A stretch of DNA of 64,000 nucleotides. Origin: Spirosoma validum. Its GTDB lineage: Bacteria > Bacteroidota > Bacteroidia > Cytophagales > Spirosomataceae. The notes under the pieces were generated by a model. That model was not told the DNA's origin. It ran no database searches and saw nothing but the letters and a program-made list of their open reading frames with translations. Positions 1 to 64,000 of the stretch are shown here, one piece after another (the stretch's first letter is position 1; each line of letters begins with the position of its first letter). The translations under genes and the position numbers were made by a program. The stretch covers positions 868,001 through 932,000 of the forward strand of contig NZ_JACXAA010000002.1 in the NCBI RefSeq assembly GCF_014699035.1, read 5' to 3'.

Positions 1-2701
1 ACGCACCGATTAACGCGACGGGAATCGAGAATAGTACGACGAACGGATATACCACACTTTCGTAGAGCGCCACCATGATGAAGTACACTAGTAGGATAGC
101 GATACCCAACGCTAAACCCAGGCTTCCGAACGCATCCGATTGTTGCTGCAACTGACCTAAGTACTGAATCGAAATGCCTTCAGGTAATTGAAGTTTCGCC
201 ACTTTCGCCTGAATATCAGCCCCTACCGTACCGACGGGCCGACCGATAACCTGCGAATTAATCGTGATTGATGACAGCCGGTCGATACGTTCCAGCACAC
301 TCTCACCCGTCTGTTCCTGTACCGTGGCGAACTGCGATAATTCGAAGGTTCTGCCCTGATTATTAACAAACGTCAACCGGCTAACATCCTGTGAGCTCGT
401 ACGGTCGAAACGGTCCAGGCTAACCAGAATGTCATATTCATTACCGTTTTGCTTGAACTTCGACAGATCATTTCCCCGGAACGCATTCTGCAAGGCGATC
501 CCTACGTCCGAAGCGCTGATGCCTAACTGAGCCATTTTTTCGCGGTCCAGATGTACGGTTACCTCAGGCTTCGGATCTTTCACCGAAAACTTAACATCCT
601 GCGTACCCGGAACAGTAGCGACGATATTTTTGATTTGAGTAGCCGCCTGACGGATCGTCGTCATGTTGGTTCCTTTCACCGCAATCTGAATCGGCGCCTG
701 TGAGGCCCCCACAATACCGACCGGGCTCACCGTAACTTTCACGCCCGGAATCTGAGCGACATCCCGTTTCAGTATCTGACCAAAATCGTCGGTTGATACG
801 GTACGTTGTTTCTTATCCACCAGCTTTACGTTCAGATCAACGATGTTGCTGTTGGAGGACGTAGCAATACCGCTGCTGGTGTACCCAACGTTCGTGAAGA
901 CGTTCGCTACTTCCGGGTGCTTCATGATCAGTTGTTCGGCCCGCTGCGACACCGCGTTGGACTGATAGATTGACGCTGTTGGCGCCAGTTCCAGTTGCAC
1001 GCTCATTTCGCCCTGGTCGCTCTGTGGCATAAAGGCAGCCCCAATAAACCCAGCCGGAACTAAGGCAATCGAACCAATCAATAAAGCAATGACAGCCAGG
1101 AAAATCCAGCGCTTATGACTTAATACGCTGGCAAGAATACGTCCGTAAGCTTCTGTGAGACGGTCGAGCATGTGTTCGAAACCCAAGTTGAGTTTACCCC
1201 ATAACGAGTTCGGATTCAGCGGTTCCTGTTTGCCGAAGCGCGATACGAGCAAGGGCGTTAGCGTAAACGACACGAGTAAGCTCATCAGCGTTGAGAACAC
1301 AACCACCAACGAGAACTCCCGCAGAATGTTTCCGATTAATCCGCCCGTCATGGCCAATGGTATGAATACCACAACGTCGACCAACGTAATCGCCAGCGCC
1401 GTAAAACCTATTTCGTTACGTCCTTCCAGGGCCGCCGTAACCCGATCCTTACCCATCTCCAGGTGACGGTTGATATTCTCCAAGACCACAATCGAGTCAT
1501 CGACCAGAATACCAACAACGAGCGAGAGCGCCATCAGCGTCATCAGGTTCAGCGAGAAGCCCGATAGATACATCAGCACAAACGTCGGAATGATCGAGGA
1601 TGGCAACGCAACCAGCACAAACAGCGACGAGCGGAAACTGTGCAGGAATAATAACATCACAACGGATACGATCAGCACGGCCAGGAACAGGTCGTCAACG
1701 ACGGCATGAGCCGAAGCCAGCGTATAGGTCGACTGGTCGGAGGCAACGTTGAATTTGAGCTTCACATCGCTATGTTGCTTTTCCAGCGTAGCGATCCGGG
1801 CGCGCACCAACTGACTCACCGACACCGCGTTGGCATCCGATTGTTTCTGAATCTGCATCCCAATGGAAGGCAGCGCGTTGATGTGGTTGATGGCCGTTGG
1901 TTTCGCCGTCGCATCGACCACTTCCGCTATGTTAGATAGTTGTACTTCACTACCATCTGTCCGGCGGGCAACGACCAGACTACGTAACCGATTAACCGTT
2001 TCGACGGAAGCATCGAAACGAATCGAATACTGCGACTCCCGCGTTTCCAGCTGACCGGCTGGGTAGCTGGTGTTAGCCGCATTGATAGCCTGCGCGACCT
2101 GACCAATCGAAACGCCGTAGGCCCGTAATTTCTCGGCGTTGACATTTACCTGAATTTCACGCTCACTACCGCCGATGACGTTCACCTGACCAACCCCCGC
2201 TACGTTCGAAAGTTGCGGTTTCAGGTCGTCGTCGATCAGGTCATACAGCTTGCTAGGCGACATGTTAGCCGTTACGCCCATGCGCAAAACCGGAATCTCG
2301 TCCGTCGAAAACTTATTCAGAATCGGGCGGTCGACATCGTCGGGCAGGAGGTTGATAATCTGTTCGAGCTTGCGCTGCGCGTCCTGTTGCGCCAGTGTTA
2401 CGTCGACCCCGTTTTTCAACTGGATAATCACAATCGAAGCGCCTTCCTGCGAGGTGGCCGTCATACGGTCCAGCCCTTCCAGCGACGACAGCGCGTCTTC
2501 AATCCGTTTCGTTACGTTCGTTTCAACCTCATCGGCCGAAGCACCCCGATACGTAGTAGCGACGCTAATAACGTTGGCTTCAAATTTTGGCAGCAGATTG
2601 TACGACAATTGCTGGTAGCTGAGCACACCGAACAAAATCAGGACGGTGAAAATGGTCGTTACCAGTAACGGCCGCTTAATGGCTATTTCGGTTATTGACA
2701 T
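1..2701 (-). CDS. RND-family efflux permease (AcrB/HAE1-like), C-terminus beyond window
   Basis: Inner-membrane proton-driven RND permease that passes substrates to an adaptor and outer-membrane channel. The open frame runs without a stop from the ATG at 2701 to the left edge, giving about 900 of the usual 1020-1050 residues. It starts MSITEIAIKRPLLVTTIF, the usual first helix, and contains the GILVDDSIVVLENI stretch of transmembrane helix 4, whose paired Asp carry the proton relay. The large periplasmic loops and second helix block are also present. It is the last gene of an outer membrane factor - adaptor - permease operon and starts about 110 nt after the adaptor stop. Antibiotic, solvent and metal pumps look alike here, so the substrate is unknown. 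HAE-type rather than CusA-type is inferred from the loop sequence. Confidence 0.95.
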   Translation of the reverse strand, partial: MSITEIAIKRPLLVTTIFTVLILFGVLSYQQLSYNLLPKFEANVISVATTYRGASADEVETNVTKRIEDALSSLEGLDRMTATSQEGASIVIIQLKNGVDVTLAQQDAQRKLEQIINLLPDDVDRPILNKFSTDEIPVLRMGVTANMSPSKLYDLIDDDLKPQLSNVAGVGQVNVIGGSEREIQVNVNAEKLRAYGVSIGQVAQAINAANTSYPAGQLETRESQYSIRFDASVETVNRLRSLVVARRTDGSEVQLSNIAEVVDATAKPTAINHINALPSIGMQIQKQSDANAVSVSQLVRARIATLEKQHSDVKLKFNVASDQSTYTLASAHAVVDDLFLAVLIVSVVMLLFLHSFRSSLFVLVALPSSIIPTFVLMYLSGFSLNLMTLMALSLVVGILVDDSIVVLENINRHLEMGKDRVTAALEGRNEIGFTALAITLVDVVVFIPLAMTGGLIGNILREFSLVVVFSTLMSLLVSFTLTPLLVSRFGKQEPLNPNSLWGKLNLGFEHMLDRLTEAYGRILASVLSHKRWIFLAVIALLIGSIALVPAGFIGAAFMPQSDQGEMSVQLELAPTASIYQSNAVSQRAEQLIMKHPEVANVFTNVGYTSSGIATSSNSNIVDLNVKLVDKKQRTVSTDDFGQILKRDVAQIPGVKVTVSPVGIVGASQAPIQIAVKGTNMTTIRQAATQIKNIVATVPGTQDVKFSVKDPKPEVTVHLDREKMAQLGISASDVGIALQNAFRGNDLSKFKQNGNEYDILVSLDRFDRTSSQDVSRLTFVNNQGRTFELSQFATVQEQTGESVLERIDRLSSITINSQVIGRPVGTVGADIQAKVAKLQLPEGISIQYLGQLQQQSDAFGSLGLALGIAILLVYFIMVALYESVVYPFVVLFSIPVALIGA

Positions 2702-2710
2702 GGTTGTAAA

Positions 2711-2810
2711 TGAGTGAAAGAGTGAAAGAGTGAATGAGTAAAAGAGAGAAATAATGGATCACATCAGCTTTTCGCTGGCCCGCTCTTTCACTCATTCACT
2801 CTTTCGCTCA
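2711..2810. repeat. Intergenic inverted repeat built from GAGTGAA/GAATGAG units
   Basis: Arms at 2711-2739 and 2782-2810 are near-perfect reverse complements made of short GAGTGAAA and GAATGAG words, with a loop of about 42 nt. The element fills the gap between adaptor and permease in the same operon, so it would be transcribed as a stem-loop. Similar word composition recurs at 12440-12540 and 23356-23443. Confidence 0.7.
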
Positions 2811-2811
2811 T

Positions 2812-3867
2812 TTATTTTGTTATCTGCACAGATTTGCCGTCGCTGAGATTCAACTGACCGGTTGTAACAATGACGTCGCCAGCGGATAAGCCGCCCAATA
2901 CTTCGATGGTGTCGCCAAAGTCGCGGCCTACCGAAATTTTACGTTGATGTACTACGTTGTTATCCACGACGTAGACGTACGGATTCTTGATACTTTCGAC
3001 CAGCGCATTACGTGGAATCTGTAAGGCTTTTTGATTCGATTTCTGCGAGAAATCAACGTTAACATACGTACCGGCTTTCAGGCTGCTGGCGTTGGCAATT
3101 GTTATTTCAACCGGATAATTATGCTCATCAGTACCCTGCGGAGCGATGTATGAAATCTGTCCAGTAAACGTCCGGCCGGGAAATACGTCGGCAGTAACCT
3201 TTACCGATTGACCTTTGTGCAGTTGATACACATCACTTTCATTGACCAGTACGTTGACTTTCAATCGCGCTACATCCAGGACCTTACCTAACGTACTGCC
3301 AACGGTGATGTATACACCGGGCTCAATCGCTTTTTGTACAATCTGTCCGCTGATCGGTGCTTTTACGTTGGCATCCTGAATCTGCTTCTTGATTTGTTCC
3401 GCCTGATTGACCGCGTTTTCGTAGTTGAATTTAGTATCATTCACCTGAATTTCTGTGGTGGCGTTTCCGGCTAAAAGCGTGTTGTAGCGCGTAACGTCTT
3501 TCTTCAGCTTGTCGATATTGAGTTGCGTAGCCTGCAGCGAAAGTTCTTTGAGCTGGTTATCTAACTCGACCAGCGTCTGCCCCTGGCTAACCTGCGTACC
3601 TAAGTTAAAGTTGACGCGCGTAACCTTCCCCGCCGTGGTAGCCGTAATGTTGGCTTCGCGAAACGGAATCAGATTTCCGGTCCTGACCAGTTGCTGACTA
3701 ACCGCGCCCTCCTGTACCTGCGCCGTCGTTACCGGAATCGCTACGTTCGCGTTGACGACGGGTTTATTCTGAGCATCTATTTTCTCTTTATTCGACGCTA
3801 GTCGGAAGCCGATTAGCGCGACGATGGCCAGGGCGGACGTAATGATAATGAGTGTTGTCTTTTTCAT
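2812..3867 (-). CDS. RND efflux periplasmic adaptor (HlyD/MFP family)
   Basis: Membrane fusion protein joining the RND permease to the outer-membrane channel; 351 residues, usual for the family. An N-terminal signal anchor (MKKTTLIIITSALAIVALIG) is followed by a biotinyl-lipoyl-like half near residue 70, a short alpha-helical hairpin, the second lipoyl half with its APISGQI motif, and beta-barrel and membrane-proximal domains ending LSDGKSVQITK. I chose the ATG at 3867 because it gives a clean signal anchor; the frame also opens three codons upstream at a TTG. It lies 53 nt after the TolC-like gene and precedes the permease on the same strand. No lipobox cysteine is seen, so it is probably anchored by its helix. 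Confidence 0.93.
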   Translation of the reverse strand: MKKTTLIIITSALAIVALIGFRLASNKEKIDAQNKPVVNANVAIPVTTAQVQEGAVSQQLVRTGNLIPFREANITATTAGKVTRVNFNLGTQVSQGQTLVELDNQLKELSLQATQLNIDKLKKDVTRYNTLLAGNATTEIQVNDTKFNYENAVNQAEQIKKQIQDANVKAPISGQIVQKAIEPGVYITVGSTLGKVLDVARLKVNVLVNESDVYQLHKGQSVKVTADVFPGRTFTGQISYIAPQGTDEHNYPVEITIANASSLKAGTYVNVDFSQKSNQKALQIPRNALVESIKNPYVYVVDNNVVHQRKISVGRDFGDTIEVLGGLSAGDVIVTTGQLNLSDGKSVQITK

Positions 3868-3920
3868 GGCTTTCAATTGTATTGCCTGCTAACGACCGCT
3901 CCGGCGGCCCGGCGCTCCGG

Positions 3921-5252
3921 TTAGAGTTGATTATAGAAATTAAGTAAGTTGCCCCTCGACTGTTCCAGATCAAGACGAGCCTGATACAGATTGATGAGCG
4001 AATTGATGTAGTCTGATTGCGACTGGCGGTAGGACGTATCGGCATTAACCAGATCGGTCAGCGACTTAACGCCCTGTTTGTATTGCAGCGTCGTGATGTT
4101 GTACACCTCCTGAGCCAGCTTTACGTTTCGATCGCCGTTCGTTACGTTCGTCTGCGCTTTTTGAATCTGCGATTGAGCGTTGTTGAACTGAAGCCGGTAA
4201 GCCGCTACGTTCAGGCGTTGCTGTTCTTCCTGGGTTAGTACCGTTAACCGTTGCTGTTTCACCTGCGCATCGCGTTGGAAACCGTCGAAAATAGGAATGC
4301 TCAGCCGCAGACCAAAACTACCGAAACCGACGAAATTGCTGAACAGTTTATCGAGCGTTTGCGCACCCAGGTTGACAGTACCATAGTTAGCCGTCAGGCC
4401 TAGTGTGGGTATATAACCAGCCTGAATCCGCTTTAATTGCAATCGTTGCAGCTCCAGGTTTGTGGCAGCCTGTTGGAACGAAACCAGACTTTGGGCATCA
4501 AACGGCGTCTGTTCCACAACAGGAAGTTGCGTCAGCAGTGTTGAGTCAGCCAAGACCAGATTTTGATCGTCTGGTAAGCCCATCTGGTACTTCAGGCGAT
4601 TGTAAGCCAGATTCAAATCATTTTCGGCCAGCGTCAACTGCGACTGTGTACTGTTGTAACTCACTTCGGTGCGCGTATAATCGACGGGCTGAATAACCCC
4701 ATTATCCCGTTGTAGCTTCAGAATATTGAGTACCTGTTGCGTCCGCTGAAGGTTGTCACGGAGCAGGGCAATCTGTTGCTGTGCGATGAAAACCTGATAA
4801 TAATTGCTGGCGATATTATAGATAATGTCCTCACGGGTTTGGCGGGTATTCAGCTCGGCCAGTTGCTGGTTCGGCTTGTTCGCTTTAATGCCAAGCAGCA
4901 GCGACCGGTCGAAGATCGTTTGTGTGGCCTGCGCAGTCAGGTTGGTCTGGTATTTCTGTCCGATTATAAATACTTGCGGTTCAGGTCCAAAAACCCCCGC
5001 TGGAATGACACTTCTCTGTAGCTTAATATTGTTTACAGCCGTTCCCGTCGCTGAGATCTGGGGTAAATACTGGCCCAGTGCCTGGCGAGCCTGCTGATCC
5101 GCCGTTTGAACCTGATACTGAGCGATACGTACCGTTCCGAAATGCTGGAGGCCGTAGTCGATGCAATCCTTTAACCGAAAGCTGGTGGTCGACTGGGCCC
5201 AGCCACTTTGTGCCAGCAGAAAAAATAAACCCAGTGCAATTTTATGTTTCAT
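3921..5252 (-). CDS. TolC-family outer membrane efflux protein
   Basis: Outer-membrane channel component of the RND pump, 443 residues. A signal peptide (MKHKIALGLFFLLAQSGWAQ) is followed by two OEP repeats rich in Gln, Asn and Ala, predicted to form the long alpha-barrel hairpins, with short beta-strand segments between. The C-terminus ends at an Asn/Gln-rich coil (LLNFYNQL). First gene of the operon TolC - adaptor - permease. Its upstream gap of about 60 nt after marR holds a 14-bp palindrome at 5280-5293 that matches the one ahead of marR, so MarR repression is likely. Confidence 0.93.
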   Translation of the reverse strand: MKHKIALGLFFLLAQSGWAQSTTSFRLKDCIDYGLQHFGTVRIAQYQVQTADQQARQALGQYLPQISATGTAVNNIKLQRSVIPAGVFGPEPQVFIIGQKYQTNLTAQATQTIFDRSLLLGIKANKPNQQLAELNTRQTREDIIYNIASNYYQVFIAQQQIALLRDNLQRTQQVLNILKLQRDNGVIQPVDYTRTEVSYNSTQSQLTLAENDLNLAYNRLKYQMGLPDDQNLVLADSTLLTQLPVVEQTPFDAQSLVSFQQAATNLELQRLQLKRIQAGYIPTLGLTANYGTVNLGAQTLDKLFSNFVGFGSFGLRLSIPIFDGFQRDAQVKQQRLTVLTQEEQQRLNVAAYRLQFNNAQSQIQKAQTNVTNGDRNVKLAQEVYNITTLQYKQGVKSLTDLVNADTSYRQSQSDYINSLINLYQARLDLEQSRGNLLNFYNQL

Positions 5253-5279
5253 ACTTTCAATAAGGTTGATGTGTCTACT

Positions 5280-5293
5280 GTAGATATATCAAC
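5280..5293. promoter_or_regulatory. Probable MarR operator ahead of the efflux operon
   Basis: GTAGATATATCAAC, a palindrome with one mismatch, lies 28 bp upstream of the outer-membrane factor start. It differs by one base from the perfect palindrome ahead of marR and is followed by the same CTAAT. Binding by the neighbouring MarR protein is inferred. Confidence 0.65.
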
Positions 5294-5311
5294 TAATTAA
5301 TTAAAAAAATA

Positions 5312-5788
5312 CTATTTGTCTAGTAGGGAAGAAATTTTCCGTAACGTCGTCATAAAGGAATCTAATTCCTCAGCTGGTAACTGGTCGGTAACCTGCTTAT
5401 CAATACCTTCTGCTGTCTGGATAACCTTCTCGATAACCAGTTGCCCAGCCGGTGTTAACTGGATCAGATTCTTACGCCGATCAACATCATCGGAGACGAT
5501 ACGTAGGTAGCCATCCCTTTCTAATGTGCGTATGGAGCGTTGAATACCCGATTTGTCCTTGTGAAGCAGATTCGCAATCTCCTGTTGCGACGGCAAATCA
5601 TCGCCCGAAAAGTAGATTGTGAACAGAATAGGCAGTTGCTCAAGCTGTAAGCTAAAGCCCGAACGGACCAGTTCACGGTTTGCTTTCTTGCCCATCAAAT
5701 GACCCACGTGGGTAATTGTAAAGATGGACAGCTTACCCATCCGTCCCGATATCTTCTTCCGTAGTTCTGCTTCTTTGTCAATAACCAT
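5312..5788 (-). CDS. MarR-family transcriptional regulator of the RND pump
   Basis: Winged-helix dimeric regulator, 158 residues, typical MarR size. The helix-turn-helix is seen around residues 65-95 (DLPSQQEIANLLHKDKSGIQ, then a recognition helix) followed by the wing (RIVSDDVDRRKNLIQLT) with the conserved D-x-R-x-K-x-x-x-L-T pattern. The C-terminal helix forms the dimer interface. It lies immediately upstream of the TolC-adaptor-permease operon on the same strand. Matching palindromes upstream of marR and upstream of tolC point to autoregulation and control of the pump. The ligand is unknown. Confidence 0.92.
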   Translation of the reverse strand: MVIDKEAELRKKISGRMGKLSIFTITHVGHLMGKKANRELVRSGFSLQLEQLPILFTIYFSGDDLPSQQEIANLLHKDKSGIQRSIRTLERDGYLRIVSDDVDRRKNLIQLTPAGQLVIEKVIQTAEGIDKQVTDQLPAEELDSFMTTLRKISSLLDK

Positions 5789-5792
5789 GGTA

Positions 5793-5821
5793 CAAATGTA
5801 ATAGCTTGTTGATATATCAAC
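5793..5821 (-). promoter_or_regulatory. marR promoter with perfect palindromic operator
   Basis: On the minus strand TACATTTG (plus 5793-5800) fits the Bacteroidota -7 box TAnnTTTG. GTTGATATATCAAC at 5808-5821 is a perfect 14-bp palindrome just upstream and would overlap the -33 region. It matches the operator at 5280-5293, which supports autorepression. Confidence 0.6.
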
Positions 5822-5908
5822 TAATATTTTGTGAAAAAAGTTTTTTCATGCCTGAGCGTGTTACGTAGTTGTTGTAAATGGGGTGGGGGCAAATTATTCG
5901 AGTCAACA

Positions 5909-5978
5909 AACCCCTAAATCCCCTGAAGGGGACTTTGTCTAAATATGAGCAAAGTCCCCTTCAGGGGATTTAGGGGTT
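5909..5978. repeat. Perfect 28-bp inverted repeat (CCCCTAAATCCCCTGAAGGGG type)
   Basis: Arms 5909-5936 and 5951-5978 are exact reverse complements with a 14-nt loop, and each arm contains its own smaller palindrome TCCCCTGAAGGGGA. It sits just after the stop of the glyoxalase-fold gene on the minus strand, so it can act as a transcription barrier. Similar sequences are, as I recall, widely dispersed in Bacteroidota and cyanobacteria. Confidence 0.85.
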
Positions 5979-5985
5979 AACCGAT

Positions 5986-6369
5986 CTAAACCTGAACGAT
6001 CTGGATATTATTGCCACAGGTGTCATCAAAGACGGCAATCGTGGCAGGTCCCATAGTAGTTGGTTTCATGCTAAACACGACACCTGCTGTTGCCAATCGT
6101 TCGAACTCCTGCTGAACATCATCGACATTGAACATCGTCGCTGGGATTCCCGCGTCGAATAGCGCTTTCTGGTACGTTTTAGCCGGTGGGAACGCCGTCG
6201 GTTCCAGTAATAACTCGACACCATCTTTTTCTTCCCTATAGACAACGGTCAACCATTTATGATCGCCCATCGGGATTTCCGTCTTTTTGACGAATCCCAG
6301 TACATTGGTGTAAAAGGTCAGGGCTTTCTCCTGGTCATTGACCATCAGGCTGGTTACTTTAATTTTCAT
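5986..6369 (-). CDS. VOC-family (glyoxalase/bleomycin-resistance fold) protein
   Basis: Small cytoplasmic protein of 127 residues made of two beta-alpha-beta-beta-beta modules. The first opens MKIKVTSLMVNDQEKALTFY, the classic VOC start, and the second ends FDDTCGNNIQIVQV. Possible metal ligands are a Glu near residue 53 (GVELLLEP) and positions in the last strand. The ligand set looks incomplete for a true glyoxalase I, so the reaction is uncertain; members act as dioxygenases, isomerases or drug-binding proteins. It lies 84 bp downstream of a small AraC-type regulator on the same strand, and the two probably form one unit. Confidence 0.85.
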   Translation of the reverse strand: MKIKVTSLMVNDQEKALTFYTNVLGFVKKTEIPMGDHKWLTVVYREEKDGVELLLEPTAFPPAKTYQKALFDAGIPATMFNVDDVQQEFERLATAGVVFSMKPTTMGPATIAVFDDTCGNNIQIVQV

Positions 6370-6453
6370 GCGTTTAGGTTCCGATTATGAAGGACTTCGC
6401 TTTTGGCAAAGGTCTGAAAGAGGAAGCTTGTACACTTCTTGAAAATTGCTTTT

Positions 6454-6834
6454 TTACGTAGCGAGCCTTTTCCGGAAGGTCGACGGTGTTACGCCGGTTA
6501 TTTTCTTGAAAAGCGCAGTGAACGAACTAACGCTGTCAAAACCAACGGCGAAGCAAACTTCCCTGATGGTTTTCTCCGTACGTAAAAGCCGTTTCGCCTG
6601 TGCAATTCGAACCATCGTCAGGTACTGATACGGTGTCTGACCGTAATTCTGTTTGAAAAGCCGTATGAAATGAAACTTGGACAGAAAAGCAGCTTCAGCG
6701 ATGTCGCTCAGGCGTATAGACGTAGCAAACTGGCTGTCAATAAACCGTTTTGCCTGAATGATCTGCCTGCATACATATTCGTTTGGATAAACCTCTTCCC
6801 GGATTTTTAGAAACTGCTGATGATAATAGGTCAT
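6454..6834 (-). CDS. AraC-type helix-turn-helix regulator (DNA-binding domain only)
   Basis: The 126 residues hold essentially one AraC/XylS DNA-binding domain. The first helix-turn-helix is around residues 40-60 (IRLSDIAEAAFLSKFHFIRL), the linker helix follows, and the second is around residues 90-115 (IREVCFAVGFDSVSSFTALF) with the family signature ending FKKITGVTPSTFRK. The N-terminal sugar-binding/dimerisation domain of classical AraC proteins is absent. Short versions like this are common beside VOC proteins, and the next gene downstream on the same strand is one, which is the likely target. Confidence 0.88.
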   Translation of the reverse strand: MTYYHQQFLKIREEVYPNEYVCRQIIQAKRFIDSQFATSIRLSDIAEAAFLSKFHFIRLFKQNYGQTPYQYLTMVRIAQAKRLLRTEKTIREVCFAVGFDSVSSFTALFKKITGVTPSTFRKRLAT

Positions 6835-6916
6835 AGGGCGTTTACCGGGAAATTGTCAGGTGAAGACGTACTGGTCGGTTTTGAAACCGTGCTGGCGGAG
6901 ATTTTAGAAGAATAAG

Positions 6917-6946
6917 AAAGCGCTGAACATACGTATCCAGCGCTTT
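6917..6946 (-). terminator. Stem-loop terminator after the PQQ dehydrogenase gene
   Basis: Arms AAAGCGCTG (6917-6925) and CAGCGCTTT (6938-6946) pair exactly and lie 18 nt beyond the dehydrogenase stop on the minus strand. The T-run is short, so the terminator is moderate. Confidence 0.55.
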
Positions 6947-6963
6947 TCGATATTGTTTTCCTT

Positions 6964-8361
6964 CTACTGAGCTACCGGCATCAGTCGAAATACGTAGCCT
7001 GGTTGTTCGACGGATACGTAGAGATAGCCATCGGGGCTTTGCTTGATATTCCGTAAACGACCGATGTTTTTCAGAACGTTTTCCTGTTTTACGATTTTAT
7101 TGCCTTCCATCACGCAGCGATTCAGGTATTGGAAACGTAGCGAACCGATCATCAGATTGCCTTTCCAGCCCGGATACTTATTGCTGTCAACAAACGTAAT
7201 ACCGGATGGGGCAATAGACGGAAGCCAGTACGTAAGTGGCTGCTCCATACCTTCTTTAGCTGTAAGATTCGTAATTGGCTTGCCGTCGTAGTTGATGCCG
7301 TAGCAGATAACCGGCCAGCCGTAATTCGCTCCTTTTTTGATCAGATTGAGTTCATCACCTCCGCGCGGACCGTGTTCGTGTTCTAGAATCTCACCGCTGG
7401 CTGTTACAATCAATCCCTGCGGGTTCCGGTGGCCGTACGAATAGATGGATGCCTTCGCGCCTTTCTCTTTCGCAAATGGGTTGTCTTCGGGAATACGTCC
7501 GTCATCATAAATGCGGTGAATTTTACCCAGATCATTCGCTTTCGATTGCGGGTTTTCTTTCTCGTTTCCTCGCTCACCAACGGAGAAAAACAGATAGCCT
7601 TTTTTGTCGAACGCCATCCGCGAGCCGTAGTGATGGCGGGTTTTGGAATAGGGGAGGGCTTCGAAAATCACTTTCTGGTCAGTCAACGTAGCACCAGCCA
7701 ATTTGGCCCGCATGATGGCTGTAGTCGATAATTTCTGACCACCTTCGTCCTTCACCGCTGAATACGAAAAGTAGACAAGACCATTTTTCGCGAAATCGGG
7801 ATGCAACGCTACGTCCAGAAGTCCCCCCTGACCTTCGGCCAATACGGTCGGGCCACCCGTCACGTTGGTCTTTTGGCGCGACTTGTCAATCCGGTAAATA
7901 TCGCCGTTGCGATCTGTAACCAGTAACTCTTCGTTGGGTAGAAAAACCAATCCCCAGGCCGAGCTAAGTCCGGAAACGACGGTATCTAATTTAACCGTCT
8001 GCCCTTCGGACGAAAAGACGTTTGAGGTAGGTTTGCTGGCGAATTTGTACTGATCGACGTTTTTCAGACTTTCAGTAATCAGGTCGGCCAGTTCACCGAT
8101 TTCAGTGGCGTTCAGCGTTGCTTTCCAGGATGGCATACCCAGATCAGGATGGCCTTCGGAAATACTCTTCTCTAAATCAGGTTTGGTATTGCCGAACTTC
8201 CATTTGCGATCTACGAACGCTTCCACTTTTTCGCCGTGGCAGGAAGAACAGTACGTCTGATAATTTTCTCGGGCTGTTTTTGCGACGGGGTTGGGGTCAA
8301 TAAGAAAACTGCTCAAGAGGAATACAGCTGCAAAGGCTGTGCCGATGAGGTAGCGTAACAT
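6964..8361 (-). CDS. Cytochrome c / PQQ-dependent sugar dehydrogenase fusion
   Basis: Periplasmic enzyme of 465 residues expected to oxidise aldoses with PQQ. An N-terminal signal (MLRYLIGTAFAAVFLLSSFLI) leads into a small cytochrome c domain with heme motif CSSCH near residues 38-42 and a likely Met ligand in DLGMPSWKA. From about residue 120 there is a six-bladed propeller of the soluble aldose dehydrogenase (GSDH/Asd) family, with RHHYGSRMAF, SVGERG, GHRNPQGL, EHGPRGGDELN and NYGWP. The fused cytochrome offers an electron exit to the respiratory chain. The gene stands alone, with its own terminator downstream. Sugar specificity cannot be read. Confidence 0.9.
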   Translation of the reverse strand: MLRYLIGTAFAAVFLLSSFLIDPNPVAKTARENYQTYCSSCHGEKVEAFVDRKWKFGNTKPDLEKSISEGHPDLGMPSWKATLNATEIGELADLITESLKNVDQYKFASKPTSNVFSSEGQTVKLDTVVSGLSSAWGLVFLPNEELLVTDRNGDIYRIDKSRQKTNVTGGPTVLAEGQGGLLDVALHPDFAKNGLVYFSYSAVKDEGGQKLSTTAIMRAKLAGATLTDQKVIFEALPYSKTRHHYGSRMAFDKKGYLFFSVGERGNEKENPQSKANDLGKIHRIYDDGRIPEDNPFAKEKGAKASIYSYGHRNPQGLIVTASGEILEHEHGPRGGDELNLIKKGANYGWPVICYGINYDGKPITNLTAKEGMEQPLTYWLPSIAPSGITFVDSNKYPGWKGNLMIGSLRFQYLNRCVMEGNKIVKQENVLKNIGRLRNIKQSPDGYLYVSVEQPGYVFRLMPVAQ

Positions 8362-8449
8362 AGGTAGGAGAGGTTATTTATACGTGAAGGTTGGAATGCG
8401 ATGTTTTTACTATCCGTCGGAATGATTCGGCTCTTGCGCTTTTCGTGCT

Positions 8450-8547
8450 GTCGGGTTCAGAACCCGACCGTTTGAGGTTTCCCAAAACCTAATTTCTGGA
8501 TCGTTCGGTTTTAAGAAACCTTACATGTCAGTTTTTAGAAACTGACA
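8450..8547. repeat. Cluster of four consecutive short hairpins
   Basis: Four hairpins follow one another: GTCGGGTT/AACCCGAC (8450-8457, 8461-8468), AGGTTT/AAACCT (8475-8480, 8485-8490), GGTTT/AAACC (8507-8511, 8516-8520) and TGTCAGTTT/AAACTGACA (8526-8534, 8539-8547). Loops are 3-4 nt. They fill the gap between the ABC exporter stop and the dehydrogenase start. A GTCGGGTT hairpin also occurs at 57555-57574. Confidence 0.7.
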
Positions 8548-8584
8548 CCACAGACATACTAATCATAAAATCTGCGTTCTATTA

Positions 8585-10357
8585 TCAGGCAGTCACTAAC
8601 TCTTTGCGTTCACCAATTTGTTGCCGCCACATAGCGTAGTACAAGCCTTTGCGCTCTAATAACTCGGCATGACGCCCCTGCTCCACGACGTGGCCCTGTT
8701 CCAGAACAAAAATCCGATCAGCGTGAAGGATTGTGCTCAATCGGTGGGCAATCAGGATTGTAATGTGTCGGCGCGAACCGGATAAATCACGTACCGTTCG
8801 GCCAATTTCCTCTTCGGTCAGCGAATCCAGCGCCGATGTCGCTTCATCAAACACCAGCAGCGCAGGTTTGCGGAGAAGCGCACGGGCAATACTCAGCCGT
8901 TGTTTTTCGCCACCCGATACTTTCACACCACCCTCGCCAATGACCGTATCGAGTCCCTGCGGAGCGCGGGCCAACAGCGAGTCAGCGGCCGCCTGATGCA
9001 GGGCTGTCAAACATTCGGCGTCAGTGGCGTTGGGCGCGACGAAGCGAAGGTTCTCGCGGATAGTTCCGGCAAAAAGCTGCGTATCCTGCGTCACAAAGCC
9101 GATTTGCTCCCGAAGTTCGTCTAGGTTTACTTCATTTCCGGGAATGCCATTGTATAATATCTGACCACTGAGCGGTTTATACAAACCGACCAGCAACTTC
9201 ACGAGGGTAGTTTTTCCCGAACCGCTAGGACCGACAAACGCAATAGTCTCGCCGACTTCCGCATCAAACGTAATGCCATCGAGAGCGGGTTTTTCGGCGG
9301 TGAGGTGTTTGAAATGAACATCCTCAAAAGCCAGTGTTTTGAGTGCTTTGACGGGTTGTGGGAGGGCTGGTTTAACGTCGCGGGGTGTATCCAGAATTTG
9401 CTGAAAATTCGCTAATGACGCTTCCGTCTCCCGATATACGTTGATGATATTGCCCAGTTCCTGCAACGGTCCGAAGATGGCGAAGGAGTAAATGAACAGC
9501 GAGAAAAACTCACCCACCGTAATTTTGCCCTGCACCACCAGAAACAGCATAAGCAGCATGATCGCGTTACGTAGCAGGTTCACAAACGTACCCTGCACAA
9601 ACGACAGTGACCGGATATAGCGCACTTTTTTGAGTTCGAGCTTCAGAATTTTCTCGGTTGTGGCGTTCAGTCGTTCCGTTTCCTGCTGCGCCAAACCAAG
9701 GCTTTTTACCAACTCGATGTTCCGTAAGCTCTCCGTCGTTGAACCGGCCAGTGCCGTGGTTTCGGCGACGATGGTTTTCTGAACCGTCTTAATTTTCTTG
9801 CTCAGTAGCGAACTCACAAAACCCAGCAGCGGAATAGTCAGGAAGTAAGCCGGAGCTATGGGCCAGTAGACCGTAGCGGCATACCACATTACAAAGATGA
9901 TGCCCACCACCGACGTAAAGAGCACATTGACAAACGATTGAATCAGCTTCTCGACGTCGGTACGTACCTTCTGCAACTTGCCCAGCGTCTCCCCCGACCG
10001 CTGGTCTTCAAACACCTGATACGGCAAGTCGAGCGAATGCCGGAGACCATCCGTATAGAGTCGTGCTCCCAGCCGCTGCGTAATCACATTGACGTAGTAA
10101 TCCTGAAAATTCTTGGCAATGCGGCTGACCATCGCCACGCCAAGCGCCTGCAAAATCAGCAGACCCGCCCCGTTTTTCAGGAAGCCCCAGAAGTCGATGG
10201 TTCGCAGGCTACCGCCCGGCTTCACTACGTATTGGTCAATGATTTTCCGGAAAATATACGGATCGAGCAGCGAGAAGATCTGGTTGATCGCTGCCAAGAT
10301 TAGCGCCAGTGCCAACAGGCCCCAATAGCGCCGTAAATAACTGTAAAGGAGTTGCAT
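8585..10357 (-). CDS. ABC transporter, fused permease and ATPase (MsbA/lipid exporter type)
   Basis: Half-transporter of 590 residues expected to work as a homodimer in the inner membrane. The N-terminal six-helix exporter domain covers residues 1-310. The nucleotide-binding domain has Walker A GPSGSGKTT near residue 377, a Q-loop (GFVTQDTQLF), signature VSGGEKQRLSIARALL, Walker B LLVFDEATSALD and switch His in IAHRL. The substrate is unknown; family members export lipids, peptides or drugs. It stands alone between the PQQ dehydrogenase and acs. The start at 10357 is the only sensible ATG and the length is normal. Confidence 0.93.
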   Translation of the reverse strand: MQLLYSYLRRYWGLLALALILAAINQIFSLLDPYIFRKIIDQYVVKPGGSLRTIDFWGFLKNGAGLLILQALGVAMVSRIAKNFQDYYVNVITQRLGARLYTDGLRHSLDLPYQVFEDQRSGETLGKLQKVRTDVEKLIQSFVNVLFTSVVGIIFVMWYAATVYWPIAPAYFLTIPLLGFVSSLLSKKIKTVQKTIVAETTALAGSTTESLRNIELVKSLGLAQQETERLNATTEKILKLELKKVRYIRSLSFVQGTFVNLLRNAIMLLMLFLVVQGKITVGEFFSLFIYSFAIFGPLQELGNIINVYRETEASLANFQQILDTPRDVKPALPQPVKALKTLAFEDVHFKHLTAEKPALDGITFDAEVGETIAFVGPSGSGKTTLVKLLVGLYKPLSGQILYNGIPGNEVNLDELREQIGFVTQDTQLFAGTIRENLRFVAPNATDAECLTALHQAAADSLLARAPQGLDTVIGEGGVKVSGGEKQRLSIARALLRKPALLVFDEATSALDSLTEEEIGRTVRDLSGSRRHITILIAHRLSTILHADRIFVLEQGHVVEQGRHAELLERKGLYYAMWRQQIGERKELVTA

Positions 10358-10474
10358 AGATTTGTTGGTGGTAAGGCCGCAGTCAATGCCAGTTGATGAT
10401 TCGGACGTACTAAATGCCGGACTGCTTCTTTCCCTGCAACAAAAAAAGTAGCGTTTTGAGTCAATTTGACGGCA

Positions 10475-10504
10475 TAAAAAAACGCCGGACGTTTCTGTCC
10501 GGCG
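10475..10504 (-). terminator. Rho-independent terminator after acs
   Basis: CGCCGGAC (10483-10490) and GTCCGGCG (10497-10504) form an exact GC-rich stem with a 6-nt loop. On the minus strand it is followed by a run of six T. It lies about 25 nt beyond the acs stop. Confidence 0.9.
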
Positions 10505-10528
10505 TACTTATAAACTGTGAACTAAAAC

Positions 10529-12427
10529 TTATATCGCTCCTGCCTTAATATCATCGACTACTGCTGGATCAAGCAGTGTTGACGTATCACCGAGGTTACT
10601 GATGTCGCCTTCTGCAATTTTGCGGAGGATTCGGCGCATGATTTTGCCGGAGCGGGTTTTAGGTAGGCCCGTTACAAACTGGATTTTGTCAGGTTTGGCG
10701 ATAGGTCCAATTACCCGCGTAACGGTTGCCAGAATGTCGCGTTTGGTTAGCTCGGCATCATGGTCGGAAGGCTGCTGATCGTCGGTGATGACGTAGGCGT
10801 AAATACCCTGGCCTTTGATGTCGTGTGGATAACCCACTACGGCGCTTTCGACTACACCCGTGTGCATGTTAATCGCGTTTTCGACCTCAGCTGTGCCGAT
10901 GCGGTGGCCCGATACGTTCAGTACGTCGTCTACGCGGCCTGTGATGCGGTAATAGCCGTCTTCATCGCGCAGACAACCATCGCCCGTAAAGTATAGACCC
11001 GGATACGTAGCGAAATAGGTTTGACGGCAACGTTCGTGATCGCCATACGTAGTGCGCAGGATACCCGGCCACGGAAATTTCATGCACAGGTTTCCGCTAA
11101 CGCCATTGCCTTCAATTTCTTTACCGTTTTCGTCCACCAGAATCGGTTGAACACCCGGCAGTGGCAACGTAGCATATGTCGGTTTGGTTTTAGTAACACC
11201 AGCTATGGGTGAAATCAAAATGCCGCCGGTTTCGGTTTGCCACCACGTATCAACAATTGGGCAGCGATTTTTACCAATATGATCATCGTACCAGTGCCAG
11301 GCTTCTTCGTTGATTGGTTCGCCGACAGAACCCAGCACCTGTAAACTGCTCAGGTCGTGGTTCTCGACTTTCTCTAACCCAAAGCCCATCAATGACCGAA
11401 TAGCTGTTGGCGCAGTATACAGAATATTGACATTGTGCTTATCAGTAATGTCCCAGAACCGGCCACAGTCGGGATAGGTAGGCACACCTTCAAAAATGAT
11501 TGACGTAGCACCACTGGCGAGAGGTCCATAAACGATATAGCTGTGGCCGGTAATCCAGCCAATGTCAGCCGTACAGAAAAATACCTGGCCCGGTTCGTAC
11601 TGGAATACATTTTGAAAGGTATAGGCCGCATACACCATGTAGCCTCCGCACGTATGCACAACGCCTTTGGGTTTGCCTGTACTGCCGGATGTGTACAGAA
11701 TGAACAGCATGTCTTCGGCGTCCATTTCTTCGGCTGGGCAGTCGGCGGTAACTTGCTTAAGTTCCTGTTCCCACCACACGTCGCGGCCTTTCAGCATCGA
11801 AACTGGGGTGCGGGTGCGCGTCATCACAATTACCCGCTGAACGCTCGGACAACCAATCAGCGCATCATCTACGGTATTTTTCAGCGGGACTTCTTTGTTG
11901 CCTCGGTACGATCCGTCGGCCGTAACGACGACTTTACATTGGGCATCGTTGATCCGGTCGGCGATGCTCTGCGCCGAAAATCCGCCAAATACCACCGAAT
12001 GTACGGCTCCAATCCGAGCACAGGCCAGTACGGCAATCGCCAGTTCGGGCACCATCGGCATGTAAATACAAATGCGATCGCCCTTGACGACGCCGTTACG
12101 TTTCAATACGTTGGCGAACCGGCAAACCTGGTCGTGCAGCATCCGGTAGGTCAACGTAACACCCGCTTCGTTTGGGTCATTGGGTTCCCAGATGATAGCG
12201 GGTTGATCACCCCGTTCGGCAAGGTGTCGGTCGAGACAGTTTTCAGTAATGTTGAGTTTGCCGCCAACGAACCACTTAATGTTAGGTTCATCGAAGTTCC
12301 ATTGGAGGGTTTTGGTCCAGGGTTTGCGCCATTGAAAGTTCTGCGCGATTTCGGCCCAGAATTCTTCAGGGTCTTCGACGCTTTTCTGATAAGCAGTCTG
12401 GTATTCGTCAAAGGTTCGGATACGCAT
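10529..12427 (-). CDS. acs: Acetyl-CoA synthetase (acetate-CoA ligase)
   Basis: Activates acetate with ATP and CoA via acetyl-adenylate. The 632 residues are typical. The N-terminal ACAS_N region ([21 protein letters not shown]) is followed by the AMP-binding core with P-loop [15 protein letters not shown] near residue 250, the acetyl-pocket [12 protein letters not shown] and the hinge [18 protein letters not shown]. The C-terminal lid carries [11 protein letters not shown], whose Lys is the usual acetylation site. I chose the ATG at 12427 over an in-frame TTG two codons upstream. Upstream on the same strand lie a small membrane protein and an MHS-family transporter, suggesting uptake and activation of acetate or a related acid. 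A terminator follows. Confidence 0.96.
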
Positions 12428-12439
12428 AATCAATTATTG

Positions 12440-12540
12440 ACCGGAACGCCGGTCCGATGAGAGAATGAGCAAATAAGTGAATGAATATGCAGCTACAAAG
12501 CTATTCACTTTTTCACTTCGGCGTTCCGGTTCGCTCATTC
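12440..12540. repeat. Intergenic inverted repeat with GAATGAGC words
   Basis: ACCGGAACGCCG (12440-12451) pairs exactly with CGGCGTTCCGGT (12519-12530). GAATGAGC (12463-12470) can pair with GCTCATTC (12533-12540). The interior carries GTGAATGAAT and ATTCACTTTTTCACT, the same word family as at 2711-2810. It lies between the small membrane protein gene and acs in a probable operon. Confidence 0.65.
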
Positions 12541-12552
12541 GGTACTAAGAAT

Positions 12553-12768
12553 TTAAGAATCGTACTCACCGTCGAGAGCGTACTTGCCAAACAGAATCAG
12601 TCCACCCACAACGATAGGGACCAACACACATAGGACCACCCAGCCGAATACGCGGTCTTCGAGTTTATCGCTGCCGATTTTGATCAGACTGTCTGTAATG
12701 CGGTCGTAACCAGCGTAGATACCCAATAGGATCCATACAACGCCGAGGTATTTTTTTAGTGAAGCCAT
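12553..12768 (-). CDS. Small two-helix membrane protein of unknown function
   Basis: The 71 residues hold two predicted transmembrane helices, roughly residues 6-22 (YLGVVWILLGIYAGYD) and 43-65 (WVVLCVLVPIVVGGLILFGK), joined by a charged loop (KIGSDKLEDR), and end in an acidic tail EYDS. I cannot assign a family with certainty. It lies between a metabolite:proton symporter and acs, all on the minus strand. That position recalls the small membrane protein YjcH encoded between acs and the acetate permease ActP in enterobacteria, although the sequence does not look homologous. A role as transporter partner is inference. Confidence 0.8.
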   Translation of the reverse strand: MASLKKYLGVVWILLGIYAGYDRITDSLIKIGSDKLEDRVFGWVVLCVLVPIVVGGLILFGKYALDGEYDS

Positions 12769-12853
12769 AAATAAATAGTGCGTTAACGAATGGGGGCCAT
12801 AGCAGACGTAGTGAATCCTTGGTAGAAAAATAATCGCTTGTTCACTTATAAAG

Positions 12854-14425
12854 TTAATCGTCTGCAGTGCTGTAACTTTTGTTGTTTAAATACAGTAATC
12901 CAATGACGAAACAGACGCCAGCGACCAGCATCGGGTACCAAAGGCCTTCGAGATAAGGTTTTGCCACCGAACCTGGCACAGCATCATTCGCTTTGGTTGC
13001 CGTAGCGACGAGTGCTGTGGCGATGAAGGGCGTTAATCCACCGAAAATACCGTTACCAATGTGATACGGCAGCGACATCGATGTGTATCGAATCCGGGTC
13101 GGGAATAACTCGACCAGAAAAGCCGCAATAGGCCCATACACCATCGTTACGTAGACAACCTGCACAAATATCAGCAAGACCATTAACCAGAAACTACCCG
13201 TGGGCAACGTAACGGCTTTTGTAATTTCCGGTTTGGTAGGCGCGTTTGTTGCGTTAGAACTTGTTACGCTTTTCTCAATATCTTTCGCAACAAGACCTCC
13301 TGCATAAAAATGCGTGGTCGTCATTGTCATTATCAAATCGCCATTTTCCTGTTTGGCCAATGTACGATTAATCGTTTGCGCATCGGTAAACTCCTGCTTC
13401 TGGCTTACATCTGCCAGGCTATACATTTTGTCGTAAATCGGACGATAGGTCAACACGCCAAGCGCCATCCCAGCCAGCATGATACCCTTACGGCCAATAC
13501 GGTCCGACAAACCGCCAAAGACAACAAATAACGGCGTAGCGGCCAGAAGGGCAATCGCGACAATGGTGTTCGATTGCACAAACTCGATATTACAGGCTTT
13601 CTGAATAAACGACAGCGCGTAGAACTGCCCCGTATACCAGATAACGCCCTGCCCGGCGGTGGCACCAAACAACGCCAGGAGCACCATTTTTAGGTTTTGT
13701 TTCTTTCCAAAACTCTCCGCCAATGGATTTTTCGAGAGATTGCCTTCCGTTTTTAATTTCGAAAACAAAGGCGACTCGGCCATCCGAAGCCGAATCACAA
13801 TGGATACCGCCACCAAAAGAATAGACAGAAGAAACGGAACGCGCCAGCCCCAGTCCGAAAATTTGTCAACACCCAGCGACTCGCGTGTAAGGAGAATGAC
13901 GCCCAACGAGACGAATAAACCTAACGTAGCAGTCGTCTGAATAAAGCTGGTATAATATCCCCGTCGACCTTCGGGTGCGTATTCTGCTACGTAGGTAGCA
14001 GCCCCGCCGTATTCACCGCCGAGCGCCAGCCCCTGAATTAAACGTAGCAGCAAGACGAGTAGGGGAGCCCAGAAGCCAATCGTTGCGTAACCCGGAATCA
14101 GGCCGATTGCGAAGGTGGAACCGCCCATCAGCACCAGCGTTACCAGAAAGGTATATTTCCGGCCAACCAGATCGCCCAGTCGCCCGAAGACCAGCGCCCC
14201 AAAGGGTCGCACAACAAACCCAGCCGCAAATGTCGCCAGCGTAGACAGGAGCGCAGCTGTAGGGTTGTCTTTCGGGAAAAACTGCGAAGATAAAATTGCG
14301 GCTAAACTTCCGAAAATATAGAAATCATACCACTCGATGAGCGTTCCGACCGACGAAGCAGAGATGACACTAAATAACGTTCGGTTGGAAATAGCCTGAG
14401 GCTTTTTGGCTTTACTGCCGGACAT
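12854..14425 (-). CDS. MFS transporter, metabolite:H+ symporter (MHS) family
   Basis: Twelve-helix inner-membrane symporter of 523 residues. The N-terminus has SSVGTLIEWYDFYIFGSLAA, typical of MHS proteins (proline/betaine, shikimate, citrate and ketoglutarate carriers), then the MFS motif GRLGDLVGRKYTF and its second-half counterpart GGLSDRIGRKG. There is an unusually long loop of about 90 residues between helices 9 and 10 (around residues 320-415), rich in Thr and Lys, which accounts for the excess length. I chose the ATG at 14425 over an upstream TTG. It is the first gene of the run that ends in acs, so a short-chain carboxylate is the likely cargo. Proline or betaine cannot be excluded. 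Confidence 0.9.
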   Translation of the reverse strand: MSGSKAKKPQAISNRTLFSVISASSVGTLIEWYDFYIFGSLAAILSSQFFPKDNPTAALLSTLATFAAGFVVRPFGALVFGRLGDLVGRKYTFLVTLVLMGGSTFAIGLIPGYATIGFWAPLLVLLLRLIQGLALGGEYGGAATYVAEYAPEGRRGYYTSFIQTTATLGLFVSLGVILLTRESLGVDKFSDWGWRVPFLLSILLVAVSIVIRLRMAESPLFSKLKTEGNLSKNPLAESFGKKQNLKMVLLALFGATAGQGVIWYTGQFYALSFIQKACNIEFVQSNTIVAIALLAATPLFVVFGGLSDRIGRKGIMLAGMALGVLTYRPIYDKMYSLADVSQKQEFTDAQTINRTLAKQENGDLIMTMTTTHFYAGGLVAKDIEKSVTSSNATNAPTKPEITKAVTLPTGSFWLMVLLIFVQVVYVTMVYGPIAAFLVELFPTRIRYTSMSLPYHIGNGIFGGLTPFIATALVATATKANDAVPGSVAKPYLEGLWYPMLVAGVCFVIGLLYLNNKSYSTADD

Positions 14426-14493
14426 AAACAAAAGGGAGAAGCAAGTTCTCGCTCAAAAGCAACCCTTTCCCGATTTTTACCGTAAAGTGATTT

Positions 14494-14560
14494 AACCACA
14501 GAGACACAGAGTACATAGAGGTTTCTTATTCTTAGTGAACTCTGTGCCTAAACCCCTTTA
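14494..14560. repeat. Dispersed-type repeat AACCACAGAGACACAGAG with inverted tail
   Basis: The ACCACAGAGACACAGAG word, followed by CACAGAGT (14505-14512) paired with ACTCTGTG (14539-14546), lies between the pdxH stop and the symporter start. Sequences of this sort recur in many bacterial genomes; copy number here is unknown. Confidence 0.45.
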
Positions 14561-14565
14561 GAATT

Positions 14566-15207
14566 CTATGGAGACAATCGCTCGATCAGCCAGTTGTTTT
14601 CATCTTTTCGATAGCGGATACGATCGTGCAGGCGGCTGGGGCGTCCCTGCCAGAATTCCAGTACGTCAGGTAAAACTCGAAAACCACCCCAATAAGGTGG
14701 ACGCGGTACCGGTTGGCCTGCAAACTGCGCTTCGAGTTCGCGCTGGCGAGTTTCCAGTACGTCGCGATTGTCGATCACGGAACTCTGGTGCGATACCCAG
14801 GCTCCAATTTGGCTCCCGCGCGGACGACTGTTGAAATAAGCGTCGGATTCTGCAGCGCTTACTTTCTCAACGCGTCCTTCAATACGCATCTGGCGTTCGA
14901 GTTCAGGATAAAAGAAGGTTAGCGTTGCAAACGGATGATCGGTAAGTTCTCTTCCCTTACGACTTTCGTAATTGGTATAGAATGTAAAGCCAGTGTCCGA
15001 TACGTCTTTGAGTAGCACAATTCGCCCGTCAGGACGTCCATTGGCAGTAACGGTGCTCACGTGCATCGCGTTTGGTTCGGGAACACGGGCACTGAGAGCC
15101 GCATCGAACCAACGCCGAAACTGGGCAATTGGGTCTGATAAAACATCGGTTTTATCTAAACCGCTTAACGTGTATTCGTTGCGTAAATCGCTGATTGATG
15201 CTGACAT
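14566..15207 (-). CDS. pdxH: Pyridoxamine 5'-phosphate oxidase
   Basis: FMN-dependent oxidase making pyridoxal 5'-phosphate from PNP or PMP, in vitamin B6 synthesis and salvage. The 213 residues are the usual length. Diagnostic stretches: RIVLLKDVSDTGFTFYTNYESRKGREL for FMN binding, ERQMRIEGRVEKVSAAESD, FNSRPRGSQIGAWVSHQS, and the C-terminal signature FWQGRPSRLHDRIRY ending ERLSP, which carries the active-site Arg-His pair. It is divergent from the DUF349 gene; the two share a 96-bp gap with a palindrome that contains -7 boxes for both directions. Confidence 0.97.
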   Translation of the reverse strand: MSASISDLRNEYTLSGLDKTDVLSDPIAQFRRWFDAALSARVPEPNAMHVSTVTANGRPDGRIVLLKDVSDTGFTFYTNYESRKGRELTDHPFATLTFFYPELERQMRIEGRVEKVSAAESDAYFNSRPRGSQIGAWVSHQSSVIDNRDVLETRQRELEAQFAGQPVPRPPYWGGFRVLPDVLEFWQGRPSRLHDRIRYRKDENNWLIERLSP

Positions 15208-15270
15208 TCAGTAAGGTTGCCATAATGGCTTTTCAATAACTGTACTACAGAAAAATTCGCATAATAATCG

Positions 15271-15286
15271 TACTTTTGCAAAAGTA
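15271..15286. promoter_or_regulatory. Overlapping divergent promoters in a 16-bp palindrome
   Basis: TACTTTTGCAAAAGTA is a perfect palindrome. Read on the plus strand it gives TACTTTTG, a -7 box TAnnTTTG for the DUF349 gene starting at 15304. Read on the minus strand it gives the same box for pdxH. CAA at 15308-15310 supplies a minus-strand TTG at the right distance (21 nt) for pdxH. Assignment rests on the consensus only. Confidence 0.55.
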
Positions 15287-15303
15287 ATCGGTACGTTCCC
15301 AAC

Positions 15304-17715
15304 ATGGCAAACCAAGAACAGGAAATTAACCAGCAACCAGCAACCTCTACTGAAGCTACTGGTTCGTTGGCAGTGCATACTCCCGAACCCTCTGAAAACT
15401 CTACTGAACCGGCTTTGGTTGAGATGAAAGACCCTGACCCAAAAGTGGAGGATACAACCACCCAACTTTTGGAGGAAGATCCAACGGCCCCTCAGGTCGA
15501 AGAGCAAACGGGAGTACCTCGTGTAGACAATACATCATCTGATATACCCACGACTGGTGAACTGGTCAAAGAATCTTTGGACACAACGCAGGAGATAAAC
15601 TCTGTTGAAGCTGATGCATCTGCTTCAGAATCACAGACTGTGACAGAAACGCCTGTTGCAACAACGGAATTGCCTGCAGAAGAATCACCCGCTGTTGTCG
15701 GCGATTCATTTGCAGAAGCACCATTGGATATACAGTCAGCAGCTACGACTCCGCTTGTCGAAGATCCGGAAGCGCCCATTGCTGATGGAGCTTCTCAGGT
15801 AGCTCCTGAACTACCAGCCGATGCTGACGTACCGGCAACTCCGGCTCTCATTATTGAAGAACCGGTTGGTGACGACATAAAGGCACAATACGCTGATATG
15901 CCTGAGCCTGAAGATGAAACTACATCTCAGCCAACGGTTGATTATAGTCAGTTCTCAAAGGCTGATTTTGTCAATTTGCTCGAAACGCAAATGGCTGCGA
16001 TCAGTGTCGCATCGGTTACACCAGGTGATTTCAAGAAAGCCGATCAGATTTTGAAGGAAATTAAGCCTTTGTTTGATCAGATGAAACGGGCCGAGCGGGA
16101 GGCTGCCTTACAGGCTTATGTTACGGATACGGGCGCTGAAGAGGGTTTTGAGTATAAACACGATGATTTAGTTCAGCGCTTCGATGAGCTTTACAAGCAG
16201 ATCAAGAGCCAGAAGAATACGTATTTTCAAAATCTTGATAAAGCAAAAGATACCAACTTTGCTTCAAAAACAGAGTTGCTGACTCGTTTACGTGAACTTG
16301 TCGAAAACGATGAGAATAGCGCGGGCGATCCAAAAGTAAGCTGGAACGAGTTCAAGAAAATTCAGGACGAATGGAAAGCGGCCGGAAATATGAACTCGCC
16401 CCATAATGCTACGCTCTGGGCTACGTATCATGCGCTCGTTGATCGCTACTATAGCAATCGAAATATTTATTTTGAATTAAAAGAACTCGACCGGAAACGG
16501 AACACTACGCTCAAGACGGAAGTGATTGAGAAGGTCGAAGCGATGGCTAAAGCGTCGGAAGAAACCTCCGTAACACGTCAGACGATCGACGAAGCCAACG
16601 CTTTGTTTGAAGAATATAAACACATTGGACCGGCTCCTAAAGCTGAGCAGGAAGTACTGTGGGGCCGTATGAAAGCTGCCCTGGACGTACTGTATGACAA
16701 ACGTCGGGATCAGACGAATGAGCAGCGTAAAGAATCGGCTCAGCTTTACGAGGAAAAATCAGCGATTTATGAGGAATTAATTCCCATCACGTCGTTTACG
16801 TCGAACAGTATCAATGACTGGAACGACAAAACGAAAGCTGTCATGGCCCTGCAGGACCGCTGGAACGCTATCAAAGGGCCAATGCCCCGCGAAGAAGGGA
16901 AAGAATTAAGCCGGAAGTTCTGGGCTGCTTTAAAAACATTCTTCCATAATAAAGGTGAGTTTTTCAAACAGTTGGAAAGCAAGCGGGAAGAAAACCTGCG
17001 GGCTAAAATTGATCTCTGCGAACAAGTAGAAGCTATTCTGGCATCCGGAGAGGAGTCCCCTGAGGTAACACAGACGGTCATTGAATTACAACGGCAGTGG
17101 AAGAATATTGGTCAGGTGCCGGAAAAGCAGAAAAATACAATTTTCGACCGCTTTAAAGCCGCCTGCGACGCATTCTTCAATAAAAAACGCTCGAAAAATC
17201 AGGAAACAGAACGCGAGTTTGAAGATAACTTAGCTCAGAAAATTGCGCTTATCGAACGAATCGAAGCTGCTGCAACGGCCAACGCAGACCTTTCGCAACT
17301 CAACGAGTTCAAGAAAGAATGGAACGCTATTGGCTTTGTTCCGAAGAAGGACATGCAGACAACTCAGAAACGTTACATCAATGCCGTAAATGCATTGGTG
17401 GGCTCAACGGGTAAAATTCCTGCTAAAGATAAGGAGCGTATTATGCTTCAGAGTGAAGCCGAAGCCACGCGCGGAGGAGGCCGGGACCGGGATTCCTATC
17501 GTGGCGATCGTGATGGAGGCAATAAACGTGAGAGCGATATCCGTCGACGAATTACGACTATTGAAAACGATATTGCTACGTATCGAAACAATATTGAGTT
17601 CTTTGCCCGCTCGAAGAATGCCGATAAGCTCCGGGCTGATATCGATAAAAAAATTGCCGATGCTGAAAAGCAATTAGCGGATCTACGGCATCAGCTTCGC
17701 GTAGCACAAGCATAG
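15304..17715 (+). CDS. DUF349 repeat protein with long acidic N-terminal region
   Basis: Cytoplasmic-looking protein of 803 residues. Residues 1-215 are low-complexity and acidic, rich in Glu, Thr, Pro, Ser and Val, probably disordered. From about residue 240 come several copies of the DUF349 helical module; each has a K-x-x-W-x-x-x-G core, for example FKKIQDEWKAAGN, LQDRWNAIKGP, LQRQWKNIGQVPEKQK and FKKEWNAIGFVPKKD. After a short Gly/Arg/Asp-rich linker (around residue 720) the C-terminus is a coiled coil (RRITTIENDIATYRNNIEFF). DUF349 proteins are conserved in Bacteroidota, often without assigned function. It diverges from pdxH and has its own terminator. Confidence 0.9.
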   Translation: MANQEQEINQQPATSTEATGSLAVHTPEPSENSTEPALVEMKDPDPKVEDTTTQLLEEDPTAPQVEEQTGVPRVDNTSSDIPTTGELVKESLDTTQEINSVEADASASESQTVTETPVATTELPAEESPAVVGDSFAEAPLDIQSAATTPLVEDPEAPIADGASQVAPELPADADVPATPALIIEEPVGDDIKAQYADMPEPEDETTSQPTVDYSQFSKADFVNLLETQMAAISVASVTPGDFKKADQILKEIKPLFDQMKRAEREAALQAYVTDTGAEEGFEYKHDDLVQRFDELYKQIKSQKNTYFQNLDKAKDTNFASKTELLTRLRELVENDENSAGDPKVSWNEFKKIQDEWKAAGNMNSPHNATLWATYHALVDRYYSNRNIYFELKELDRKRNTTLKTEVIEKVEAMAKASEETSVTRQTIDEANALFEEYKHIGPAPKAEQEVLWGRMKAALDVLYDKRRDQTNEQRKESAQLYEEKSAIYEELIPITSFTSNSINDWNDKTKAVMALQDRWNAIKGPMPREEGKELSRKFWAALKTFFHNKGEFFKQLESKREENLRAKIDLCEQVEAILASGEESPEVTQTVIELQRQWKNIGQVPEKQKNTIFDRFKAACDAFFNKKRSKNQETEREFEDNLAQKIALIERIEAAATANADLSQLNEFKKEWNAIGFVPKKDMQTTQKRYINAVNALVGSTGKIPAKDKERIMLQSEAEATRGGGRDRDSYRGDRDGGNKRESDIRRRITTIENDIATYRNNIEFFARSKNADKLRADIDKKIADAEKQLADLRHQLRVAQA

Positions 17716-17723
17716 ATGATCGT

Positions 17724-17784
17724 GAAAAAGCGAGAATGGGTTCTTGATCTAATCAGACACAGATACTCTTTCTCGCTTTTTTTA
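17724..17784 (+). terminator. Terminator after the DUF349 gene
   Basis: GAAAAAGCGAGA (17724-17735) pairs with TCTCGCTTTTT (17771-17781), followed by more T. The loop is about 35 nt, long for an intrinsic terminator, but the U-tract is good. Confidence 0.75.
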
Positions 17785-17793
17785 TTTGTCAGC

Positions 17794-17824
17794 TTGCACT
17801 AAAGCTGCAAAATCACTACTTTTG
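17794..17824 (+). promoter_or_regulatory. Promoter of the threonine tRNA gene
   Basis: TTG at 17794-17796, a 20-nt spacer and TACTTTTG at 17817-17824 match the Bacteroidota sigma-A consensus. The expected start point near 17831 is about 27 nt ahead of the tRNA 5' end. Confidence 0.7.
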
Positions 17825-17857
17825 CATCACAATTCGGAAACGAGCTGTAAAGTTGTT

Positions 17858-17941
17858 GCCAGTGTCGGATAGCGGTCGATTCCGCCTGATTTGTAATCAG
17901 GATGCGCAAGCGCGTCGGGGGTTCGAATCCCTCCACTGGCT
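17858..17941 (+). tRNA. tRNA-Thr (anticodon UGU) with long class-II-like variable arm
   Basis: Acceptor stem GCCAGTG/CACTGGC (17858-17864, 17934-17940), D arm GGA/TCC, anticodon stem CCTGA/TCAGG with loop TTTGTAA giving anticodon TGT, T arm GGGGG-TTCGAAT-CCCTC with one G-T wobble, discriminator T at 17941. The variable region (17902-17916) is 15 nt and folds into a stem of up to 5 bp with a CAAG loop, which is class II and unusual for threonine. G1-C72, C2-G71 and anticodon G35-U36 match known ThrRS identity elements. CCA is not encoded. Confidence 0.85.
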
Positions 17942-17967
17942 CCCTGAATATCAACTAGTTATAATGT

Positions 17968-18000
17968 AAAAACCGCTTTCAGCAATGTTGGCGGTTTTTT
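17968..18000 (+). terminator. Terminator after tRNA-Thr
   Basis: AAAAACCGC (17968-17976) pairs with GCGGTTTTT (17991-17999), followed by TTCG. A clear intrinsic terminator 27 nt after the tRNA. Confidence 0.9.
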
Positions 18001-18247
18001 CGTTTGCATACATTAAATCTATTCCCAATCAATCTCTTCAAAATCTTTCTCTCGTGGAGGTATTCGTGCCTGGATCTGCAATATAATTTATTGGTAAGGT
18101 ACGGGATGGCGATAGTCCAAAAGCAGACGTATTACGTAATGGATTCGCACCAGATAAACTTTATTATTAGTTGATAAAGACAGTTGCCAAACTACGTGAC
18201 TCCTATCTATACCACTTCGGGTATGTCGTTTACTGTTCTTGCATAGA

Positions 18248-18880
18248 CTATTTGCCAAGTACGGCACGTACGATATCGTCGGCATGGTAAAATAATTCAA
18301 CGCCTGGATACGCTTCTAATGCATCGACACGTGTGTATCCCCAGGAAACGGCCCCAAACGCAATTGAGGCTTCTTTCGCGGCTTCAAGGTCCCGGATTTC
18401 GTCGCCAACGCAAAGGACTTCACCGGGTGTAACACCACTTTTTGCTATGGCTTTCCTGAATTTGCTTTGCTTTCCAAAAAGCGACGTACCACATCCATAA
18501 TGCGAAATGAGGTATGCATTTTTAGACCCAAGTACTCTACGAATATTTTCCTCACTATTCGAACTGACAATGGCTAACTGGACTCCGTGATCTGACAACT
18601 GCTTCAGTAATTCAGGAATCCCCTTAAACAGTTGTATTTGATCAATATCTCTGTTCATCAGGCGGATAAATGAATTTGCAATGAGCGGAACTTTCCAGGC
18701 TGGCAACTGAGCGTTTTTCATCAGCTGGCGAGCGTCCATACCCCGTAATTGATCAACGTTTTCGGGTTCAATTCGTGGAAAATTGTAGGTTTCTGCTAAT
18801 ATATTGATGGTACTTAGAAAGTATGGAAAGGAATCGGCCAGGGTGCCGTCAAAATCGAAAATAACCAGTTTGTACTTCAT
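18248..18880 (-). CDS. HAD-superfamily hydrolase, phosphoglycolate-phosphatase-like
   Basis: Cytoplasmic phosphatase of 210 residues. Motif I DFDGTLAD (Asp8 nucleophile, Asp10 acid/base), a helical cap domain from about residue 15 to 80, motif II SSNS, motif III Lys in the GKQSKF region and motif IV GDEIRDLEAA. This architecture fits the Gph/PGMB subgroup. The physiological substrate is not readable; candidates are phosphoglycolate, sugar phosphates or nucleotides. The next gene upstream on the same strand is a LacI regulator 32 nt away, so they may be co-transcribed. Confidence 0.88.
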   Translation of the reverse strand: MKYKLVIFDFDGTLADSFPYFLSTINILAETYNFPRIEPENVDQLRGMDARQLMKNAQLPAWKVPLIANSFIRLMNRDIDQIQLFKGIPELLKQLSDHGVQLAIVSSNSEENIRRVLGSKNAYLISHYGCGTSLFGKQSKFRKAIAKSGVTPGEVLCVGDEIRDLEAAKEASIAFGAVSWGYTRVDALEAYPGVELFYHADDIVRAVLGK

Positions 18881-18912
18881 GGTTTATCAAGAGGGTTTTA
18901 ACTAAAAACCAA

Positions 18913-19944
18913 TCAATAACTGTTCGTGGATGTCTGAACGGTTGAACCGCGGATAATTAGTTTAGTGGGCAAGACCACTCGCTCGGCCACGAACGTGTTG
19001 TCTTCCGTTAACAATTGCCTGAGCAAGACCTGAGCGGCCTGCTGGCCAAGCTCATGAACGGGCTGCGATACTGTGGTTAAACCCGGTTCAATCAGGGCTG
19101 ATACGGGGTCATCACTAAAACCGACAATGGCTAATTCATCAGGAACGCAGAGGCCCCGACGCTTTGCAACGCTTAGCGCTTCGAGTGCGGTTGGGTCGTT
19201 GATCGTAAACAGAGCATCGGGCGGATTCGGCAAATTAAGTAAATGGTTAACATAAATATTGGCCTTGTCCAGATTCAGGTCGTACGAAATAATAAGTTCA
19301 GGAGCGATGGGAAGTCCATGTTTCGTCAGAGCATCGTGATAGCCAGCGAGTCGGCTTCGACTATTCATCAGTGTATCAGGTCCTGAAAGGTGAGCTATTC
19401 GACGTCGGCCTGTTTGAATCAAATGCTCGACTGCCTGAAAGGCACCATGGTAATCATCGACTGTTACTTTTGATACGTCCATGTCTTCGCAGACCCGATT
19501 GAAAAACACAACTGGGATTCCTTTGCGCTGAAAACTTCGGAAGTGGTCAAAATTGCGGGTTTCTTTCGTATGCGAAACAATTAATCCATCTATGCGACTA
19601 GCTAGCAGGGCTTTCGCATTTGCAACTTCCGTTTCATAGGACTCGTTCGAATGGCAAATCACTACGTTATAGCCCGAGCGAGCGAGTTCTTCCTGCGCGC
19701 CGATAATGACCTTAGGAAAGAAAAAACTGATAAACTCCGGCACCATAATCCCGACTGTACTGGTGCGATTTGTCAGTAACGAAATGGCTAACTGATTCCG
19801 CTGATAATCAACTTGCGCGGCCATGTCGAGTATGCGGTCACGGGTCTTTGCGTTCACGTTTGGATGCCCTGTTAATGCTCGCGATACGGTCGATTTAGAA
19901 ATACATAACGCTTTGGCAATATCAATAATCGTTGTCTGATGCAT
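18913..19944 (-). CDS. LacI-family transcriptional regulator
   Basis: 343 residues. N-terminal LacI helix-turn-helix (TIIDIAKALCISKSTVSRAL, then GHPNVNAKTRDRI) and hinge helix to about residue 60, followed by the periplasmic-binding-protein-like sensor domain (VGIMVPEFISFFFPKVIIGA, GRRRIAHLSGP, DELAIVGFSDDP). It is divergent from the SusC/SusD locus. A large palindrome made of two GGGAAYRTTCCC sites lies between them at 20032-20077 and is the obvious operator. The ligand is probably a sugar released by the locus (inference). Confidence 0.93.
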   Translation of the reverse strand: MHQTTIIDIAKALCISKSTVSRALTGHPNVNAKTRDRILDMAAQVDYQRNQLAISLLTNRTSTVGIMVPEFISFFFPKVIIGAQEELARSGYNVVICHSNESYETEVANAKALLASRIDGLIVSHTKETRNFDHFRSFQRKGIPVVFFNRVCEDMDVSKVTVDDYHGAFQAVEHLIQTGRRRIAHLSGPDTLMNSRSRLAGYHDALTKHGLPIAPELIISYDLNLDKANIYVNHLLNLPNPPDALFTINDPTALEALSVAKRRGLCVPDELAIVGFSDDPVSALIEPGLTTVSQPVHELGQQAAQVLLRQLLTEDNTFVAERVVLPTKLIIRGSTVQTSTNSY

Positions 19945-20287
19945 TCTCTATTTAGGTGAAGAATATGATTTATCTAATTTTTAGCTTTGGATTTTGAGTG
20001 TAATAAGCTGGTGAGTCTTTGCTTTTACTGGTTTTATTGGGAACATTCCCAAAATATTGGGAATGTTCCCAATAAAAAAAGACAAGAAAATCTTTGTAGA
20101 ATGCCGATATACTAGTAATATCAATCAGAGGTTTAGAAAGCAGGCATTTCTGAACAATTATAAAGTAGATATCGAGTACGTACTGTTTAAAGCTGCTATT
20201 AACGATTAGTGAGTTTGTTTTACGGATCTTTTGTACTTTTCTAATTTCATCATTCCTAAATCGAACAGGCAGTTAGCTGCTTAACCA
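19945..20287. promoter_or_regulatory. lacI-susC regulatory region
   Basis: This 343-bp stretch has no gene. It contains the big palindrome at 20032-20077. Downstream of it is AATCTTTG (20089-20096), a weak -7 candidate, and nearer susC is TTTG at 20214-20217 with TACTTTTC at 20234-20241 (spacing of 16 nt, shorter than usual). The susC leader would be long if the first candidate is used. Confidence 0.5.
20032..20077. promoter_or_regulatory. Double palindromic operator, probable LacI-family site
   Basis: Perfect inverted repeat with 21-bp arms (20032-20052 and 20057-20077) around AATA. Each arm contains its own palindrome: GGGAACATTCCC (20039-20050) and GGGAATGTTCCC (20059-20070), spaced 20 bp centre to centre. 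It lies about 90 bp upstream of the lacI start. Binding by the neighbouring LacI protein is inferred; nothing else in the gap resembles an operator. Confidence 0.7.
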
Positions 20288-23200
20288 ATGAAACATCTTC
20301 TACGCTTCCGAACCGGGATCGGAATCACGTGTCTGGTACTGGTCGCTCTGACCGGCTGGACGCAATCGTCACGTACGCCAACAATTACAGGACGTATCAC
20401 CGATGCTACCACAAAAATTGGGTTACCCGGCGTTAATGTTGTGGTCAAGGGAACTCAACAGGGTACTACTACCAACGCCAATGGTCAGTATACGCTAACA
20501 GTACCTTCGGGTTCGACTACATTAACCTTCTCGTATATCGGCTATGTATCGCAGGACGTAACGATTGCGACTCGAAGCACGATCGACATTACGTTGCAAG
20601 CCGACGATCGTTCCCTCAATGAGGTTGTTGTGGTGGGCTATGGCACGCAGCGGAAAGTCGAAACGACGGGTGCTATTGCGTCGGTCAAATCGGCTGAGCT
20701 GATTCAGACGCCTGTGGCTAACGTAGCGCAGGGGTTGCAGGCGCGCGTATCGGGGGTACAGGTTAACCAGAATACAGGGGCGCCGGGCGGCAGTATCAGC
20801 GTCAGGATTCGAGGGACCAACTCGATTAACGGTAACTCAGAGCCTTTGTATGTCGTTGACGGGATTCAGATCTCGAACGGAACAAATAATAGCGGTGAAA
20901 TCAATAATGTCAGCCCGCTATCGACCATCAACCCGAATGACATTGAATCGGTAGAGATTCTGAAAGACGCGTCGGCGTCGGCTATTTATGGCTCAAGGGC
21001 AGCAAACGGTGTGGTATTGATAACGACCAAGCGGGGAAAAACGGGCGCTACCCGCGTAACGCTCGACAGTTATTACGGGGTACAGACCGTCAACAAAAAA
21101 CTGGATTTGCTCAATGCGGCTGAATTTGCTCAGGTAGAAAACGAAACCTTTAAGAACAGCTACTATCCCAACCCTGCGTCGCTCGGCGAAGGAACAAACT
21201 GGCAGACTATTATTTTCCGGCAAGCACCAATTCAAAGCCATCAATTGTCGATAAATGGAGGTTCCGAAAAAACGCAGTTGTCACTTTCGGGCAACTACTT
21301 CAACCAGGACGGGATTATTATTAATTCGAACTTCAAACGGTATTCATTTCGCCTGAACGTCGATCATCGAATCAGCGACCGCGTTAAGGTTGGAACCAGT
21401 ATTTTAGGTAGTTACGTCATTAATTCAGGTGTTACGACAGGTTCACAAACCATAGGCGATGCTGCGGTGGTCAACGCAACGGTTCTGGGTGCAGCCGTTG
21501 GCGCACCACCTACTCTGCAACCCTACCGTGAAGACGGCACTATTTTCCCATTTGGCGAGCAGGCCAATGGCCAATATCGTGAGGTAATCAACCCACTGAA
21601 TTACACGGCTATTTTGAACCAGACCGCCATCCGACGAACACTGGCGAACGTTTACGGTGAAATTAATCTGTTGAAAGGGCTAACCTATCGGGCTTCGTTC
21701 AACGTGGATATGCTGGGTACGCTTCGCGATACGTATTCGCCCCGTTCCATTGTCAATAAGTCCGATTTGAGCGACAATTCGGGTTCTGGATCGAAGACCA
21801 ATACCAATAATCTGGCTTTATTACACGAAAGTATTCTGACCTATAACACTACGTTCTCGAAAGATCATTCGCTTAAGGCTACGGCTGTATTTGCCACACA
21901 ATCAGAGAACTACAATCAAAATCAGATTAGTGCGACAGGTTTCCCGAACGACGCTACGCAGAATGAAGCGCTGCAATTAGCCTTGACTCGAACCGTTAGC
22001 AGCAACCGCACTACCCAACGCCTGGACTCCTATCTCGGGCGTATAAACTACGGGTTTAAGGATCGGTATTTCGTGGATCTGACCGCCCGTGTCGACGGGT
22101 CTAGCCGCTTTGGAGCCAACCACAAATATGGTGTGTTTCCAGCCGTATCAGCGGGATGGCGTATGATAGAAGAGCCCTTTATAAAATCAATTGGCTGGCT
22201 TTCCGATCTGAAAGTACGCGCCAGCTACGGTATTACGGGAAATGCAGCCGGTATCGACCCCTATCAGTCGCTGGCGACGGTTTCGGCCCCAAATCCAGGG
22301 AGTGACTATAATATTAACCACACGTATATGATTGGTATCAACCCAGCGGGCATTGCCAATCCTGACCTACGTTGGGAGCGTTCGGCCCAAACCAACGTTG
22401 GTTTAGACATAGGTTTGCTCAACAACAGGATCAGCTTTATTGTCGATGTTTACAAAAAAACGACTAAAGACCTGCTCTATGTAAAAACGTTGCCGCTGAG
22501 TTCGGGCTACGGGACCATCACAGGCAACTTTGCGTCGCTCGAGAACAAAGGGCTTGAACTGGCTCTCAATGCGCGGATTCTGGACGGTGCGTTGAAATGG
22601 AATGTATCAGCCAACACTACGTTTAATCGGAATAAATTGCTGGATCTGGACGGCGGCACCACGCAGGAACGATTTGTGACCGCTTACTCTATTCTGCAGG
22701 TTGGAAGTCCGCTCGGTTTGTTTAAAACGTATGTTTTCGACGGGATTAACCAAACAGGTGAAACTATTTTGCCCGGTTATGGCGGTACGTTAGGTAGCCA
22801 GAAAGTAAAAGACATCAATGGCGATGGCACCATTTCAGCGGCCGACCAGATCATTACCGGTAATCCCAATCCGAATTTTATTTACGGTTTCTCAACCAAC
22901 CTGTCGTTCAAGAACTTCGACTTCAGTGCGTTCTTATCGGGTTCACAGGGTAACGACATTTATAACGCCAGCCGTCTTTCGTTCACTATGCCACTGGGGC
23001 AACGGAATATGCTGAAAGGGGTGGTCAATCGCTGGACCGCAACGAATCCGAACAATGAGTTTCCGGCTCCGGCGCAGGGCGGACGTATGCCTGTGAGCAA
23101 CTATGTTGTGGAAGATGGCTCGTACCTGCGTTGTAAGAATCTAACACTGGGCTATACTCTCCCTCGTATAAAAGGCATCCAGAACCTTCGGGTGTACGTC

Positions 23201-23350
23201 AGCGCCAACAACCTGTTCACCCTGACTCGCTACAGTGGTTTCGATCCGGAAGTGAACACCTATGCCGGTTCAAACACGCAGATTGGTATTGATAACCTGG
23301 TTTATCCCCAAGCGAAGTCATTCTTGGGCGGTCTGCAAATTACCCTATAA
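20288..23350 (+). CDS. SusC/RagA-type TonB-dependent outer membrane transporter
   Basis: Outer-membrane glycan importer of 1020 residues. Signal peptide to about residue 26, then a CarboxypepD_reg-like domain (TITGRITDATTKIGLPGVNV ... YIGYVSQDV, residues 32-100), a TonB box region (LNEVVVVGYGTQRK), plug domain (SVRIRGTNSINGNSEPLYVVDGI, IEILKDASASAIYGSRAANGVV) and a 22-strand beta-barrel ending in an aromatic-rich strand FLGGLQITL. It forms a bucket-with-lid complex with the SusD protein encoded 93 bp downstream. First gene of the glycan locus, with a palindromic operator upstream. Confidence 0.96.
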   Translation: MKHLLRFRTGIGITCLVLVALTGWTQSSRTPTITGRITDATTKIGLPGVNVVVKGTQQGTTTNANGQYTLTVPSGSTTLTFSYIGYVSQDVTIATRSTIDITLQADDRSLNEVVVVGYGTQRKVETTGAIASVKSAELIQTPVANVAQGLQARVSGVQVNQNTGAPGGSISVRIRGTNSINGNSEPLYVVDGIQISNGTNNSGEINNVSPLSTINPNDIESVEILKDASASAIYGSRAANGVVLITTKRGKTGATRVTLDSYYGVQTVNKKLDLLNAAEFAQVENETFKNSYYPNPASLGEGTNWQTIIFRQAPIQSHQLSINGGSEKTQLSLSGNYFNQDGIIINSNFKRYSFRLNVDHRISDRVKVGTSILGSYVINSGVTTGSQTIGDAAVVNATVLGAAVGAPPTLQPYREDGTIFPFGEQANGQYREVINPLNYTAILNQTAIRRTLANVYGEINLLKGLTYRASFNVDMLGTLRDTYSPRSIVNKSDLSDNSGSGSKTNTNNLALLHESILTYNTTFSKDHSLKATAVFATQSENYNQNQISATGFPNDATQNEALQLALTRTVSSNRTTQRLDSYLGRINYGFKDRYFVDLTARVDGSSRFGANHKYGVFPAVSAGWRMIEEPFIKSIGWLSDLKVRASYGITGNAAGIDPYQSLATVSAPNPGSDYNINHTYMIGINPAGIANPDLRWERSAQTNVGLDIGLLNNRISFIVDVYKKTTKDLLYVKTLPLSSGYGTITGNFASLENKGLELALNARILDGALKWNVSANTTFNRNKLLDLDGGTTQERFVTAYSILQVGSPLGLFKTYVFDGINQTGETILPGYGGTLGSQKVKDINGDGTISAADQIITGNPNPNFIYGFSTNLSFKNFDFSAFLSGSQGNDIYNASRLSFTMPLGQRNMLKGVVNRWTATNPNNEFPAPAQGGRMPVSNYVVEDGSYLRCKNLTLGYTLPRIKGIQNLRVYVSANNLFTLTRYSGFDPEVNTYAGSNTQIGIDNLVYPQAKSFLGGLQITL

Positions 23351-23355
23351 CGTAA

Positions 23356-23443
23356 TGATGAATGATAGAATGAGCGAATAAGTGACTGCCGTCGGCAGCG
23401 CTATTCAATCAGTCAATCACTCAACAAGTCAATCATTGAGCAC
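23356..23443. repeat. GAATGAGC-type intergenic repeat between susC and susD
   Basis: The gap holds GAATGATAGAATGAGCGAAT and, after a CTGCC-GTC-GGCAG hairpin (23386-23398), a tract of AATCAGTCAATCACTCAAC and AATCATTGAGC words that partly pair back. Same word family as 2711-2810 and 12440-12540. It may tune the susC to susD transcript ratio, which is inference. Confidence 0.5.
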
Positions 23444-24919
23444 ATGAAAAAGACTCTCATACCTATACTCGTAGCCCTCTGTCTGGCTGGCTGCAAACTG
23501 GACGAAACCATTTATTCATCCATCTATACCGAAGCCTTTTACAAAACGGCGGCTGATGCCGAAAAAGGGCTAATTGCGGCTTATGATCCACTGGCCGATA
23601 TGTACAGTGGCCCGGCCATGACCTTAGTCCCTGATTTTAGTGATGATCAGACGTATCCGCGCGGAGTGGTTGGTCGTAATACGCTGACACTCTTTACGTA
23701 TGATGTCAATTACACGGTTCAGAAAAGTAATTCGCGTACCAACGAATCGCCCCAGCAGATTTGGGCATCAGGGTATGATGGCATTGAAAAAGCGAACTGG
23801 ATCATTGCTAAGGTGCCTGCTGCCAATATGGACGAAACGCGTAAGAAGCAGGTCCTTGGAGAAGCGTATTTTCTACGTGCCTTCTACGAATGGGCGTTGA
23901 CCAAAAACTTTGGCGACGTGCCTATCAAAACAACTCCCAGCTATTCAGAAGCCGATGCGGTGGTTGGTAAAAGCTCGAAAGCAGACGTTTATAAGCAGAT
24001 TTACAGCGATTTAGATCAGGCATTCGCAGCTGGCTTACCATCGTATCCGGCGGTTGACAAAGGCCGCCCGTCGAAAGAGGTGGTAAACGCGTTGTATGCT
24101 AAAGCGGCTCTGTATAACGAAGATTGGGCAAAAGCACTTGAAAAAGCCCAAGCGGTTATTACGTCCGGCAAATATTCGCTCATGCCCGATGTACGTAACG
24201 TGTATAAGTACGATCAGGAAGATGCTGCACGGGTTGAGAACCTGTGGGCGTATGAAGTGGACCCAATTGCACCGAGTCGTTCGCATCAGCTAGTTGGCTT
24301 GTGTGGACCGGCTGGTAGCGCCGGTGCTGAATACGGAAGAACTACATTCGGGTCAATGTTTGCCTATATGTCGTTCTATCGATCATTTAGTGCCGCCGAC
24401 AAACGGCGTCAGTTACTCGATACGACCTACGTTGATCGGAGCGGGAAGGTTATCGCGCAACGAAACATTACGCCTATTACAACTGATGGCGTGTTGATCA
24501 AGAAATATCAGGACCCGAACACAACGGTTGGTATGATTTCCAACATCCCCATTTTGCGACTGGCCGATATATACCTGATTGCCGCCGAAGCCGAAGCCCG
24601 GCTAAACGGTGCTACGTCAACGGCCTATGGCTACGTCAACGTCGTTCGAAAACGGGCTGGACTGCCTGATTTACAGACTGGCCTGAGCAAAGACGCGTTC
24701 ATTGACGCCGTACTTCAGGAGCGTGCCTGGGAATTCTTTGCCGAAGGCGACCGCTGGTACGACCTTACCCGCACGGGTAAATTTCTCACTGTGATTCCAA
24801 AAGCGGTTAACAGTGTGTATCCAACGCGAACCGTAACGGCCAAAAACAAATATTTCCCGATTCCGCAGGATGAACTGAATGCCAACCTGAAACTCGAACA
24901 GAATCCGGACTGGAAATAA
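23444..24919 (+). CDS. SusD/RagB-family surface glycan-binding lipoprotein
   Basis: 491 residues. Signal peptide II with lipobox LCLAGC (Cys17), then SusD-like helices with tetratricopeptide-type repeats (EKANWIIAKVPAANMDETRKK, VLGEAYFLRAFYEWALTKNFGDVPI) and the C-terminal RagB/SusD domain with PILRLADIYLIAAEAEARL, the strongly conserved Y-x-x-N-x-V-R-x-R-A-G-L and ERAWEFFAEGDRWYDLTRTG, ending FPIPQDELNANLKLEQNPDWK. It covers the SusC barrel and recruits the glycan. Position directly after susC is standard. Confidence 0.96.
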   Translation: MKKTLIPILVALCLAGCKLDETIYSSIYTEAFYKTAADAEKGLIAAYDPLADMYSGPAMTLVPDFSDDQTYPRGVVGRNTLTLFTYDVNYTVQKSNSRTNESPQQIWASGYDGIEKANWIIAKVPAANMDETRKKQVLGEAYFLRAFYEWALTKNFGDVPIKTTPSYSEADAVVGKSSKADVYKQIYSDLDQAFAAGLPSYPAVDKGRPSKEVVNALYAKAALYNEDWAKALEKAQAVITSGKYSLMPDVRNVYKYDQEDAARVENLWAYEVDPIAPSRSHQLVGLCGPAGSAGAEYGRTTFGSMFAYMSFYRSFSAADKRRQLLDTTYVDRSGKVIAQRNITPITTDGVLIKKYQDPNTTVGMISNIPILRLADIYLIAAEAEARLNGATSTAYGYVNVVRKRAGLPDLQTGLSKDAFIDAVLQERAWEFFAEGDRWYDLTRTGKFLTVIPKAVNSVYPTRTVTAKNKYFPIPQDELNANLKLEQNPDWK

Positions 24920-24931
24920 TATCTGTAGCAC

Positions 24932-25022
24932 TGAGCGTTTAGGTTGGTACCACGGGCTTCAGCCCGTATCGGATGCCAGGCGCTATACGGGCTGAAGCCC
25001 GTGGTACCAACCTAAACGCTCA
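24932..25022. repeat. Perfect 38-bp inverted repeat between susD and the next gene
   Basis: Arms 24932-24969 and 24985-25022 are exact reverse complements with a 15-nt loop; each arm also contains a smaller palindrome ACGGGCTTCAGCCCGT. It would form a very stable stem 13 nt after the susD stop and could terminate or stabilise the susCD mRNA. Such GGGCTTCAGCCC elements are commonly dispersed in bacterial genomes. Confidence 0.85.
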
Positions 25023-25058
25023 ACGCAATTACAAACTAAAAACCTATAAACGCTTGCA

Positions 25059-27587
25059 ATGGCTTATATGCGAAAGAGTATAGCTCTACTACTGGGCTGG
25101 CTGATTGCCTGGGGAGCAAATGCACAAACAGACCAGATGCTGTCGCTTGCCAACGATCAGGTGAAGGTTAGCTGGAAAAATACGCCCAAAGGCTGGGTGA
25201 TCGGACAAGTGGCCGTGCGTAGAGGGAAAGCCTGGGTGAACGTAGCGGTGCCTTCCGGTGAAAACACGTTGCTCTATGCTGCCGAGAAGCCTTCAGAAAA
25301 GCCGGATACTACGTTCAAATCGATTACGGGCGAAGAGTTCCCGGGTCCGAAATATCATTATCAGGAGTCGCAGTGGGCCGAGAGTACGAATCCGGTTTCG
25401 TTGAATAAAGCGGGTCAGGCTTTTTTCTTTTTCCCGAAAGAAGGAAAGCAAGCGGGTAAAAACAGCCTTGTGTTTCGACAGGAAACCGACGTAGCAACGG
25501 TCAGTACGGAATGGACGTTCGATCCGAAATTTGCTTCAGACATACTTGTTAAACAGACGATCACGCCAAAGAAGGACGGCTATTTTTCGTTGGCTAGCCC
25601 AACTCTGGCAACGCTGAACGAGCAAAATCTGGCCTGGGCCACCGTACCGGGGTATTTTCAGGGAAATCTGTTTCAGAAAAATTTTGCGCTGGCTTATGCT
25701 TATGGGCATGGCATTCCGACAATCCCCGCCGTTTATCGCGAACGGTGCGCCAGTACGTTGTGCCCGATGCTGACGGGTAAAAATGGTATTACGGTCTCGG
25801 TCATTCCTGAACCGGGACTGGCCCGCGATCCGTGGGCGAATGAAAAAAGCACGCAAACGAACTGGAACATCGGTCTGTCGCATATGAATCGTAAAGCGCA
25901 GCTTTCCCCGACGCTGTATTATCCGGTGCTGGGCGAACCCAAATCGGCGCTGAAATCCGGCGAAACCGTTACGTATGCTTTTCGGTATAGTTTGCTTGAC
26001 GGGGATTGGTTTAAAGCCCTGAACCATGCCATGTATGACATCTACCGATTTAAGGAAACGCTGGCGTTACGGAAAAGCAAACAATCGCTGACGGACCGGA
26101 TTCAAAAAATGCATCACTACCTCACCGACCCCAAAACGTCGATGTGGAATATTGAGGAGTTTGAAGGCAAAAAAATCGGGGCACAGTCGTATTTGGGGGG
26201 CGTTGTTGGTTCGAACAAAGACGCCATGAAGAATTCCGATTATGGCGCGATGTGGATGTTGGCGAATGCAACGAACGATCCGTTGTTAACCCAGAACGTA
26301 TTACCCTACGCTCTGAACTTCAAGCTGGCGCAACAGGAAACGGCCAGCAATTTTTTCGAAGGGGCAGTTGAAGGGCAGTATTATTTAGCCAAATCCAAAA
26401 AGTTCGTAGAAGAGTGGGGAGAAGTGGTCGAACCCATTGCTCTCACCTATTACACCATGCTCGACATTGGCAATATGCTCCTGTTTGAGCCAACCAATTC
26501 GGAATTAAAAGAACGATTACGCCTGGGCGCTGAGCGACTCCTGACCTGGCAAAAACCAGATGGGCATTGGGCCGTTGCCTATGACCGTCATTCCGAGAAG
26601 GAAATCTTTAAAGACATTCAGGATGTTCGGCCAACGTTCTACGGGATGATTGTAGCGTATCGACTGCTGAAAGACCCCAAATACTTAAGTGCGGCCCGCA
26701 AAGGAGCGGATTGGTTTCTGAAAAATGCTATCGAAACGGGAAGTTTCTTAGGGGTCTGTGGGGATGCTCGTTACGCGCCTGATTTTGCAACGGGACAGTC
26801 GGCGCAGGCTCTGCTGGATTTATATGATCTGACGAAAGACGAGCGCTATCGGGCCGGAGCCATTACAGCTGCCAAAATCTACACTACGTCCATTTATACC
26901 CATCCGATTGCTAATCATATTGTAAAGACAGTCAACGGAATTCAGCGCGAAGATTGGGAAATCAGCCAGACGGGTTTGAGCTTTGAGCATGGCGGCATTT
27001 TCGGTTCGGCCAATCGTGGGGGCCCGATTCAGTTGTGCAGTCACGCGGGTATGTTCATTCGTATGTACGGCCTGACCAAAGAGCCTATCTTCGCCGACAT
27101 GGCCCGCGCGGGCGCTATCGGGCGGGATGCTTTTGTTGATCCAAAAACAAGCGTAGCGTCGTATTATTGGAATGCCATGAATCGGGGCGCCGGTCCTTAT
27201 CCGCACCATGCCTGGTGGCAAATTGGCTGGTTAACCGATTACCTGTTGGCGGAAGCGGAATTAAGATCGAATGGGAAGGTCGTCTTTCCGCGCGGCTTCG
27301 TAACGCCGAAAGTGGGCCCTCATCAAACGTATGGGTTTGCGCCCGGAACAGTCAATGGAGAGAAAGCGAAGCTGGTCATCAGTGAAAACGTAGTGCAGCT
27401 CGACAATCCATCGGTAGACTATCTGTTGGCCAAAGCGATACAGGGAGGAAAGCTGTTCGTGATTTTATTGAATAACCGAGCTCAGCCAAGCAACTTTACC
27501 GTGACCGCTAAAAAAGGGAAACCCCTTTCAAAGCAACTGCCTGGATTCGGCATCGAAGTGATGACGATTGATGACAAAGGACTCTAG
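25059..27587 (+). CDS. Periplasmic six-hairpin glycosidase-like protein, unknown substrate
   Basis: 842 residues (839 if the second ATG at 25068 is used; both give a signal peptide ending ANAQ). Residues 25-300 look beta-rich (super-sandwich-like). Residues 340-720 show the spaced W/Y/H-rich helices of an (alpha/alpha)6 barrel, for example RLLTWQKPDGHWAVAYDRHSEKE, FATGQSAQALLDLYDLTKDERY and GGPIQLCSHAGMFIRMYGLT. The C-terminal 100 residues form a beta domain. This layout suits glycoside hydrolases or lyases, but I cannot name the family or catalytic residues. Being inside a SusCD locus with a GH2 enzyme, it probably acts on the imported oligosaccharide. Confidence 0.8.
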   Translation: MAYMRKSIALLLGWLIAWGANAQTDQMLSLANDQVKVSWKNTPKGWVIGQVAVRRGKAWVNVAVPSGENTLLYAAEKPSEKPDTTFKSITGEEFPGPKYHYQESQWAESTNPVSLNKAGQAFFFFPKEGKQAGKNSLVFRQETDVATVSTEWTFDPKFASDILVKQTITPKKDGYFSLASPTLATLNEQNLAWATVPGYFQGNLFQKNFALAYAYGHGIPTIPAVYRERCASTLCPMLTGKNGITVSVIPEPGLARDPWANEKSTQTNWNIGLSHMNRKAQLSPTLYYPVLGEPKSALKSGETVTYAFRYSLLDGDWFKALNHAMYDIYRFKETLALRKSKQSLTDRIQKMHHYLTDPKTSMWNIEEFEGKKIGAQSYLGGVVGSNKDAMKNSDYGAMWMLANATNDPLLTQNVLPYALNFKLAQQETASNFFEGAVEGQYYLAKSKKFVEEWGEVVEPIALTYYTMLDIGNMLLFEPTNSELKERLRLGAERLLTWQKPDGHWAVAYDRHSEKEIFKDIQDVRPTFYGMIVAYRLLKDPKYLSAARKGADWFLKNAIETGSFLGVCGDARYAPDFATGQSAQALLDLYDLTKDERYRAGAITAAKIYTTSIYTHPIANHIVKTVNGIQREDWEISQTGLSFEHGGIFGSANRGGPIQLCSHAGMFIRMYGLTKEPIFADMARAGAIGRDAFVDPKTSVASYYWNAMNRGAGPYPHHAWWQIGWLTDYLLAEAELRSNGKVVFPRGFVTPKVGPHQTYGFAPGTVNGEKAKLVISENVVQLDNPSVDYLLAKAIQGGKLFVILLNNRAQPSNFTVTAKKGKPLSKQLPGFGIEVMTIDDKGL

Positions 27588-27611
27588 TAGCTAAGAATAG
27601 ACTGTAAGGAC

Positions 27612-29351
27612 TTGAATACGACCATTGATACCGCCGTCATCGTTATTTTTTCCGCTTTTGTGCTGGGAATTGGCCTGCTCTTCGCCCGGACGGGACGGAA
27701 TCTGAAATCCTTTTTTGCGGGCGGTGAGGCCGTACCCTGGTTCATTGGTGGCTTATCGCTATTCATGAGTTTTTTCTCAGCTGGTACGTTCGTAGCCTGG
27801 GGTAGCATCGCCTACAAGCACGGCTGGGTGGCCATTACCATCCAGTGGACCATGTGCATTGGCGCTCTGATAACGGGTCTTTATCTGGCTCCACGCTGGA
27901 AACAAACCGGTGCCTTAACAGCTGCCGAGTTTATCCGCGACCGTCTGGGGACTACCGTTCAGAAAGTGTACATTTTCATTTTTACCCTGGTTTCATTGTT
28001 CATCAAAGGCTCGGTGCTGTATCCGGTTGCCAGATTGGTCAGTTCTTCACTGAACCTACCCTTAGTCCCCTGTACGATTGGATTGGGTATTTTCATGATT
28101 GCCTACACCGCCGTGGGTGGGCTTTGGGCGGTCATGGTCACCGATATTTTGCAGTTTGTTGTTCTGTCGGCAGCGGTCTTTATTTTGCTGCCGTTATCGC
28201 TGGAGAAAGTGGGCGGATTCACCAGTTTCACGCAACACGTACCGGACGATTTTTTCAACCTCCTCAATGGCGAGTACACTTTCGGGTTCGTGGCTGCGTT
28301 TGTCATCTACCACATTTGCTACATCGGTGGTAACTGGACGTTTGTGCAGCGCTATACCAGCGTCGACAGTCCGAAATCGGCGCGTAACGTAGCGTTTTTG
28401 TTTGCCGGTCTGTACCTCATTAGTCCGGTCATCTGGATGATGCCGCCGATGATCTACAAAGTCATCAACCCTGGCTTAACCGGACTGGATACCGAAAATG
28501 CGTATCTCATGATCTGTAAACTCGTGTTGCCGCCAGGCTTATTGGGCCTGATGCTGACGGGCATGTATTTCTCTACCTCGGCCAGCGCTAATACAGCGTT
28601 GAACGTAGTATCGGCGGTTTTTACGAATGATATCTACAAAGGGCTTGTCAATCCGGCAGCGTCAGATAAGCAGCTGATTCGCGTGGCGCGTGGGTCATCC
28701 TGGGTATTTGGCTTAGGCATGATTGGCATTGCACTGCTGGTTCCGGCTGCGGGTGGTATTGTTGAAGTGGTACTCAGTATTTCGTCAATTTCCGGTGGAC
28801 CGTTACTAGCTCCTGCACTCTGGGCTTTATTTTCCAAACGTCTGACCGGTCGTGCGACGCTCTGGATTACGGGTGTTAGTCTGACCGTTAATCTATTTTT
28901 CAAGGTATTATCTCCGCTACTGCTGGATTTTAAATTGACCCGGAGCGCTGAAACCATCATTGGTGTAGGACTACCCTTATTACTACTGTTAGGCTATGAA
29001 CTATGGCAGGGCCTACAGGCAGCTCAATCGAAAAATGAGGGGTCAGATGCGTATTATCGGTATCTGATCGCCCGCCAGCAGAAGCGTGAAGAAGCGCAGG
29101 CCGAATCCACTGAAGAGCTTCTGGAAGTACGCAAACAAAATCGATTTGGCTTACAGGTTATTGCCGGTTCGCTGGCTTTTACCGCTCTGATGTTATTCGG
29201 GTTGAGTGTATTAGCCGATGTGGGGGGTAGTATCACGGCAGGTATTGGTGCAGTTATTTTACTGGCGGCCCTGATCCCGTGGCGGGCTGCTCAACGGGTA
29301 CAATTAACTCTGCCGAACCCAGTCAGGAAATTCGTCAATTCGAATAACTGA
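27612..29351 (+). CDS. Sodium:solute symporter family (SSS) transporter
   Basis: Inner-membrane Na+-coupled transporter of 579 residues with about 13-14 predicted helices. It begins VIVIFSAFVLGIGLLFARTG and carries the SSS features FFAGGEAVPWFIGGLSLFMSFFSAGTFVAWGS and STSASANTALNVVSAVFTNDIYK. A hydrophilic segment (residues 475-510, QQKREEAQAESTEELLEV) precedes the last helices. No ATG precedes the conserved first helix in frame; the only candidate is the TTG at 27612, close behind AAGGA. In the locus it would take the sugar or sugar acid from periplasm to cytoplasm. Confidence 0.9.
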   Translation: MNTTIDTAVIVIFSAFVLGIGLLFARTGRNLKSFFAGGEAVPWFIGGLSLFMSFFSAGTFVAWGSIAYKHGWVAITIQWTMCIGALITGLYLAPRWKQTGALTAAEFIRDRLGTTVQKVYIFIFTLVSLFIKGSVLYPVARLVSSSLNLPLVPCTIGLGIFMIAYTAVGGLWAVMVTDILQFVVLSAAVFILLPLSLEKVGGFTSFTQHVPDDFFNLLNGEYTFGFVAAFVIYHICYIGGNWTFVQRYTSVDSPKSARNVAFLFAGLYLISPVIWMMPPMIYKVINPGLTGLDTENAYLMICKLVLPPGLLGLMLTGMYFSTSASANTALNVVSAVFTNDIYKGLVNPAASDKQLIRVARGSSWVFGLGMIGIALLVPAAGGIVEVVLSISSISGGPLLAPALWALFSKRLTGRATLWITGVSLTVNLFFKVLSPLLLDFKLTRSAETIIGVGLPLLLLLGYELWQGLQAAQSKNEGSDAYYRYLIARQQKREEAQAESTEELLEVRKQNRFGLQVIAGSLAFTALMLFGLSVLADVGGSITAGIGAVILLAALIPWRAAQRVQLTLPNPVRKFVNSNN

Positions 29352-29395
29352 CAGACATGTTCATTGCCTTTTAGATAGAAATTGTGACCTACTCC

Positions 29396-31459
29396 ATGAA
29401 CCATATACGAAATCTTCCAATAATCCTTCTACTTCTCTGGGTGAACCCTTTCGTTCAGGCCCAATACACCATTCGTGACCCAAAAGCGATTCCGCTGAAT
29501 GGCGAATGGCTATTTATGATGGACCCAATGGACACTGGTGAAGTCAATAAATGGTATCGGGAAGATCTGCCGCTGAATCGCCTGGATAAAGTGACCGTTC
29601 CGCACTGTTTTTCAGTCGATCCACGGTATCAGTTTTATACCGGGACGGTCTGGTATCGCCGAACGTTTCCCTGGCAACCTACGACTGGTAAACGCGTTTT
29701 ACTTCATTTCGATGCGTCTTATTACGAAACGTCGGTCTGGATTAATAATCAGAAAGTTGGAACGCACGAAGGCGGGTATACGCCCTTCCATTTCGACGTA
29801 ACGTCTTACCTGAAAGCAGGATCGAATACGATCGCCATTTCGGTCAATAACAATACATGGCGGGTAGGCACCATTCCCGGCGCAAAAGATAACGGCCAGC
29901 CAAATGATCCCTTCCCCGGCTGGATCAACTACGGTGGACTGATTCGTCCGGTTTACCTGATCGTTGAGCCGGAGGTGTATGTAGAGAACGTAAAAATCGA
30001 AGCCGTGCCCGACCGGGACGCCGGACTGCTGGCGAAAAGCACGGCTACGTTAAAAATGAAAACTCGCATACGTAATGCCAGTGGGCAGACCATTACGCCT
30101 AAACTAGCCTTCCGTATTACGCAGAACGGAAAGACTATCCCATTGACCTGGAAGCAGTCGGGGAGAAGTATGGCAGCTAATCAAACGGCAATCCTGGAAG
30201 CAGAAGCCGTTATGAAAGCCACCGATGTAAAACTCTGGAGCGTTGATCAGCCCACGCTATATGATGCTCAGGTCATTGCCGGAGCGGATACCGTACAGAC
30301 GCATTTTGGCATTCGGCGAGTAGAGGTACGTAATACGCAGTTACTGCTCAATGGTCAGCCCATTAAAGTAGCCGGGGGCAATCGTGTGGTCGATCATCCG
30401 GGATTAGGGTTGCTGGAGCCGGACTGGTTAGTGGAAAAAGACTTGCGGCTGATGAAAGAAGCGGGCATGGAATTTCATCGACTGACACATTATACACCCT
30501 CCGAAACCATCTACGACTGGGCCGATCGGAACGGCATGTTGATTATTTCGGAAGCAGGAAACTGGCAGTTGACGCCGAGAGAAATGGATAACGACACCGT
30601 CCGCACGAAATTTCGGCAGCAGTTCCGTGAGATGGTCGAGCGCGACTGGAACCACCCCTGTATTATCGCCTACAGTGTTGGAAACGAGTATCTTTCAGAA
30701 CAGCCTGCCGGGCAACGGTGGACCAAAGACATGATTGCTTATGCCCGCGAACTTGATCCGACACGCTTGTACACCTTCGCGTCGATGCGGCTGAACATCC
30801 TACCGAAAAATCCGGAAGATGAAGCCAGCCAGTACTGCGATTTTGTTTCGACCAATACGTATGGTAATCATGCCAATGTGCTGAAACACATTCACTCACT
30901 CTACCCTGATAAACCCATTTTTATTAGCGAGTACGGTACGCGGGCCGATGGAAAAGACGGCGAAACGGGGCAAGTCAGTCATATCGAAAAATTTCTCGCC
31001 GACATTCGGCAACTGCCATACGTAGTGGGGGCGTCGTGGTGGTCATTTAACGATTACCTGAGTCGGCATGACGGTACAAACCCCGATGGAACGCGCCCGT
31101 GGGGACTGGTACGTTGGGATCGTTCGAAGCGACCGTTGTACAAAGCGCATCAAACCGGTATGGCTCCCGTTACGATTGAAAAAGTCAACTGGGAGCCGGG
31201 GGAGGAGGGGGTTCATGCGCTGAAACTTCGAATAACCGCCCGAAATGATTTTCCGGCTTATGCCTTAAAGAACTACGTAGTCAAAACAGCTACGTCAACC
31301 TTCCCGATTCCTGAATTGCAACCGGGTCAGCAGGCTGAGATGACCATTCCAGTACGCGGTTTTGACAAAACATTAACTGTGGAGATTGTTAAGCCCACAG
31401 GTTTCTCTATTCTTTCACAAACGATTGATTTAAAAAATGATACGCGAACAGGCAACTGA
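29396..31459 (+). CDS. Glycoside hydrolase family 2 enzyme (beta-glucuronidase/galactosidase-like)
   Basis: 687 residues from the ATG at 29396, which gives a clean signal peptide (NLPIILLLLWVNPFVQAQ); the frame extends four codons upstream to a GTG. Sugar-binding domain (VWYRRTFPW, FDASYYETSVWINNQKVGTHEGGY) to about residue 190, an immunoglobulin-like domain, then the TIM barrel with DWADRNGMLIISEAGNW, catalytic acid/base Glu in SVGNEY (near residue 430) and nucleophile Glu in ISEYGT (near residue 512). This set matches the GH2 beta-glucuronidase subgroup better than LacZ. Substrate specificity is not proven. Its last 23 bp overlap the next gene. Confidence 0.92.
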   Translation: MNHIRNLPIILLLLWVNPFVQAQYTIRDPKAIPLNGEWLFMMDPMDTGEVNKWYREDLPLNRLDKVTVPHCFSVDPRYQFYTGTVWYRRTFPWQPTTGKRVLLHFDASYYETSVWINNQKVGTHEGGYTPFHFDVTSYLKAGSNTIAISVNNNTWRVGTIPGAKDNGQPNDPFPGWINYGGLIRPVYLIVEPEVYVENVKIEAVPDRDAGLLAKSTATLKMKTRIRNASGQTITPKLAFRITQNGKTIPLTWKQSGRSMAANQTAILEAEAVMKATDVKLWSVDQPTLYDAQVIAGADTVQTHFGIRRVEVRNTQLLLNGQPIKVAGGNRVVDHPGLGLLEPDWLVEKDLRLMKEAGMEFHRLTHYTPSETIYDWADRNGMLIISEAGNWQLTPREMDNDTVRTKFRQQFREMVERDWNHPCIIAYSVGNEYLSEQPAGQRWTKDMIAYARELDPTRLYTFASMRLNILPKNPEDEASQYCDFVSTNTYGNHANVLKHIHSLYPDKPIFISEYGTRADGKDGETGQVSHIEKFLADIRQLPYVVGASWWSFNDYLSRHDGTNPDGTRPWGLVRWDRSKRPLYKAHQTGMAPVTIEKVNWEPGEEGVHALKLRITARNDFPAYALKNYVVKTATSTFPIPELQPGQQAEMTIPVRGFDKTLTVEIVKPTGFSILSQTIDLKNDTRTGN

Positions 31460-33731
31460 TAAACGCACTCTGAAAACCATCCATCATTCTGCCGATCTGA
31501 TTGTGACGGGCGGAGGACTATCGGGTGTATGCTGCGCCATTACAGCGGCTCGGGCGGGTATCCGAGTCATACTGGTTCAGGATCGGCCCGTACTGGGTGG
31601 TAACTCATCGTCTGAGGTTCGCCTTTGGGTGCTGGGTGCTACGTCGCACATGGGCAACAACAATCGCTGGGCGCGCGAAGGCGGGGTAATCGACGAGCTA
31701 TTGCTCGAAAACTTATACCGGAACCCTGAAGGTAATCCACTGATTCTGGATACCATTCTGCTGGAAAAAGTAGTGCTGGAACCCAACATTACGTTGTTAC
31801 TGAACACCGCCGTTTATGAAGTCGAGAAATCTGCGTTGGACACAATTAGCGGTTTAAAAGCTTTTTGCAGTCAGAACAGCACCGTTTATGCCTTAGTTGC
31901 TCCGTTGTTCTGCGACGCGTCAGGCGATGGTATCGTTGGTTTTCAGGCTGGAGCCGCTTTTCGAATGGGTGCCGAAAACCAGCAAGAATTCGGGGAGAAA
32001 TTTGCCCCGACCGCCGAATACGGCGAATTGCTCGGGCATTCATTATACTTCTACACAAAAGATACCGGCCGACCAGTGCGATTTGTGCCACCGGCTTATG
32101 CACTGGATGACATCACCAAAATTCCACGCTATCGGCGCTTCAACGCGCAGGAGTATGGCTGTCAGCTCTGGTGGATTGAATACGGAGGTCGGTTAGACAC
32201 CGTTCACGACACTGAAACCATCAAGTGGGAGCTTTGGAAAGTCGTTTACGGCGTCTGGAATTACATCAAAAATTCCGGTCAGTTCCCCGAAGCGGAAACC
32301 ATGACACTCGAATGGGTCGGACAAATTCCGGGTAAGCGGGAAAGTCGTCGGTTTGAAGGTGATTACATGTTGCGGCAACAGGACATTGTTGAGCAGCGAA
32401 TGCATCCTGACGCTGTGGCTTTCGGAGGATGGAGCATTGACCTACACCCCGCCGATGGTATTTTTTCAGAGAAGCCGGGTTGCAATCAGTGGCATAGCAA
32501 AGGTATTTATCAAATTCCGTATCGCTGCTTATACAGCCGTAATATCTCGAATCTGTTCCTGGCTGGGCGTATCATCAGCGCTTCGCATGTAGCGTTTGGG
32601 TCGTCGCGAGTGATGGCTACGGGCGCACACGTAGCGCAGGCAGTAGGTATGGCCGCTGCATTATGCACACATAATGACCTGCTCCCCCACGACTTAACCG
32701 AGCCTGAGCACCTGATTACGTTACAGAAGGAGTTACTCAAAACGGGACAGCATATCCCCGGCGTTACGTTACAGGACACCAACGATCTTGCACAAACCGC
32801 CAACTTATCAATATCCAGCGAGTTCATTTTAAATGAGCTACCACCGAATGGGCCACTGCTTCCCTTGCTTCAATCGGCGGCCCAAATGTTACCCTTGCCA
32901 GTAGGAACCGTTCCCCAGATGACCGCTTTCGTGACGGCCGAGCGTGAAACAACGCTAACGGTCGAGCTAAGACGAAGCAGCAAATCGTACAATCACACAC
33001 CGGACGTAACGCTCGAAACACTTACGTTGGCCCTGCAAAAAGGTAAACAGGAAGTGGAACTGGTATTCAACAGTCAGATGGATGAGCCGGGCTACGTTTT
33101 TGTTACGTTCCTAAAAAACGAACACATTCAATTGCAGTACAGTGCCTTACGTGTCACAGGGGTTTTGTCTGTATTTAACAAGATTAACCCGGCTGTCTCG
33201 AACTACGGGAAACAGGAACCGACCGAGGACATTGGCGTCGATACGTTCGAGTTCTGGTGTCCTGAGCGCCGGCCTGCCGGACAGAATATTGCGTTACGTA
33301 TTACGCCCGGTATCCAGTTATTCGGTTCGGAGAATGTGCGTAATGGGGTTCAGCGTCCTACGAATCAACCAAATGCCTGGGTAGCGAACATAGAGGATCA
33401 GAACCCGACCTTAACCTTGAGTTGGCCCACCCAACAGCAAATTAGTCGGGTTGAACTTCGCTTCGATACGGATTTTGACCATCCTTTGGAATCAGTTATC
33501 ATGATTCATCCCGAAACGGTTGCGCCTTTCTGTGTTCAGGAGTACGAACTGTGCAATGACCGGCAAGAACGTATTTTTCGTCAATCCCATAACCATCAGA
33601 CCAGCAACACGATTCGATTTGACAAGCCGGTTGAGACGAACAGTTTAACGATACATCTTAAGAAAAAGAATGCTGGTGAAACTGATTTTGCACCGGCAGC
33701 TCTTATGGAAATTCGCTGCTACGAGCGTTAG
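31437..33731 (+). CDS. FAD-dependent oxidoreductase with C-terminal beta-sandwich
   Basis: 764 residues, no signal peptide, so cytoplasmic. N-terminal dinucleotide-binding motif VTGGGLSGVCCAITAARAG near residue 25 and the LGGNSSSEVRLW stretch are typical of the FAD_oxidored group found with carbohydrate genes; the second FAD region is RNISNLFLAGRIISASHVAFGSSRVMATG near residue 370. Residues 590-760 look like a discoidin-type beta-sandwich. It overlaps the GH2 gene by 23 bp, pointing to translational coupling, and ends the glycan locus. It may oxidise or epimerise the released sugar; the reaction is not known. Confidence 0.88.
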   Translation: MIREQATDKRTLKTIHHSADLIVTGGGLSGVCCAITAARAGIRVILVQDRPVLGGNSSSEVRLWVLGATSHMGNNNRWAREGGVIDELLLENLYRNPEGNPLILDTILLEKVVLEPNITLLLNTAVYEVEKSALDTISGLKAFCSQNSTVYALVAPLFCDASGDGIVGFQAGAAFRMGAENQQEFGEKFAPTAEYGELLGHSLYFYTKDTGRPVRFVPPAYALDDITKIPRYRRFNAQEYGCQLWWIEYGGRLDTVHDTETIKWELWKVVYGVWNYIKNSGQFPEAETMTLEWVGQIPGKRESRRFEGDYMLRQQDIVEQRMHPDAVAFGGWSIDLHPADGIFSEKPGCNQWHSKGIYQIPYRCLYSRNISNLFLAGRIISASHVAFGSSRVMATGAHVAQAVGMAAALCTHNDLLPHDLTEPEHLITLQKELLKTGQHIPGVTLQDTNDLAQTANLSISSEFILNELPPNGPLLPLLQSAAQMLPLPVGTVPQMTAFVTAERETTLTVELRRSSKSYNHTPDVTLETLTLALQKGKQEVELVFNSQMDEPGYVFVTFLKNEHIQLQYSALRVTGVLSVFNKINPAVSNYGKQEPTEDIGVDTFEFWCPERRPAGQNIALRITPGIQLFGSENVRNGVQRPTNQPNAWVANIEDQNPTLTLSWPTQQQISRVELRFDTDFDHPLESVIMIHPETVAPFCVQEYELCNDRQERIFRQSHNHQTSNTIRFDKPVETNSLTIHLKKKNAGETDFAPAALMEIRCYER

Positions 33732-33878
33732 GGTACGGGTTTGCTCCGTTCTATGCTTAGAACTACTTTCTTGCTATAAGTTGCTATTTTTTGCATATCG
33801 GTAATTAAAGAAAATTATTTGTTAGCACTAAACGATAATTGCTTATAACTGATCGAGAGATGTCAACCGTTTCTAGGG

Positions 33879-33909
33879 TTGGTTATTACAGGAAATCAGT
33901 CTATTTTTG
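33879..33909 (+). promoter_or_regulatory. Promoter of the lasso-type precursor gene
   Basis: TTG at 33879-33881, 20-nt spacer, and TATTTTTG at 33902-33909 fit the Bacteroidota consensus. The start point would be near 33916, about 25 nt ahead of the precursor ATG. Confidence 0.65.
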
Positions 33910-33940
33910 GAGGCTTAGAAAAATCTGAAATAGACACGCC

Positions 33941-34084
33941 ATGGAAATTCATACTAAAAGCAACTGGACTCCTTCTTCCAGGAAGGTTTATCAGAAGCCC
34001 GAGTTGAAGATTTTAGGCAATATAAAGCAGTTGACACTGAAACTTGGCTCGATTAGCGATGGCATGCAGCCGCATCAGGCATAA
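33941..34084 (+). CDS. Lasso-type RiPP precursor peptide (47 residues)
   Basis: Small gene encoding 47 residues. The leader has the recognition pattern Y17-x-x-P20-x-L22-x-x-x-G26 followed by LT at residues 31-32, as in lasso peptide precursors bound by PqqD-like B1 proteins. The C-terminal part reads LKLGSISDGMQPHQA. If Thr32 is the usual penultimate leader residue, the core starts at Lys34 and Asp40 would close a 7-residue macrolactam; starting at Leu33 gives an 8-residue ring. The apparent Gly36 start would leave Asp40 at position 5, too tight. It has its own promoter and is followed by a hairpin, then by B1, kinase, nucleotidyltransferase and (convergent) cyclase genes. Core boundary is inference. 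Confidence 0.8.
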   Translation: MEIHTKSNWTPSSRKVYQKPELKILGNIKQLTLKLGSISDGMQPHQA

Positions 34085-34116
34085 TCACGTTCAGTAACAA
34101 TTTGTATCCATTAGAG

Positions 34117-34154
34117 GTCTGGCTCGTCGCAGTTATTGACGAACCGGACTTTTT
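34117..34154 (+). terminator. Hairpin with T-run between precursor and B1 gene
   Basis: 34117-34128 pairs with 34138-34149 (11 of 12 positions, including one G-T), followed by five T. It would stop part of the transcripts after the precursor, making it more abundant than the enzymes. Confidence 0.7.
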
Positions 34155-34270
34155 GCATTTATCCTCGTTAATTTTGATAGGTCGAATTCACGATGCTACT
34201 TTGCCAGAATTCTAAAATTCAGCCGTTAAATAGGAATTCGTGAATCAATTTTTAGTATACGTTTTAATCA

Positions 34271-34558
34271 ATGACTATTACACCTGCGTCTCGTATTCAA
34301 CTCGTACCGAACCAGTCCTCGTCTGTTCTGGGCAATGAAACAGTTTTATTGAATTATGAACTGGGTAATTATTATGAACTGAACGAAGTTGGCGGCTTCA
34401 TTTGGTCGCTCCTAAAAGAAAACGAAACGATATCTGCTCAGGAAATTCAGGATAAATTACTCGAAGAATTTGATGTAGAACCTTCCGTTTGCTGGCAAGA
34501 GCTGACATCGTTTCTGGACAATCTGCTACGTGAAAAACTAGTCGACGTATCCGAGTAA
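34271..34558 (+). CDS. PqqD-family RiPP recognition protein (lasso B1-like)
   Basis: The 95 residues form a PqqD-like winged-helix RiPP recognition element. Strands LNYELGNYYELNEVGGFIWSLL are the classic PqqD pattern (x-N-x-x-x-x-x-Y-x-L-N-x-x-G), followed by the helices EIQDKLLEEFDVEP and ELTSFLDNLLREKLVDV. It should bind the leader of the 47-residue precursor encoded 187 bp upstream and present it to the modifying enzymes. It is a stand-alone B1 with no fused B2 protease domain. The following gap of 116 bp to the kinase is too small for a B2 gene. Confidence 0.9.
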   Translation: MTITPASRIQLVPNQSSSVLGNETVLLNYELGNYYELNEVGGFIWSLLKENETISAQEIQDKLLEEFDVEPSVCWQELTSFLDNLLREKLVDVSE

Positions 34559-34674
34559 TGGCATGATATATCTCATTGGTTAAGAATCTAATCATCAGTA
34601 GGTTTCGAACGTAACGTCTACTTAGTAGAATTATCCCTGACGAACAGACACGTCGTCTTCGAGTCAATTTTAGA

Positions 34675-35598
34675 ATGGATCGAATCAAGCATTATTACAC
34701 AGCCTACGGGCTAACGATTGGTTCAGAGATTACGCTTAGTTATCTTAAAGAAATAGAACCGACTCAGGTTGATCTAACCATTCGACGGGGCCATTTGCCA
34801 CCATCTCCGCCCTGGCAGGAAACCAAGCTCCATCGTGCCGGATTTTACGCTCAGTTTGCTCAGGAAGGACCCGACAGAATGTGGCTAAACTGGCCTTCGC
34901 TTATGGGTTTTATGGCTACCGGGGGGAATGAATTAGTCGTGGATACGAGGATCACCGACGAAGGGCTTCTGTCGCTGTTTACGATGAGCGAAGCGTTTGG
35001 CTTGCTCTTAGTTCAGAAAGGCTATTTTTTACTGCATGGGGGCGCTATTCAGCTCAATAACAAAGGCATTGTCTTTGTGGGTGAACCAGGGGCTGGTAAA
35101 TCAACAACCGTAGCGGCTTTTGCCAATAGGGGAGTGCGAATTATGAGCGATGATCTGGTCTGTATTCGCGTAAATGAAGCGGGTAAACCAACCTTAATCC
35201 CCGCCTTTTCTCAGATTAAAATTTGGGAGAAAAGCGTCGAGGGTTTGCAGATCGCGAGAGATGGGTTAGACCAGGTTCGGGAAGGAGCCAATAAATTCTC
35301 GTGGCACGAGTCGGTTTTGTTTGAGGAAAATGCCGTTCTGCTGGAGCAGATTTTTGTCCTGACAGCTGTCAATACGTCCGAAGAAGCCATAAGCGAGGTT
35401 CCTAAGAGTCGAAGCCCTATCGAACTGCTTAGCTATTTTCCGCTTCCTGATGCCATCCTTCAGGGTAAGTCTCTCAAAGATCATTTCGAGAAAAGCGTAG
35501 CAATCGCCAGCATAACACCGCTTTACAAATTAAGCCGTCCCGCTAACTTTGTGAAACTGAATGAATTTGTCGATTACCTGATAACATCGCTTACATGA
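34675..35598 (+). CDS. HPr-kinase/phosphorylase-like kinase of the RiPP cluster
   Basis: 307 residues with a P-loop kinase core: Walker A GEPGAGKSTTVAAF near residue 137, then GVRIMSDDLVCIRV, whose Asp pair matches the HPrK catalytic and Mg sites. The N-terminal 110 residues are degenerate relative to HPrK. Homologues in lasso peptide clusters (as in paeninodin and pseudomycoidin loci) phosphorylate a serine of the precursor, typically the C-terminal one. The local precursor ends in Ala, so a Ser at 37 or 39, or another substrate, would be needed. The stop overlaps the next start (ATGA). Confidence 0.85.
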   Translation: MDRIKHYYTAYGLTIGSEITLSYLKEIEPTQVDLTIRRGHLPPSPPWQETKLHRAGFYAQFAQEGPDRMWLNWPSLMGFMATGGNELVVDTRITDEGLLSLFTMSEAFGLLLVQKGYFLLHGGAIQLNNKGIVFVGEPGAGKSTTVAAFANRGVRIMSDDLVCIRVNEAGKPTLIPAFSQIKIWEKSVEGLQIARDGLDQVREGANKFSWHESVLFEENAVLLEQIFVLTAVNTSEEAISEVPKSRSPIELLSYFPLPDAILQGKSLKDHFEKSVAIASITPLYKLSRPANFVKLNEFVDYLITSLT

Positions 35599-36767
35599 AG
35601 CCAGGTCGCTCTCCCGAAATTGTGGTGCTATTGATGGCCTGTACGGAAGACGTAACGGCCGAAAAGAAAGGGCTGTTGACTCAATTTCTAAATCAGCATC
35701 CCGTAAACTGGGATCGACTCTACGCGTTGGCAAACCGACATCGGATTGCCCCGTTTTTGTACCGTGTGCTTCAGCAAGTTCCCAACATTCCTTCCAAATT
35801 GCTGGCTGATTTACAGAACGATTGCCGGGCCATTGCGACCGATAATTTACTGAAGCTACATCATTATCGGCAGTTTGACCAGCTATTGGGTAGCGCGGGA
35901 ATCATGCACTTACCCTTAAAAGGTGTTTATCTGGCGGCAAACTGTTACCCCGACAACGGCTTACGGTCCATCGGTGATCTGGACGTACTGGTTCGAAAAG
36001 AAGACGCTTTGCCGACGGTCCATCTTTTAGAATCGCAGGGTTATCATACGAACCAGAAGCACACGCGTTACCAGCAGCATGACGAACGCAGCATGCTGGC
36101 CGATCTACACGAAATAAGCCTCTTCAAGCCATTTTTCAACAACAGTCATTTTGATGTTGATCTGCACTGGGGGGTTATTTGCCTGAATAAAGATTATAAA
36201 ATATTTGATCTGGACGAGATACAGGCCCAACCCGCTCTGGTTACTGAATGGCAGATTATTCTGTTGGTCACGCACCACGGTGGTACGAACATCTGGCAGC
36301 TTATCTATTTCGTGAATGATCTTTATTTCTTGTTGAAAGGAAAAACAATCGACTGGTCGTGGCTGATGCAGGAACTACGTCGATACGGTCTTGAAACGAT
36401 CTTTTTAGCAGGATTACACTGGTGTCAGCAGATCTGGTATTTACCACTGCCCCCATCGGTTCAGCAGCTAATCCGGATGGAAAAGGTGCAGGGACTTATA
36501 GACGCTTACGAAAAAAACTGGGAAGGGGCTGAGACGGTTGCGTTGAGTAAATTGATCATGGACCAGGTAACCTTTTTTGCAAAAGCTCAGACGCAGACTG
36601 GTCGACAGGTGAAAATAGGACTTACTTTTTTCAGCAGCCGCGTATTTCGGGCCGCTACGTTTAAAGTAGGGCATCGCCTTTTTTATGTTCCCAAAGAACT
36701 GGGCTTTATTACTGTTTTCGTACGGGCGGTTCGCTCGCTCTATCGTTTCCTACCAACTCATCGGTGA
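35595..36767 (+). CDS. Nucleotidyltransferase-family protein of the RiPP cluster
   Basis: 390 residues; the central part has LPLKGVYLA, RSIGDLDVLVRKED near residues 130-145, a nucleotidyltransferase-fold GD-x-D motif, and DVDLHWGV as a further acidic strand. It fits the NTP_transf_5 family that occurs in lasso peptide and related RiPP loci (known from pseudomycoidin-type clusters). Its role is probably tailoring with the kinase, as the two genes overlap by 4 bp and are thus translationally coupled. It ends 1 bp before the stop of the convergent cyclase gene. Confidence 0.85.
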   Translation: MKPGRSPEIVVLLMACTEDVTAEKKGLLTQFLNQHPVNWDRLYALANRHRIAPFLYRVLQQVPNIPSKLLADLQNDCRAIATDNLLKLHHYRQFDQLLGSAGIMHLPLKGVYLAANCYPDNGLRSIGDLDVLVRKEDALPTVHLLESQGYHTNQKHTRYQQHDERSMLADLHEISLFKPFFNNSHFDVDLHWGVICLNKDYKIFDLDEIQAQPALVTEWQIILLVTHHGGTNIWQLIYFVNDLYFLLKGKTIDWSWLMQELRRYGLETIFLAGLHWCQQIWYLPLPPSVQQLIRMEKVQGLIDAYEKNWEGAETVALSKLIMDQVTFFAKAQTQTGRQVKIGLTFFSSRVFRAATFKVGHRLFYVPKELGFITVFVRAVRSLYRFLPTHR

Positions 36768-36768
36768 G

Positions 36769-38721
36769 TTAACTCGGTTTTTCGAGCGAACCGAGCCAGA
36801 GCGAGAGGTAAATAATCCGGCTTAATAACCAGTTATAGCGCGTTTTTCGGCTGGAAGGAAAGCGGGGATTGCTGACAATAGCGACAATTTTCGAGAAAGT
36901 ACGCCGGTCAATTATTTCCCAGATGGGGTGGCTGGCAGCTGAAAATTGATCGTGGGTCGCTTCATAGAGTTGTAGCGCAGCTAACGTACCATATTCAACA
37001 AAGTTGGCTTTCGTGAAGCGAGATAAAAGGGCTGACGGCAGAACGTTGCGCAGCCCATGCCGGATCAGTCCGCGACCGCGTCCTTCATAAAAACGGACAG
37101 ACATCGGGGTCGCCAAGCCGAGTTCTACTACGTTCTTGTCGAAAAAAGGATACGAATACGTATGACCGTAGTATTCACCAATGTGATTCATCTGCTCATT
37201 ACAGATGACATTCGTATTGTTGAGAATTTCTTCAACAGCCACGTGATTTTCTGCAGACAATGACTTGACAAGCTGTTCGGTCGATTGCTGCGGCCTGAGC
37301 GGAACTTCCCGCTTAAAGTCTTCGCTCAGCGCATTATCAATCGTCGTCTGCTGATTAAACTTCACCTTGATCCGCTGATAAACGTAGGCCATGATCGCCG
37401 ATTCGGAAAGCCCAAACCGTTTTTTATGATCGAGCATCTGGGTGATAAAAGCCGGGAGCGGCTGTTTTCTAAACTGTTTTTTTAAATGGCTACCAATAAC
37501 CGACAAAACATACTTCTCATATTTAGCCTGGTCTGTTAACTGCGGCCAACGGTCACTAAGGGTATAAATGTTACGTTCGCGTGGGGCAAGAAATTGCCGA
37601 CTGGCCTGTTCAAACTCATCCCACTGTTCGGTACTAATTAGCTGATCCAGAAATTCGAAACCGGTCGTAATCACACTGTCGCCGTCGTGGCCCGTCAGCA
37701 GAATATCGCAGCCAAGTTCCTGCGCTTTAAGCGAAACGCTTAGATGAAAGCTGGACGGGATAATGAATTGCTCAGGACGATCGAAGAGATGATGTATGTT
37801 CAGAACGGAATCCAGTACGTCGTTTACCGGGTGGACTCGGTGGTGAATGGGATGCCATTGATCAACTACCGCCTGTACATAAGCCTGTTCCTCCGCTAAT
37901 GCCTGTTCCGTATCGATGTTGAAGGTGTGTAGCGTCGGGCGACGCTGTTGAATCAACAGTGACTGGGCGACACAACTGACCGAGGAGGAATCTAATCCCC
38001 CACTTAAATGGGAACCTACCAACTTCTTTCCACGCATCCGACTGTCAATCGCTACTGTAAATTGGTCGTGGAATAGGGCTGAATAATCGTCAATGCCGTG
38101 AAGCCCCTTGAACTTAGTAAAATCGAGTTGCCAGTAGGCGTGTTCAGTTACTGTTTTTGAGTTTACCTGTAGGTAATGACCGGGTAATACGCTGTAAATG
38201 GTTTCGTGAAAAGTCTCTGCACTGTAATGAACGTAAACAGTTGGCCAGGTAAGGTATTCCCTGAATTTATGTTTATTAGGTTTGACCGCAACTTCATGAA
38301 GTACGGTCAGTGCCTTTATTTCAGAGGCAAAGGCAAAAAAACGGTTGGGCTGGTGAACGTAGTACAGCGGTTTTGTCCCCATTGCATCGCGGGCGCAATA
38401 AAGCGTCTGCTGGTGAGCGTCCCAGAGCGCTACCGCGAAATCAGCATTCAGGTTGTTGAACGACGTAGCGCCCGTCTGAAGATAACCCGACGTAAAAGGC
38501 TGCTCGGTAAACATAGCCGAAAAAACATCCGCGTCGACGGTCGCAAAAACAGGAGCATTCGGATGGCTTTCAATCGTTCCACCAAAAGCGATGAACAAAC
38601 CGTTGTCAATTGACTGACTCAGTACGTTACCCCGATGTTTTAGTAGCCTGATTATATTAGTCGAATCGGTTGAATCTACAGCCTGTCCATCGAATCGAAT
38701 CATTCCAGCGATTCCGCCCAT
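36769..38721 (-). CDS. Asparagine-synthetase-like lasso cyclase (C protein)
   Basis: 650 residues. The N-terminal Ntn-like amidotransferase domain starts MGGIAGMIRFDG; the catalytic Cys2 of true glutamine amidotransferases is replaced by Gly, so glutamine cannot be used. The synthetase domain has the PP-loop SHLSGGLDSSSVSC near residue 240 for ATP binding and DILLTGHDGDSVITTGFEFL downstream. Lasso C enzymes activate an Asp/Glu side chain as AMP ester and let the core N-terminus attack it. It is convergent with the precursor operon, with one base between the stops. Ordinary asparagine synthetase is unlikely because of the lost Cys2 and the neighbours. Confidence 0.85.
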   Translation of the reverse strand: MGGIAGMIRFDGQAVDSTDSTNIIRLLKHRGNVLSQSIDNGLFIAFGGTIESHPNAPVFATVDADVFSAMFTEQPFTSGYLQTGATSFNNLNADFAVALWDAHQQTLYCARDAMGTKPLYYVHQPNRFFAFASEIKALTVLHEVAVKPNKHKFREYLTWPTVYVHYSAETFHETIYSVLPGHYLQVNSKTVTEHAYWQLDFTKFKGLHGIDDYSALFHDQFTVAIDSRMRGKKLVGSHLSGGLDSSSVSCVAQSLLIQQRRPTLHTFNIDTEQALAEEQAYVQAVVDQWHPIHHRVHPVNDVLDSVLNIHHLFDRPEQFIIPSSFHLSVSLKAQELGCDILLTGHDGDSVITTGFEFLDQLISTEQWDEFEQASRQFLAPRERNIYTLSDRWPQLTDQAKYEKYVLSVIGSHLKKQFRKQPLPAFITQMLDHKKRFGLSESAIMAYVYQRIKVKFNQQTTIDNALSEDFKREVPLRPQQSTEQLVKSLSAENHVAVEEILNNTNVICNEQMNHIGEYYGHTYSYPFFDKNVVELGLATPMSVRFYEGRGRGLIRHGLRNVLPSALLSRFTKANFVEYGTLAALQLYEATHDQFSAASHPIWEIIDRRTFSKIVAIVSNPRFPSSRKTRYNWLLSRIIYLSLWLGSLEKPS

Positions 38722-38831
38722 AAATAGTCTTAAAAAATGAAGTTATTAAGAAGCTGTACTATCAGAATTCAATGAGTAACGCTTCCACAATCAGTCAATG
38801 CAAAGTAACAGAAAGCACAGGCAAATCCTGT

Positions 38832-38839
38832 TATCTTTG
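38832..38839 (+). promoter_or_regulatory. -7 box ahead of the 38.9-kb lipoprotein
   Basis: TATCTTTG fits TAnnTTTG, with an expected start point about 45 nt before the ATG at 38895. No good -33 box is seen. Confidence 0.4.
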
Positions 38840-38894
38840 TATCTTCGGTTAGAAACATATACACAAAGATTCTACGATCATTCTTGGTAAGAAA

Positions 38895-39599
38895 ATGCTT
38901 AGAAAAAATTATGTCTATAAGGCCATAGTCTATCTGCTTTTAGTAGGCGTTGGTGTCAGTTGCCAGACAAATAACCTTGATCCTACCAACATCGATTCGA
39001 ACTACTTTCCGTTGGAAATCGGCGATTATTGGATTTACCAGGTAACGCAGGAAAATTATGCTGCCGCGAACTCCGCGAAAAAGAGCGTTTTTCAATTGCA
39101 GCAAAAAATCAGTAGTTCTTATACACAGAATGGTCAGTTATTGTACCTGATCGAAGAATCCGTTAAACGATCGGAACAGGCTGGATGGCAGCTCAATGCG
39201 ATCCGTACGGTGTACAAAAACCTCAAGGAAGTCGTTAGTCTGGAACACAACGTGCCCATTGTGCGCATGGTTTTTCCTATCAATACGACGACCTCCTGGA
39301 ATGTTAATGAATACAACGCTAACGCTGATACGTTGCTTCGATATCAGGATGCCGGAAAAACGTTTGCCGTTAGTAAACTTAATTTCGACCGTACCGTTTC
39401 GGTCTTCGGGGCCGATGACTCAACATTGGTCAATCAGGAACGATATCGCCGGGTTTATGCCCAGAATGTTGGCTTAGTATACAGTGAGAATGTATCCCTG
39501 GCCTATTGCCAATCGTCGGCCGCTTGCATCGGTAAAGCCATTATTGAATCTGGTACAAAACAGAAATGGGAATTACTTTCGACTAATCGTTTGCCGTAA
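38895..39599 (+). CDS. Lipoprotein of unknown function
   Basis: 234 residues with a signal peptide II; lipobox VGVSC with Cys at about residue 23. The mature part starts with a Asn/Asp-rich linker and then has FPLEIGDYWIYQV, a stretch seen in several uncharacterised Bacteroidota lipoproteins, followed by a mostly beta region. It diverges from the cyclase gene, but a shared role with the RiPP cluster is not supported. The downstream hairpin at 39614-39678 separates it from the convergent C25 protein gene. Confidence 0.8.
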   Translation: MLRKNYVYKAIVYLLLVGVGVSCQTNNLDPTNIDSNYFPLEIGDYWIYQVTQENYAAANSAKKSVFQLQQKISSSYTQNGQLLYLIEESVKRSEQAGWQLNAIRTVYKNLKEVVSLEHNVPIVRMVFPINTTTSWNVNEYNANADTLLRYQDAGKTFAVSKLNFDRTVSVFGADDSTLVNQERYRRVYAQNVGLVYSENVSLAYCQSSAACIGKAIIESGTKQKWELLSTNRLP

Positions 39600-39613
39600 A
39601 TAGGAAACGACAG

Positions 39614-39678
39614 TAACCAGAAGCGGTCCTTTATAGTCATCTATTGTTAGAACGACTATAAAGGACCGCTTCTGGTTA
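39614..39678. terminator. Bidirectional terminator, perfect 25-bp stem
   Basis: TAACCAGAAGCGGTCC and continuation (39614-39638) pair exactly with 39654-39678, loop 15 nt. It lies between two convergent genes and serves both directions; T-runs are short. Confidence 0.8.
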
Positions 39679-39695
39679 TTAAAAGGATCTATTAA

Positions 39696-42600
39696 TTACC
39701 GCTGCCAGATAATTTTTCCGCGATACGTTTCCGTACGGCCTTCTTTCCAGGTTAATCGCAGCGAGTAGATATACATACCGGGGGCTCCTCCCTGCCACAG
39801 AAACGAATTTTTGCCTGGATTAGCCGGGAACGCATCATCATAAACCTGAGCGCCCGACAAGCTATAAATTGTTAACCGGGAGTCGATAGGATAGTCCTGC
39901 GTGTTCAACATCAGGTCAAAGTTTGCGTATGACGTAGCCGGATTCGGGTTGACCTGAAATGTAATCACTTCTTCTTTCCCGGCTACAGTCAAATCCAGGA
40001 CGTAAGGCGGCTGTGTCTGGTTGCCAGCAGCATCTTTCCCGAAAACAATGAGCTGATACGTACTACCAGCTTGCAGAGCGAGATTCGTCGTTACCAACAA
40101 CTGATTTTCAGAAACGGCTGATACAGACAGGGCCTTCGAGGAAATTTTTTGTGGAGCACAGGTTGCACATGTTTTCAGATACACGTCAATAGCCGTGGTA
40201 TCTTTCGCCGAAAGCGCGTTCTGATCCAGCAGATAAATTTCTACGCGCGGATTGGTATTCACGACGGCCTGGTTTTCCCGAACAACCCCATTGACAAACA
40301 CATTGATTGCCGGAGCCACTACGTCGGGCAACGCGTTGGCCGGATAGCTGCTCCCCTGTATCTGACTCCAGTCAATAGCCAGCGTGGCCGTGTTGTTCTT
40401 TTTGTCTAGTTCAACAATCTGGTTATCAGGATCGATAATCACCTCTAATTTCTGCAGATTAGCCTCTCTGGGAATTGTATAGACCAATGTATCCCGATAA
40501 CGGAATGAGGTAAAACGTAGCGGGAAGCTAGTAGTAGTGCCACCGTTTGTCTTTTTTAGTGATACGGCTACAGATTGCCCAGATACGTATTTGCCAATAT
40601 TGGCCAGCGGCATGACAATCCGGATGGAATCACCACCTTTGATCGAACCACCGCCTATGTTCGACTTAATATAAATACCTTTCTGGGCGAATGAAAAATC
40701 AGGATTCGGTAGCGGATATAGGCTTACAGCCGGATCGCCCTGCAAAACCATTTCCAGCATGACCGACGACTCGTAGGGGCCAATCGTTTCTTTTTCAAGA
40801 GCCTGATTCAATTGCTGTTGAACTTGCCCGAAAGGCATTCCGAGGGTGGCTGCGTTTGTGAACAGAGTAGAATAAAGTCGTGAAAGATACCACGTTGTTG
40901 ATTGCTCATAACTGTAATAGGAGTGAGCCAATACGAGACCCGCTCCTTTCTGAGGGGCCAGTAACCAATCCGTCGAGAGTGTATTGTATTTAGAAAAAAT
41001 TTCGCCTACTCCGCAGCCATTGAAGACCATAAGTGGATAATTCGTATTCCGAAAACCGTTTTCTACGGGGGAGGCAAACCCGAAATTCATGTCAGTAATT
41101 GAAGGACCGGCATGACCAAAAAAGGTAATCATGCTTACCCCATCGTTCACTATAGGAGCGATGTTGATCTTTTCAACTTCCTGAACGAACTGACTTTTGC
41201 TGAACGTACTGATTTGACCACCTAACTGTCCATTATTGAAGATGGCCCCAAAGCTATCCATTGCTGAACGGAGGCTCTGCGCTTCAGGTTGCGTCTTCCC
41301 CCCGCTGATATGAATGAGGTGCTTCCGCCAGATTCCGTTCGCCGTTGCCGATTCCATCTGTTTGACTTTGTCCAGATAGGCAATCACCTGATCATTAGTA
41401 ACCACATTGAGTCGGCCGATCGGGATAGCTGGCGTGTTGATTGTATAATTACCCAGGCCTGCTGTCAGCAAGAGATCGGAACCAGGATATCCCACGGTAG
41501 GCACTAAATCATCTTTGGTCGTTTTAACCGTATATGGATAGCTATTGGCACGCCCAATTAGCAGCAGATGTTTAATGCCTGTATTTGCTCGCATGTAGTC
41601 GGCAAACCGACGTAGTGCCAGCGGACTTCTCTCGCCATAGTTAAACTGATCGAAGAGCGAATCTGTCTCCGTAATAAACGGCGTGTAATGGCCTCCCTGG
41701 TCCGATGCCCGGTACGTTGCATACGTAGCGGCCGACTGGCGGAGGGATGCGTGGGTAATAATGGCATAATCGATCGCTTTTGGAAACGAAGCCGTAAAAT
41801 GCGGGATCTGTATGGACAGCAGTTTCGCTGTTTGGTTTGTAATAAAAATAGTTCGGTTACGATCGACTGCATTTACAACAACCTGCGCCTGGCCGTTGCC
41901 CCCCTGAACGGTTAAATATCGGCAATTCGCTTTATCCGTAATATCATAGGCGACAGAACCTGTAGGCGCATTCTGGATCGCCATCAGAGCTTGTTGACTC
42001 GCATTGGGCAGCACATGGAATACCTTGGTTGTTAGCCCGGCCATATCCAGCGCCTGCGGGTACGAAAGCTTTACGTATGAAATGGAATAATTGTTGGTCA
42101 GCGTATTTCGGATTGCTTTGAAGTTTACCGTAAGCTGCTCGTTTAAAAGCGTACTTGGATTAACGGTGGTCTGGAATGTCGGCGCTGCATAACCCGTAAA
42201 CGCCAGCGTAGTTAATGGCGTAGTCGCCGAATTTAACAGCACCTCTACCTGGTGGTAGGCGTTATCGCGACCATTGATCATGCCCGACAACGTAATGGGC
42301 CAGTCGTTCGTTACGCGCCCCGCCAATTTTAGCTGAACAACGCCAAGCGAATCCTGCGTAAGCAACGTACCAGACCAACCTTCGCCTGGCTCGAAATAAC
42401 TCTGCTGAATGAAGGGCTCTGTATTGATAAGATTATTGAAGGTCCACTCACTGGTAAATGCCCGTACGGTTTCTTCGACGTGGAATTTCTCCGGCGTAAG
42501 GCCTTGAGCTGAGTTGTTCAGCTCCGGCATCCGTTTTCCGGCTGTTGCGGGGGCGCTCGTTAAAAAATAAGCTGTTACGTCGGTATATAGCGTTTGGTAA

Positions 42601-42953
42601 GGATGAGGCCGCTTCTGAGGACGGTAAAGCAGCGTATCCTGACTACCATCATTACCTTCTCCGTAAAATTCTACGTAATCCTGCGCGTCGAAAACCCCGT
42701 CTTTCTCACCCACGACCCGAATGGCCATTTCCTTTCCTCTGAAAAACAGTTGCCAGCTTGTTGGATTTGTCTGGACGAACGACGGATCGACAGTTTTAAT
42801 ATCCTGATAACTTACCCGATAAACACCCGTCTGATTTACCGAAAACTTTAGGTACTTCTGACCAGGACGAATCCATTCGTTGCCGAACTGATTTTGCGCG
42901 TTTACCGTCAGAGCACCGACCAAACACCAGATTAATAGTAACCCATGCTTCAT
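39696..42953 (-). CDS. Gingipain-type (C25) PorU-like protein with type IX secretion C-terminal domain
   Basis: 1085 residues. Signal peptide ending VNAQ, then beta-rich N-terminal domains, a C25 peptidase-like domain with His in MITFFGHAGPS (around residue 620) and Cys in LMVFNGCGVGEIF (around residue 650), the His-Cys pair of gingipains and of PorU, the type IX secretion sortase. After immunoglobulin-like domains the last 85 residues form a type A sorting domain (FQVNPNPATSYANFDL ... IYSLSGAQVYDDAF ... MYIYSLRLTWKEG). It therefore resembles putative sortase PorU2 proteins of Cytophagales. It stands alone with a terminator. Confidence 0.88.
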   Translation of the reverse strand: MKHGLLLIWCLVGALTVNAQNQFGNEWIRPGQKYLKFSVNQTGVYRVSYQDIKTVDPSFVQTNPTSWQLFFRGKEMAIRVVGEKDGVFDAQDYVEFYGEGNDGSQDTLLYRPQKRPHPYQTLYTDVTAYFLTSAPATAGKRMPELNNSAQGLTPEKFHVEETVRAFTSEWTFNNLINTEPFIQQSYFEPGEGWSGTLLTQDSLGVVQLKLAGRVTNDWPITLSGMINGRDNAYHQVEVLLNSATTPLTTLAFTGYAAPTFQTTVNPSTLLNEQLTVNFKAIRNTLTNNYSISYVKLSYPQALDMAGLTTKVFHVLPNASQQALMAIQNAPTGSVAYDITDKANCRYLTVQGGNGQAQVVVNAVDRNRTIFITNQTAKLLSIQIPHFTASFPKAIDYAIITHASLRQSAATYATYRASDQGGHYTPFITETDSLFDQFNYGERSPLALRRFADYMRANTGIKHLLLIGRANSYPYTVKTTKDDLVPTVGYPGSDLLLTAGLGNYTINTPAIPIGRLNVVTNDQVIAYLDKVKQMESATANGIWRKHLIHISGGKTQPEAQSLRSAMDSFGAIFNNGQLGGQISTFSKSQFVQEVEKINIAPIVNDGVSMITFFGHAGPSITDMNFGFASPVENGFRNTNYPLMVFNGCGVGEIFSKYNTLSTDWLLAPQKGAGLVLAHSYYSYEQSTTWYLSRLYSTLFTNAATLGMPFGQVQQQLNQALEKETIGPYESSVMLEMVLQGDPAVSLYPLPNPDFSFAQKGIYIKSNIGGGSIKGGDSIRIVMPLANIGKYVSGQSVAVSLKKTNGGTTTSFPLRFTSFRYRDTLVYTIPREANLQKLEVIIDPDNQIVELDKKNNTATLAIDWSQIQGSSYPANALPDVVAPAINVFVNGVVRENQAVVNTNPRVEIYLLDQNALSAKDTTAIDVYLKTCATCAPQKISSKALSVSAVSENQLLVTTNLALQAGSTYQLIVFGKDAAGNQTQPPYVLDLTVAGKEEVITFQVNPNPATSYANFDLMLNTQDYPIDSRLTIYSLSGAQVYDDAFPANPGKNSFLWQGGAPGMYIYSLRLTWKEGRTETYRGKIIWQR

Positions 42954-43230
42954 ACTAAACTTCTTGATTTACTGCATACACGTTGCCTGGCTGCGATCAG
43001 GAGAATGGCTGTTTCTATAAGAAGCAGTTAGGTCGCGAGTTGACCGGCGATTGCATGTATACTCTTTCCTTCAAAGATAACAGGAACACTTGAATTAACA
43101 GAGGGTCAACTAGTTTATAGGTAGCTGAATACGACCGATTTTAACCGTTATTTCATAAAGGGGAAGAGATTCTGATTCCGGCCAGGCTTTAGGGTAAATG
43201 AGAATCGTAAAGAATCCAGATGAGGTTTGA
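42954..43230. other. Gene-free gap (277 bp)
   Basis: No coding, RNA gene or clear hairpin is seen between the C25 protein start and the histidine kinase stop. It probably holds the promoter of the former. Confidence 0.5.
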
Positions 43231-44571
43231 TCAGGAAGGAACCTGAGTCGTTGAAGGAATTAAAGGCACCAGTACGTCAAAGGCGTCTTCTGATTCGTAA
43301 ATGTCAATGGGAGGCTGATTCAGTAATCGGTACTTCATGTTAATATTCTGAAGCCCCTTTTTAGTCGATGTAAACCGGTTGATACCCTTTCGCTGGAGAT
43401 TATTTCGTACGACCAGAACCGTGCTGTTCTTCGTGAAAATCTGAATTGTCAACGGGTAATTCGGAGAAACAACATTATGTTTTACGGCATTTTCGATCAG
43501 CAGTTGCAGGGTTAAGGGTGGGAGCAGGCATTCATGACAGGCATCGTCAATATCAACCGCTAAGGAAATTCCCTGACCGTAACGTGTTCTCAGCAGATGG
43601 TAGTAGGAATTGATGAACTTCATTTCCGTTTCCAGAGATGCCAGTTCACGATCATTAGCCTGAAGCAGATATCGATATACGCTCGATAGTTCGTCAACAA
43701 ACCGTTCTGCTTTCGAGGGGTCGTCGGCAATTAGCGCTGATAACGAATTCAGGCTGTTGAACAGAAAATGCGGACTTAGTTGCGCCTGTAGCGCCCGCAT
43801 ATGCATCTCATCTACCTCTTGCTGAAGCGATTGCACTACCTGTTCCGCTTCGGAATAATCGCGGTGCCGACGTTCTCGCTCACGGGTAAGTGCTTGCTCG
43901 ACCAGTGCCTTTTTGTGAATATCACGGCGATGACGATACGCTAAACCCGTTGAAAAAAAGACGAGTTCGAGTACAATGCCAATTTGCAGATACGTCAACG
44001 GTTCCCGCCAGAAAAGATTAGGGCCAGTTAGAGGTAACGCCATGGTTAAAATCATAGCTGTTAGCGCACCCAGCACCAGCAGGCAGGAGCCCGTAATAAA
44101 GAACCGTCCGACGGGATCTTTGCGCTTGTAAATCGTAACAATAATATAACCGGATAGAACGGCAAGAGCTGAGCGTACACCCGTATGAATAATTTCATGA
44201 ACCGGGTTTTGCCAAAGATCCGACAAAAAGCAAAAGCTGATTTCAAGCAGAATGTAGGCGATTAAACCCCCTTGCGCTATTCGAAACAGACGTAATAACG
44301 TAGGACGGTAGTCGCGCAGATTCAGAAACGTAATTGTAAAATCATAATACACGTAGTAGGCCACCATCGGCCCAACAATTCGTATAAAATGAGTGATATT
44401 ATCGGGGAAACTGCCGATGGATCGCAATGAAAAGTAGCTTAACCAGACTAGCAGGTAAATTGTGTATAAACCGTAGATACGCTCTCGATAAAGGCTCCAT
44501 TGCACAAGATTGTACAACAGTAGCGCTATCATCATGCCCAGAAAGAGGAATAGCCAGGATTCGTATCCCAT
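43231..44571 (-). CDS. LytS/YehU-type sensor histidine kinase with 7TM-DISM sensor
   Basis: 446 residues from the ATG at 44571; an in-frame GTG lies four codons upstream. Residues 1-215 form seven predicted helices of the 7TMR-DISM type (SWLFLFLGMMIALLLYNLVQW ... PLTGPNLFWREPLTYLQIG). A coiled coil follows, then the His_kinase domain with phospho-accepting His in LQAQLSPHFLFNSLNSL near residue 265, and an ATPase domain (LLIENAVKHN N-box). No extracellular sensor module precedes the helices. Partner regulators are usually LytTR proteins; the LuxR-type regulator at 45.5 kb is on the other strand and 0.9 kb away, so pairing is only possible. Confidence 0.88.
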   Translation of the reverse strand: MGYESWLFLFLGMMIALLLYNLVQWSLYRERIYGLYTIYLLVWLSYFSLRSIGSFPDNITHFIRIVGPMVAYYVYYDFTITFLNLRDYRPTLLRLFRIAQGGLIAYILLEISFCFLSDLWQNPVHEIIHTGVRSALAVLSGYIIVTIYKRKDPVGRFFITGSCLLVLGALTAMILTMALPLTGPNLFWREPLTYLQIGIVLELVFFSTGLAYRHRRDIHKKALVEQALTRERERRHRDYSEAEQVVQSLQQEVDEMHMRALQAQLSPHFLFNSLNSLSALIADDPSKAERFVDELSSVYRYLLQANDRELASLETEMKFINSYYHLLRTRYGQGISLAVDIDDACHECLLPPLTLQLLIENAVKHNVVSPNYPLTIQIFTKNSTVLVVRNNLQRKGINRFTSTKKGLQNINMKYRLLNQPPIDIYESEDAFDVLVPLIPSTTQVPS

Positions 44572-44738
44572 AGTCTTTAGCACCTGTAGATTAGAAAGAC
44601 AGCATAAAATTAAGAAAGCCGCACCGAAAAATGGTCAAATAGTTTAACCAGCGGTAATAACTGAACGATTAGCGGCTTAAAAGATTGAGCGTTTTGTTAC
44701 TATGGGAGTCGTATCGAATAAAAATAGTTGGTTGATTT

Positions 44739-44780
44739 ATAAACAAAAAGACCCTCGTTACCAAGGGTCCTTTTGTTTAT
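44739..44780 (-). terminator. Terminator after the small lipoprotein gene
   Basis: AAACAAAAAGACCCT (44741-44755) pairs with AGGGTCCTTTTGTTT (44764-44778) with one mismatch, 8-nt loop, ending in a U-rich 3' arm on the minus strand. Confidence 0.75.
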
Positions 44781-44795
44781 AAGACGAGTCAGCGA

Positions 44796-44999
44796 TTACT
44801 TAATCGAATCCTTTTTCGTAGTATCAGTCGACATGGTTGATGTCGTGTCGCCTGTCGCGGTTGTGCTTGTTGAGTCTGTAGAGGTGCTCATGGTAGAGGT
44901 ACTATCCGATACGGTCGTTGACGTAGATTCGGTTTTACTGCTGGAACAAGCTGTAGCCAAAGCGATCATTGAGAGTAGGAAAAAAGCAGATTTTGCCAT
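44796..44999 (-). CDS. Tiny Ser/Thr/Asp-rich lipoprotein
   Basis: 67 residues with a signal peptide and lipobox IALATAC (Cys18). The mature 50 residues are nearly all Ser, Thr, Asp and Met, in irregular TSTMSTS, DSTSTTAT and DTTSTMSTD repeats, ending KKDSIK. It has the look of a short, unstructured surface lipoprotein of the kind common in Bacteroidota; no function can be assigned. The composition is real rather than a frame artefact: the lipobox and a dedicated terminator support it. Confidence 0.75.
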   Translation of the reverse strand: MAKSAFFLLSMIALATACSSSKTESTSTTVSDSTSTMSTSTDSTSTTATGDTTSTMSTDTTKKDSIK

Positions 45000-45453
45000 G
45001 TTTATACGTAGTTAAATTGAGTTGAAATATCTTAATGTCTAGTATTAATGCGCATAATCGAGAAAAGTAACCCATTAAATTTCGTAAAGTTCAGGCTCAA
45101 CCGAAGATTTGGAGTGAATTTCCTGAAGAAAGAACGTACCTGGACCCCTTTAGACCAGCTTTGTTTTCAGGAAATCTAGGTTCATCTCCAGGCTAGTGCT
45201 GCGACCGCTTCGTTACAGCGAGCAGGAGCGATGTTAGTACCAAATGCCAACTATACACATACCTACACGCCACTTTTTTCAGCGTTTCATTCGTAGGCTG
45301 AAATACCCACGTTACTACGTGAAACTGAACCGTTGCTTCCGAGACACAAATAGCTACATACTTACAGATCAATAAATGCAGAAGAATAGATGTTACTTTC
45401 TATTGAAGCAGTAGCATATATGGACGTAGCTATTCACGTCATTTTCCGGAATC
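45000..45453. other. Gene-free stretch upstream of the response regulator
   Basis: About 450 bp without a coding frame I would accept. The left end should contain the promoter of the small lipoprotein, the right end the promoter of the response regulator. No repeat, tRNA or clear hairpin is seen. Confidence 0.5.
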
Positions 45454-46095
45454 ATGAGTTTTATGGATAAATCGGTACGTATACTAGTGGCTGATAAGCA
45501 GCCGATTGTAATCCATGCTTTGACGGACCTGCTGGAAGAAGATAGTAAAGTAACCATCGTCGGAAAAACGTTTGTACCGAACGAGGTGCCCGAATTGGTC
45601 ACGATCTCGTCGCCCCATATACTGATTACAGATCTATGGTTTGATGATCAACTCTCGGGTATGGCGTCCATTGAGACGCTTCGAGTGCGTTATCCCGGTC
45701 TGAAAGTCATTCTGTTTACAGCTGAAAACTCTCCAGATATCGTGCGACAGGCACACCGGACTCGACTTGAAGGGTTTGTTTTAAAAACAGATAAGCTGGA
45801 AGAAATTAAAATAGCTATACAGCAGGTAGTAAATGGGCATTTCTATTACAGTCCCCGGTTGATCAGCTCCTTATTCACATCTACCCAGTCGGCCGGGCCT
45901 TCCCTTGACCAGTTAACACCAAAAGAACAGAGCGTTTTACGACAATATGCCAGAGGCATGATGCCGAAGGAATTCGCGTCTGATCTAAATATTAAACCCT
46001 CTACTGCCGAAACCCACCTCCGTAATATTAAGCAGACGCTGGGGTTTCGGAATACGGTCGAACTGCTACGTTGGGCCTGGCAGCAGGGATTCTAA
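45454..46095 (+). CDS. LuxR/NarL-type response regulator
   Basis: 213 residues. Receiver domain residues 7-125: RILVADKQPI at the N-terminus, phospho-acceptor Asp in ILITDLWFDD near residue 55, and Lys in GFVLKTD near 110. The C-terminal LuxR helix-turn-helix is LTPKEQSVLRQYARGMMPKEFASDL then IKPSTAETHLRNIKQTLGF. The second acidic residue normally paired at the N-terminus of the receiver is Lys here (ADKQP instead of ADDH), which may weaken metal binding. No histidine kinase is adjacent on the same strand. It resembles the NarL/YhjB group of Bacteroidota. Confidence 0.9.
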   Translation: MSFMDKSVRILVADKQPIVIHALTDLLEEDSKVTIVGKTFVPNEVPELVTISSPHILITDLWFDDQLSGMASIETLRVRYPGLKVILFTAENSPDIVRQAHRTRLEGFVLKTDKLEEIKIAIQQVVNGHFYYSPRLISSLFTSTQSAGPSLDQLTPKEQSVLRQYARGMMPKEFASDLNIKPSTAETHLRNIKQTLGFRNTVELLRWAWQQGF

Positions 46096-46213
46096 CAAGA
46101 GTACCTACGGTTTTTCGCTAGATGCGTCTGGCGAAAAAGAGGAGCGTTCAGTACGGTAAACAGGGTTTTCCCACCATCTGAAAAGCAGGAATTTTACCCC
46201 CGAGTTTAAATCT

Positions 46214-46945
46214 ATGTTTAACTATTCTTCCACAACTATGCAACCAATCTACCATGTGTGTGCCCGCTACGTTTCGTACGCAGCCATTTTTTTGTTATCC
46301 TTTGCTTTTGACGGCTGCACAGACCATCAGACTCCACCACCGCCATCCACCGATCCACCAACGGGCGATTTCAGCGACGACATTAAAAAGGCAATTACAC
46401 AGGATAATATTGACAAAATCCGAGAGTTGGGTGTAAATGTCTGTGAAGGACAAACGGTAACAAATGTTGAAGGGGTTTATTTTATGGCACCGAATATAAA
46501 AACAAAAACAACTGTACCGGGCGATAATGCGAATAACTTCTACGATTATATTTACCGATTTAAAAACCAGACTACGGATTTAAAAATAGAGGTTGACTAC
46601 AAATCTGATGGTGGTGGTGATGTAGGGCTTGATATAAAGGGATTTATATCTGGAAACGGAACCTGCTTTACCATATTTGTTCTTGGAGAAGGACAGGTTG
46701 AAAATAATAAGTACCGTGCGCTTACTGTATACTCTGGTGAAAAAACAGCTACGGGAATTAAAAATCTTCAAAACGCTTTTTTAATGCTGGAAGATTATGG
46801 AGACCCCAATGATATTTTTATCCCTGTCAATACAGGTCGTGCATTTAAAGACGGAAATGGTTTTTCAGAATCTAGAAATTCATTCAGAAAAGCAGCAAAA
46901 ATAGATGGAGACGTATTGTATGTACGGCCATATTTTAGAAATTAA
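46214..46945 (+). CDS. AT-rich orphan lipoprotein, unknown function
   Basis: 243 residues from 46214, or 235 from the second ATG at 46238. A hydrophobic signal (YAAIFLLSFAFDGC) ends at a probable lipobox Cys, followed by a Pro/Thr-rich linker (PPPPSTDPPTGD). The remaining sequence is beta-prone with two Cys at about residues 79 and 155 that could form a disulfide. From about 46400 to 46945 the base composition is visibly more AT-rich than neighbouring genes and codons differ, suggesting recent transfer. No family recognised. A terminator follows at 46981. Confidence 0.7.
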   Translation: MFNYSSTTMQPIYHVCARYVSYAAIFLLSFAFDGCTDHQTPPPPSTDPPTGDFSDDIKKAITQDNIDKIRELGVNVCEGQTVTNVEGVYFMAPNIKTKTTVPGDNANNFYDYIYRFKNQTTDLKIEVDYKSDGGGDVGLDIKGFISGNGTCFTIFVLGEGQVENNKYRALTVYSGEKTATGIKNLQNAFLMLEDYGDPNDIFIPVNTGRAFKDGNGFSESRNSFRKAAKIDGDVLYVRPYFRN

Positions 46946-46980
46946 TTCGCTATAGCAGTCTAAATACCAATTAAATAGCC

Positions 46981-47012
46981 AGACGGCTCCTGTGTAGGGA
47001 GCCGTCTTTTTT
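46981..47012 (+). terminator. Terminator after the AT-rich lipoprotein gene
   Basis: AGACGGCTCC (46981-46990) pairs with GGAGCCGTCT (46998-47007), 7-nt loop, followed by five more T. Textbook intrinsic terminator. Confidence 0.92.
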
Positions 47013-47061
47013 ATAGGCTAATAAAGATTTGGAATTCGTTTCAACGCTGTTTCATTGCCAT

Positions 47062-47069
47062 TACCTTTG
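47062..47069 (+). promoter_or_regulatory. -7 box for fumC
   Basis: TACCTTTG fits TAnnTTTG. TTTC at 47039-47042 is 19 nt upstream and could be a weak -33. Predicted leader is about 70 nt. Confidence 0.4.
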
Positions 47070-47147
47070 CAGCCAATAGAAACAGTGTGATGAAACCAAC
47101 CCGCAAAAAATAGTCGCGCGTTCATTAACCCTTTCGCTTATTTATTC

Positions 47148-48548
47148 ATGGAATACCGCATCGAAAAAGACACGATGGGCCAGGTACAGGTTCCGGCCAA
47201 CGTTTATTGGGGCGCCCAAACCCAGCGCTCGATCGAAAACTTCAAAATTGCTCAGGACATTAATAAAATGCCCCGCGAGATCATCCGGGCATTTGCGTAT
47301 CTCAAGAAAGCTGCCGCGCTGACAAACCTTGATGCGGGCGTATTACCACAAGAAAAGAGTGACTTAATCGGTCAGGTTTGCGATGAAATTCTCGAAGGGA
47401 AACTGGATGATCAGTTTCCGCTCGTAGTTTGGCAAACGGGTTCAGGGACGCAGTCGAACATGAACGTCAACGAGGTCGTGGCCTATCGTGGGCACGTAGT
47501 ACACGGCGGCCAGCTTACCGACGAGAAGAAATTTCTGCATCCGAATGATGATGTCAATAAGTCACAATCGTCGAACGATACGTTCCCGACGGCTATGCAC
47601 ATTGCGGCCTATAAAATCCTGCTGGACGTAACGATTCCGGGGATTACGAAACTGCGCGATACGCTGGCAGCTAAGTCGAAACAATTCATGCACGTAGTCA
47701 AAATCGGTCGGACACACTTTATGGATGCGACGCCGTTAACGGTGGGGCAGGAGTTTTCGGGATACGTATCGCAACTCGACCACGGTCTACGGGCGATAAA
47801 TAATACGTTGGCTCACTTGAGCGAACTGGCCCTCGGCGGAACGGCTGTTGGTACGGGGATTAACACGCCCCCCGACTATTCGGAGAACGTAGCGAAACAC
47901 ATTGCCGATCTGACGGGCCTGCCATTCATAACGGCCGAAAATAAATTTGAAGCACTAGCCGCACACGACGCCATTGTTGAAGCCCATGGTGCCCTGAAAA
48001 CCGTAGCCGCCAGCCTGATGAAAATCGGCAACGACATTCGGATGTTGTCATCAGGTCCACGGGCCGGTATCGGTGAGTTACACATTCCTGATAACGAGCC
48101 GGGTTCTTCGATTATGCCGGGTAAAGTAAACCCAACCCAATGTGAAGCGATGACGATGGTAGCGGCCCAGGTGATGGGTAACGACGTAGCGATCAACATT
48201 GGTGGCATGACAGGGCACTTCGAACTGAACGTATTCAAACCGGTCATGATCTACAATTTCATTCACTCGGCTCGTTTGATTGGCGACGTATGCGTATCGT
48301 TCAACGACAAGTGCGCCGAAGGCATCGAACCAATCGAAGCCAACATTAAAAAACACGTCGATTCATCCCTCATGCTCGTTACGGCGCTGAACACCAAAAT
48401 CGGCTATTACAAAGCCGCTGAAATTGCTCAGACCGCTCATAAAAACGGCTCTACACTGAAAGAAACAGCTCTCAAACTTGGCTACCTTACAGAAGAAGAA
48501 TTCAACGAATGGGTGAAGCCGGAAGATATGGTAGGAGCGATCAACTAA
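47148..48548 (+). CDS. fumC: Class II fumarate hydratase
   Basis: Iron-independent fumarase interconverting fumarate and malate in the citric acid cycle; 466 residues, as expected. Substrate-site stretches: [13 protein letters not shown] (residues 103-115), [29 protein letters not shown] and the fumarase/aspartase signature [13 protein letters not shown] near residue 318, whose loop Ser is the catalytic base. The last 80 residues match the fumarase C-terminal domain. Aspartate ammonia-lyase is less likely, given the fumarase-type loop and length. Single gene with a promoter and a terminator. Confidence 0.95.
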
Positions 48549-48571
48549 GACTCCAACAGCTGTACTAATCT

Positions 48572-48617
48572 GTACTTTAATAGGTTAGGCAATACCGTGC
48601 CTATCCTATTAAAGTAC
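48572..48617 (+). terminator. Stem-loop after fumC
   Basis: GTACTTTAATAGGTTAGGCA (48572-48591) pairs with 48598-48617 with one mismatch. AT-rich stem 24 nt after the fumC stop. Confidence 0.65.
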
Positions 48618-49065
48618 TTCATTTAACCACCAATTTATTGTCATCTGAACTCATTTAAGCAAATGATGAACTCACTTACCTTTAAGTTAGTTATAAGGCA
48701 GACAGTACTTCCCGTCTTCTGAACACATCCTCCTTACGCGCTAACTTCATGGTTGTTTTTGTAAGTGACTAAACGAGTTTGCTTACAATCTTTGAACTCC
48801 CCCTTTTTAGCCTGTCCGGCATTGCCCAAACGTATTTCCCCATTCTTTGTCTAAACGAAATAACTAAGTTTCTTAATCGCTATCCTTATCAAACACATCT
48901 AAATCTTTCATTTTCATAAGGGGACCGTCTGTTGGTATTTTTTCGCTCGTTCTTCAGCTACAGGCCAGTTGTCGACTAGCGGTGACAGCATCAAAGCGAC
49001 ACTCGGTTCACTACTGCCTCGGCTTAGACTAATCCCTGATTCGGTTCAGAAAATGCCTACTGACC
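48618..49065. other. Gene-free stretch upstream of the lipid operon
   Basis: About 450 bp with no acceptable coding frame, tRNA or strong hairpin. It should carry the promoter of the HxlR-desaturase-methyltransferase run; I do not see a convincing consensus pair. Confidence 0.5.
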
Positions 49066-49398
49066 ATGACACCAAGCGATTTCCATGAATCCGATTTTGA
49101 GCCTGATCTATCAATAATCAATAACGCCTTGTCAGTCATCTGCGGCAAATGGCGACTGTACATTATTCTGGTGCTGGGCGAGCAAACGCTTCGCTACACC
49201 AAACTGAGCGAATTATTACCTGGCGTTAGTGAGAAGGTTCTGGCTGGCGAATTAAAAGCACTCGTAGCCCTGGGCGTGATGAAACGAGTTCTATACGCCG
49301 AAATTCCATCCCGAGTGGAGTATGCTCTTACCGAAAAAGGCATATTCGCTCTGCCCCAACTGAGACAGATACAACAAATCGGTCAATTATTTACCTAA
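49066..49398 (+). CDS. HxlR-family winged-helix regulator
   Basis: 110 residues. HxlR core from about residue 20: ALSVICGKWRLYIILVLGEQTLRYTKLSELLPGVSEKVLAGELKALVALGVMKR, then the wing RVEYALTEKGIFALP. The usual Cys ahead of GGKW in redox-sensing relatives is absent; there is one Cys in ICGKW instead. It lies 10 bp upstream of the desaturase on the same strand and is the likely local regulator of the lipid operon. Confidence 0.88.
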   Translation: MTPSDFHESDFEPDLSIINNALSVICGKWRLYIILVLGEQTLRYTKLSELLPGVSEKVLAGELKALVALGVMKRVLYAEIPSRVEYALTEKGIFALPQLRQIQQIGQLFT

Positions 49399-49408
49399 TT
49401 ATTCTTAC

Positions 49409-50488
49409 ATGACAACCAAAGTTAAGTTCACTAATACAAGTCGGTCACCATTTTTTGCTACAGTCCGGCAACGGGTCGATGGCTATTTTACAGATAAGGC
49501 CATTTCTCCTCATGCCAATAGTGCTATGTGGGCGAAGGCACTCTTTTTTTTGGTTGGTTATGCTATATTCTATGGCCTGATTCTCTCCAATCAGTTTGGT
49601 CCCTGGACAATGTTGGGACTAGCCGTTATCCTGGGGGTATTTGCGGCCTGCATCGGCTTTAACGTCTCCCACGATGCGTTACATGGTGCTTTTTCGGCCC
49701 ATCCCTGGGTTAACAAACTGTTAGGTGGTAGCTTTTATTTATTGGGTGCCAACCCCTACGTCTGGAAAATCACGCACAACATCGTTCACCATACGTTTAC
49801 CAACATACCGGGCCATGACGAAGATATTGAGGTAGCGCCGGGGTTGGTCAGACTGGATCCAAACGAAAAACTTCAGCCCTGGCATCGCTATCAGCAATGG
49901 TATACGATCCCCTTGTATTCACTGGCGTCGCTATCCTGGGTATTTCGGAAGGATTACGTCAAATTCTTTAAGAGTCGGATTGGTCATCACGACACGGCTG
50001 CGCACCCACGACGTGAGCACTTTAAGCTATTCATGTCTAAAGGGCTTTACTACGTTTTCTTTTTGATTCTACCGTTTGCGGTGCTTAGTCTGGCCTGGTG
50101 GCAAATACTGATCGGGTTCATTGTCATGCATCTGGCCGAAGGGTTAGTGCTGGGTCTTGTCTTTCAACTGGCGCACGCGGTAGAAGGCACTACGTTCCCG
50201 TTGCCCGACGAAAAAGGAAACATGCAGGAAGCCTGGGCGATTCATCAGTTGCATACTACGGCCAATTTCGCGCCCCGTTCACCGCTGGCCGCCTTTATTT
50301 GTGGGGGCTTAAATCGCCAGATTGAACATCATTTGTTTCCTAAGGTCTGCCATATTCATTATCCGGCCATTACGGCTATAGTTAAAGATACGGCCCAGGA
50401 ATTTGGCTTGCCTTACCTGGAGAATCGCAGTTTCGGCTCGGCGCTTTACTCTCATTTTCGTCTTTTAGAGACCCTGGGCAGGCAGTGA
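49409..50488 (+). CDS. Membrane fatty acid desaturase
   Basis: Di-iron desaturase of 359 residues with four to six predicted helices. The histidine boxes are HDALHG (residues 88-93), HNIVHHTF (residues 122-129) and QIEHHLFP (residues 303-310), the front-end/acyl-lipid type. Member of the family often annotated linoleoyl-CoA desaturase, though the position of the double bond cannot be read. No cytochrome b5 domain is fused. It lies between an HxlR regulator and a cyclopropane-synthase-like methyltransferase, suggesting that unsaturated chains formed here may then be methylated. Confidence 0.92.
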   Translation: MTTKVKFTNTSRSPFFATVRQRVDGYFTDKAISPHANSAMWAKALFFLVGYAIFYGLILSNQFGPWTMLGLAVILGVFAACIGFNVSHDALHGAFSAHPWVNKLLGGSFYLLGANPYVWKITHNIVHHTFTNIPGHDEDIEVAPGLVRLDPNEKLQPWHRYQQWYTIPLYSLASLSWVFRKDYVKFFKSRIGHHDTAAHPRREHFKLFMSKGLYYVFFLILPFAVLSLAWWQILIGFIVMHLAEGLVLGLVFQLAHAVEGTTFPLPDEKGNMQEAWAIHQLHTTANFAPRSPLAAFICGGLNRQIEHHLFPKVCHIHYPAITAIVKDTAQEFGLPYLENRSFGSALYSHFRLLETLGRQ

Positions 50489-50553
50489 GAAACGTAGCCT
50501 GTATAAATCGCAATTAATGAACTTCTCTTATTCATTTATATCCTCCTAGACGC

Positions 50554-51456
50554 ATGGCTTCTCAACAAGATCTCGATTTTACGTATACGACGATTGATAA
50601 AATCTTTCGCCTGAGCATGGGTCAGACGGGCGATTATAGTGGAGCTATGTACAATGGTGATTTTTCGCTTACTCTGGAACAGGCTCAGCGTCAGAAACAT
50701 CAGTTTATTGCCGATAGTCTGGGGGTAAAATCCGGTTCGCGGGTGTTGGATATGGGTTGTGGCTGGGGACCTTTTCTTCAATACATTAAAGACCGGGGAG
50801 CTAACGGACGTGGGGTAACGCTCTCGCAGGGACAGGCTGAGGCCTGCCGCGCTAACGGTCTGACGGTAGACATTAAAGATTGTCGGCTGATTACCCCGGC
50901 TGATTACGGTACCTTCGATGCGGTTAGTTGTATTGGTGGTATGGAGCATTTCTGCTCGGTGGAACAGTATCTGGCAGGGCAGCAGGACAGTGTCTACGCC
51001 GATTTTTTTACAAAACTAAACGACTTGTTACCTGTTGGTGGTCGGTTCTATATGCAGACGATGGTTTTTGGGAAAAACATGATTCCTTTTGAGGAGATCA
51101 CTGTGAAGGCTCCCAAAGATTCACCTTCGTATGCTCTGGCATTGATGATTGCCCAGTTTCCGGGTTCGTGGTTGCCCTATGGTCCTGAGCAGGTCATTCG
51201 TAACGCGCAGCCGCATTTTAAACTCGTTTCGAAAAGTAGCGGACGCCTTGATTATATTGAGACTATCGGGCAGTGGCGGAAGCGATTCCGGGCTTTTAAT
51301 CTGGAAAAGTATTGGCTATATGCCTCGCTGTTACCCAAGTTATTGACCAATAAAGCATTTCAGGATTTAATCGCTGTGTTTCGGGTTAGTCCGAATCGGG
51401 TATGTTTCCAGCAGGAGACGATGGAACATTATCGGCTGGTATTTGAAAAAGTATAA
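50554..51456 (+). CDS. Cyclopropane-fatty-acid-synthase-like SAM methyltransferase
   Basis: 300 residues. Class I methyltransferase fold with SAM motif VLDMGCGWGPFLQYI near residue 68, GVTLSQGQAEACRANGL motif II and CIGGMEHF, the family's conserved E-H pair. These are typical of the Cfa/mycolic-acid synthase family, but residues 1-60 are shorter than in E. coli Cfa, so activity on phospholipid acyl chains is inferred. Third gene of the operon with the desaturase, which makes the double bond such enzymes need. Confidence 0.88.
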   Translation: MASQQDLDFTYTTIDKIFRLSMGQTGDYSGAMYNGDFSLTLEQAQRQKHQFIADSLGVKSGSRVLDMGCGWGPFLQYIKDRGANGRGVTLSQGQAEACRANGLTVDIKDCRLITPADYGTFDAVSCIGGMEHFCSVEQYLAGQQDSVYADFFTKLNDLLPVGGRFYMQTMVFGKNMIPFEEITVKAPKDSPSYALALMIAQFPGSWLPYGPEQVIRNAQPHFKLVSKSSGRLDYIETIGQWRKRFRAFNLEKYWLYASLLPKLLTNKAFQDLIAVFRVSPNRVCFQQETMEHYRLVFEKV

Positions 51457-51520
51457 TCATTTTTTAGTAAGCTGATTGCTGCATTAGTACGTATTATCCA
51501 ATGTCTCTTGCGTAGGGCTC

Positions 51521-51562
51521 AAAAGAAAAACGACAGACTGATCAGCCTGTCGTTTTTCTTTT
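51521..51562. terminator. Bidirectional terminator
   Basis: AAAAGAAAAACGACAG (51521-51536) pairs exactly with CTGTCGTTTTTCTTTT (51547-51562). It serves the methyltransferase gene on the plus strand and the cold shock gene on the minus strand. Confidence 0.9.
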
Positions 51563-51581
51563 TAATGTATCCTAGATGGGA

Positions 51582-51773
51582 TTAAAGAATTTCTACGTCC
51601 ACCGCATTAAGTCCTTTTTTCCCTTCAATTACATTGAACTTAACCTGATCATCCTGGCGAATCTGATCAATAAGACCGGATGCGTGGACAAAAATATCTG
51701 GTTGAGCGTCTTTGGGACTAATAAACCCAAATCCTTTGAGTTCATTGAAAAATTTAACTGTTCCTTCTTGCAT
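51582..51773 (-). CDS. Cold shock domain protein (CspA family)
   Basis: 63 residues, a complete single cold shock domain. RNP1 KGFGFI (residues 13-18) and RNP2 DIFVHAS (residues 26-32) carry the nucleic-acid-binding aromatics. It should bind single-stranded RNA or DNA and melt secondary structure in mRNAs. The paralog number in the genome is unknown. Convergent with the lipid operon, sharing its terminator. Confidence 0.95.
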   Translation of the reverse strand: MQEGTVKFFNELKGFGFISPKDAQPDIFVHASGLIDQIRQDDQVKFNVIEGKKGLNAVDVEIL

Positions 51774-52016
51774 AATCGATTATTTAATAAGTAAATGTAC
51801 GTTTATTAATTGGCCTATCCTATTGATTTTGAAAGTATTTTGATTTTAGTGGTAAAACGCTCCAGGCGATACAGATGAACTTAGCACGTATGTAGAAGTA
51901 CTAAATAAGAGCTTGAAAAAGCCATCGATAAATATATCTCCGAGTTGTAATCTTTTTAAGCGCAAACGCGTTATAATAGTTAGGACGTTGTTGTGTGCGT
52001 GCTAACTGGCAGTCAA

Positions 52017-52529
52017 ATGCCCTGGCTTATGATTGACTCCCCGGATGCCGCCTGGACAAAGCAGCAACTAACTGAGCATCTTGCTCTGATAGCCCATCTT
52101 CTCCAGGCCAATGCCTTCAAGCCAGCTACTCCTTTTATAAAACAGAGCCAGATCAGTTGGATTGCGTTAATTGGGGCGGTTAGTGATCTGGTGAGACAAG
52201 CTTTGGTCGCTGGTAAACGCATCGACTTTACAGAAGAAGTAAATAGTGACGATGAGCGGCAGGACATTACCAGTTTACTCGATTCGATGCGTCAGTCTGC
52301 TTATGTAAGCAGTGATAACAACCTCGCTCGGCCTAATCTGACCATTATCTTTCCAAACCTCAATTATGTTTACGGCGTAGGGACTGGGTATTTCCCAAAT
52401 GGTTTATTCTTTCGCTGCACCTACGAAAACGAACTGACTTTTTTTGTTGGGCGTGACCGTATTTTCTTTCATCGGCACCTTATGCGGGCTTTTATGGAGG
52501 CTCGTTGTTATCTGTTATCACTACCCTAA
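52017..52529 (+). CDS. Uncharacterised protein, paralog A of a tandem pair
   Basis: 170 residues from the ATG at 52017; the frame opens eight codons earlier with a GTG. Mostly helical, no signal peptide. It shares two blocks with the protein at 53341-53829: (A/G)KR(I/V)xF...QDITSLxxxM in the middle and GTGYFxNGxFF...NELxFF...RHLxRAxxE at the C-terminus. I do not recognise the family. It starts a run of small plus-strand genes ending at 54219. Confidence 0.7.
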   Translation: MPWLMIDSPDAAWTKQQLTEHLALIAHLLQANAFKPATPFIKQSQISWIALIGAVSDLVRQALVAGKRIDFTEEVNSDDERQDITSLLDSMRQSAYVSSDNNLARPNLTIIFPNLNYVYGVGTGYFPNGLFFRCTYENELTFFVGRDRIFFHRHLMRAFMEARCYLLSLP

Positions 52530-52652
52530 TTACGGTAGAGCTGTTCGCCTGATTCCCTTTGCTGTGTCTTACTCTTCTGCTAATGCTACAGATTAGCCTG
52601 AATAGAAGCGTTTATCTTATCATACTACCTACTCATTATTAATACGTCCCCT

Positions 52653-52823
52653 ATGAAAATGCCCCCGAAATTAACGGTTAAAGAACGTCAACTGGTTGCC
52701 CATCAATTGCTTGAGGCCTCTAAGAAGCCTTACCTGGTGCGTGACATGCCTCGTACGATCTTATATCTAACGGTCGAACAGGCCGCTAAACGGCAGGATT
52801 TGATTCCTCAGTTTGGCCGTTAA
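52653..52823 (+). CDS. Small protein of 56 residues, unknown
   Basis: Begins MKMPPKLTVKERQLVAHQLL and ends QDLIPQFGR. Basic, probably helical. The segment LEASKKPYLVRDMPRTILYLTVEQAAKR has the feel of a nucleic-acid-associated or structural small protein, but no family is recognised. It lies in the run of accessory genes between the two paralogs. The next frame starts within or just after it. Confidence 0.55.
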   Translation: MKMPPKLTVKERQLVAHQLLEASKKPYLVRDMPRTILYLTVEQAAKRQDLIPQFGR

Positions 52824-52869
52824 CAGTACGCAGATAATCTTACAAACAGCGTATCCCGCCAATCTAGCC

Positions 52870-53085
52870 ATGACAATCATATTTAATTACTTATTTACCC
52901 CGACTAACGAAGGGTTTAAAACCAGGCTTCCGGTCTGTATTCAGAAAGGCCCTTTGCTGCCAAAAGGCTTAGATCTTACGGTAGCGAACCTGAATGGGCT
53001 GGACATTGATCAATGGGTTGGTAAAAATTTAGAGGTCACCATTCAGGAGGGCACGTACATGATTAGTGGACCAGTTGGCCAGTAA
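52870..53085 (+). CDS. Small hypothetical protein of 71 residues
   Basis: From the ATG at 52870: beta-prone sequence (MTIIFNYLFTPTNEGFKTRL, then LEVTIQEGTYMISGPV). The frame extends upstream through a TTG at 52813, but that would overlap the preceding gene by 11 bp and is less likely. No family recognised. No RNA hairpin or repeat nearby. Confidence 0.55.
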   Translation: MTIIFNYLFTPTNEGFKTRLPVCIQKGPLLPKGLDLTVANLNGLDIDQWVGKNLEVTIQEGTYMISGPVGQ

Positions 53086-53145
53086 CGTATCGACATCAAT
53101 TTTCATGACCATTGGTAGTAAAGCAGACTAATTCAATAAAGCAAT

Positions 53146-53277
53146 ATGAATAATTACAATACGCAATTTATGGATATCCTAATTTGGGTGATTCAGATTG
53201 TTAACTGGCATAGTTTACCCGAGCGAATATTTCGTCCGGTCATTATACCTAACACAATTAGGGATGGGTGGGCCTAA
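53146..53277 (+). CDS. Possible very small protein of 43 residues
   Basis: Open frame from ATG 53146 to TAA 53277; contains a hydrophobic stretch (MDILIWVIQIVNW) that could be a short membrane helix, followed by a charged tail. No recognised family. It may be a chance frame; it is listed because the surrounding run is densely coding in the same direction. Confidence 0.3.
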   Translation: MNNYNTQFMDILIWVIQIVNWHSLPERIFRPVIIPNTIRDGWA

Positions 53278-53340
53278 CGGCTTCAATCAGTCTGGGCATA
53301 CATATACATACGTCCCAGGCTTTCACATTAGTAAAATCAC

Positions 53341-53829
53341 ATGAACATGGTAGATAATGCCAACTCCTTACAACGTCAGTTAACCCGGGTACATGTATTG
53401 CTGGATTCACCCGTGTTCAATCGGGATTCGGCAGAAGATGGCCCCTGGAAAGAAACATTCATTGAGTTGATCACGCTCGTGCATGCAATACTACTTCAGG
53501 CACAGCAGGCGGATAAGCGAGTAGAGTTTCTGAAAGATGTTGGCGTAAACGGCAAGATCCAGGATATTACGTCTTTAGTCGAATGGATGTACAACCGTCT
53601 GCCCGGCTTAACGGCCGACAACATTGGTCAGCAGACAGACAATCGATTAAATCGATATTTCGACCAAGGAACGGGTTATTTTGCAAATGGCTCTTTTTTT
53701 ACTGGCGATTTTGACAATGAACTTGCCTTTTTTATTGATGATCAGCGAGTTTATTTGAACCGGCACCTCCGACGGGCAATTGATGAAGTAGAACAGTCTT
53801 TAAATGATGTATCCCGTTCGACTTTGTAA
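53341..53829 (+). CDS. Uncharacterised protein, paralog B of a tandem pair
   Basis: 162 residues. Homologous to the product of 52017-52529: shared block ADKRVEFLKDVGVNGKIQDITSLVEWM and the C-terminal GTGYFANGSFFTGDFDNELAFF ... RHLRRAIDEVE. The N-terminal half is predicted as a long helix pair. Conservation of the aromatic and acidic positions between the two copies suggests a folded domain under selection. Function unknown. Confidence 0.72.
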   Translation: MNMVDNANSLQRQLTRVHVLLDSPVFNRDSAEDGPWKETFIELITLVHAILLQAQQADKRVEFLKDVGVNGKIQDITSLVEWMYNRLPGLTADNIGQQTDNRLNRYFDQGTGYFANGSFFTGDFDNELAFFIDDQRVYLNRHLRRAIDEVEQSLNDVSRSTL

Positions 53830-53859
53830 TTACCTGGGATTAATTACATATTTTTACTT

Positions 53860-54219
53860 ATGACTAAACAAGCGTATATCGAACAAGTAGCTAACTGGGC
53901 TAGAATTCGTGGTTTTAGCGACATTCAGGCTAACGCAGAAGGCTATCAAAAACCAAACGGATATGGTCGCCAGCAGGATGGCCAATCCTTTATTCCAGAT
54001 GTGACCGGAAGACAGTTTGACCACAAGTCCTATTTTGAAGTAATTCTTAAAACCACCGATCCGGACTATCTGGTCTCCAAACTGAAATTACTTTACCAAT
54101 TAGCCTCGCTGAGTGGCGGGCAAGTGTACCTAATGGCGCCAAAAGGGCACTTGCCGTTTGCCCGTTCGATTGCTGCCAACAGCCGAATAACCGCCGAAGT
54201 GATCAATTTAGCCGCGTAA
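53860..54219 (+). CDS. Small protein with possible PD-(D/E)XK nuclease-like core
   Basis: 119 residues. Order of features: helix (YIEQVANWARIRGF), strand with PDVTG around residues 46-50, strand FEVILKT around residues 60-66, helix VSKLKLLYQLASLSGG, strand QVYLMAPKG, helix. The Asp in PDVTG and the E-x-x-x-K in FEVILKT are spaced rather like a PD-(D/E)XK site, although the usual E-x-K spacing is not met exactly. So a nuclease-like fold is a guess. It is the last gene of the accessory run, 30 nt after paralog B. Confidence 0.55.
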   Translation: MTKQAYIEQVANWARIRGFSDIQANAEGYQKPNGYGRQQDGQSFIPDVTGRQFDHKSYFEVILKTTDPDYLVSKLKLLYQLASLSGGQVYLMAPKGHLPFARSIAANSRITAEVINLAA

Positions 54220-54579
54220 TGTAAATACTGCATAAATTATCTCTGAACGCTTCTGCGTCTCATAGGCTCTATAATTCCCTAGTGATATTGGGTTTCTTAA
54301 AAGTCGGTACGTGTGCTTTCAGGACCGCTGACTAGTTACGAAGCCTAATATCACAATACTGTTAGGTACTTCTTTCTCCAGAATCAGGCTTTATCGTACT
54401 GAGCAAAAATTAAATTCCTATTAAACTTTATAGTATTCATAGATACTCTATTATAGGAATTTCAGCTTCGACAGTTGAAATTCTATTTGCATTATTTCAA
54501 TACGATGATAGAATTGAATTAATCTAAGCCTGTATACATCACTAATTTTCCTGGATGCATTTCCCGTATAGCGTTAGCT
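54220..54579. other. Gene-free AT-rich stretch with nested inverted repeats
   Basis: No coding frame accepted. AAATTCCTAT (54412-54421) pairs with ATAGGAATTT (54453-54462); GAATTTCAGC (54457-54466) can pair with GTTGAAATTC (54474-54483) with one G-T. The two stems share bases and so are mutually exclusive, which could be a terminator or switch-like RNA. Whether it is transcribed is unknown. Confidence 0.4.
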
Positions 54580-54602
54580 GTTTAAACGAAATTTGTTTAA
54601 AC
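54580..54602. promoter_or_regulatory. Probable MarR operator, two GTTTAAAC sites
   Basis: GTTTAAAC at 54580-54587 and 54595-54602, separated by GAAATTT, make a 23-nt near-palindrome. It overlaps the -33 box of the marR-tolC-emrAB promoter, a position suited to autorepression. Confidence 0.7.
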
Positions 54603-54622
54603 AAACATTGGTTATACATTTG
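54592..54622 (+). promoter_or_regulatory. Promoter of the marR-tolC-emrA-emrB operon
   Basis: TTTG at 54592-54595, 19-nt spacer, TACATTTG at 54615-54622 match the Bacteroidota consensus. The start point near 54629 leaves a very short leader before the ATG at 54642. Confidence 0.75.
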
Positions 54623-54641
54623 AAGCGCTATTACAAACACA

Positions 54642-55073
54642 ATGGAAAGTCAGTTCCGAAACGAGTACCATCGATTGATCATCAATCTGCACAAAACAGA
54701 TGGATACATTTTCAATCACTTTCAACAGAAGTTGTCTCCCTTTGATTTGTCGGTACAGCAATATAAGGCCCTTCGTCTGCTTGCACAAGCCTTCCCAAAT
54801 AGCCTGTCGGCGGGCGAGTTGAAGGAAAAAATGACCGATATGAACTCCGATATGACCCGGCTAATTGATCGACTGGTGGCGAAGAATCTGGTTGTGCGCG
54901 AAGCCGATCCAACGAACCGACGTCGCGTGAATCTGCGGCTGACGAATGAATCGAATCAGTTTGTCGAAAAGGTAGCCGTCGAATTCAAGGATTTTGAATC
55001 CATCGTCAGTCATCTGACCGATGAGGAAGCCCAAATGATGAATACACTACTGGATAAAATTAGAAATAAGTAA
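54642..55073 (+). CDS. MarR-family regulator of the EmrAB-type operon
   Basis: 143 residues. Winged helix with LSAGELKEKMTDMNSDMTRLIDRLVAKNLV near residues 55-85, then the wing READPTNRRRVNLRLT carrying the conserved D-x-x-x-R-R-x-x-x-L-x-L-T pattern. The dimerisation helices lie at both ends. It is the first gene of a four-gene efflux operon, one base ahead of the tolC-like gene, and a palindromic site covers its promoter. Ligand unknown. Confidence 0.92.
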   Translation: MESQFRNEYHRLIINLHKTDGYIFNHFQQKLSPFDLSVQQYKALRLLAQAFPNSLSAGELKEKMTDMNSDMTRLIDRLVAKNLVVREADPTNRRRVNLRLTNESNQFVEKVAVEFKDFESIVSHLTDEEAQMMNTLLDKIRNK

Positions 55074-55074
55074 T

Positions 55075-56406
55075 ATGAAAAAGTACGTAATGAGTGTCGG
55101 ATTAGTGCTGGCAGGCTTAGGCCTGACGATTGCACAACCGGCACCAATCGTAATGCCCCTGAATAAAGCCGTTCAACAGGCTTTGCAGAACAACAAGGGG
55201 ATTAAATTAGCCGACTCGCGTACGCAGGCTGCTGAAGCCCGGCTACAGGAAACTAAAGATCGTAGCTTACCTACTGCCAACGCGTCTCTGGCCTATTCGC
55301 GCTATAGCCTGACTGGACCATTTTCATTGGGGCAGGGAGATGATGGGAAAGCCTTGTTTGGAATTCCAGCTGGTGCATTTAATGCGACAATGGGGGGTGC
55401 CACGATCAGCAAAGAAATTTTTGGCGGCTTTGCCGAAAAATCAGCTGAGAAGTCGGCAGAATTGTTGGCAAAAGCCAGCCATCTTGATGCCCATCGGAAT
55501 CGTTCGGAGCTGGTTTATACCGTAACGGATGCCTATTATAACATCGTTAAACTAGCTCGGTCAATTGGTGTGATTGAGCAGAATATTAAGCAGTTTGACG
55601 AACGGGAGCGGGAAGCGCAAAACCTGCAAAAAGAGGGCGTTGTAACGGCCAATGAGGTATTGAAAATTCAGTTGCAGAAAAATAATTTGAACCTGAGCCG
55701 CTTACAAGTTGAGAAAGCCCGCCAGACGGCCCTTTATAATTTCAATTTGCTTATCGGACTACCCGATAATCAGACGATTGCAATTGATACGTTGCTGACC
55801 AATCCGACAACCGTTACCGAACCTCTGAATGTATTTTTAGATAGGGCCGTGCAGACTCGTCCGGAAGTAGAAGCGAATGAATTACGGGTACAGTCGGCTC
55901 AGGAAATGTTACGTAATACGAAAAGTGTCATGTATCCGCATCTGGGCGTATCAGCGGGTTACAATTACATTAACCCAACGGCCCGTGTCATTCCGGAAGC
56001 CAATTCCTTTATCAGTGCCTGGAACGTAGGCTTAGGAATCAGTTATAACATCGGTTCGCTGTATAACATAAAGGGCAAACTGCATAGCGCCCAGAATGCA
56101 ATTGATCAGGCAGGTATACAGAGTCAGTTGCAAAATGATCAGATCCGCTCGGAAGTTGTTACGTCGTATAATAATTACCAACTGGCACTGGAGCAGCAAA
56201 ACGTAATCCGCACAGCAGTTGGGCAGGCGCAGGAAAACTACCGCCTGACGGAATCCCGTTTTCGTAACGGACTAGTCGGTTCGACTGATTTACTGGAAGC
56301 CAACAGCTTCTTATTGCAAGCTCAACTGAATGTTATCAACGCAACCGTAGACGCACAACTGGCCTATCAGCGCCTGTTGAAAGCTACGGGTAGTAATCTC
56401 AATTAA
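55075..56406 (+). CDS. TolC-family outer membrane protein
   Basis: 443 residues. Signal peptide MKKYVMSVGLVLAGLGLTIAQP, then the two OEP-type repeats with alpha-helical barrel segments, e.g. YSRYSLTGPFSL near the first strand pair and FRNGLVGSTDLLEANSFLLQAQLNVINATVDAQLAYQRLLKATG at the C-terminus. Outer-membrane exit duct of the EmrAB-like system. Its start lies 1 bp after the marR stop, so translation is probably coupled. Confidence 0.93.
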   Translation: MKKYVMSVGLVLAGLGLTIAQPAPIVMPLNKAVQQALQNNKGIKLADSRTQAAEARLQETKDRSLPTANASLAYSRYSLTGPFSLGQGDDGKALFGIPAGAFNATMGGATISKEIFGGFAEKSAEKSAELLAKASHLDAHRNRSELVYTVTDAYYNIVKLARSIGVIEQNIKQFDEREREAQNLQKEGVVTANEVLKIQLQKNNLNLSRLQVEKARQTALYNFNLLIGLPDNQTIAIDTLLTNPTTVTEPLNVFLDRAVQTRPEVEANELRVQSAQEMLRNTKSVMYPHLGVSAGYNYINPTARVIPEANSFISAWNVGLGISYNIGSLYNIKGKLHSAQNAIDQAGIQSQLQNDQIRSEVVTSYNNYQLALEQQNVIRTAVGQAQENYRLTESRFRNGLVGSTDLLEANSFLLQAQLNVINATVDAQLAYQRLLKATGSNLN

Positions 56407-56427
56407 TTCCTGTTTCGACTTACAATC

Positions 56428-57537
56428 ATGGATAAGAAAACATTATTCCGCGTAGGGGGTGTCATTGTTCTGGCTATTGCCCTCTTTTTTGGGTACAGCG
56501 AATTTCGCTACCTGCAGCGCCACGAAACCACCGATGATGCGCAAATTGACGGGGACGTAAACCCGGTAATCCCGAAAGCCAGCGGGTACGTAAAAGAGAT
56601 TCGGTTCAAAGACAACCAGCACGTTAAAGAAGGAGATACCCTGTTCGTACTGGATGATGCTGACTATCGGCTTCGGGTAGCGCAGGCGCAGGCCGCTCTG
56701 CAAAGTGCCATGGCGGCCGCTGGGGTAAGCCGCTCGCAGGTGAGCGTAGCGTCGGCGACGGTACAAAGTTCGCAGGCAAGTGTGCAAACGGCGCGTAATC
56801 AGGTAGCCACGGCCCAGGCTAACGTAGCGGCTGCCCAGGCACGGGCCCGTAAAGCCGGCCAGGACTTTGATCGGTACAGTCGATTACTGGCCGAAAAAAC
56901 CGTTCCGCAGCAACAATTTGACGTAGTAGAGGCTGAACGCGATGCCGCTCAGGCGCAATTGCAGGCGGCTCAGGCTCAGTTGCAAACGGCTCAATCGCAA
57001 GTGTCGGCAGCGGGTACGCAAACGGGCGTAACCAGCTCACAACGCCGGGCAACGGAAGGTCAGATTACCGTAGCGCAGGCAGCCATCAAACAGCGCCAGG
57101 CTGATCTGGACATTGCTGATCTGCAATTATCTTATACGATCGTCCGGGCACCGGTTTCGGGGGTTGTATCGAAGCGGTCGGTGCAGATTGGCCAGTTGAT
57201 ACAAGCCGGTCAGGCTGTGTGTTCGGTGGTTGGTAATCAAAATCTTTGGGTTACAGCTAACTTTAAGGAAACGCAATTGAAACAAATGCAGCCTGGCCAA
57301 ACGGTTGATATTGACGTCGATGCATTCGGTGGCGAAAAACTAACGGGCCATGTCGGTTCATTTGCAGGAGCAACGGGGGCTAAATTCTCATTACTGCCTC
57401 CTGACAACGCAACGGGTAACTACGTGAAAGTTGTGCAACGGATTCCGGTACGTATCGATATCGATAAAAACAGTCCTATCTACGCTAAAATCCGCCCAGG
57501 TATGAGTGTGAACGTAGCGGTTGATTTGCAGAAGTAA
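56428..57537 (+). CDS. EmrA-like HlyD-family membrane fusion protein
   Basis: 369 residues. Single N-terminal membrane helix (VGGVIVLAIALFFGYSEF), the conserved TTDDAQIDGDVNPVIPKASGYV of the EmrA group, a long Ala/Gln-rich coiled coil hairpin (about residues 85-210) and the second lipoyl half APVSGVVSKRSVQIGQLIQAG, followed by the beta-barrel. It couples the MFS transporter to TolC across the periplasm. The hairpin is longer than that of the RND adaptor at the other end of the window. Confidence 0.94.
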   Translation: MDKKTLFRVGGVIVLAIALFFGYSEFRYLQRHETTDDAQIDGDVNPVIPKASGYVKEIRFKDNQHVKEGDTLFVLDDADYRLRVAQAQAALQSAMAAAGVSRSQVSVASATVQSSQASVQTARNQVATAQANVAAAQARARKAGQDFDRYSRLLAEKTVPQQQFDVVEAERDAAQAQLQAAQAQLQTAQSQVSAAGTQTGVTSSQRRATEGQITVAQAAIKQRQADLDIADLQLSYTIVRAPVSGVVSKRSVQIGQLIQAGQAVCSVVGNQNLWVTANFKETQLKQMQPGQTVDIDVDAFGGEKLTGHVGSFAGATGAKFSLLPPDNATGNYVKVVQRIPVRIDIDKNSPIYAKIRPGMSVNVAVDLQK

Positions 57538-57554
57538 GGTGGTGGGTTAGTGAT

Positions 57555-57632
57555 GTTGGGTTCTCGAACCCGACAAGCTAGCGTCAGCAATTGTGTCGGG
57601 TTCTCAAACGGCTGCGGCCATCCGTCCGACAC
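57555..57632. repeat. GTCGGGTT hairpin repeat between emrA and emrB
   Basis: GTTGGGTT/AACCCGAC (57555-57562, 57567-57574) and GTGTCGG/CCGACAC (57593-57599, 57626-57632) form two hairpins. The same GTCGGGTT...AACCCGAC word is at 8450-8468, so this is probably one dispersed family. Confidence 0.65.
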
Positions 57633-57650
57633 CACTAAATCAAACTATTC

Positions 57651-59207
57651 ATGAAATTAGGTTTTGATAAATGGATCGTCGTCATCACGGTGACGACAGC
57701 CGCCCTGCTGCAAACCATCGACTCGTCCATCGTGAACGTAACGCTCAACCAGATGATGGGTAATTTGGGCGCATCGTTGGGCGATATCAGCTGGGTTGTA
57801 ACGGGTTATGCAGCCGCTAGTGCTGTGATGATTACCATGTCGGGCTGGCTGACGGCTAAGTTAGGTCGCCGAAATTATTTTGCCGCGTCGATTGTCCTGT
57901 TCACGATATCGTCCATCTTCTGCGGTACGTCGACCAACGTTTGGGAGTTGGTTTTCTTCCGGGTTGTGCAGGGAATTGGTGGGGGAGGGTTGCTCACCAC
58001 GGCGCAGTCAATTCTGATTCAAACCTTCCCAAAAGAGCAGCTTGGGATTGCCAACGCTATTTTCGGGATGGGTGTGATCATTGGTCCGTCCATTGGCCCT
58101 ACCCTCGGTGGATACATTACCGACAATCTGTCGTGGAACTGGGTGTTTTATATCAACATTCCGTTCGGTATTGCCGCCACGGTGCTGACTTATATGTTCA
58201 TCAAAGAACCCGCCGAGAAAGTACTGGCCGGTAAGATGGACTGGCTGGCGCTCATACTCCTGACAATGGGAATCGGTGGTTTGCAGATCGTTCTGGAAAA
58301 AGGCCAGGAAGAAGACTGGTTTACCTCGGAGTTCATTGTCATCATGTCGATCGCTGCGGGTATTGGCATCATTGGATTCATCTGGCGCCAACTGATCGTA
58401 AAACTGCCGATTCTGGATCTGAGTCTGTTACGTCAGCGCCGGTTTGCGGTGGGTACATTGTTTAACTTTATTCTCGGCTTTGGTCTGTTTGCGTCGGTAT
58501 TTATTATCCCGGTTTTCTGCCAGACTATCCTGGGATTTACGGCCAGCCAAACGGGGCTGCTGCTGATGCCAGGTTCAATTGTGACTGGCATGATGATGCC
58601 TGTTGTGGGTGGACTACTCAGTAAAAATTACATTTCTCCGGTCTGGTACGCAGCCGCTGGGTTCCTACTGTTCTTTGGCTTCTGCTTTGATCTGTCGGCC
58701 ATTAGTCTCGATGCCGGCCCCGATTATTTTTTCTGGCCGCTTATTGTTCGGGGTATTGGTATGGGAATGATTTTTATTCCTCTGACTACCATTACGCTGG
58801 CTGATCTGAAGAATATTGAGATTCCGCAAGGTTCGGCTTTAACAGGTATGATTCGTCAGTTGGGCGGTACGTTCGGAACGGCCATCATGACGACCTATAT
58901 TTCGACACGTACGGTTCTGCATTCATCCCGCCTTGCTGATAACATCTCAATATACAACCCATTATCTGCCGAACGGATCAGGCAATATACGAACCTGTTC
59001 CTATCGAAGGGAGATGCCTTGGTTACGGCTACGGGTAAAGCCTATGGCGTGATGCAGGGGGCTGTCATTAAGCAGGCACTGGTTATGACCTACGCCGATT
59101 CATTCCTGATCATCGGCGGTTTCTTCCTGATTTGCGTGCCGTTGCTACTGCTGTTTGTTGGGAAGAAAATCGAAGCTCCTGCCCATACCGAAATGGTGAT
59201 GGAGTAA
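57651..59207 (+). CDS. DHA2-family MFS exporter (EmrB-like)
   Basis: 518 residues with 14 predicted helices, the DHA2 hallmark. Helix 1 has the motif D1 pattern LLQTIDSSIVNVTLNQM, loop 2-3 carries GWLTAKLGRRNYF, and helix 5 has GPSIGPTLGGYITDNLSWNWVFYINIPFG (motif C and the following WRW-like region). It works with the HlyD protein encoded just upstream and the TolC-like channel as a tripartite exporter of hydrophobic compounds; the drug range cannot be read. Confidence 0.94.
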   Translation: MKLGFDKWIVVITVTTAALLQTIDSSIVNVTLNQMMGNLGASLGDISWVVTGYAAASAVMITMSGWLTAKLGRRNYFAASIVLFTISSIFCGTSTNVWELVFFRVVQGIGGGGLLTTAQSILIQTFPKEQLGIANAIFGMGVIIGPSIGPTLGGYITDNLSWNWVFYINIPFGIAATVLTYMFIKEPAEKVLAGKMDWLALILLTMGIGGLQIVLEKGQEEDWFTSEFIVIMSIAAGIGIIGFIWRQLIVKLPILDLSLLRQRRFAVGTLFNFILGFGLFASVFIIPVFCQTILGFTASQTGLLLMPGSIVTGMMMPVVGGLLSKNYISPVWYAAAGFLLFFGFCFDLSAISLDAGPDYFFWPLIVRGIGMGMIFIPLTTITLADLKNIEIPQGSALTGMIRQLGGTFGTAIMTTYISTRTVLHSSRLADNISIYNPLSAERIRQYTNLFLSKGDALVTATGKAYGVMQGAVIKQALVMTYADSFLIIGGFFLICVPLLLLFVGKKIEAPAHTEMVME

Positions 59208-59324
59208 GACGTAACGTTTTGTTTTTGAGTGATTTGTTTGTTTGTTGTTTCGCCATCGGATGACCCTTAGGTTGTCCGATGTTTTTTTGTGAATCAACCA
59301 AAGTGAATGGCGATAAGCGCGCTG

Positions 59325-60578
59325 TCAGTACGTAACGAGTCGCATCAGCCAGGCCGTAATGAGCCCGCCATACGTACCCAGTACGTGACTCAGCACCGCC
59401 AGTAATACGCCTACGGGAGCCAGAGCCGGGTGAAAAATAGAAGCTACAGCCGGAGCGGTCGATACGCCCCCAATATTCGCCTGACTACCAACGGCCACGA
59501 AAAAATAAGGCGCTTTAATGATCCGGGCCGTAATCAGCATGACCACTACGTGAATCAGCATCCAGATAACGGCCACCAGAAACAGACCCAGGTTACCTCC
59601 CAAATTAGATAGATTCAGTCGCATACCGATGGTCATGATCAGGAAGTAGACAAACAACGTAGCGAGATCAGTTGTACCGAGTTTTTCGAGTTTGCGGAGT
59701 CGTGTGAAGGACAAGGCGATGCCTAGCGAGGTCGAGAGAATGACCACCCAAAGAAAGTTAGACGTAAAGGGATCAAGACCATATGTAGCTAACGACGCTT
59801 TATAGGGTTGAAGATTCGTCGAGATGATATACGCGAATGCATGTGCCAGCGCCCCGCCACCGAAACCTAACGCCAGAATCGTACTTAAATCCAATAAGTT
59901 AGCGGGACGGTCGGGCTCTTCTTTGTAGGCCAGAATCCGTTGCTTCACTTCGTCAATCGAACGCGTATCGGCCTGGAGCCACGTATCGATTTTGTCGCGG
60001 TACGCAGCCCCGTAAATTAAACAGGCCGTCCAGCTGGTCGACACGACGGCATCGACCACCAGGATAATGGCAAACAATTCCTCGCTGCAGCCATAGATTT
60101 CTTTGAGAGCCAACTGACTGCTGCTGCCACCAATCCAGCTCCCCGAGATCGTGACCAACCCTTTCCAATATTCATTGGCAATCGCCTGTTCGCGAAAACC
60201 GGGTATCAACTGCATCACGAGCCAGAACGCGATTGGCGCGCCAAGAATAATCCCGACTGTACCCGACATAAACGTTACCAGGGCTTTTTGACCCAATCGG
60301 GCAATCGACCGCAGATCGGCGGTAGAAGTCAGTAACACCAAAGCCGCCGGCAGCAGATAATTGGTTGATACTTTGTATAGACTGGACTGTTCGCCCGAAA
60401 TGATGTTCAGGCTATTCATTGCCGCCGGAAAAATGTAGCAGAGCAGGAGCGATGGTACGTAGGTATACGCTCGTTGCCAGAACGGGTGCGCCGATTGGGA
60501 GGTCCTGAAAATAAAGGTCAGCAGCACCAGAAAAATGCCCAGAATAATGGCGTCGTTGGTAATCAGCGGTTCCTGCAT
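59325..60578 (-). CDS. DUF819-family membrane protein
   Basis: 417 residues with about 12 predicted helices (AYTYVPSLLLCYIFPAAMNSL ... GSWIGGSSSQLALKEIYG ... ANIGGVSTAPAVASIFHPALAPVGVLLAVLSHVLGTYGG). The pair of Gly-rich re-entrant-like stretches and even helix layout match DUF819 (YjcL-like), thought to be a transporter of the CPA/AT group; the substrate is not established. It is downstream of the gamma-glutamyltransferase gene with only 6 bp between, so they are one operon. Confidence 0.9.
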   Translation of the reverse strand: MQEPLITNDAIILGIFLVLLTFIFRTSQSAHPFWQRAYTYVPSLLLCYIFPAAMNSLNIISGEQSSLYKVSTNYLLPAALVLLTSTADLRSIARLGQKALVTFMSGTVGIILGAPIAFWLVMQLIPGFREQAIANEYWKGLVTISGSWIGGSSSQLALKEIYGCSEELFAIILVVDAVVSTSWTACLIYGAAYRDKIDTWLQADTRSIDEVKQRILAYKEEPDRPANLLDLSTILALGFGGGALAHAFAYIISTNLQPYKASLATYGLDPFTSNFLWVVILSTSLGIALSFTRLRKLEKLGTTDLATLFVYFLIMTIGMRLNLSNLGGNLGLFLVAVIWMLIHVVVMLITARIIKAPYFFVAVGSQANIGGVSTAPAVASIFHPALAPVGVLLAVLSHVLGTYGGLITAWLMRLVTY

Positions 60579-60584
60579 GTTCAG

Positions 60585-62279
60585 TTAAAAACCAGCTGCC
60601 TGCCCATCTTTCCGCGACTCTGTTGCGCCGTGATACACTTTATTTTTGGCGTCGTACATAATGGCCTGATAGCCGCCGTAGCCACCGAGGCCATAGCCGA
60701 TTTTGTGCCCTTTTCGCATGAGGTCCCGGATGGTTTCGTACGGATAGCCTGATTCTAAAGTAATAAGACCGGAATCCTGCATTTTCTCGCCGGTGGGTTC
60801 CGACGAACCACTGTGGTCGATGCGGGGAGCGTCGCCAGCCTCCTGTGGATTCATGCCAAAATCAATCATGTTCATCAAAATCTCCGTATGACCCAGTGGC
60901 TGGAAACTACCCCCCATGACACCGAAACTCATAAACGGCACCCCGTCTTTCGTAACAAAAGCTGGAATAATGGTCTGGAAAGGGCGTTTGTGAGGAGCAT
61001 ACGTATTGTTTTGACCTTCATATAAACTGTACAGCTCTCCGCGATCCTGAAACATAAACCCCAGACCATCAGCCACCATACCCGAACCGAAGCCGCGGTA
61101 ATTGCTTTGAATCAACGAAACCATATTCCCTTCCTCATCCGCAACCGTCAGGTAAATGGTATCTCCTTGTTTCAGGGCTGGATTCCCGGCATCAACGCGA
61201 CTGGCCGCCCGGTTCGGATCGATCAGTTTTCGCCGTTCCGTCGCATATTCCTTACTAATCAATTCTCTGACCGGTATTTTGGAGAAGGCTGGATCAGCGT
61301 AGTATTTGGCGCGATCTTCAAACGCCAGCTTTTTGGCTTCAACAAACAGATGGATGTGTTCGGGACTACCCCAGGCGATTTTCGAGAAATCGTAGCCTTC
61401 CAGAATATTGAGCATCTGCAACGTAGTGATACCCTGACTATTCGGGGGTAATTCCCAAACATCGTAGCCCCGGTAGTTTGTTGAAACGGGTTCAACCCAT
61501 TCAGACGTATGATCGGCTAAGTCTTTTGCACTAAGATAACCACCCACTTTTTTCATGAACGTATCAATCGTCTGGGCAATCTCACCTTTGTAAAACGCAT
61601 CGCGGCCACCTTTGGCAATTTTCTCTAATGTGTTGGCCAGGGCTGGGTTTTTGAAAATTTCGCCCCGTTTGGGAGCCGCTCCCGTAGGTGCGTAGGTTTC
61701 CTTCACGTTCGGGTATTTGCCAAATCGACTGATCATCGAAGCCCAGGAGATCGATGCTTCATCGTGAACCGGATACCCCTCACGAGCGTAGCGTATGGCG
61801 TGCGACAGAATTTTGGGCATGGGTGTTTTGCCAAATCGCTTGTGCAGCTCAAACCAGCCATCCACACAGCCTGGCGTTGATACGGGTAGTGGGCCATCGG
61901 ATGGAATGTGCGTTAGCCCGCGTTTCTTAAACTCGGCCAACGTCAGGTTGTAGGGTGACCGACCTGAGGCATTCAGTCCATACAGTTTTTTGGTTTTGGC
62001 GTCCCAGACGATGGCAAACAGATCACCACCAATCCCATTCACATGCGGCTCCACTAAGCCTTCCATCGCATTGGCGGCAATGGCAGCATCAATGGCATTG
62101 CCGCCCGAACGTAGTACGTCGATAGCGGCCTGTGTCGATAGCGGATGGGAGGTACAGGCCATACCGCGTTGCGCCATCACAACAGAACGGGTAGCAAATG
62201 CCTTGCCCATGAGCCGGTCTTGGGCGAACGCTGGCAAAACGAAAAGAAATGTTAAGTAGAGGAGGAAGATCTGTTTCAT
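60585..62279 (-). CDS. ggt: Gamma-glutamyltransferase
   Basis: Periplasmic enzyme that cleaves and transfers gamma-glutamyl groups, e.g. from glutathione; 564 residues from the ATG at 62279, which gives a signal peptide MKQIFLLYLTFLFVLPAFAQ. The frame opens 14 codons further upstream but that would bury the signal. Autoprocessing site: Thr in GDTIYLTVADEEGNMVSLIQ near residue 380, the N-terminal nucleophile of the small subunit. Substrate motifs: NGIGGDLFAIVWD, PLPVSTPGCVDGW and, near the C-terminus, GYGLGGYGGYQAI. Co-transcribed with a DUF819 membrane protein. Confidence 0.93.
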   Translation of the reverse strand: MKQIFLLYLTFLFVLPAFAQDRLMGKAFATRSVVMAQRGMACTSHPLSTQAAIDVLRSGGNAIDAAIAANAMEGLVEPHVNGIGGDLFAIVWDAKTKKLYGLNASGRSPYNLTLAEFKKRGLTHIPSDGPLPVSTPGCVDGWFELHKRFGKTPMPKILSHAIRYAREGYPVHDEASISWASMISRFGKYPNVKETYAPTGAAPKRGEIFKNPALANTLEKIAKGGRDAFYKGEIAQTIDTFMKKVGGYLSAKDLADHTSEWVEPVSTNYRGYDVWELPPNSQGITTLQMLNILEGYDFSKIAWGSPEHIHLFVEAKKLAFEDRAKYYADPAFSKIPVRELISKEYATERRKLIDPNRAASRVDAGNPALKQGDTIYLTVADEEGNMVSLIQSNYRGFGSGMVADGLGFMFQDRGELYSLYEGQNNTYAPHKRPFQTIIPAFVTKDGVPFMSFGVMGGSFQPLGHTEILMNMIDFGMNPQEAGDAPRIDHSGSSEPTGEKMQDSGLITLESGYPYETIRDLMRKGHKIGYGLGGYGGYQAIMYDAKNKVYHGATESRKDGQAAGF

Positions 62280-62504
62280 ATAGAGGTTGTAAAAGTCATT
62301 AAACACCATAGAAACTATCAAAAAAATAGTTTTTGCTTGGTCTGACAGCTTCTTAGCACTGATAATGAATCGTGCTACAAGATAAGAAATAACGGAAACG
62401 ACGTACTGACTGGGCTCCTTTATTATCAGAAAAGCCTGACGACTACGGGATAAACGAGCTTAACCGAATGGTGCCGTTGGCTGAGCAGGATACAGGAAGT
62501 AAGG

Positions 62505-62556
62505 AATAAAAAAAGTCTGGCTTGTTCCTTGCGGAACAAGCCAGACTTTTTTTATT
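62505..62556 (-). terminator. Strong terminator after the surface-protein gene
   Basis: AATAAAAAAAGTCTGGCTTG continuing to 62528 pairs perfectly with 62533-62556 (24 bp, 4-nt loop TTGC). Flanking A and T runs give a U-tract in either direction. Confidence 0.9.
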
Positions 62557-62586
62557 CAGCGCTATAAGCGCCCGCAGACTACCGGA

Positions 62587-64000
62587 TTACTGTTGGAAGT
62601 ACTCTACTCTGTCGGCATCGACGTTGTTGTTGGTTTTAACTTCACCACCACTGCCGCCGATGATCACCGAGCTTACGGTTACAACACCCGACGTTGCACC
62701 CGGTGTTAACGTACCGGTGAAACCAAATGAGAGCTTATCAAAAGCGGTTACCGGCTGTGTCGTCGTTAACGTGTAATAACCAGTGGTCGAGTTATCAAAC
62801 GTCCAGACACTGTTCGAAACCGAACGACCGCCGATGGTGGTGGCTGTGGGTGGGAACGTTAGAATTAGCTTCGGATCCTTCGTGACGCGCACCGTGATTA
62901 AGCCATTGGTGGACACACCCAGCAGTTCTAATACGTCTACCACTACGGTCATGTCGGTGGTGTTGTAAACCGTCGACGGACGCGCATAGATGATCGGAGT
63001 CAGATCAGGTACGCCCACAGAGTTGAGCGTAGCGGTACCCGTCGTGGTTGACTCTTTACCCGCATTGTCAATCGCCTTGATCGGAATCACCACCGGCTGG
63101 GTATCATCGGTCGGATCAACCAGGATGGGCACTGTTGGCGCACCATTGCCATTGGTCGGAACTACCACGCCATTAGCAGGGAAGGTACCCGACGTATAGG
63201 TCGTACCGTTGATCGTCAGGCTGGTCGTGTTCGTTGGGAACGTTGGAATGCGAATGGCCGTCACGCTTCCCGGAGCCGTATCGGTGCTGGGCGCTACGTT
63301 GGTAAAGGCCGCAGGCGGAGCCGTTACCGGACTGTTACCACCCGGATTGCTCACCGTAGCCGTGCCACTGCCCGGCGTGGGCAACTTCTCAATCCCGAAG
63401 TTCTGAGCCGTAATGTTGGTGGTTCCCGTTGTCAACTCAATTTGACCCAACGTAGCAGACTGAATGGTCTGATTAGACGAACCGACATTCTCACCGGTGT
63501 TCACCCACTGGCTCGGCAGTGGACCAGGCGTAGTAGCCGTAGGTGAGTTGCTCAGTACCAGCTTCAGTCCCGTCGTGTTTGTGGGTACACCCGGTAGTGT
63601 ATAGCTACCATCATTGCCTACAGCAGCTGAGCCAATAACGGTGCCACTGCTGTTAACCAGGTTTACATAAAGCGGACCACCAGCGTTGGTGCCCGTTTCG
63701 GGGCTGTTGATCGTGACGCTACCATCGGCATCGTCCCAAACCTGACCCGATAGGGTGATGGTGGGCGTCGAGTTGATGGTCGCTGTACCCGTCGTAGTAG
63801 ACTCTTTCCCGGCGTTGTCAATCGCCACTAAGGTGAACGTAGAGGGCTGGGTGTCATTGGCCGGATCAACCAGGATCGGTACCGTTGGGTTACCGTTTCC
63901 ATCGGTCGGAACGACTACGCCACCGCCGGGGAAGGTACCTGGAGTGTAAGGCGTGCCGTTGATGGTCAGACTCGTTACGTTGCTGGGGAACGTAGTGATC
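62587..64000 (-). CDS. Repeat-containing SdrD_B/adhesin-type surface protein, N-terminus beyond window
   Basis: Open frame runs from the right edge to the stop at 62587, giving the last 470 residues. It contains two copies of a Thr/Gly/Pro-rich unit of about 80 residues (SLTINGTxYTxGTFP, GVVVPTxGNGxPTVPILVDPxxDTQP, AIDNAGKESTTTGTATxNS) at about 63019-63250 and 63770-64000 in plus coordinates. Between them lies an SdrD_B-like domain (LSGQVWDDADGSVTINSPETG ... YTLPGVPTNTTGLKLVLSN). The last 130 residues form another beta domain ending RVEYFQQ. No type IX sorting domain or LPXTG is visible. Extracellular, adhesion or matrix role likely. Confidence 0.85.
   Translation of the reverse strand, partial: ITTFPSNVTSLTINGTPYTPGTFPGGGVVVPTDGNGNPTVPILVDPANDTQPSTFTLVAIDNAGKESTTTGTATINSTPTITLSGQVWDDADGSVTINSPETGTNAGGPLYVNLVNSSGTVIGSAAVGNDGSYTLPGVPTNTTGLKLVLSNSPTATTPGPLPSQWVNTGENVGSSNQTIQSATLGQIELTTGTTNITAQNFGIEKLPTPGSGTATVSNPGGNSPVTAPPAAFTNVAPSTDTAPGSVTAIRIPTFPTNTTSLTINGTTYTSGTFPANGVVVPTNGNGAPTVPILVDPTDDTQPVVIPIKAIDNAGKESTTTGTATLNSVGVPDLTPIIYARPSTVYNTTDMTVVVDVLELLGVSTNGLITVRVTKDPKLILTFPPTATTIGGRSVSNSVWTFDNSTTGYYTLTTTQPVTAFDKLSFGFTGTLTPGATSGVVTVSSVIIGGSGGEVKTNNNVDADRVEYFQQ

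Follow-up and report, generated by a model that had tools for sequence, protein, structure and literature searches.

The window analysed here, a stretch of 64,000 nucleotides from Spirosoma validum, carries at 33941-38721 a gene set of lasso peptide type. It encodes a lasso-type precursor (A1), a PqqD-type recognition element (B1), an HprK-like kinase (K), a nucleotidyltransferase (N) and a convergent cyclase (C1), all of which the earlier note had named, and it is devoid of B2, the leader protease. The features are as follows.

33941..34084, plus strand: precursor A1, 47 aa (ORF listing; leader/core register)
34271..34558, plus strand: B1, PqqD-type RiPP recognition element (RRE) (PF05402, 4.5e-18)
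34627..34674, plus strand: remnant of a B2 3' end, directly upstream of the kinase start (anchored gapped alignment to intact B2 ends)
34675..35598, plus strand: HprK-like kinase K, P-loop GEPGAGKS (PF07475, Hpr_kinase_C, 4.7e-6)
35595..36767, plus strand: nucleotidyltransferase N (PF14907, NTP_transf_5, 1.4e-39)
36769..38721, minus strand: C1, asparagine-synthetase-like lasso cyclase, convergent to the operon (PF00733, Asn_synthase, 7.1e-31, over the cut-off)
38895..39599, plus strand: predicted lipoprotein, conserved neighbour adjoining C1 in relatives (no Pfam match)
39696..42953, minus strand: C25 peptidase with a CARDB domain, conserved neighbour adjoining C1 in relatives (PF01364, 9.9e-62)

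B1 scored 65.8 bits against PF05402 (cut-off 23.4) and 69.7 bits (1.7e-19) against NF033536 (lasso_PqqD_Bac), the latter under the cut-off of 80; in the PDB, its top matches carry the name of lasso B1 proteins (9x90_B, 8.1e-13; TbiB1, 1.3e-7). The matches of K to PF07475 (26.7 bits, cut-off 33.3) and to TIGR04352 (1.9e-11) are both under the cut-off. For C1, the top NCBIfam match is the lasso cyclase family NF033535 (2.2e-93; 314 bits, cut-off 525). Across the 36 genomes searched within the genus, no match attained this cut-off.

The 47-residue frame of A1 agrees with the earlier note, while position 33879, given there as the start, is that of an overlapping TTG frame. Against NF033521, a lasso leader model with a cut-off of 19, A1 scored 13.6 bits. 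Its leader bears Y-17, P-14, L-12, G-8 and T-2 (Y17, P20, L22 and T32 of the precursor, with the core from residue 34). As published lasso leaders have Y-17, P-14, L-12 and T-2 (excerpts of PMC10368454), and as the same register recurs in relatives, that of A1 is not due to chance. The predicted core is KLGSISDGMQPHQA (K1, G3, S4, D7), in which D7 falls within positions 7-9, where the Asp/Glu acceptor lies. Minus water, this core has a calculated [M+H]+ of 1450.711, or 1530.677 when one phosphate is added. Precursors with A1-like leader spacing and a K-x-G-S-x-x-D core were present in 21 of 26 same-genus clusters, and the pattern had no match in the other five. Cores of the K1-x-G-S-x-x-D7 type make up 41 of the 50 distinct pattern matches; these sequences suggest that the products are Lys-initiated lasso peptides with a seven-residue ring. 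Lasso peptides commonly have Gly, Ala, Ser or Cys as first residue, and the predicted Lys1 is outside this set. It is possible that the window product is unusual in this residue. Citrulassins begin with Leu (excerpt of PMC12971885), and Asn1 lasso peptides are reported too. The window core ends in Ala, and a C-terminal Ser was rejected as kinase target, being the last residue in only 4 of the 41 K-type cores.

When the six frames of the 64-kb window were scanned with three B2 profiles and filters off, nothing better than E 0.022 was obtained, in agreement with the earlier note, which had found no B2 in the gaps or neighbours. The same scan gave 4.5e-25 to 2.3e-72 at a second locus (see below). 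We therefore rejected the idea that the window conceals a B2, whether overlooked or fused. Between B1 and the kinase, at 34627-34674, lies a remnant of a deleted B2 that is truncated and not in a single frame. Aligned with gaps and an anchor to the ends of B2 from 10 intact loci, it scored 31.6, against a maximum of 10.4 over 600 shuffles and at most 2.5 at 10 control sites, which ruled out chance similarity. The gapped profile was built from Fibrisoma, one Runella and 8 of the 17 intact loci within the genus, leaving out G009, G021 and G035 (kinase start in another register) and six loci without the kinase. An ungapped test, its profile drawn from 7 intact loci, gave a weaker result: out of 20000 shuffles, 109 were equally good for the window, 11 for G033, 1 for G008, none for G003 and G023, and 6054 for G006. 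A remnant was found at the same gap in four of five sister genomes, hence in five of the six clusters that have lost B2 alone; G006 has none at this gap. As judged from the sequence, the window cluster is one that lost its local B2.

The genome encodes one B2 (PF13471, 8.5e-18), at C22:279663-279998, on the same contig and 622 kb from the window; the earlier note's suggestion that B2 is encoded elsewhere was thus borne out. This B2 passes NF033537 (80.8 bits, cut-off 33) and had no PDB match at E 1; Cys87 and His119 are invariant among 15 aligned B2s. It is adjoined by a second lasso precursor, A2, with the predicted core GEGSLNYDEGSLVQDLE (calculated mass minus water 1806.803), and by a cyclase, C2. 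A search for a hidden B1 at this locus gave none, and the window B1 is the sole PqqD match of the genome (threshold E 0.001; completeness score 100%). The two loci are therefore complementary halves, one with B1 and the other with B2.

The cluster occurs in 26 genomes of the genus, and 17 of these have B2 in place (alpha lineage). A complete B2 at this site in related strains is what the earlier note had named as refuting its reading. Since B2 stands there in these relatives and the window retains a remnant, the cluster does not represent a B2-independent type of lasso pathway. The remaining 9, and no others, carry a full-length B2 of a second, beta lineage elsewhere in the genome, and no cluster-bearing genome has both kinds or neither. 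The beta-B2s form a single clade (100/97). With 25 of the 26 cluster genomes placed on the species tree, the alpha/beta state requires three changes, at least two being forced by well-supported branches; an earlier count of four, with three forced, had included genomes lacking the pathway and is superseded. G031 retains an alpha-B2 despite its position among beta genomes, and transfer or regain may therefore be needed. B1 and B2 are co-present or co-absent in 35 of 36 genomes. The eight without a PqqD match also have no B2 match, and the exception, G027 (PqqD without B2), is an assembly of 1030 contigs that is 80% complete. Further PqqD matches occur in G001, G015, G022, G023 and G033, and a third cluster in G023 holds an additional B2 that is unlike the others. 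S. telluris (G033) gave a precursor match at the beta-B2 locus only and none in the cluster. The exclusion statistic for alpha versus beta B2 is weakened by kinship among the genomes.

For B1, B2beta, C1, K and B1beta, dN/dS was 0.04-0.20 in every pair with finite dS, the values being rough in those of these pairs where dS exceeds 1. C1 and K of the other split genomes gave 0.05-0.14 where dS was finite. The window's own C1, K and B2 had pN/pS of 0.27-0.44, and no dN/dS ratio is given for them because their synonymous sites are saturated in all pairs tested.

Because an original alpha-lineage B2, between B1 and K, would have been deleted while a distantly related beta-B2 is present elsewhere, the pathway would be a split one, and it is probable that the A1 leader is removed in trans by the resident B1 and the unlinked B2. 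B1 would bind the A1 leader, B2 would be supplied from the A2/C2 locus 622 kb away, which is without B1, and the two would cleave after the residue following T-2. Ring closure, most likely between Lys1 and Asp7, would then fall to C1. Tailoring is the putative role of K and N, with Ser4 as conserved candidate site. The single B1 and single B2 would have to serve A2/C2 as well. PadeB2 activity requires PadeB1 (excerpt of PMC5067487). Pairing with the alpha-cluster B1 is not assured, because identity between the distant B2 and the alpha B2s, six of which were compared, is 29-34%. We infer that an alpha-cluster B1 works with a beta-B2, and likewise infer the processing of both precursors, the order of events and the product chemistry. 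A wider proposal, tentative and put at somewhat under even probability, is that two incomplete, unlinked lasso systems share a chimeric peptidase (B1 plus a distantly related B2), that this dependence evolved more than once in Spirosoma through complementary gene loss, and that the window product is a Lys1-Asp7 lasso peptide with a seven-residue ring, of a kind yet uncharacterised.

Alternatively, the window cluster could be decaying, giving no peptide after the loss of B2 and keeping B1 alone in the service of A2/C2/B2. Gene loss is evident from the remnant, the A1 core tail GMQPHQA is unlike the commoner GFG tail, A2/C2 would need B1 anyway, and the window's own C1 and K offer no selection ratio. 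However, A1, C1, K and N of the window are all full-length, and the low dN/dS of C1 and K in the other split genomes also argues against decay, which is unlikely. Moreover, the cluster C1 of G003, G008 and G033 is the sole cyclase match to NF033535 at 1e-30 and is thus indispensable there if any lasso product is made. Leader removal independent of B2, by a host protease or with a cyclase acting without B2 cleavage, has a precedent in pseudomycoidin, which reportedly arises in vivo with neither a leader nor a leader peptidase (Zyubko et al. 2019). It is nevertheless very improbable here: all nine genomes without a local B2 keep a full-length one elsewhere with the invariant Cys and His, and PqqD without B2 occurs only in the fragmentary G027 assembly. 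The host protease offered in the earlier note is not needed to explain the data.

An RRE, a kinase and an NTP-transferase are common to lasso clusters and to those of linear polyphosphorylated peptides (LPP), according to excerpts of PMC13381572, so the locus might be an LPP-like system with another peptidase and a cyclase that is merely an unrelated neighbour. Such systems are defined by an SpI-like leader peptidase and no macrolactam cyclase; here a cyclase is present, and the seven window proteins scanned had no signal peptidase match. In each of the 26 same-genus clusters, N or B2 is no more than 4 kb from C1, in part by construction because the clusters were located through C1. B2 is inside the operon in 17 of these, and the precursors carry T-2 and Asp7. 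This last explanation is scarcely credible. The trans-acting split pathway remains the preferred reading.

The phosphorylated or glycosylated lasso clusters of paeninodin, pseudomycoidin and bsf also have K and N genes (excerpts of PMC8498205 and PMC10368454). Like them, as far as these excerpts go, the window system has A, B1, C, an HPr-kinase homologue and a nucleotidyltransferase, discrete B1 and B2, a leader with YxxPxL at positions -17 to -12, and a recognition site at residue -2. Unlike in those clusters, as the excerpts describe them, B2 is unlinked, the predicted core starts with Lys and has no C-terminal Ser, and no ABC transporter was found among the larger ORFs scanned at 27.6-44.6 kb of the window. 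In the paeninodin type, K phosphorylates a C-terminal Ser; the window core has Ala in this place. Xanthomonins have Gly at position 1 and reportedly a seven-residue ring; the window core shares this ring by prediction only and has Lys at position 1. A split lasso operon is said to have been published already, and there too, compared by title alone, the lasso genes are not all in one operon. What the window system lacks is the protease; a remnant marks the lost gene, and each of the two loci is short of a part that the other has. The citrulassin deiminase is encoded outside its cluster (excerpt of PMC12971885); thus a lasso enzyme comes in trans from another locus in both cases, and the first residue is not Gly, Ala, Ser or Cys in either, but the remote enzyme there is a tailoring one and here the core leader protease. 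No lasso B2 acting in trans is described in the literature excerpts covered here, which come from papers other than PMC12636315 ('lasso peptide' and 'Spirosoma'). Other Spirosomataceae have separate B1-B2-K-N cassettes, whose B2s group with the beta-B2s (100/100). Like the window system, these keep leader-processing and tailoring genes apart from precursor and cyclase loci. In three of the four, B1 sits with B2; in Runella zeae the two genes are on different contigs.

Lasso genome mining commonly seeks A, B and C side by side. A family of this sort would look incomplete to such mining, though the genome carries the full set. The conserved K1-x-G-S-x-x-D7 cores point to a candidate product family. 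Intact cluster, lost-B2 remnant, complementary loss and separate cassettes form an evolutionary series, which shows how the genes of a RiPP pathway can be dispersed while the pathway persists. The family is also a natural experiment on how interchangeable B1 and B2 of different lineages are. Recognition elements of Bacilli are reported to have evolved so that two pathways of this sort stay separate (excerpts of PMC13381572), whereas here the two would have to share.

Terminator-like sites in the scan numbered 13, against 5.6 expected. The promoter scan gave 4 sites against 7.5 expected, with a sigma-70 model, which is unsuited to this phylum. In S. arboris, a paralogue (33% identity) of the lipoprotein at 38895..39599 adjoins a precursor of the second type.

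The S. validum genome (8.2 Mb, 39 contigs, 100% complete) carries the window at C22:868001-932000. The lasso cluster of the window comprises five genes:

33941-34084, plus strand, precursor A1
34271-34558, plus strand, PqqD-like protein B1
34675-35598, plus strand, HprK-like kinase K
35595-36767, plus strand, nucleotidyltransferase N
36769-38721, minus strand, cyclase C1

In the A1 leader, Y-17, P-14, L-12 and T-2 are spaced as in the lasso register published in the available text of PMC10368454. No gene for B2, the leader-cutting protease, was found across the whole 64-kb window, and the gap noticed in the earlier note is real. The gene neighbourhood of the cluster is conserved (window 38895-42953; also stretches L007-L046 of relatives): it includes a lipoprotein and a C25 peptidase and, in many relatives, sorting-tail and LTD/nuclease proteins as well.

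The genome-wide PF13471 search that the note had proposed returned a sole match, a B2 outside the window at C22:279663-279998, which scored above the curated lasso-B2 cut-off. It lies on the same contig, 622 kb from the window precursor, and beside it are two divergent genes:

A2, second precursor, divergent from B2 (leader YITPQL...EIT, core GEGSLNYDEGSLVQDLE)
C2, second cyclase, divergent from B2

No B1 was found at this second locus, and the window B1 is the only PqqD match in the genome. The two loci are complementary, the window being without B2 and the second locus without B1. Since the genome has one B1 and one B2, it follows that both loci would share them, if the pathways work at all.

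B2, B1 and C were searched in 36 genomes of the genus and 40 stretches were mapped. A window-type cluster was present in 26 genomes; G027, whose fragmentary assembly shows the end of a cyclase and lacks B2, was left out, and the cluster of G020 is of another type. Intact clusters run A-B1-B2, followed by K and N if the cluster has them, and C faces this series. The comparison of related loci suggested in the note gave a divided answer: B2 adjoins B1 inside the operon in 17 of the 26 clusters (including G012, whose B2 has an unresolved position in the B2 tree) and is missing from nine (G000, the window genome, G001, G003, G006, G008, G015, G022, G023 and G033). All nine encode a B2 of another lineage, beta-B2, elsewhere in the genome, and none of the 26 has both an operon B2 and a beta-B2, or neither. 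Without correction for kinship, a split this clean between beta-B2 and the operon lineage, alpha-B2, would arise by chance with a probability of 4.9e-7 (25 genomes on the species tree, 16 and 9). Further, unlike B2s occur in other cluster types of G023, G004 and G005. Both loci are on one contig in G000, G001, G008, G023 and G033, so the split is no assembly effect there; the G022 contig ends just past N, the neighbour of N being out of view.

A tree built from 38 B2 sequences groups the genus's nine beta-B2s in a single clade (100/97), which joins the B2s of seven Runella, Arundinibacter, Persicitalea, Rhabdobacter and Dyadobacter loci (100/100); the alpha-B2s fall apart from this assemblage. 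On the RpoB+RpoC tree of 25 genomes (G025 is absent because no RpoC was obtained), the alpha/beta state changes three times, at least two changes being forced by well-supported branches, and bootstrap trees also give three (5%-95% range 3-3). Once seven cluster-less genomes are added, the beta label changes four times, at least three of them forced. The alpha genome G031 is placed amid beta genomes, and the beta genome G006 next to alpha ones. G017, within the beta group, has no B1 or B2 match and just a weaker cyclase match.

Where an intact cluster has K in the usual register, B2 ends only after K has begun. For the six clusters from which B2 alone is gone (G000, G003, G006, G008, G023 and G033), the 60 bases preceding K were aligned, anchored at the K start, against the B2 ends of ten intact clusters, with 600 shuffles each and ten control sites.

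B2 remnant upstream of K: score; shuffle maximum
Window: 31.6; 10.4
G003 (S. arboris): 45.4; 16.9
G008: 26.0; 11.0
G023: 42.2; 15.9
G033 (S. telluris): 22.8; 7.7

Control sites (n=10) scored at most 2.5, and G006 (S. endophyticum) scored 1.0, not above shuffles. The G003 remnant reads VILGEQTTSLVEPILEWN-stop, almost as an intact B2 does; the matching bases of the window are split over two frames. This remnant indicates that the window cluster most likely carried its own B2 once.

The best explanation of the B2 gap is that the window cluster lost its local gene and that the remote B2 serves it instead. The exclusion across genomes and the remnant carry this case. Lasso genes outside their cluster are already known: a 2026 paper, by its title, reportedly describes a split lasso operon. 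The other example is the citrulassin deiminase, encoded outside its cluster according to the available text of PMC12971885; there the remote gene is a deiminase, whereas in the window pathway it would be B2.

The clusters of G001 and G015 (S. panaciterrae) are without B1, B2 and K, and a B1-B2 pair is found at another locus; G022 (Spirosoma sp. 48-14) shows this pattern as far as its contig extends. The pair occupies the position of the beta-B2 locus of G003, G008, G023 and G033, with flanking genes in common, and in these four the locus has no B1. Extra PqqD matches occur elsewhere in G001, G015, G022, G023 (including a third cluster) and G033. Five of the seven (G001, G003, G015, G022 and G033) also gave a match for a second precursor with a K-x-G-S-x-x-D core close to the beta locus; G008 and G023 gave none there. 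The main cluster of G033 gave no precursor match, so in that genome one locus would supply precursor and B2, and the other B1, K, N and C. The beta and main loci look like products of complementary loss. Several proteins that border the main cluster in relatives have paralogues at the beta locus, namely the LTD/nuclease and sorting-tail proteins and in part the lipoprotein (33% identity) and C25 peptidase; the beta locus may therefore be an old duplicate.

All pairs with finite dS gave dN/dS of 0.04-0.20 for B1, beta-B2, C1, K and paired-group B1 (G006 pairs omitted for beta-B2 and C1). Many pairs were saturated and without ratio, including every pair with the window C1, K or B2, for which pN/pS was 0.27-0.44. 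For the window B1, dN/dS was 0.07-0.17 (a ratio was obtained in four of its five pairs), and for the precursor 0.10-0.44 (four genomes, ratio in four of six pairs). Cys87 and His119 are invariant in all 15 aligned B2s (nine beta, six alpha).

The strict leader pattern matched 50 distinct sequences among all loci examined. Forty-one have K1-x-G3-S4-x-x-D7 cores of 13-17 residues. The remaining nine comprise the two precursors of A2 type, five further lasso-like precursors and two matches evidently due to chance. Of the 26 clusters of the genus, 21 yielded a K-type precursor; those of G002, G009, G012, G022 (contig end) and G033 yielded none. If cleavage occurs in the usual register, the predicted ring would close between Lys1 and Asp7. 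The portions of the literature surveyed give Gly, Cys, Ser and Ala as first residues, together with Asn (PMC12670498) and Leu (PMC12971885); Lys was not met there. In six of the 17 intact clusters no K was found, yet Ser4 is retained; this residue therefore does not serve the kinase alone. Two precursor copies with an identical core (L012 9460-9609 and 11160-11363; likewise L021 and L098) suggest local amplification, and those of L012 and L021 adjoin sorting-tail proteins. The L037 cluster (G016), without K and N, has two different K-x-G-S-x-x-D precursors, one either side of B1-B2 and C.

With the C1 alignment as query, 29 loci were recovered from named genomes. Nine (L085, L093, L098, L099, L102, L103, L104, L106 and L107) show precursor and cyclase, and the 10 kb on each side holds none of B1, B2, K and N; these genes are likewise missing around L105, whose precursor is less sure. 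Whole-genome searches of 12 genomes gave a B2 match in 11 and a PqqD match in all 12, and the surroundings were read in 12 stretches from seven genomes. Arundinibacter, Persicitalea and Dyadobacter have a B1-B2-K-N cassette around which neither a cyclase nor a recognised precursor was seen for about 6-9.5 kb; a second B1-B2-K set in Arundinibacter has a cyclase roughly 6 kb away. Runella zeae has B2-K-N on one contig and B1 on another. Precursor, B1, B2 and cyclase are all present in Runella L138, L140, L142 and L143, and L139 has B1 alone. L141 (Runella sp. CRIBMP, G036) has C, precursor, B1 and kinase and no local B2; a B2 is encoded in another cluster of this genome, L140. As a yardstick, B2 was found in 10 of 117 genomes drawn from the order (11 genes), with PqqD at most 3 kb away in nine of the 11; the exceptions are S. 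validum and one genome without a PqqD match.

A stand-alone A2/C2-type precursor and cyclase (L026 6279-8378, G030) lie about 257 kb from a complete B1- and B2-bearing cluster of the same genome and are likely another in-trans user of shared B1/B2. Stand-alone precursor and B1 pairs occur at L014 6197-6683 (G009) and L041 5696-6181 (G021), and each genome also has a full B1-B2-K-N-C cluster elsewhere. The cluster B1 of G009 (L013 9586-9906) scores just 34 bits on a very long branch, as if decaying, and that cluster gave no precursor match.
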